Positions 1-21,758 are shown, counted from the stretch's first letter. The stretch is 21,758 nucleotides of DNA from a virus (IMGVR_UViG_3300028802_000062:1-21758), one strand, 5' to 3'. The notes: generated from the letters alone by a model not told the origin. A program made the numbers and translations.

Positions 1-83
1 GGCTCGCGTGTGCGCCCGCAGGTTCGAAGGGGGGGGGGTGGGGGAGGGGGTCCTTCGCTCCCGAGCCCCTCGGATGGCACCTG
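1..83. other. Leader region before the small terminase, with a G-tract
   Basis: No gene is supported here. The region holds a run of ten G, T, five G, A, five G at 29-50, long enough to form a G-quadruplex on the plus strand. It ends 33 bases before the small-terminase start, too far to be its ribosome binding site. Cos sites often lie next to terS in HK97-type phages, but no cos sequence can be recognised. A homopolymer assembly error is also possible. Confidence 0.4.
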
Positions 84-620
84 ATGGCACGTCCCGGCCC
101 ACCTCCACAGCCTCCGGAGCTGCGCCTGCTGCGCGGCAACCCGGGGAAGCGCGCGCTGCCGAAGAAGAAGGCACCGAAGCCGACCGCCGGCGTCGCGTGT
201 CCCTCCGAGCTGAGCATCGAGGCGAAGAAGGAATGGGCCCGCCTGGCGCCGGAGCTCGAGCGGCTCGGCATCCTGACCGTGGTCGACCGGGCCGCCCTGG
301 TCGCCTACTGCGAGGCCTGGGCCGATCTGCTCTGGGCGCTCGACGAGATCAAGCGCTTCGGGCGATCAGCGACGACCGACAAGGGCTACGAGCACACCCG
401 CGCCGCTGTCCAGATCAAGACGCAGGCGGTGAAGCATCTGAAGGAACTGAGCGCCGAGTTCGGCTTCACCCCGGCGGCGCGCGACCGAGTCCGCTTCCCT
501 GGAAACGGCAAGGATGAGGACCCAGACGAGAAGTTCTTCCGCGCGCCCGGGCCGCGGCCGATCCCGCCGCCTCCTGCGCCGGCTCCGTCACGGACTCGTC
601 GCCGCGCCGCGCCCGCCTGA
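84..620 (+). CDS. terS: Phage terminase small subunit, P27 family
   Basis: This is the DNA-recognition subunit of the packaging motor. It binds the phage genome and hands it to the large terminase for cutting and loading into the prohead. The N-terminus carries LRLLRGNPGKR (residues 13-23), a hallmark of P27-type small terminases, followed by a basic stretch and a helical body (about 40-150). At 178 residues it is usual for the family. The C-terminus is a Pro/Arg-rich tail lying within the 107-base overlap with the large terminase. ATG 84 is the only good start before the conserved motif, although its SD is weak. The family call is firm; the exact start is less so. Confidence 0.9.
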   Translation: MARPGPPPQPPELRLLRGNPGKRALPKKKAPKPTAGVACPSELSIEAKKEWARLAPELERLGILTVVDRAALVAYCEAWADLLWALDEIKRFGRSATTDKGYEHTRAAVQIKTQAVKHLKELSAEFGFTPAARDRVRFPGNGKDEDPDEKFFRAPGPRPIPPPPAPAPSRTRRRAAPA

Positions 621-2286
621 CGACAAGCTCCACCTCTACTACTTCGACGACGTCGCCGCCGATCGCGCGGTCGAGTTCATCGAGCGGTACGTCCGCCACA
701 CGAAGGGCGAGTGGGCGGGGCAGCCGTTCATCCTGGAGCCGTGGCAGAAGAAGATCGTCCGTTCGATCTTCGGATGGAAGCGGCGCGCCGACGGACTCCG
801 GCGCTACCGGACGGTCTACATCGAGATCCCGCGGAAGAACGGGAAGAGCATGCTCGCCGCGGCGATCGCGCTGTGCGCCCTGTTCATCGACGGGGAGCCG
901 GGCGCTGAGGTCTACAGCCTGGCGAACGACCGCACCCAGGCGCGGATCGTCTTCGACCAGGCGAAGGAAATCGTGCGCCAGAGCCCGGCGCTGCTGAAGC
1001 GCGCCGAGGTCTATGTGCGAAGCCTGGTCATCCCATCGACGCTCTCGAAATACGAGGTGCTCAGCGCCGACGTCGAGCAGAAGCACGGGCTGAACCCGCA
1101 CGTCATAGTGTTCGACGAGCTGCACGTCCAGGACGACCGCGACATGTGGGACACGATGCGCACCGGGATGGGCGCGCGCCGGCAGCCGCTCACGATCGCG
1201 ATGACGACGGCCGGGTTCGACCTCAAGACGCTCTGCGGCGAGCTGCACAACAAGGCCCTGGCGATCCTCGACGGCCGGGTCGAGGACGACGCCTTCCTGC
1301 CGATCGTCTACGGCATCCGGCCGGCGCGCCCTGGCGAGAAGCAGGCGAGCTGGGAGGACCCGAAGGTCTGGGCCATGGTCAACCCGAACCTGGGCGTGTC
1401 GGTGAAGCTCGAGTACCTAAAGGAAAAGTACCGGGAGGCGAAGCAGTCGCCGGCGTTCCAGAACAGCTTCCGGCGTCTGCACTGCAACGAGTGGGTGCGC
1501 CAGGTCGTCCGTTGGATCGACATGACCAAGTGGGCCGCCTGCACCGGGCCGGTCGACTACAAGGCGATGCGCGCCGCGCTCGCCGGGAGACCCTGCTTCG
1601 GAGCCCTGGACCTCTCGACGGTGACCGACCTCTCCGCGTTCGTCGCGCTCTTCGACTCTTCGATCGAGCCCGGGGCGCCTGGGTATCCGAGCGAGAGGGA
1701 GGCCGTCGATATCGCGAAGCAGCTGACGTCGTGGGAGTACGGCGACCCGATGCCGTCCTACGACGTGCTGCCCTTCTTCTGGTGCCCCGAGGAGGGCATC
1801 AAGGTTCGGTCGAAAAAGGACCAGGTGTCCTACGACGTCTGGCGGGACGCCGGCGCGCTCATCGCCACCGAGGGGGACGCCGTCGACCACGGCGCGATCC
1901 GCAAGTTCATCTGCGACTTCGGCAAGGAGTTCCCGATCCAGGAGATCGGCGTCGATGCCTGGAACGCGCACAAGCTGGTCACGGAGCTGGAGCAGGAGGA
2001 CGGCTTCACCATTGCACGGGTGAGCCAGGGCTTCGGCACGATGACCACGCCGACAAAGGAGCTTGACGCGCTCTACCGCCGGCGTCAGATCCGGCACGGC
2101 GGGCATCCGGTCCTCGCCTGGTGCGCCGACAATGCGAGCCTCGATAAGGACTCCTATGACAATTGGAAACCTTCCAAAAAGAGATCGCGGGAAAGGATCG
2201 ATGGTATCGTGGCTTTGGTGATGGCACTCTCACGGGCCCTCGTCTCCGAGGGTGTGGTCGAGGATGCGCGAATCGAACCCCTCTGA
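514..2286 (+). CDS. terL: Phage terminase large subunit (Terminase_1 type)
   Basis: This is the ATPase and nuclease of the packaging motor. Walker A is IPRKNGKS (residues 105-112), and Walker B is VIVFDE ending in the catalytic Glu at 202. The C-terminal RNase H-like nuclease shows the expected acidic residues in ALDLS (D366), VDAW (D481) and RIDG (D563). Its length of 590 residues is normal for HK97-type large terminases. ATG 514 is the only ATG, GTG or TTG in frame before the conserved region, so the long overlap with terS appears real. The first 35 or so residues are very Arg-rich and probably reflect overprinting on terS. The gene ends inside the start of the next small gene. Confidence 0.95.
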   Translation: MRTQTRSSSARPGRGRSRRLLRRLRHGLVAAPRPPDDKLHLYYFDDVAADRAVEFIERYVRHTKGEWAGQPFILEPWQKKIVRSIFGWKRRADGLRRYRTVYIEIPRKNGKSMLAAAIALCALFIDGEPGAEVYSLANDRTQARIVFDQAKEIVRQSPALLKRAEVYVRSLVIPSTLSKYEVLSADVEQKHGLNPHVIVFDELHVQDDRDMWDTMRTGMGARRQPLTIAMTTAGFDLKTLCGELHNKALAILDGRVEDDAFLPIVYGIRPARPGEKQASWEDPKVWAMVNPNLGVSVKLEYLKEKYREAKQSPAFQNSFRRLHCNEWVRQVVRWIDMTKWAACTGPVDYKAMRAALAGRPCFGALDLSTVTDLSAFVALFDSSIEPGAPGYPSEREAVDIAKQLTSWEYGDPMPSYDVLPFFWCPEEGIKVRSKKDQVSYDVWRDAGALIATEGDAVDHGAIRKFICDFGKEFPIQEIGVDAWNAHKLVTELEQEDGFTIARVSQGFGTMTTPTKELDALYRRRQIRHGGHPVLAWCADNASLDKDSYDNWKPSKKRSRERIDGIVALVMALSRALVSEGVVEDARIEPL

Positions 2287-2476
2287 AGTCGTAGACGTCA
2301 CCCACCCGCAGCAGGAAGGAACGCCGGCGTCGCCGCCGCGCGCGTTCGACTGGTCGGACGCCGTCGCGTTCGCCGGCGTGGCGTCGACTGCTGTGGGCGC
2401 GGGGCTCTTCCACCCGGGCGCCGGCCTCGTCGTCTTCGGGCTGGCGCTGATCTTCGTCGCCACCCGGGGCGCATAG
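2264..2476 (+). CDS. Small membrane protein between terminase and portal
   Basis: The family is not recognised. The product is about 70 residues: a polar N-terminal third, then two hydrophobic stretches (AVAFAGVASTAVGAGLF and GLVVFGLALIFVA) separated by a short HPGAG turn, which fits a membrane hairpin. ATG 2264 is preferred because GAGGG lies about 11 bases upstream (2248-2252). A GTG at 2252 in the same frame is possible and would add four residues. The gene overlaps the end of terL by 23 bases and stops nine bases before the portal start, so it sits within the operon. Short membrane proteins at this place occur in many phages. No function is assigned. Confidence 0.65.
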   Translation: MRESNPSEVVDVTHPQQEGTPASPPRAFDWSDAVAFAGVASTAVGAGLFHPGAGLVVFGLALIFVATRGA

Positions 2477-2485
2477 GAGGCCTGG

Positions 2486-4600
2486 ATGGGTCGCCTCGCG
2501 CGCGCCTTCGACTTCAGCACCCAGCGTCGCTCCATCGAGAACCCGACGTCCCCGTTCTACCAGGCCGTGATGGATCTCTTCAACGGCGGCGGAACCTCGG
2601 CGTCCGGGCAGGCGATCAACCAGACCTCGGCTACCAGGCTGGGCGCTGCCTACCGCTGCGTCCAGGTGCTGAGCCGCGGCGTAGCTTCCCTGCCGCTGGT
2701 CGTCATGCAGCGCGAGAAGCCGCGCGGCCGGAAGCGCGTCGACGACCACCCGCTGTCGGACCTTCTGCACCTGCAGCCGAACCCCCGCCAGACCTCCTAC
2801 GGGATGCGGCAGATGATGCAGGCCAACATCATGTTCCACGGCAACGGCTATGGGGTCATCCGCCGGGACGGCGGCGGCCGCGTCCGCGAGCTGTGGCCGG
2901 TGCCGGCGAGCGCGGTGGAGGTAGTCCCCCAGAAGAGCGGCAAGACCATCTACAAGATCGAGAGCGCGGAGGGCAACCGGGAGCCCTGGGACTCGAGCGA
3001 GGTCCTGCACGTCCCGGGTCTGAGCTTCGATGGAATCAAGGGCTTGTCGGTGCTGGCGGCGGCGCGCGAGGCCGTGGGATCCGGACTCGCCCTGCAGGAA
3101 TACGGGAACACGCTCTTCAAGCGGGGCGGCCGGATCCCGGGCATCATCACGACGCCCTACAACGACGTCAGCAAAGAGAGGCGCTCCAACGTCCGAGCCG
3201 GGTGGGAGGAAGCCGTCGGCGGGCAGTCGAACTGGCACACGCCGGCCGTCTTCCCAAAGGGGTGGGATTACAAGGACATCGGGATCAAGCCAGACGAGGC
3301 GCAGTGGATCGAGTCGAAGAAGTTCAACGTCGTCGACGTCTGCCGCTTCTTCGGTGTCAACCCTCAGAAGGTGTACGACTTCGACAATGCGACCTTCACG
3401 AACATCGAGCACACCAACCTCGCGCACATCCTCGACGACCTGCAGCCCTGGATCGAGCTGTGGGAGCAGGAGCTGTCGCGCAAGCTCCTGACGGCCGAGG
3501 AGCGCGCCGCGGGATTCTACATCCACTTCATCCTGCAGGGCATCCTGCGCGGCGACACGGCGTCCAGGGCGGCCTACTATGCGTCGGGCCGGCAGTGGGG
3601 GACGCTCAGCGCGAACGACGTCCGCGAGCTCGAGGACATGTCCGGGATCGGCGAGCAGGGCGACATGTACCTCGTGCCGTTCAACATGCAGCCCGCCGAC
3701 CAGGTGGGCGATGACGGCAGCTCGGCGCCGACGCCTGGCGCCGGTGGCAATCCGGGCCAGTCACCATTCGGTGGCGCGCCGCGCGCCGCCCTTCCGCCCG
3801 CGCCGCCGGCGGCGCGCGCCGCAGCTGCGACCGCCGAGCAGCGCACCGCGAAGCTGCGGCTGCGCCGGAAGATCCGCAAGGCGCAGCTCCCGGTCATCGA
3901 GGATCGCGCCGCCATGATCGTCAAGCGTGAGATCGGCGCCATCGAGAAGGACCTGAAGCAACACCTGGGCGGCGACTCCCGGGCGCGCCGGTCTTTCCCG
4001 GCGATGCGGCGCGCGATCGACACCTTCTATGCGACGCACGACACCTGGGCGGCCGGGAAGATGCAGCCGGTCATGGTGGCCTACGCCGGGCTCATCGATG
4101 GCGCGATCGCGCAGGAGCTGGGGAGCGACGAGTCCGAAGGGATGCCGCCCGAGCTCGAGAAGTTCGCCGTCGACTACACCCGGCGGTTCGGGATCCGCGA
4201 GGCCTCCGAGGGGCGGCTGCAGCTGCTGGCCCTGCTCGATGCCTTCGAGGCCGAGGGGGAAGAAGCCGCGGCCGAGGCGATACAGATCCGGCTCGACGAG
4301 TGGGGACAGAAGCGCGCCGGGAAGATCGCACTGAACGAGTCGGTCCAGTTCATGGGCGGGGCGGCGAAGACGCTCTACCTGGTGGCGGGGCTGACCGTCT
4401 ATCGCTGGGTGGCCAACCCGGGCGCCTGCGACTTCTGCCAGACGCTCGACGGCAAGGTCGCCGGCGTCGACAAGAACTTCGTCAATGCCGGCCAGGACGT
4501 CCAGGGCGGTCCGGACAGTGACGGGCCGATGAAGCCGTCAGACAACATCGGGCACCCGCCCCTGCACGGCGCGTGCGAGTGCGACATCGTCGCGGATTGA
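2486..4600 (+). CDS. Portal protein fused to a C-terminal MuF-like minor head domain
   Basis: The portal is the dodecameric ring at the capsid vertex through which DNA enters and leaves. Residues 1 to about 410 match HK97-family portals, with the SAxYRCVQVLSRGVASLPL-like helix near residues 50-75 and the FFGVNPQKVYD segment near 290. A Pro/Ala/Gly-rich linker (about 410-455) leads to a helical region and a Cys/His cluster at the end: C648 and C651 (ACDFC), H690, H694, C697 and C699 (HGACEC). That ending is typical of Mu gpF/SPP1 gp7-like minor head proteins, which are usually encoded by a separate gene after the portal. At 704 residues it is far longer than a portal alone (about 400-450). The SD GGAGG lies just upstream. 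The portal call is strong and the MuF domain call is good. Confidence 0.9.
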   Translation: MGRLARAFDFSTQRRSIENPTSPFYQAVMDLFNGGGTSASGQAINQTSATRLGAAYRCVQVLSRGVASLPLVVMQREKPRGRKRVDDHPLSDLLHLQPNPRQTSYGMRQMMQANIMFHGNGYGVIRRDGGGRVRELWPVPASAVEVVPQKSGKTIYKIESAEGNREPWDSSEVLHVPGLSFDGIKGLSVLAAAREAVGSGLALQEYGNTLFKRGGRIPGIITTPYNDVSKERRSNVRAGWEEAVGGQSNWHTPAVFPKGWDYKDIGIKPDEAQWIESKKFNVVDVCRFFGVNPQKVYDFDNATFTNIEHTNLAHILDDLQPWIELWEQELSRKLLTAEERAAGFYIHFILQGILRGDTASRAAYYASGRQWGTLSANDVRELEDMSGIGEQGDMYLVPFNMQPADQVGDDGSSAPTPGAGGNPGQSPFGGAPRAALPPAPPAARAAAATAEQRTAKLRLRRKIRKAQLPVIEDRAAMIVKREIGAIEKDLKQHLGGDSRARRSFPAMRRAIDTFYATHDTWAAGKMQPVMVAYAGLIDGAIAQELGSDESEGMPPELEKFAVDYTRRFGIREASEGRLQLLALLDAFEAEGEEAAAEAIQIRLDEWGQKRAGKIALNESVQFMGGAAKTLYLVAGLTVYRWVANPGACDFCQTLDGKVAGVDKNFVNAGQDVQGGPDSDGPMKPSDNIGHPPLHGACECDIVAD

Positions 4601-4606
4601 CCTTAG

Positions 4607-4616
4607 AAGGAGGTGA
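4607..4616 (+). promoter_or_regulatory. Perfect Shine-Dalgarno sequence
   Basis: AAGGAGGTGA matches ten bases of the anti-SD end of bacterial 16S rRNA and lies three bases before ATG 4620 (core GGAGG spaced six bases). It sets this start and suggests very high expression of the small protein that follows, as expected for an abundant virion component. Confidence 0.85.
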
Positions 4617-4619
4617 CAG

Positions 4620-5048
4620 ATGAGACCAGCCCTGATCAAGAGCAGTAAGCTGTTGAGCGCAGTCACGCCAACCGCGGGCGCGGCCGGGACGAGCGTCATC
4701 AACGGGACCATCATCGACTGTGCCGGGTTCAACGGCTGTCTGATCGCGGTCCACATGGGTGCGATCGTCGGCGGCGCCGTCACATCGATCAAGGCGCAGT
4801 CCGGCAACGACTCGGGCCTCTCCGACGCGGCGGACGTCGCGGGAACCTCGCAGGCGATTGCAGACACCGACGACGACAAGGTGTTCTACATCGACGTCGC
4901 GCGCGGCACGAAGCGATACGCGCGGCTGGTCGTAAGCCGAGCGACGCAGAACGCGACGCTCTCCGCTGTGTACGTGCTCTACAACGCGAGGGCCATCCCG
5001 GCGACGCAGGACGCCGCAGTCGCCGGTGTATCCGTGGTCGGGCCGTAG
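4620..5048 (+). CDS. Small beta-rich virion protein, possible head decoration protein
   Basis: This 142-residue protein has no named family that I can assign with certainty. Its sequence is a run of short beta strands, Gly/Ala/Thr-rich, with a segment around residues 95-125 (YARLVVSRATQNATLSAVYVL) that looks like the closing strands of a beta sandwich. There is no signal peptide. It sits between the portal-MuF gene and the prohead protease, where head decoration or accessory head proteins are often found. It has the strongest SD in the window, so it is probably made in many copies. The role as a decoration or capsid-associated protein is inferred from position, size and SD strength. Confidence 0.75.
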   Translation: MRPALIKSSKLLSAVTPTAGAAGTSVINGTIIDCAGFNGCLIAVHMGAIVGGAVTSIKAQSGNDSGLSDAADVAGTSQAIADTDDDKVFYIDVARGTKRYARLVVSRATQNATLSAVYVLYNARAIPATQDAAVAGVSVVGP

Positions 5049-5092
5049 CCATCCCGGTCGAAGGCGGGCCAAGGGAAGGATAGGAGACGACG

Positions 5093-5713
5093 ATGAAGAA
5101 CCTCGAGAAGCGCCACTTCAGGATGCAGCTCCGCGTCGCCGGCGACGAGAAGGCCCCGACGCTCGAGGGGCACATCGCCGTGTTCAACCAGCTGAGCGAC
5201 GACCTCGGTGGGTTCCGCGAGAAGATCGCGCCCGGCGCCTTCGCCGAGACGATCAAGACCCACGACATCCGGGCGCTCTGGAACCACGAGAACGATCTGG
5301 TGCTCGGACGCCTGGCCGCCGGCACGCTCGAGCTGTCCGAGGACGACACCGGCCTGGCGTTCAAGAACACGCCGCCGGACACCACCTGGTTCCGCGACCG
5401 CCTGGTCAGCCTGAAGCGGGGCGACGTGACCGGCTGCTCGTTCGGGTTCTACACCGAGGCCGACGAGTGGGCGACCGAGGCGGACGGCTCCAAGATCCGG
5501 ACGCTGACGAAGTGCACGCTGGTCGAGGTCAGCCCGGGCGTGACTTTCCCGGCTTACCCGCAGACGGATATTGCGATGCGCTCGATGAAGGCGTGGGAGT
5601 CGACGCGCGCGGCCGGCCCGGCAGGTTTTCCAAACTCTCGACAGGCCAAGCCGCCCGTGGTACAACTCGAATCGTTGAAGCGGACGCTGCGCCTGAAGGC
5701 ACTGACGTCCTGA
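5093..5713 (+). CDS. HK97-family prohead protease (peptidase S78)
   Basis: This serine protease is packed inside the prohead, cuts the N-terminal delta domain from the capsid protein and then destroys itself so the shell can mature. The catalytic pair is visible: His65 in WNHEND and Ser116 in GCSFGF, the usual spacing for the family. The conserved IAPGAF (residues 45-50) and VSPGVTFPAYP segments are also present. Its 206 residues is the normal length. The gene lies directly before the capsid gene, as in HK97. GGAG lies about eight bases upstream of ATG 5093. The last 40 or so residues are less conserved and may be the removable tail. Confidence 0.95.
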   Translation: MKNLEKRHFRMQLRVAGDEKAPTLEGHIAVFNQLSDDLGGFREKIAPGAFAETIKTHDIRALWNHENDLVLGRLAAGTLELSEDDTGLAFKNTPPDTTWFRDRLVSLKRGDVTGCSFGFYTEADEWATEADGSKIRTLTKCTLVEVSPGVTFPAYPQTDIAMRSMKAWESTRAAGPAGFPNSRQAKPPVVQLESLKRTLRLKALTS

Positions 5714-5816
5714 GCTGAGCAGTTAAACACCCCGCGCGCGCAGAGTCGCGAGGGTGCTCACGGTGGCGGAGATTCACCGGGGGCCCGAGCGGCGCGCAAG
5801 GGAGTGACCAGCCACC

Positions 5817-5839
5817 CATCGCGGCGGAGTCTCGCGATG
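5817..5839. other. Hairpin in the capsid gene leader
   Basis: CATCGCG at 5817-5823 pairs perfectly with CGCGATG at 5833-5839 around a nine-base loop. It lies in the 163-base gap between protease and capsid genes, which holds no supported gene. No T-run follows, so it is not a standard terminator. It may protect the capsid mRNA 5' end or mark a processing site. Confidence 0.45.
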
Positions 5840-5862
5840 AGCTGTCACCTGACGGTTCATCA

Positions 5863-5874
5863 CGGAGATCTCCG
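5863..5874. promoter_or_regulatory. Palindrome covering the capsid gene SD
   Basis: CGGAGATCTCCG is a perfect 12-base palindrome. It contains the capsid gene's SD (GGAG, 5864-5867), which is nine bases before ATG 5877. In RNA, pairing within it or between two transcripts would hide the SD. Control of capsid translation is possible but not shown; with no loop, the fold inside one RNA would be weak. Confidence 0.35.
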
Positions 5875-5876
5875 CC

Positions 5877-7247
5877 ATGCTGCAGAAAGTCCTCACCCTC
5901 AAGCGACAGAACCTCGCCCTCTGGACCCAGATGGGCGCGATCCTCTCCGGCCTCACCGACGACAAGGGCGCGGTCCGCGACATGACCGCCGACGAGAAGA
6001 CGTCCTGGGAGAAGATGGACGCCGAGTTCGATGCTCGGCGCAAGGAGATCGCCGGGCTCGAGGCCGCCATCGAGCGCCAGCACCGGCACGACGAGCGCCA
6101 GGCTGGGCTCGACAGGCTGGACACCCGCGAGGCGGGCCGCGGCGGCGCGCCGGCCGGGGCCGGGGCCGGAACCACGCCCGAGAAGGACTCCGCGCGCCGT
6201 GCCTTCCGGTCGTTCATCACGCAGGCTCCCGGGGACTGGGACTCGGAGACCCGCGACCTCCTGGCCCAGCAGCGCGCCCTGGTCCCGGCGCAGGCCCGAC
6301 AGATGGGCCAGTGCTACGTCCTGCCCGGACGCCGCGACCTGGTCTTCGGGGAGGGGGCCGAGAAGCGCGCCCTCACCGCGGCGGCCAACGCGACCGTCGC
6401 GGAGGACTTCATGCGCGAGCTCGACGTCGCGCTGAAGGACTTCTCCGGCATCGCCCAGGCCGCCCGGTTCGTGAACACCGACACCGGGGCGGACATGCCC
6501 TTCCCGACCCTGAACGACACCGCGAACAAGGCGCACCTCCTGGCCGAGCTCTCCGCGGCCGCGACCAACGTCGACCCCACCACGGCCGCCGTGGTGATGC
6601 AGGCCTTCCTCTACACCTCCGACATCGTCCTGACGCCGAACCAGCTGATGCAGGACAGCGCCTTCAACCCGGAGAGCTGGCTGGCTCGCGTCCTCGGCGA
6701 GCGCATGGGACGGGGCATGAACTTCGACGGCACCCTGGCCGACGGCTCCTCGAAGCCGCGCGGTCTGATCACCGCCATCATGGCGGACACCACCGAACTG
6801 AAGGCGGCGTCCGCGACGGCGATCGCCTTCGGCGACATCGTCAACCTGTACCACGCCGTCGACCCGGCCTACCGCCAGGGACCCAAGGTGGCGTTCATGA
6901 TGCACGACGACGTCCTCAAGGTCGTCGAGAAGATCGTCGACTCGAACGGTCGTCCGATCTTCCGCCCGGCCAACGATGCGGTCGGGTCGGTGGCCACGAT
7001 CTACAACCGTCCGGTCTTCATCAACCAGGACATGGACAACACGGTCGCCGAGGACAAGGAGAGCATCGTCTTCGGTGACTTCAATCACTTCGTGGTCCGG
7101 CGCGCCCTGAACCCGATCCTCGTGCGGCTCAACGAGCGCTACGCGGAGTACTTCCAGACCGGGTTCGTGATGTTCGAGCGCTGGGACAGCGACCTGATCG
7201 GCGGCGCCGGCCGGGCGCTCCGTCTCCTCTCGCACAACCTCGCGTAA
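5877..7247 (+). CDS. Major capsid protein, HK97 fold, with N-terminal delta domain
   Basis: This protein builds the icosahedral shell. Residues 1 to about 85 are charged and helical, a scaffolding delta domain of coiled-coil type. A Gly/Ala/Pro linker follows (about 90-105), then the capsid domain from about residue 130 to the end. The pattern NQLMQDSAFNPESWL, the GRGMNFDGT segment with SSKPRGLI after it, the NRPVFINQDM strand and the C-terminal VMFERWDSDLI are typical of HK97-type capsid proteins. Cleavage by the upstream protease is expected in the linker or just after it, leaving a mature shell protein of roughly 300-340 residues. The 456-residue length fits a capsid gene without a separate scaffold. 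Only one cysteine was seen. Confidence 0.95.
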   Translation: MLQKVLTLKRQNLALWTQMGAILSGLTDDKGAVRDMTADEKTSWEKMDAEFDARRKEIAGLEAAIERQHRHDERQAGLDRLDTREAGRGGAPAGAGAGTTPEKDSARRAFRSFITQAPGDWDSETRDLLAQQRALVPAQARQMGQCYVLPGRRDLVFGEGAEKRALTAAANATVAEDFMRELDVALKDFSGIAQAARFVNTDTGADMPFPTLNDTANKAHLLAELSAAATNVDPTTAAVVMQAFLYTSDIVLTPNQLMQDSAFNPESWLARVLGERMGRGMNFDGTLADGSSKPRGLITAIMADTTELKAASATAIAFGDIVNLYHAVDPAYRQGPKVAFMMHDDVLKVVEKIVDSNGRPIFRPANDAVGSVATIYNRPVFINQDMDNTVAEDKESIVFGDFNHFVVRRALNPILVRLNERYAEYFQTGFVMFERWDSDLIGGAGRALRLLSHNLA

Positions 7248-7253
7248 GACCCA

Positions 7254-7289
7254 GGCAGGGCGGGGCCTTCGGGCCCCGTCCTGCCCTTT
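7254..7289 (+). terminator. Hairpin terminator with UUCG loop after the capsid gene
   Basis: GGCAGGGCGGGGCC (7254-7267) pairs with GGCCCCGTCCTGCC (7272-7285) over 14 pairs, one of them G-U, around a TTCG loop closed by C-G, a very stable tetraloop. Only a short CTTT follows, so ending is probably partial. Placed after the capsid gene, it would lower transcription of downstream genes or protect the capsid mRNA 3' end. Confidence 0.8.
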
Positions 7290-7315
7290 CACGTCTCGGC
7301 ACAGAGGAGGAACGC

Positions 7316-7669
7316 ATGAACATCAAGCTTGGGCCAGCCGGAGGGATGGGCGGCGCCGGTTTCGAGTTCAAGCCAGGCATGACCATCAAGTGCTCCGATC
7401 GCCAGGGCAAGAGACTGGTCGAGCACGGCATCGGCACCGAGGCTCCCAAGGACGCGCAGATCGACGGCGAGCTCTTCGACAAGCCGCCCGAGGAGCTGCT
7501 CCCGCCGCCGAAGAAGGGCAAGGTCGAGAAGGCCATCAGGCCCGCGGCCGAAACGCCCGAAACGAATGGCGAGTCGGACACCTGCCAGGGATCGACCGCG
7601 AAGGGGAACCGCTGCCTGAATGCGCCGGTGGCGGGGAAGCCGTACTGCAAGAAGCACCTCGAGGAGTAA
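7316..7669 (+). CDS. Small neck-region protein with a C-terminal Cys/His knuckle
   Basis: The product is 117 residues. The N-terminal third is Gly-rich with a short beta-type segment, the middle is acidic and Pro/Lys-rich (EELLPPPKKGK), and the last 28 residues carry C90, C100, C111 and H114 in the pattern C-x9-C-x10-C-x2-H, with CQGSTAKG and YCKKH. That is the look of a small zinc-binding knuckle seen in short phage and bacterial proteins (DUF5763-like in my judgement, unconfirmed). A strong SD, GAGGAGG, lies before ATG 7316. It is the first gene after the capsid terminator. A role in head completion or in binding nucleic acid or protein is a guess; zinc binding is inferred from the residues only. 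Confidence 0.75.
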   Translation: MNIKLGPAGGMGGAGFEFKPGMTIKCSDRQGKRLVEHGIGTEAPKDAQIDGELFDKPPEELLPPPKKGKVEKAIRPAAETPETNGESDTCQGSTAKGNRCLNAPVAGKPYCKKHLEE

Positions 7670-7675
7670 GGCCCG

Positions 7676-8641
7676 ATGCTCTACGCGGCGCAGATGGGGG
7701 TGGCGTTCCAGTTCTTCCACCCCGTCCGGGACATCAACGGGAATTATGTCGCGGGCCAGGCAGCGAACCTCTCGAAGTCGCTGCTCGGCCCCGACCGTCT
7801 CGCTGCATCCGCTCCCGAGCTCGCCGCGGTCACGCTGACCAACTATCCGGGCGTGGTCGGCTGGGTCCTCGTCACTGTCACGCTCTCACGCCTGGGGCAG
7901 TTCACGCTGACCCTGACGCCTCCGGGACCGCCGACCACCGACGACCTGATCACCAGCTACGACATCATCGTCGCGGCCGGGATCTCCGTCTCTACCACGC
8001 TCCTGACGTCGCTCGACCGGGTCCGGATGCGCATGGGGCTGAAGAAGCCCGGCACCAACCCACCGGTGGACATTCAGCCCGGCGACTCGCACCCGCTCGA
8101 CAGCCTGATCAACGTCGTGATCTCCGAGGTCTCCGAGGAGTACCAGGACCTGATCGGGCGCACCTTCATCGAGCAGACGTACACCGAGTACCTGGATGGC
8201 TCCTGCACCCGGAGCCTGATGCTGACGGCTGGCCCGCTGGTCTCAATCACCTCGGTGGAATCCGTCCAGTACCTGGACGACGGCGCCGGCGGCGTCACCG
8301 AGTCGCGCACCGTCGTGCCGCGCAGCAGCTACGTCTTGGCGGGGCTCCGATCCCAGCCGCGGTTCCTCGGTCGTGGCCGGCTCGACCTGGTCGCGCACTG
8401 CGGCATCTGGAACGAAGGGAAAAAGCGCTTCCGGGTCATCTACGTTGCGGGCTTCGCCTCGGTCCCGGAGATGGTCGTTGGACTGGCCACCGAGGCGGTC
8501 GTCTCACGCATCAACCTCGCCCAGACCGGGCACCTGCTCTCGCAGGTCCTGGGCGACGGCCAGATCACCTACATGCGACCTCAGGAGCTGATCGAGATGC
8601 GCGACACGAGGCTCGCGCCCTATCTGCTGGAGGCCGCATGA
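7676..8641 (+). CDS. Head-tail connector protein (gp6-like) with an extra N-terminal domain
   Basis: Residues from about 110 to 321 look like gp6/adaptor-type head-tail connectors. They contain LDRVRMRMGL, a helical ISEVSEEYQDLIGRTF segment, a beta part (YLDGSCTRSLMLTAGPLVSI) and a C-terminal helix (VGLATEAVVSRINLA). Such proteins form a ring under the portal. The first 100 or so residues are a separate beta-rich domain with a Gly/Pro boundary (TPPGPPTTDD), not part of the usual 100-200-residue connector. ATG 7676 follows the previous stop by six bases, with GAGG and AAGG upstream. The gene ends in an ATGA overlap with the next. The connector call is good; the N-terminal domain's role is unknown. 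Confidence 0.8.
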   Translation: MLYAAQMGVAFQFFHPVRDINGNYVAGQAANLSKSLLGPDRLAASAPELAAVTLTNYPGVVGWVLVTVTLSRLGQFTLTLTPPGPPTTDDLITSYDIIVAAGISVSTTLLTSLDRVRMRMGLKKPGTNPPVDIQPGDSHPLDSLINVVISEVSEEYQDLIGRTFIEQTYTEYLDGSCTRSLMLTAGPLVSITSVESVQYLDDGAGGVTESRTVVPRSSYVLAGLRSQPRFLGRGRLDLVAHCGIWNEGKKRFRVIYVAGFASVPEMVVGLATEAVVSRINLAQTGHLLSQVLGDGQITYMRPQELIEMRDTRLAPYLLEAA

Positions 8642-9030
8642 GGCTGGCCGCCGCGGGGGGGTTCTTCGTCGAGGCCGCCGGCTTCGAAGAGGCGGCGGGC
8701 TTCTTCTCCGAGCTGCAGCACGAGTTCAAGCAGGGGCTCCGCGAGCGGCTGAAGCAGGCCGCGACGCTGGTGACCGAGACGGCCCGCGAAGAGACCCACA
8801 GCGCCAGGGTCCGCGCGGCGATGGGTTTCAACGTCGAGGTCAACTCGCTCGTCGACTTCTCGGCGCGCATCGGACCGTCCCGACGGCGCGCCTGGTTCGC
8901 CCACTTCCTCGAGTTCGGGACGGTGCACAGCCGGGCCTTCCCGTTCCTCGCGCCCGCCCTGGCCGCCACCGAAGACCAGGTCGTCGAGATTGTCGGCATC
9001 CCACCCGTCCTGCAGCACGGAGGAAAGTGA
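8638..9030 (+). CDS. HK97-gp10-like neck/tail completion protein
   Basis: The 130-residue product shows the gp10-type pattern: an N-terminal helix (FKQGLRERLKQAATLVTETA), a central strand region, then FAHFLEFGTVHSRAFPFLAPAL, where the EFGT and FL-PAL motifs are characteristic. Proteins of this family join the neck to the tail. Most likely it starts at ATG 8638, which overlaps the previous stop as ATGA; the longer open frame upstream is a shadow of other genes. It ends in another overlap (TGATG) with the next gene. The order connector, gp10-like, then tail terminator is standard for siphoviruses. Confidence 0.8.
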   Translation: MRLAAAGGFFVEAAGFEEAAGFFSELQHEFKQGLRERLKQAATLVTETAREETHSARVRAAMGFNVEVNSLVDFSARIGPSRRRAWFAHFLEFGTVHSRAFPFLAPALAATEDQVVEIVGIPPVLQHGGK

Positions 9031-9509
9031 TGACAACCCCGACCCGACTGCGCCGTCTCTCCTCGGCCGCCCTGCTGCTCGCGCTCGCCATCCTGGCGGC
9101 GCCGCCGGCGACCGCCGCCGACTCGATCGTCCTGAAGGCCTCCGGCGCGCAGGTCGCGGCCGGGCAGGGGTCGCTGGCCGAGGTCGGCGGCTATCGCTTC
9201 ATCACCGTCCTGGTGAACGTCACCGCCGGGTCTGGGACGGTCAACCCGTTCGAGGTCTGGATCGAGGGGAGCGTCGACAACGGCACGAACTGGTATCAGC
9301 TGGCCTGCCAGAACGTGATGAAGGCGGGGGCCACGGCGCCGGGGACGGCCGCCGCCTCGCAGCGCGACATCGTCAACGAGGTCGCGGTCGTCACATCCGC
9401 GAAGTATGTCGCCACCTGCGAGGTCTACGTCAGCCAGGTGCGCGCCGCCTGGAATATCTCCGGGTCGACACCGAGCGAGACCTTCTCCGTCACCGCGGTC
9501 GTCAAGTAG
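9030..9509 (+). CDS. Small beta-sandwich protein with a Sec signal peptide
   Basis: The 159-residue product opens with a textbook Sec signal: basic RLRR, a hydrophobic core (AALLLALAILAA) and a PPATAA cleavage region before DS near residue 31. The mature part is beta-rich, with GGYRFITVLVNV, an IEGSVDNGTNW motif and a closing strand run near the end; this looks like an Ig-like or carbohydrate-binding fold and loosely resembles the protein at 4620-5048. It has two cysteines. ATG 9030 is preferred over GTG 9027 because GGAGG (9019-9023) is spaced six bases from it. It sits between the gp10-like and tail-terminator genes, where a virion gene is expected, so the signal peptide is unusual. Role unknown. 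Confidence 0.8.
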   Translation: MTTPTRLRRLSSAALLLALAILAAPPATAADSIVLKASGAQVAAGQGSLAEVGGYRFITVLVNVTAGSGTVNPFEVWIEGSVDNGTNWYQLACQNVMKAGATAPGTAAASQRDIVNEVAVVTSAKYVATCEVYVSQVRAAWNISGSTPSETFSVTAVVK

Positions 9510-9518
9510 GGGGGACCG

Positions 9519-9947
9519 TTGCCCAACCCTCGCCTCGCCCAGATCGCCGACGCGCTGATCGCGAAGAGCGGCCTCGCCGGCTACCTGTCGACGGGGCTGC
9601 TCAACGACCTCGGCAAGGACTGGCTCCAGGAGGACAACCCACCGGCGGCCTACCTGGGCGATGCGGGCGAGCGCAACGAGTACAAGCCGACGGCGAGCAT
9701 CAGCCCGCGGGCGGGGTTCTTCTTCCTGTCGATCGTGCGGGGGGACAACCCGACGCGGCTCTTCTGGCCGCTCTACAAGGCGCTGAAGGACGCGATCGAC
9801 GCCGACCCGACCCTCGGGGGCCTGTGCTTCTTGGCGCAGGTTACCGGCTACTTCTCCGACAAGACCATCCAGGCCGTGACCGCTCGCGTGCACCGGGCGG
9901 AAATCTTCGTCGAGGTCGAGTACCGCCACGACAGGGGGAACGCATGA
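9519..9947 (+). CDS. Putative tail terminator/tail completion protein
   Basis: The 142-residue product has mixed helix and strand content: an N-terminal helix (LAQIADALIAKSGLAGYL), a middle with FFFLSIVRGD and a C-terminal strand (AEIFVEVEY). By size and place, right after the gp10-like and signal-peptide genes and before the tail tube, it is most likely the ring that caps the tail tube at the head end. The start is TTG 9519, supported by a strong GGGGGG SD five bases upstream after the previous stop; no ATG or GTG is near. It overlaps the next gene as ATGA. The function rests mainly on gene order. Confidence 0.65.
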   Translation: MPNPRLAQIADALIAKSGLAGYLSTGLLNDLGKDWLQEDNPPAAYLGDAGERNEYKPTASISPRAGFFFLSIVRGDNPTRLFWPLYKALKDAIDADPTLGGLCFLAQVTGYFSDKTIQAVTARVHRAEIFVEVEYRHDRGNA

Positions 9948-10141
9948 AGCTCCGCTACCTGGGCATGGGGACGGTTCACGTCGAGGGCGCCGGCGAGGTC
10001 AGCGAGGGCGGCGAGCTGGAGGTTCCGCAGGAGATGGCGGTGGCGCTGATCGAGCAGCGTCCGCAGCACTGGGAGGCCGTCGAGAAGGTGCAGCCGATCG
10101 AAGCCACGCACGAGGAGCCGCGCGCGCGGCGAGGGAGGTAG
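9944..10141 (+). CDS. Conserved-looking small phage protein, 65 residues
   Basis: A short protein: a strand-rich first half (KLRYLGMGTVHVEG), a Gly/Glu turn, then VPQEMAVALIEQRPQHW and a charged tail ending in arginines. The pattern of a beta hairpin followed by a Val-Pro helix and a Trp is common among small proteins in the neck region of siphoviruses, and the N-terminus of the protein at 7316 looks loosely similar. The start overlaps the previous stop (ATGA), and GGGGGA lies upstream. It ends four bases before the tail tube gene. No function is assigned. Confidence 0.7.
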   Translation: MKLRYLGMGTVHVEGAGEVSEGGELEVPQEMAVALIEQRPQHWEAVEKVQPIEATHEEPRARRGR

Positions 10142-10144
10142 GCC

Positions 10145-11119
10145 ATGCCCCAGGGATTCGGACGCAATTCCTTCGTCGGCTGGGACCAGGAGACCACCTG
10201 GGGCACCGGAGTCGCCGCGGTCAAGTTCGCCGAGCTCGTCTCGGAGGGCATCGAGACGGTGCGCGACCGCGTGGCCCGGCAGGTGGTGCGCGACCGCGAC
10301 GAGCGCGAGGGGAACATGTACGACGCCCTCTTCGGCGTGAAGGGGGCGTTCGCCGTCGAGGCGAACTACCAGGGGATGCTCCGGCTGTTCGAGCACCTCT
10401 TCGGCGATTCCAGCGGCTCCAGCGTCGCCACCGAGCCCGGCGTGCGCAACACCCACACCTTCGTCGTGAAGGACACGCCGATGACCGGCAAGGGGCTGTC
10501 GGTCCACATCAACCGCGACGTCGACGCCGGCAGCACGCCGCAGCTGCGCGCGGTCGGCTTCAAGCTGAACTCGGCGAAGTTCTCCGGGGCGCCCGACCAG
10601 AACATGCAGATCGAGTTCGAGGGGGCCGGCAAGGACGCCAGCATCATCGCCGCGGTCTCGCCGACCTTCCCGTCGATCACCACCTACGTCGCCGGGCACC
10701 AGGCCAGCATCGAGTTCGACGACGTCGTCCGGAAGATCGACGCCTTCGAGCTGAACTTCGACCAGGCGCTCGACCTCGAGAAGCGGGTCATGGGCTCGAA
10801 GAACATCGACGAGCCGATCCCCTCCGACAACCGCCGCCTGATCACCGGCACCGTGACCGTCGACGCCCTGCAGGCGGACTGGTCGAAGCTCGACGCCGGG
10901 ACGCTCTTCAAGCTCGAGCTGCTGCACACCGGGCCGACCCTCGGCGCCGGGAACTACCGGATGGACTTCACCCTGCTCAAGTGCCTGGTCACCGGCAACC
11001 CGTTCACGGTCAAGGGGCCCGGCATCCTGAAGTCCGAGATCCCGTTCAAGGCACTGAAGCCCACGTCCGGGGAGATGTTGACCCTGGTGGTCGTCAACGC
11101 AGAGTCGGCCATCGGCTGA
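10145..11119 (+). CDS. Major tail tube protein
   Basis: This 324-residue protein is expected to stack as hexameric rings to form the tail tube. It matches the Phage_tube_2 type in layout: a Gly-rich start with WDQETTWGTG, a long beta-barrel domain (about residues 70-220) and a second beta region with LDLEKRVMGSKNIDEP and GTVTVDAL, followed by LEIPFKAL-like strands near the end. Strand-rich, acidic, with one cysteine seen. A strong SD (GGGAGGT) sits before ATG 10145. The place directly before the chaperone and tape measure genes is the standard position for the tail tube. Confidence 0.9.
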   Translation: MPQGFGRNSFVGWDQETTWGTGVAAVKFAELVSEGIETVRDRVARQVVRDRDEREGNMYDALFGVKGAFAVEANYQGMLRLFEHLFGDSSGSSVATEPGVRNTHTFVVKDTPMTGKGLSVHINRDVDAGSTPQLRAVGFKLNSAKFSGAPDQNMQIEFEGAGKDASIIAAVSPTFPSITTYVAGHQASIEFDDVVRKIDAFELNFDQALDLEKRVMGSKNIDEPIPSDNRRLITGTVTVDALQADWSKLDAGTLFKLELLHTGPTLGAGNYRMDFTLLKCLVTGNPFTVKGPGILKSEIPFKALKPTSGEMLTLVVVNAESAIG

Positions 11120-11138
11120 GCCGATCGAGGAGGAGCAA

Positions 11139-11558
11139 ATGCAGGAGGAGAAGGCGGGTCTTCTGACCGCGGAGTCAATTGTCGCCGCGCGCCGGCGGCG
11201 CGTCGAGACGAGTCTCGGCGGCGTGATGGTGCGCGGCATCGGCTTGGCGCACCTCGGCCGGATGCTAGGGCAGCTGCTGGACGTGTCGTCGCTTGGGCAG
11301 GCGGCCAAAGCCCTCGGGGGTGGCGATGCCGCCGGTGTCGGAACGCGGGAGTTCCTGAACGACCCGAAAATCGAGGCGGCCTTCCCGCTGATCGAGAAGG
11401 TGGTCGCCGTGGGCTGCATCGATCCGCAGTTCGGCGACGACCCGGCCAAGGGTCCGGTGGTCGCCGACCTGCCGCTCGAGGACCAGTTCCTGCTCTTCAC
11501 CGCGATCCTCGAGGTGTCCGGGTACTCGAAGCAGGCCGGGGAGTCGGTCCGCCCTTAG
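11139..11558 (+). CDS. Putative tail assembly chaperone (G-like)
   Basis: A 139-residue, mostly helical, acidic protein between tail tube and tape measure, the position of lambda G-type chaperones that coat the tape measure during tail assembly. It has an N-terminal charged helix (AESIVAARRRRVETSL), a Gly-rich middle and a C-terminal helix (DQFLLFTAILEVSGY). The SD GAGGAGG lies before ATG 11139. The next ORF lies in the -1 frame, which stays open without a stop from at least about 11410, the layout used for G/GT frameshifting in many phages; however, no standard X-XXY-YYZ slippery site was found in the last 100 or so bases. Function inferred from position. Confidence 0.7.
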   Translation: MQEEKAGLLTAESIVAARRRRVETSLGGVMVRGIGLAHLGRMLGQLLDVSSLGQAAKALGGGDAAGVGTREFLNDPKIEAAFPLIEKVVAVGCIDPQFGDDPAKGPVVADLPLEDQFLLFTAILEVSGYSKQAGESVRP

Positions 11559-11575
11559 TAGCCGACCAACGAAAG

Positions 11576-11752
11576 ATGATGGCGCTCGACTCCATTGGCC
11601 GCCGTTACGGGGTGAGACCATCGGAATTGGTCGGCGAGAGGGACGAGTTCAAGGCGTTCTCGATTGACCTCTGGGCCCACAACTGGGGCGTCCAGGAAGA
11701 GCAGCGGCTGATGCGCGAGGCGCAGCGAAAGGCGAACCGTGGGCGGTCCTGA
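11576..11752 (+). CDS. Putative second tail assembly chaperone (T-like), 58 residues
   Basis: A short ORF from ATG 11576 to the TGA ending at 11752. It reads MALDSIGRRYGVRPSELVGE followed by a Phe/Trp helix (LWAHNWGVQEEQRL) and an Arg/Lys-rich end. The motif RRYGVRPSELVG followed by a helix and a basic tail is what one expects of T-like chaperone parts placed directly before tape measure genes. It may be made on its own (SD weak, GAAAG adjacent) or as a -1 frameshift extension of the previous gene. It overlaps the tape measure start by 14 bases. A second ATG directly follows the first. Confidence 0.65.
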   Translation: MMALDSIGRRYGVRPSELVGERDEFKAFSIDLWAHNWGVQEEQRLMREAQRKANRGRS

Positions 11753-13643
11753 GCGCAACGTAAGCATCATCATCAAGGCCCGCAACGAGGCGGACAAGGC
11801 GCTCGCCAGCCTCGGCAGGAACCTGACGTCGCTGCCCGTGCTCGCAGCCGCAGCCGCGGCATCGCTCGCCGCGGTCGGCGCGATCCTCTCGAAGGTCACC
11901 ATGGCGGCGGCCGAGCAGGAGAAGGCCGACGTCCGCCTGGCCACCGCCCTCGCCTCGATCGGTCAGAACACCGCGCCCGTCCGCGCGCGGCTCGCTGAGT
12001 TCATCTCCACCCTGCAGGACGTCACCACGGTCGGCGACGAGACGATCTCGGGGGTGGTCTCCACCTTCGCGCAGCTCGGGCAGCTGACGGGGGATGCTCT
12101 CGAGCAGGCGACGCAGGCGGCGCTCGACTACGCCGCGGCCACCGGTCAGGACGTCCAGACCGCCGCGACTCAGATGGTGAACGTCCTTGTGAAGGGGAGC
12201 GGCCGGCTGCAGGGGATCGCCACCGACTTCGACACCTCCGCGTCGAAGGGGGACCGCTTCGCCGCGGTCATCGAGCAGATCAACAGCAAGATGGGCGGGG
12301 CGGCAGCCGTCACCGGGAAGACGTTCTCCGGCGCGTTGCAGCGCATCGCCAACGACTATGACGATCTGATGCAGGAGACCGGCCGCGCGGTCGTCGAAAA
12401 CGAGGCCTTCCGCGGCGTGCTCGAGGCGGTGTCGGTCATCCTGAAGGAGGCCACGGGGTTCGTCTCCGAGCACAGCGACGCCTTCCAGACCCTCGTGACG
12501 GTCCTGTCGCGCGCCGCCCTGGGGATGGTGAAGATCGCCGCCGAGGTCACCGCCTTTGAGTTCCGGCTGATCTCGATGGGCCTGTCGCTCGGCCAGGTCC
12601 TGGTCAGTCTGGTGACGCTCGCTGACGACGCGCCGGCGCTGGTGAAGAAGATCTTCGGCTGGACCGACGAGGACTCGATCGCCCTGGCGAAGTGGGCGGG
12701 CCAGTGGATGACCAGCCTCGGGAACATCAAGGGGGCATTCGGCGAGGCCGGGGACAGCGCCGACGTCGTCGCCGCGAAGATCAAGAACATCATCGATGGC
12801 CTCGGCAAGGGCAGCGGCAAGACCAAGGTGGCCGAGACAATCCAAGGGGTCGGCGCCGGGGCCGCCGCGGCGACGACCGAGATGCAGCTCTTCGCCTCCG
12901 TGCTTGAGGAGCTGGGGATCCCCGCCCTGGACAAGATGGAGCAGGCGGCGCTCAACGTCGACGACGCCCTAATGCTCCTGGCCCAGCTGAACCAGGCGGG
13001 GCTTATCAGCCCGGAGCAGTGGGACGCGGTCCTTGGCGCCATCACCGAGATCACCCACCAGCTCCCGCAGTGGGGCGACGACCTGAGCGCCGCCCAGACC
13101 GGCGCCCAGGCGACGCTACTGGTGATGACCGACATGGAAGAGGCCCTCCAGCAGAACCTGACGGGGGCGGCGGACAGCTTCGGCGGCGCGCTGATCGACG
13201 CCGCGATGGGCGCCAAGATCGCCTGGGGGCAGTTCTTCCGGCAGCTGCTGGCCGACCTGATCAAGGCCATCATCCGGGCGACCGTCATCCAGGCGATCTT
13301 CAAGGCTCTCGGTTTCGCGTTCGGGGGGCCGGCGGGCGCCCAGGCCGCTGGACTGGCCGCCCATACCCTATTTGATGCCGGTGGACATGGGGGGTTTGGC
13401 GGTGAGGCGGCGATGTCATTGGCGACCCCTTCTCCGATTTCCCTGTCCAGCGCTGGTTCAGTTGGCGCCTTTGGGCTCGCGAGCGCGGGGGCATCCGTAC
13501 CGCTGCGGCCTGAGATGTCGATGCCGATCACCATCCTGCCGCGCCGGGACAAGACGGCCGAAGCGATCGACATGCTCGAGGAGATCCGCGTTCTGGTGGA
13601 ACGACGCGGGTACTACCTGCCGGCGACCGCGGTGGTGGGGTGA
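11739..13643 (+). CDS. Tape measure protein
   Basis: This protein sets tail length and is ejected ahead of the DNA on infection. At 634 residues it is short for the family; at the usual 0.15 nm per residue the tail would be about 95 nm. It is helical and Ala-rich, has hydrophobic segments (LPVLAAAAAASLAAVGAIL near the N-terminus, then LIKAIIRATVIQAIFKALGF near residue 520), and a Gly/Ser-rich end. No cysteine was seen. The start is GTG 11739 with AAAGG about six bases upstream; a fusion with the small upstream ORF is excluded by its stop. Near residue 540 the coding DNA is locally less GC-rich. Membrane segments fit pore formation at infection. Confidence 0.9.
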   Translation: MGGPERNVSIIIKARNEADKALASLGRNLTSLPVLAAAAAASLAAVGAILSKVTMAAAEQEKADVRLATALASIGQNTAPVRARLAEFISTLQDVTTVGDETISGVVSTFAQLGQLTGDALEQATQAALDYAAATGQDVQTAATQMVNVLVKGSGRLQGIATDFDTSASKGDRFAAVIEQINSKMGGAAAVTGKTFSGALQRIANDYDDLMQETGRAVVENEAFRGVLEAVSVILKEATGFVSEHSDAFQTLVTVLSRAALGMVKIAAEVTAFEFRLISMGLSLGQVLVSLVTLADDAPALVKKIFGWTDEDSIALAKWAGQWMTSLGNIKGAFGEAGDSADVVAAKIKNIIDGLGKGSGKTKVAETIQGVGAGAAAATTEMQLFASVLEELGIPALDKMEQAALNVDDALMLLAQLNQAGLISPEQWDAVLGAITEITHQLPQWGDDLSAAQTGAQATLLVMTDMEEALQQNLTGAADSFGGALIDAAMGAKIAWGQFFRQLLADLIKAIIRATVIQAIFKALGFAFGGPAGAQAAGLAAHTLFDAGGHGGFGGEAAMSLATPSPISLSSAGSVGAFGLASAGASVPLRPEMSMPITILPRRDKTAEAIDMLEEIRVLVERRGYYLPATAVVG

Positions 13644-13648
13644 TGCGC

Positions 13649-13658
13649 CTAGCGCTAG
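13649..13658. other. Ten-base palindrome at the convergent gene ends
   Basis: CTAGCGCTAG is perfect and covers the stop of the HIRAN gene, six bases after the tape measure stop. It has no loop and no T-run, so I do not call it a terminator. It may be chance. Confidence 0.25.
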
Positions 13659-14194
13659 ACGTGATTCAGCGAACCATAGACTGCCAGCGCGCAGACGAGC
13701 GTCAGAACCATCACGACTACCACCACGCAGATCCCGATCCACCGAAGGATGGTGTCCAGTCGCGATGGCCGGGGGGCCTTTACCTGGGGCACGGGCGCAC
13801 CCGTGAGGTTCACGTTGAGCCGCACGCCGTAGTGCCCGACGTCGTCTCCGCCGCGATCCCACCCGCCACGGACCCATGCGTGGCATGCGAACACGGGCTG
13901 CACCTGTCCGATGGCGGCGAGCCGCTCCCGGTAGGTGCGCGCCATCTCGCGGGCGAGGTGGCCGACGGTTTGGCCGCCGATGTCCACCCGCACCGCGAGC
14001 GGGTCTTTCGGGTTCGCGTCCTCGAGCACCAGGCTGGCGGGGATCCCCAGGCTGTGGCCCTTCCGGGTTCGGCCGCCGCAGATGCGGTCGAGGGCCTCCT
14101 GGTATCTGGACTCGCCGACGATCTCCAGGGGGAACGAACCGTCACCGAGAAGATCCGCGGGGATGGTCGGGGCCTGCTGTTCGTTGGAGCCCAT
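13655..14194 (-). CDS. HIRAN-domain protein with C-terminal membrane anchor (moron gene)
   Basis: The only gene here on the minus strand, placed between the tape measure and tail-tip genes. The 179-residue product has a polar N-terminus, a HIRAN-type domain (about residues 22-128) with IVGESRYQ (25-32), a Gly-Gly-Arg turn, LEDANPKDPLAVRVDI (57-72), GGQTVGHLAREMA and GGWDRGG through HYGVRLNV, then a Pro/Arg linker and one membrane helix (about 150-174). HIRAN domains bind DNA ends or forks, or occur with helicases and nucleases; here no enzyme domain is present. ATG 14194 is chosen over the GTG at 14278 because GAGGG lies seven bases upstream. It has its own likely promoter. Function unknown; defence, exclusion or host control are inferences. 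Confidence 0.8.
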   Translation of the reverse strand: MGSNEQQAPTIPADLLGDGSFPLEIVGESRYQEALDRICGGRTRKGHSLGIPASLVLEDANPKDPLAVRVDIGGQTVGHLAREMARTYRERLAAIGQVQPVFACHAWVRGGWDRGGDDVGHYGVRLNVNLTGAPVPQVKAPRPSRLDTILRWIGICVVVVVMVLTLVCALAVYGSLNHV

Positions 14195-14216
14195 GTCATG
14201 ACCCTCGTTGGGGCAC

Positions 14217-14245
14217 CGTATACGCCCGAACCGGCCGCCGCGCAA
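14217..14245 (-). promoter_or_regulatory. Likely sigma70-type promoter for the HIRAN gene
   Basis: Read on the minus strand, TTGCGC (14245-14240) and TATACG (14222-14217) are separated by exactly 17 bases. The -10 has four of six consensus bases and stands out in very GC-rich DNA. Transcription would begin near 14210, about 15 bases before ATG 14194. This would allow expression independent of the late operon. Not proven. Confidence 0.45.
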
Positions 14246-14271
14246 GACCTTTGCGCCAAGAGGGCCGCCTG

Positions 14272-14631
14272 ATGCCACGCCAGAACCCAGGGGAGACGGG
14301 GGGCGGGGGCGGCGGCTCCGCGCCTGGTCCGGTCGACCAGGCCCAGGCGGCGATCGCCAACCGCGTCAGCGCCGAGGCGGCGCGCGCCACCGTCAAGGTC
14401 TTCCAGCGGGACGCGCCCGACGAGCTGGGGACTGGGCCGCTGAAGTTCGAGGGGTCGGGGCTCACCAGCACCTGGGACGGGACCGAAAGACGGAGCGTGG
14501 TGACCGTCGCACAGGTCCTGTCCGGGACGGCCGCGGCGCGCCCGTCGACGCCGGCGACGCCCTGCATCTACATCGCTACCGACACCGGGGCGCACTCCTC
14601 ATGGGACGGGACGACGTGGCGGACGATCTGA
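14272..14631 (+). CDS. Small tail-fibre-motif protein, 119 residues
   Basis: The N-terminus is Gly-rich (GETGGGGGGSAPG), followed by a helix (DQAQAAIANRVSAEAARA) and a C-terminal half with two similar motifs, SSTWDGT-like and SSWDGTTWR, plus TAAARPSTPATPCIYIATDTG. Patterns of the form ATDTG...DGTxW are common near the ends of phage tail fibre and tip proteins. ATG 14272 has AGAGGG about eight bases upstream and lies 77 bases from the divergent HIRAN start. Its stop is two bases before the next GTG start, so it belongs to the tail-tip operon. A minor fibre or tip accessory role is likely; no family is named. Confidence 0.7.
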   Translation: MPRQNPGETGGGGGGSAPGPVDQAQAAIANRVSAEAARATVKVFQRDAPDELGTGPLKFEGSGLTSTWDGTERRSVVTVAQVLSGTAAARPSTPATPCIYIATDTGAHSSWDGTTWRTI

Positions 14632-14632
14632 C

Positions 14633-15733
14633 GTGCAGGCGCCGTGGGTCTGGGCGTGGGACGACACGCCGAGCGACGTCTCGGGCGGGGCGAACTTCAC
14701 TAATCGCCTGCTCAGGTACGTCGAGGACACCGGCGAGATCGAGGTCGACATCCCATTCGACTCGATGGAGAGCGACTACTTCTTCAGCCCGGCCAACCAG
14801 CCCGGCTCGAGCGACTGGCCGGTGGGGAGCTGGACCGCGAAGGTCGACGTCACCGTCGCCAATCCGAAGATCAGCCTGGCCGTCGGGCTCGCCCGGGTCA
14901 CCGGTGCCGGGGTTCCGATCGAGGCCTACGCCGCCCTCACGGCGCCGCAGGTCCTCTCTTCGACCGGGATCCGCACCTTCAGCGGCACGACCCTGGCGCA
15001 GTCCGGGCCAACGACCGGGGACCGGCTGCGGGTCCTGTTCCAGTGGACGCGCGACAACTCGATCGGCGGCGGCGCCGGCGCCGGCAAAGTCCGCTTCGGC
15101 TTCGGCGACCCTCTCGTCGACACCCTGCAGGTGCCGATCCTGATGGCCAACCCTCGGATCACCTGGAACGGGAACAGCCTGGACTTCCCGGGGCCGTTGA
15201 CGGGGTACGCCGCCGATCCCGTGCGGGAGCGGACCATCGGGCGCAGCAACGGAGTGGTGCATGCCGTCAACCTGGCGGCGAGCTGGCGACGCCTGCGGGT
15301 GATGCTGAACAACTTCCAGGATGTCGCCTTCTGGGATGCGCTCGTCGCCTGGTGGGCCTGGGCGAGCGAGGGGAACCAGTACGCCTTCGCGCTCGACAGC
15401 GCCGACGTCGTCGACAAGACGATGACCGGGGGGGCCGCGGCGGCGCAGAAGGACATCCCGTTCACGGACACCAGCAGCATCGTCGCCGGCCGGAAGTACC
15501 TGGTACGCCAGGCGACCGGCCACCGGGAAGAGATCATCCAGGTCGACACGGTCACGCTGAACACGAAGGTGACCTGCCTCGCGAACCTGAAGTTCACCTA
15601 CGTGACCGGGGACATCTTCCGGAGCCGGGATTACTTCCCGAAGCTGGTCAGCCTGGACAGCGATCCGCCCTTCGAAGAGCGCGCCGGCATCACCTACCAG
15701 TTCGACCACTCCTGCGAGGAAGACCGGGCGTGA
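14633..15733 (+). CDS. Putative tail-tip protein (distal tail/baseplate type)
   Basis: A 366-residue beta-rich protein from GTG 14633. Residues 1 to about 165 form one beta domain, Ser/Gly-rich and aromatic at the start. From about 172 a second domain begins with NPRITWNGNSLDFPG, runs through a Trp-rich helix (FWDALVAWWAWASEGN) and ends in strands around YFPKLVSLD. A W-G-N-S-L-D-F-P strand followed by a helix and a barrel is what one sees in several distal-tail/baseplate ring proteins. The position after the tape measure supports this. It overlaps the next gene as GTGA. The class call is moderate; no exact family is recognised. Confidence 0.65.
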   Translation: MQAPWVWAWDDTPSDVSGGANFTNRLLRYVEDTGEIEVDIPFDSMESDYFFSPANQPGSSDWPVGSWTAKVDVTVANPKISLAVGLARVTGAGVPIEAYAALTAPQVLSSTGIRTFSGTTLAQSGPTTGDRLRVLFQWTRDNSIGGGAGAGKVRFGFGDPLVDTLQVPILMANPRITWNGNSLDFPGPLTGYAADPVRERTIGRSNGVVHAVNLAASWRRLRVMLNNFQDVAFWDALVAWWAWASEGNQYAFALDSADVVDKTMTGGAAAAQKDIPFTDTSSIVAGRKYLVRQATGHREEIIQVDTVTLNTKVTCLANLKFTYVTGDIFRSRDYFPKLVSLDSDPPFEERAGITYQFDHSCEEDRA

Positions 15734-17397
15734 CCTACAACCCGAACGCCACCTGGACCGCGCGCAAGGCCGAGCGCCAGCAGGCGCCCGTCTACTACGT
15801 GGCGATCGACGGGCTCACCACGAAGCACTTCTCGACCGCTCCGGTGAAGGCCGCCGCGGTCACGAAGAAGCCGCTGATGAAGCTGCCCACCGAGATCGGG
15901 CAGACGCTCAACCCGCTGCAGGGTAAGGCGACGCTCCGCATCAGCAACCTGCGCCTGGTGGACACGGCCGGGGAGATCACCGACCTGGTCTCCACCGAGA
16001 AGCCCTCGCCGACCCTGCCGACCCTCGTCAACCGGACGGTCACCCTCTACGAGGGGGACGCCGACATGAACGAGGTCGATTACGCGCCGGTGGCGATCGG
16101 GGACATCAGCGATGTCAGGCTCACCGAGGACCTGGTCACCTACGAGCTGACCCTCGTCGACGTGAAGCGGGCGCAGAACGAGGACCTCTTCACGAACGCC
16201 GATGCTTCCGGGCTGCAGCGCTACAGCGACTTCCTCTCGGTCGGGCCGAACGCCGGCGACAAGGCGGCGTCCGTCGTCAACGTCCCGGGCGTCCAGCAGG
16301 GCCAGCAGCTCTTCCTCGGGCCGTCGACGCATGGGTCCTATCCCGGCGGGGAGGAAAAGGTCGAGGTCGCGGCGGTCGTCGGGACGGTGATCTACTTCCG
16401 GAGCGCCCTGACTAAGAGCTACCTGGCCGGCGACCCCATCCGGTGGGCGACGACCATCCTCCAGGGCAACCCGATCAACATCATCCGGGCCTGCCTGACG
16501 GGGGACTTCGCGAATGGCAGCTTCCCCCTCGAGGTGGCCGTCGGGATGCCGACCGGCCTGGGCGTGCCCACGTCGCTGCTCAACGACACCTACCTGGCGC
16601 GGGAGCGGGACCGGATGATCCCGGAGCACACGATCCGCTTCGAGAGCCGGCAGCCGATCCGCGGGTTCCAGTTCCTCGAGCAGCGCCTGTATCGGTTCCG
16701 AGGCTACCCGTTCATGGACGGGGGCGGCAAGTTCGCCTTCCGCCTGTATCGGCCGGTCTACCCGGACGACGTGATCGCCGGGCTGCCGACGATCACCGAG
16801 GCCGACGTGGTCGCCTGGCGCTGGGAGCGTGGCTTCGACCTGCACGTCAACCGGGTCGAGCTGGGGTACGACTTCGATGCGGAGAGCGGCAACCCTGCGG
16901 ACACCGTCATCGTCCAGGACACCGCTGATCAGACGGCGACGAAGGAAACCGCGACGCTCGAGCTCGACGACACCGGCCTGCTGACGTCGGTGCGGGGCAT
17001 CCGAATCGGCGAGGTGCTGGGGGCCGGCCTCCTGCGGCGATACATCAAGCCGCCGCCGCTCCTTCGGATCACCCTGGGGGTCCACAAGAAGGCCCTCGAG
17101 ATCGGCGACGTCGTCCTGTTCACCCACAGCAAGGTGACGAACGTCCTTCTCGGCATCCGCGGGTTCGTCGCCTCCCGCCTCGAGGTCGTCGAGCGGGCCG
17201 AGCGTCCCGAGGCCGGGGAGATCGAGCTGAAGCTCCTCGACCCCGGCTTCACCCGGCCGGCCTGGATTGGGGCCTCGGGGGCGCTGCCCGGCTACGACGC
17301 CGCCAGCGCCGCCCAGCGTGAGTACGCGCACATCGGGCAGTCAGGCATCCCGGTCGGCAACTTCGGCGACGGGACATCCCCCTACGAGGTGCAGTGA
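15730..17397 (+). CDS. Putative tail hub/baseplate protein
   Basis: A 555-residue protein beginning at GTG 15730, which overlaps the previous stop as GTGA; the frame is open further upstream but that part is a shadow of the previous gene. It is strand-rich with LNPLQGKATLRISNLRLVDT (58-77), RTVTLYEGD, NPINIIRACL (about 247) and a C-terminal part with LEIGDVVLFTHSKV followed by LRGFVAS-like strands. By length and gene order (tape measure, distal tail, then this) it is most likely the hub or tail-associated protein that closes the tube. No catalytic peptidase or lysozyme motif was found. It ends with ATGA overlapping the next gene. Confidence 0.6.
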   Translation: MTYNPNATWTARKAERQQAPVYYVAIDGLTTKHFSTAPVKAAAVTKKPLMKLPTEIGQTLNPLQGKATLRISNLRLVDTAGEITDLVSTEKPSPTLPTLVNRTVTLYEGDADMNEVDYAPVAIGDISDVRLTEDLVTYELTLVDVKRAQNEDLFTNADASGLQRYSDFLSVGPNAGDKAASVVNVPGVQQGQQLFLGPSTHGSYPGGEEKVEVAAVVGTVIYFRSALTKSYLAGDPIRWATTILQGNPINIIRACLTGDFANGSFPLEVAVGMPTGLGVPTSLLNDTYLARERDRMIPEHTIRFESRQPIRGFQFLEQRLYRFRGYPFMDGGGKFAFRLYRPVYPDDVIAGLPTITEADVVAWRWERGFDLHVNRVELGYDFDAESGNPADTVIVQDTADQTATKETATLELDDTGLLTSVRGIRIGEVLGAGLLRRYIKPPPLLRITLGVHKKALEIGDVVLFTHSKVTNVLLGIRGFVASRLEVVERAERPEAGEIELKLLDPGFTRPAWIGASGALPGYDAASAAQREYAHIGQSGIPVGNFGDGTSPYEVQ

Positions 17398-18251
17398 TGG
17401 CGATCCCGGTGTTCACGCCCTTCGTCGACGCCCAGACCGCCTACAAGAGCCCGCTGGGTCAGGACTTCTTCCGGCAGATGCAGGACGACTTCAACAACCT
17501 GAACGGGCGGCTGTCGGCGCTCGAGAGCGCGATCGCGGTCTACGACCACTTCAACGATCAGATCCCGTTCTCAAACGACGGCGCCGAGATCCGCTACCCG
17601 TCGTTCGCGGTCGCCACTCCGTACGACCTCGCGGCTTCGCCGACGTTCCAGGTGTCGCTCTCCGGCAACTGGTTCGTCATGGCCGACACGGACGACACCA
17701 TCCGTGAAGGGGGCATGAACCTGCCGAAGCCGGCCTTCTCGGTCTCGCGGATCGGGGCGGCCAGCGGCGGGTCCTGGATGTCGCTGTTCTCGCGGCGTAA
17801 CGTCCTGTTCAACTCGATGACGCGGCCGATCACCTTGGCGGGCCGGTGGAAGCTGTCGGCCGACATCGCCACCAAGGTCGGGATGCGCGTCCTGCCAGCC
17901 GCCTCCGGCGTCGCGCCCGCCGATCCCTCAGTGACCGACTCGAAGGGCATCTGGCTCGAGCGCGTCGACGCGACGAACTGGCGCTTCGTCAGCTTCGACA
18001 GCTCGCGCAACAACGGGAGCTCGTTCGCCAAGCCCACGCCGGGGACCTGGTTCACCGTCTCGATCATCTTCACCGATGACCCGAGCAACCGGGCGCTCTG
18101 CTACGTGAACGGGGTCCTGAAGGAAACCTTCACGAGCAACCTGCCGACGGCCGACGCGCTGCACTTCTACTTCGGCCACGCCGCCACCGGCGGAAGCATG
18201 GACATCGACATCGCCGGCCTGCGCGCCGAGGGAATCGCGGACGCCGCATGA
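17397..18251 (+). CDS. Tail adhesin with N-terminal coiled coil and LamG-like domain
   Basis: The 284-residue product has a helical N-terminus (QDFFRQMQDDFNNLNGRLSA, about 23-42), likely a trimer coiled coil for attachment to the tail, then a beta sandwich (about 50-280). The latter shows DHFNDQIPFSND, LAGRWKLSADI, TWFTVSIIF and the CYVNGVLKETF hairpin typical of LamG/concanavalin-A-like jelly rolls, which often bind glycans. There is no signal peptide. ATG 17397 overlaps the previous stop; the GTG at 17394 is the alternative. As part of the terminal adhesin cluster it probably helps bind the host surface. Glycan binding is inferred from the fold. Confidence 0.7.
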   Translation: MAIPVFTPFVDAQTAYKSPLGQDFFRQMQDDFNNLNGRLSALESAIAVYDHFNDQIPFSNDGAEIRYPSFAVATPYDLAASPTFQVSLSGNWFVMADTDDTIREGGMNLPKPAFSVSRIGAASGGSWMSLFSRRNVLFNSMTRPITLAGRWKLSADIATKVGMRVLPAASGVAPADPSVTDSKGIWLERVDATNWRFVSFDSSRNNGSSFAKPTPGTWFTVSIIFTDDPSNRALCYVNGVLKETFTSNLPTADALHFYFGHAATGGSMDIDIAGLRAEGIADAA

Positions 18252-18262
18252 GGGGGACTCCG

Positions 18263-20581
18263 ATGAAAAAGGGGCTGGCCTGGCTGCTCGGGATCGTCGC
18301 GGTGCTCGTGCTGACGGCGCCGCTGTTCTCGCAGTCAGCTCCAAACACCATCTCGCCGGCGAAGCTGCAGGGGCTGTCGTGGGTGTTCTCGGTCCTGCAG
18401 ACGTTCAGCGCCGGGATCAATACCCATGCCGTCCTGGACTCCAATTCGACTGGCGGGCCGATCACCACCCTGAGCGGTTCCACGCCGCTGGTGTCCGGGG
18501 CCTCGGGCACCGTTCCACTCGCGCAGACTCAGATCAACTACACGATGGCGGACCCGACGACGGCCGTGACCGTTGGGGTCGCCTTCAGCGCCGCGTCCTG
18601 CAATCAGGCCAACCACAACCGCTTCTATGCCTATTACACGAACCGAGGTGGGTCGACCAGCCTGAGCCCGGCGACAGCCGATCAGTTCGGAGCATGGAGC
18701 GGCAGCAAGATCGTCCCGCTTACGAGGCCGTCCGACTTCCCGCCGACCGCCGAATACTGGACGCCGGCATACTCGTCAGACAACGGCACGACCGTGAAGC
18801 GGTGCGCGACGTCTGGGTTCTACACGGCGATCGGCACCGCGACCGTCAACTGCACCTGCGCAGCCGCGGGGTCGACGATCACTGGTCAGGCGAACTCGAC
18901 CGGCACGCGCACCATCTTTCAGATCATGGACGGGGAAGTACGCTTCCCGTCCTACACCTCGGGCACGCCGTTCAGCCTCACCGAGGGCGCGCGCCGCCTT
19001 GGCTTCGGGCTCGGATATCTGACGTTCTCGCCCGACTCCGGCACGACGTTTTCTGATGCGCTCACCACGAACGGCCAGAGTCGCCTCGTCTGCCCGACCT
19101 GCCGCTATGCCACGGCGGACGCCGCGATCGCCTCCTACAGCGATCAGGCGGTCTCGAAGCCCTACACGATCTACCTACTTCCGGCCACCTACGGCGACAT
19201 CTCCCTGGGCAAGTCATACACCAAGGTCGTCGGCCTCGGGATGGCCGGCTCGGTGATCATCAACGGGACGCTGACCATCGGTGGCGACGTAACCGAGTCG
19301 GGCATCTCCAACCTCAAGTTCATCGGGGCGACGACGGCCCCGATCCGGGGCAGCACCAATACCGTTCCGACGACCTTCTACCTGACCAACAACGACATCG
19401 GCAGCCTCGCATCCTCGACGTGCACGATCGACGTGCTGCACGAGCTGGGCGGGTACAGTGGGCGCATCTGGCTCTCGGGCGGTAACCGGTGGCTGACCTG
19501 CTGGGACGGGATCTTCATCGCCGAGGACGCCCGATTTATTTCCTCTGGCGACACGTTCATCGGGGACAACACCAACGTCGGCACGGCCAACCAGCAGATC
19601 ACCATCTTCAACACCCTGAGCGATACGGCCGAGTACGACATCTCCGGGGCGAGCATTTGGGTGCGGCAGACGCAGTCCGGCTCCGTGGCAAACGGCTGGG
19701 TCTACAACTCCCTCGGGGCGACGAACAATGGGACGATCCCGCCGCGGGTCGCCATCGCCGGCAGCCGCATCTACATGCAGTCGACCAACGCGTCGGCTAG
19801 CGGCACGCTCGGGGTCATAAACCTCGGCAGTGCCGGCACGACGACGATCAAGCCGCAGCTCACCCTGACGGGGACGGACGTCGACCTGGTCGCTTCGGGG
19901 TCGAGCGAGAAGCTGGTGGCGATCAAGGTTGCCGCCGCCTCCAACCATGCCGGCTGGAACGTCTCGGTCAACGGCGGCGGCATCCGCCGCTCTGGCGGCG
20001 ACACCGCGAACAGCTACGACGTCGACACGGCCGAGACGGCCAGCGGGTTCTCGGTCGATCTCTACGGCGTCCGGCATGAGGGGAAATACTCGGCCGCCGG
20101 CGGGACGCTGCGCGCCTTCGTCCCGATGCCGAATGGCTCGTCGCCGACGATCGACACGCTGGGCCAGGCCGCTGTCGACACCACCGCGAACCAGCTCCTC
20201 TACTACAGCGGCGGCGCCGCGCGCGTCCTGGACCCGGTGCTGCAGGAGTGCCGCGTCATCTCCGACGTGACGTCGGCCGACGACAACTTCGAGTGGTGGA
20301 TGGCGACCACCCCGGTCACGGTCACTTCGGTGTGGTGCCGATGCCGTGGAACCTGCTCGACGATGGCGACCTTCACGCTCGAAGACCGCGCCGGCAACGG
20401 GATGACGATCACCGGGACGAACCCGACCTGCGCCACGACCGGCAATTCCACCCCGGCGGCGGTGACGGCCAACAACGGGCTGGTCGCCGGCGAGGGGCTC
20501 GCCTTCGACGTCACGAACACGCCGAACCCGGCGACGGACGAGTACACCCTATGCGTCACCTACACCATCGACCGTCAGTAA
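18263..20581 (+). CDS. Beta-helix tailspike-like protein with a Sec signal peptide
   Basis: A 772-residue protein. The N-terminus MKKGLAWLLGIVAVLVLTA followed by PLFSQS-A is a clear Sec signal with cleavage near residue 24. Next comes a Thr/Ser/Gly-rich region, then from about 272 VCPTC and YATADAAIASYSDQ with YTIYLLPATYGD, the usual entry to a right-handed parallel beta-helix (about 280-590). A C-terminal beta domain (about 656-772) includes CRCRGTC. About 14 cysteines are present, unlike the other virion proteins. ATG 18263 is chosen since GGGGG (18252-18256) lies six bases upstream; ATG 18248 lacks an SD. It is likely a host-surface glycan-binding or cutting spike. Why it has a signal is unclear. 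Confidence 0.75.
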   Translation: MKKGLAWLLGIVAVLVLTAPLFSQSAPNTISPAKLQGLSWVFSVLQTFSAGINTHAVLDSNSTGGPITTLSGSTPLVSGASGTVPLAQTQINYTMADPTTAVTVGVAFSAASCNQANHNRFYAYYTNRGGSTSLSPATADQFGAWSGSKIVPLTRPSDFPPTAEYWTPAYSSDNGTTVKRCATSGFYTAIGTATVNCTCAAAGSTITGQANSTGTRTIFQIMDGEVRFPSYTSGTPFSLTEGARRLGFGLGYLTFSPDSGTTFSDALTTNGQSRLVCPTCRYATADAAIASYSDQAVSKPYTIYLLPATYGDISLGKSYTKVVGLGMAGSVIINGTLTIGGDVTESGISNLKFIGATTAPIRGSTNTVPTTFYLTNNDIGSLASSTCTIDVLHELGGYSGRIWLSGGNRWLTCWDGIFIAEDARFISSGDTFIGDNTNVGTANQQITIFNTLSDTAEYDISGASIWVRQTQSGSVANGWVYNSLGATNNGTIPPRVAIAGSRIYMQSTNASASGTLGVINLGSAGTTTIKPQLTLTGTDVDLVASGSSEKLVAIKVAAASNHAGWNVSVNGGGIRRSGGDTANSYDVDTAETASGFSVDLYGVRHEGKYSAAGGTLRAFVPMPNGSSPTIDTLGQAAVDTTANQLLYYSGGAARVLDPVLQECRVISDVTSADDNFEWWMATTPVTVTSVWCRCRGTCSTMATFTLEDRAGNGMTITGTNPTCATTGNSTPAAVTANNGLVAGEGLAFDVTNTPNPATDEYTLCVTYTIDRQ

Positions 20582-21758
20582 GGCGCGCGGTCGCCTGGGC
20601 GCTGCTCGCGCTGATGGCGAGCCCGGCGCTGGCCGGCGGGACCTACTACTTCTCCGACTGCACGGCCGCGTGGGTCAGCGGCTACCCGGGTGAGGGCACC
20701 GGGCTCACGCTCGCGGAGTCGGTAGGTTCCGCATGCACCATTGTCCACAATGGGCACGGCGGCGACGGCTGGTACGGCTGCATCGACCACACGGCGGCGC
20801 AAGGGTCTAATCTTAACCCGTGGTGTCTTGACCCTCACAACCTCGGCATCCGTAATTCCTTCGAACAGATGGAGGACGGCGGCGGCGACGACCTTCAGCC
20901 GGGCGATACCGCTGTGCTCTGCTCTGGGACGTGCGCCGCCTTCCCGCCGTGCATCATCCCGATCGACGGCGGCTATGCTCCGTATCCCTACTGCGTCAGC
21001 ACTTCGATCTGGCCGCTTCAGGGGCACACCTGCCCGAGCGGCGCGGCGTGGTACGGGTCGCCGTGCATCCTCGACGCCAACGGCGGCGGGACGTCTGGAT
21101 TCCCGATCACCATCAAGGCGTTCTCCGGCCAGCACGACATCCGCATCACCGGCGACACCAACGGCAACGGGCTGTTCGACGTCGGGGAGCCGGCGTCCTT
21201 CTTCAACAACCGCGAGGCCACCGGCGGCTCGAAGGACGGCAAGGGGTGGTGGACGTTCGAGGGATTCACCATCGAGAAGTTCGCCGGCAACACCTTCTAC
21301 ATGGTGCAGAACGTCGACTCGACCACCACGCTCAAGAGCATGACGCTGCGCTATCTCGGCGCCGGGAAGGTCGGCCAGTGCTCCGACCTCGGCAACGAGA
21401 ACACCTGCGCCAGCGTGGACGTGAACGGGCTCCCGCTTCCGGCCTTCTACGGTCAGACCGGCGCCGCGAACACGGTCGGGATGTACGACGTCGGGTGCGA
21501 CGCCACGAATCAGAAGACATTTCAGGAGCCGCGGACCTTCTTCACCTGGGGCGGTAACGACGGATCGACGTTCGTGCTGCGGGACAGCACGCTCTATCAG
21601 TCCTGCGCGCTGGTCATGCGCGCGAACGGCAACTGCTTCAACAACCCCGGGAGCGCCAGCGCGCAACTCTGCGAGGCCGGCGGCGCGCAGCAGTTCATCC
21701 ACAACCTGATCTATAGCGTGAACGGCCTCGGGAACGGGCACCAGAACTCCAACGTCCT
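20551..21758 (+). CDS. Secreted cysteine-rich beta-helix-like protein, cut by the window end
   Basis: This frame runs open for 402 codons to the window end without a stop. ATG 20551 opens a signal peptide: MRHLHHRPSVRRAVAWALLA, then LMASPALA-GG cleavage near residue 28. The mature part holds about 16 cysteines (SDC, YGC, PWC, VLC, GTC, PPC and others), a DTNGNGLFDVGE loop (about 201-212) that fits an EF-hand-like calcium site, and repeating strands such as WWTFEGFTIEKFAGNTFYMV, consistent with a parallel beta-helix. It overlaps the previous gene by 31 bases in another frame; GGACGAG lies upstream. Likely an adhesin or a second spike, but it may equally be a host-type secreted protein. Its full length is unknown. 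Confidence 0.75.
   Translation, partial: MRHLHHRPSVRRAVAWALLALMASPALAGGTYYFSDCTAAWVSGYPGEGTGLTLAESVGSACTIVHNGHGGDGWYGCIDHTAAQGSNLNPWCLDPHNLGIRNSFEQMEDGGGDDLQPGDTAVLCSGTCAAFPPCIIPIDGGYAPYPYCVSTSIWPLQGHTCPSGAAWYGSPCILDANGGGTSGFPITIKAFSGQHDIRITGDTNGNGLFDVGEPASFFNNREATGGSKDGKGWWTFEGFTIEKFAGNTFYMVQNVDSTTTLKSMTLRYLGAGKVGQCSDLGNENTCASVDVNGLPLPAFYGQTGAANTVGMYDVGCDATNQKTFQEPRTFFTWGGNDGSTFVLRDSTLYQSCALVMRANGNCFNNPGSASAQLCEAGGAQQFIHNLIYSVNGLGNGHQNSNV

Follow-up and report, generated by a model that had tools for sequence, protein, structure and literature searches.

We lean towards the view that two neighbouring genes of a siphovirus-like phage, P0001 and P0002, encode resident phage proteins that are exported late in infection through the Sec route, disulfide-bonded outside the cytoplasm and used as extracellular, glycan-facing adhesins or spikes. 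Both combine a predicted Sec signal peptide with many cysteines, and a third signal-bearing gene, g9030, makes the feature wider than the two genes singled out in the initial annotation. The window, meaning the whole stretch of DNA analysed, is a 21,758-base viral record in which genes for terminase, portal, prohead protease, HK97-type capsid, head-tail adaptor, tail terminator, tail tube and tape measure are followed by tail-tip genes and a LamG protein, P0003 (Table 1). The P0003 match to PF13385 (E=2e-4) falls short of the Pfam cut-off; its homologues in the related contigs L005, L002 and L003 are 83%, 41% and 31% identical. The lineage is a family of soil phages. Among annotated phages there is no close relative of the window phage and no significant homologue of P0001, P0002, g9030 or a conserved tail protein of the lineage, and the portal and capsid are less than 40% identical to annotated phages among the matches listed. 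Scanning public bacterial genomes with the conserved tail protein and g9030 as queries returned no bacterial relative.

Table 1. Positions of the genes and predicted protein features in the window
Feature	Coordinates	Strand	Remarks
g9030, third putatively exported protein	9030..9509	+	159 aa, 2 Cys
g9030 predicted signal peptide	9030..9116	+	A-T-A↓A
P0003, LamG/concanavalin-like tail adhesin gene	17397..18251	+	adjoins P0001 upstream; no signal by the signal rule; 1 Cys
P0001, putatively exported adhesin-like protein	18263..20581	+	772 aa, 14 Cys
P0001 predicted signal peptide	18263..18337	+	predicted cleavage near residues 23-25 (PLFS↓Q or SQS↓A); kept in six homologues
Stalk motif TIsPAkLQGlsWvySvLQtFsAGi	18347..18415	+	directly after the signal; best conserved stretch, bodies otherwise divergent
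Four-Cys domain	18599..18859	+	invariant C113, C181, C197 and C199 in the six-sequence alignment; strands predicted in the model
Possible right-handed parallel beta-helix body	19091..20092	+	residues about 277-610; C277/C280 and C387/C413; low-confidence model
C-terminal cysteine-rich domain	20240..20578	+	most relatives have another small Cys module here instead
P0002, second putatively exported cysteine-rich protein	20551..21758	+	incomplete at window end; 402 aa visible, 16 Cys
P0002 predicted signal peptide	20551..20634	+	predicted cleavage ALA↓GG

Signal peptides and start codons

Signal peptides were called with a home-made heuristic rule, not SignalP, that looks for a positive start, a hydrophobic core and a -3/-1 site. 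This rule was positive for 3 of the 18 window genes, namely P0001, P0002 and g9030. When the head-tail or structural-region genes of control phages were treated in the same way, none of 23 was flagged in Chymera, none of 22 in SfV and one of 24 in lambda (1/69 overall), the single gene being Lom, a known exported outer-membrane protein. Six of 23 genes were flagged in a stretch of the E. coli genome: TolB, Pal, CpoB, YbgS, ModA and the membrane-anchored TolA. The two strong Sec signals of the initial annotation were thus recovered by a heuristic that set them clearly apart from the control phages, and the positive n-region, hydrophobic h-region and -3/-1 site that it finds in P0001, P0002 and g9030 are conserved in their homologues.

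The P0001 N-terminus reads MKKGLAWLLGIVAVLVLTAPLFSQSAPN, and its ATG at 18263 directly follows AGGGGG. A wrong start codon was ruled out for P0001 by this Shine-Dalgarno-like sequence, by conservation of the stalk from residue 29 and by the position of the next Met, at residue 95. P0002 begins at the ATG at 20551 with MRHLHHRPSVRRAVAWALLALMASPALA, followed by GG at the predicted cleavage site, and shares 31 nt with the 3' end of P0001. An alternative P0002 start at ATG 20614 would remove the signal and is disfavoured, as the homologue in the related genome G010 is also signal-bearing; Tat export, considered for the RR at residues 11-12 of P0002, is disfavoured by a homologue that has no RR. 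Cleavage is predicted less cleanly for the adhesins than for g9030, at sites that vary among homologues, so some adhesins could stay membrane-anchored.

Relatives, cysteines and architecture

Relatives were reached by searching with the conserved neighbouring tail protein and then inspecting its neighbours (L002, L005 and the distant L003), and further ones, including G004, G006 and G010, were reached through g9030; querying viral contigs with P0001, P0002 or the L005 adhesin singly gave nothing new. Homologues of P0001 in L002 (52% identity), G004 (58%), L005 (28-29%), G010 (27%) and G006 (29%) are all located 3' of the conserved tail protein and all bear a signal, with the LamG-like gene also upstream where it is recognisable. 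The L003 gene is incomplete at the contig end, and its visible N-terminus has a signal and a stalk-like motif; counting this partial sequence, the signal is kept in all six P0001 homologues found. The arrangement that the initial annotation proposed to look for in related phages is therefore present at the same place in six, and homologues without the hydrophobic N-terminus, which would have spoken against its reading, were seen neither among these six nor in the one P0002 homologue. Directly 5' of the signal-bearing gene in L003 is an ordinary tail-fibre-like gene (L003:12453-14249, 598 aa, no signal).

The P0002 homologue, from G010 (L031:2709-4844, minus strand), has 712 aa, 34 Cys and a signal, is 29% identical to P0002 and lies 3' of the P0001 homologue. 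At the corresponding position G006 has a different signal-bearing protein with 31 Cys (L030:4154-6820), whose C-terminal end matches a module of extracellular proteins, the thrombospondin type 3 repeat, with an E-value (PF02412, E=6e-5) that falls short of the cut-off. This repeat resembles a cohesion protein of myxobacteria (NCBIfam, far short of the cut-off), which may be a faint hint of a diderm host. G006 also has a short form of P0001 without the helix body.

Small genes were also observed near the adhesin and lysis genes of the relatives. A protein of about 105 aa with a hydrophobic start and conserved Cys is encoded 3' of the adhesin genes in L002, L005, G004 and G006 (L002:13348-13686, L005:14491-14811, L028:14486-14812 on the minus strand and L030:6817-7131); the signal rule accepts the L002 and L005 members and rejects those of G004 and G006, and the members scanned had no family match. 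Close to holin-like genes, small proteins at L030:9431-9769, L005:16858-17283 and in L028 (minus strand) have a WCRxxYxC-like motif after a hydrophobic start and are possibly a unimolecular spanin or another envelope protein. Integrase-like genes lie 3' of the lysis genes in L005 (17549-18412), L028 and L030, and because such genes occur in three relatives (Pfam-confirmed in L005, by sequence in G004 and G006), the lineage may be temperate.

Between the window and L005, the capsid is 94%, the tube 91% and the LamG protein 83% identical, whereas P0001 is only 28-29% identical, and since it diverges while these proteins stay similar, P0001 appears to behave like a specificity factor. Its best conserved part is the stalk; of the 24 columns that are invariant across six aligned sequences, eight (T29, L35, Q36, W40, S43, Q46, F48 and G51) fall in this motif. 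By its sequence pattern, the four-Cys domain downstream looks like a fibronectin-III-like sandwich. Both proteins had been described as beta-helices, and for P0001 this is plausible but weak: the model, with a mean pLDDT of 44, shows numerous short strands at about 300-605, and the best Foldseek matches in the PDB are mostly right-handed beta-helices, with low TM-scores and a best E of 0.012, none being significant. These weak matches include polygalacturonase, PL6 lyases, pectin methylesterases and tailspikes. For P0002 no usable structure model was obtained, and a beta-helix is suggested by its sequence pattern. No family match for either protein was found in Pfam, PHROG, NCBIfam, PDB sequences or annotated phages, and the same searches gave no homology to known tailspike families; the label adhesin is thus a tentative one, drawn from weak models and sequence patterns.

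The cysteine counts given in the initial annotation proved exact (14 in P0001, 16 in the 402 visible residues of P0002, none in the tape measure and one each in the capsid and tail tube). Cysteines make up 2.56% of the exported window proteins vs 0.63% of the products of the other window genes, about four times as much (Fisher p = 5e-8), and the enrichment is in the same direction in L002 (p = 5e-5) and L005 (p = 2e-8). In five relatives, 11/11, 8/10, 11/11, 9/11 and 4/6 of the aligned P0001 cysteines are kept, vs fractions of 0.51, 0.28, 0.57, 0.26 and 0.29 for its non-Cys residues. This is consistent with disulfides and supports them short of proof, because cysteines in general are often conserved above average; the conserved CxC and CxxC motifs could instead bind metal. 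The cysteines are enriched, conserved and tied to export, as would be expected of disulfide-bonded extracellular proteins, with the joint absence of signal and cysteines in the g9030 family being one case only. Comparison with homologues thus lends good support to the original suggestion of export plus disulfide bonding.

The g9030 family

The third signal-bearing gene lies between a gp10-like tail-completion gene and the tail terminator gene, and its relatives were found at eleven loci (L011-L021), some of which are the same contigs as L002 and L005. In all loci checked it is flanked by the adaptor gene upstream and the tail terminator downstream; L003 lacks the gene. All ten signal-bearing phages, the window included, have A-x-A at one alignment column and exactly two Cys in the mature part. 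In the eight signal-bearing rows that remain when near-copies are left out, the signals are 36% identical vs 64% for the mature part, which suggests that the hydrophobic character is kept while the letters change. The syntenic orthologue L021:4476-4865 has no signal and neither Cys and starts with a Met near the cleavage column; the roughly 12 nt between its ATG and the upstream gene leave no room for a hidden signal. As this is one orthologue, the joint absence of the signal and both Cys is suggestive and not conclusive.

In each of the seven more distant relatives, identity is higher for g9030 than for the major capsid protein (55-68% vs 42-54%), which suggests that g9030 has a constrained function and is not a dispensable moron. 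The protein is small and probably beta-rich and has no firm family match; like a decoration protein, it is encoded in the head-tail block and conserved with the capsid lineage.

Interpretation and known systems

In the explanation that we favour, the host Sec machinery would export P0001 and P0002 late in infection, the signals would be cleaved after export, and disulfides would form outside the cytoplasm as the proteins are oxidised in the envelope. Released at lysis with the progeny, the proteins would then act as extracellular, disulfide-stabilised adhesins or spikes. The P0001 body changes quickly, and is sometimes replaced, behind the conserved stalk and the four-cysteine sandwich-like domain. 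Sec export followed by oxidative folding would explain why signal and cysteines occur together. Export may be a programme in these phages, since the conserved g9030 of the head-tail block would take the same route and the signal-less orthologue lacks its two Cys. We infer late expression because the exported genes are tightly packed with, or overlap, adjacent genes and the plus strand between 15000 and 21758 showed nothing resembling a promoter or terminator (the promoter scan covering sigma-70-type promoters), and we likewise infer cleavage, disulfides and extracellular adhesion.

A narrower form of this explanation, in which the proteins complete their maturation in the periplasm and then attach from outside to the tail or capsid of assembled particles during or after lysis, is a tentative possibility. 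The genes sit in the structural operon, P0001 resembles tail spikes in its conserved stalk and exchangeable bodies, and g9030, with its signal-less syntenic orthologue and its conservation above that of the capsid, belongs to the head-tail block. P22 tailspikes join heads in vitro. Late joining is also feasible for decoration proteins: in vitro, phage L Dec attaches to P22 capsids that are already mature (PMC7602432). However, the papers searched, which leave out most of the subscription literature, contain neither a tailed phage with such assembly nor a precedent for exported tail proteins, and the virion may already have its adhesin, because LamG is unsignalled and L003 has an ordinary tail-fibre-like gene. 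It is somewhat less likely again that the lineage as a whole routes virion parts through the periplasm, with adhesins and the head-tail-block protein alike exported, disulfide-bonded and fitted to particles at or after lysis; if true, phage assembly would be finished outside the cell. We regard as similarly doubtful the idea that the proteins are free secreted enzymes that degrade polysaccharide and so remove capsule or biofilm in the surroundings of the lysing cell. The weak Foldseek matches to the enzymes and tailspikes named above fit such a role, as does WceF of Pantoea, a bacterial enzyme that is exported and has the fold of a tailspike (PMC7949094), but no structural or family match is significant, the short form in G006 dispenses with the helix body, and the aligned adhesins share no invariant acidic residue, a weak argument with one row being short.

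It seems unlikely that the proteins are envelope or surface factors of the infected cell or lysogen that, in the manner of lambda Lom or T5 Llp, mask receptors, exclude superinfecting phages or bring about lysogenic conversion. Lom is encoded at the equivalent position, following the gene for the central tail fibre, and was the only signal-positive gene of the control phages, and the integrase-like genes of L005, G004 and G006 would suit lysogeny; yet the genes here overlap and have no promoter- or terminator-like site on their strand, unlike self-transcribed morons, no lipobox anchor was seen, and g9030 is constrained as much as structural genes or more. That the hydrophobic N-terminus is an uncleaved anchor or a virion-attachment segment of proteins that are not secreted is improbable: the imperfect cleavage motifs of some adhesins would fit, but all homologues have signal-like n-, h- and c-regions, A-x-A sites run throughout the g9030 signals, and the cysteine enrichment would be left unexplained. 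Recent capture of host genes, an option raised in the initial annotation, is highly improbable, for although annotated phages have no significant homologue, six related phages carry the genes in an unchanged position with diverged sequences, and the GC content of the genes is near that of the window.

Export late in infection thus remains our preferred explanation, and the comparisons point to a set of late proteins, shared across the lineage, that are exported and carry cysteines, one of them from the head-tail block, in genomes that are few and related. To our knowledge, the accepted view is that tailed-phage particles are assembled entirely within the reducing cytoplasm. Consistent signals and conserved Cys on the most variable adhesins and on a conserved head-tail-block protein would either break this rule or reveal a dedicated late set of extracellular proteins, and the g9030 family, with members that have a signal and two Cys or neither, is a natural comparison through which a small protein can put the question to the test.

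Lom and other exported morons share with P0001 and P0002 a Sec signal and a gene position directly after the tail adhesin genes; however, Lom is a small outer-membrane barrel, whereas the window proteins are not, and their several genes are packed in the late operon, where the scan of the plus strand from 15000 to 21758 found neither a sigma-70-type promoter nor a terminator-like site. Pantoea stewartii WceF, exported via a Tat signal (PMC7949094), is alike in combining export with a tailspike-like fold but belongs to a bacterial biofilm operon, and the text of that paper mentions neither disulfide nor cysteine. The Sec-exported endolysins Lys44 of fOg44 and P1 Lyz, the latter with disulfide chemistry, are phage late proteins (PMC6116005) that take the same host route, but they serve in lysis and are neither adhesins nor products of the head-tail block. 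The capsid decoration proteins Hoc, Dec and pb10 are comparable with g9030, which is small and probably rich in beta structure and has its gene in the head-tail block; unlike them, it has an export signal, two cysteines and no firm family match. The right-handed beta-helix tailspikes and depolymerases of P22, HK620, Sf6 and CBA120 have no significant sequence or structure match to P0001, and the P0001 family differs from them in its export signal, its 12-15 Cys in the long forms and its Cys-bearing sandwich-like domain, but is like them in the possible beta-helix body, the conserved N-terminal part, the exchangeable body and the place near the tail genes.
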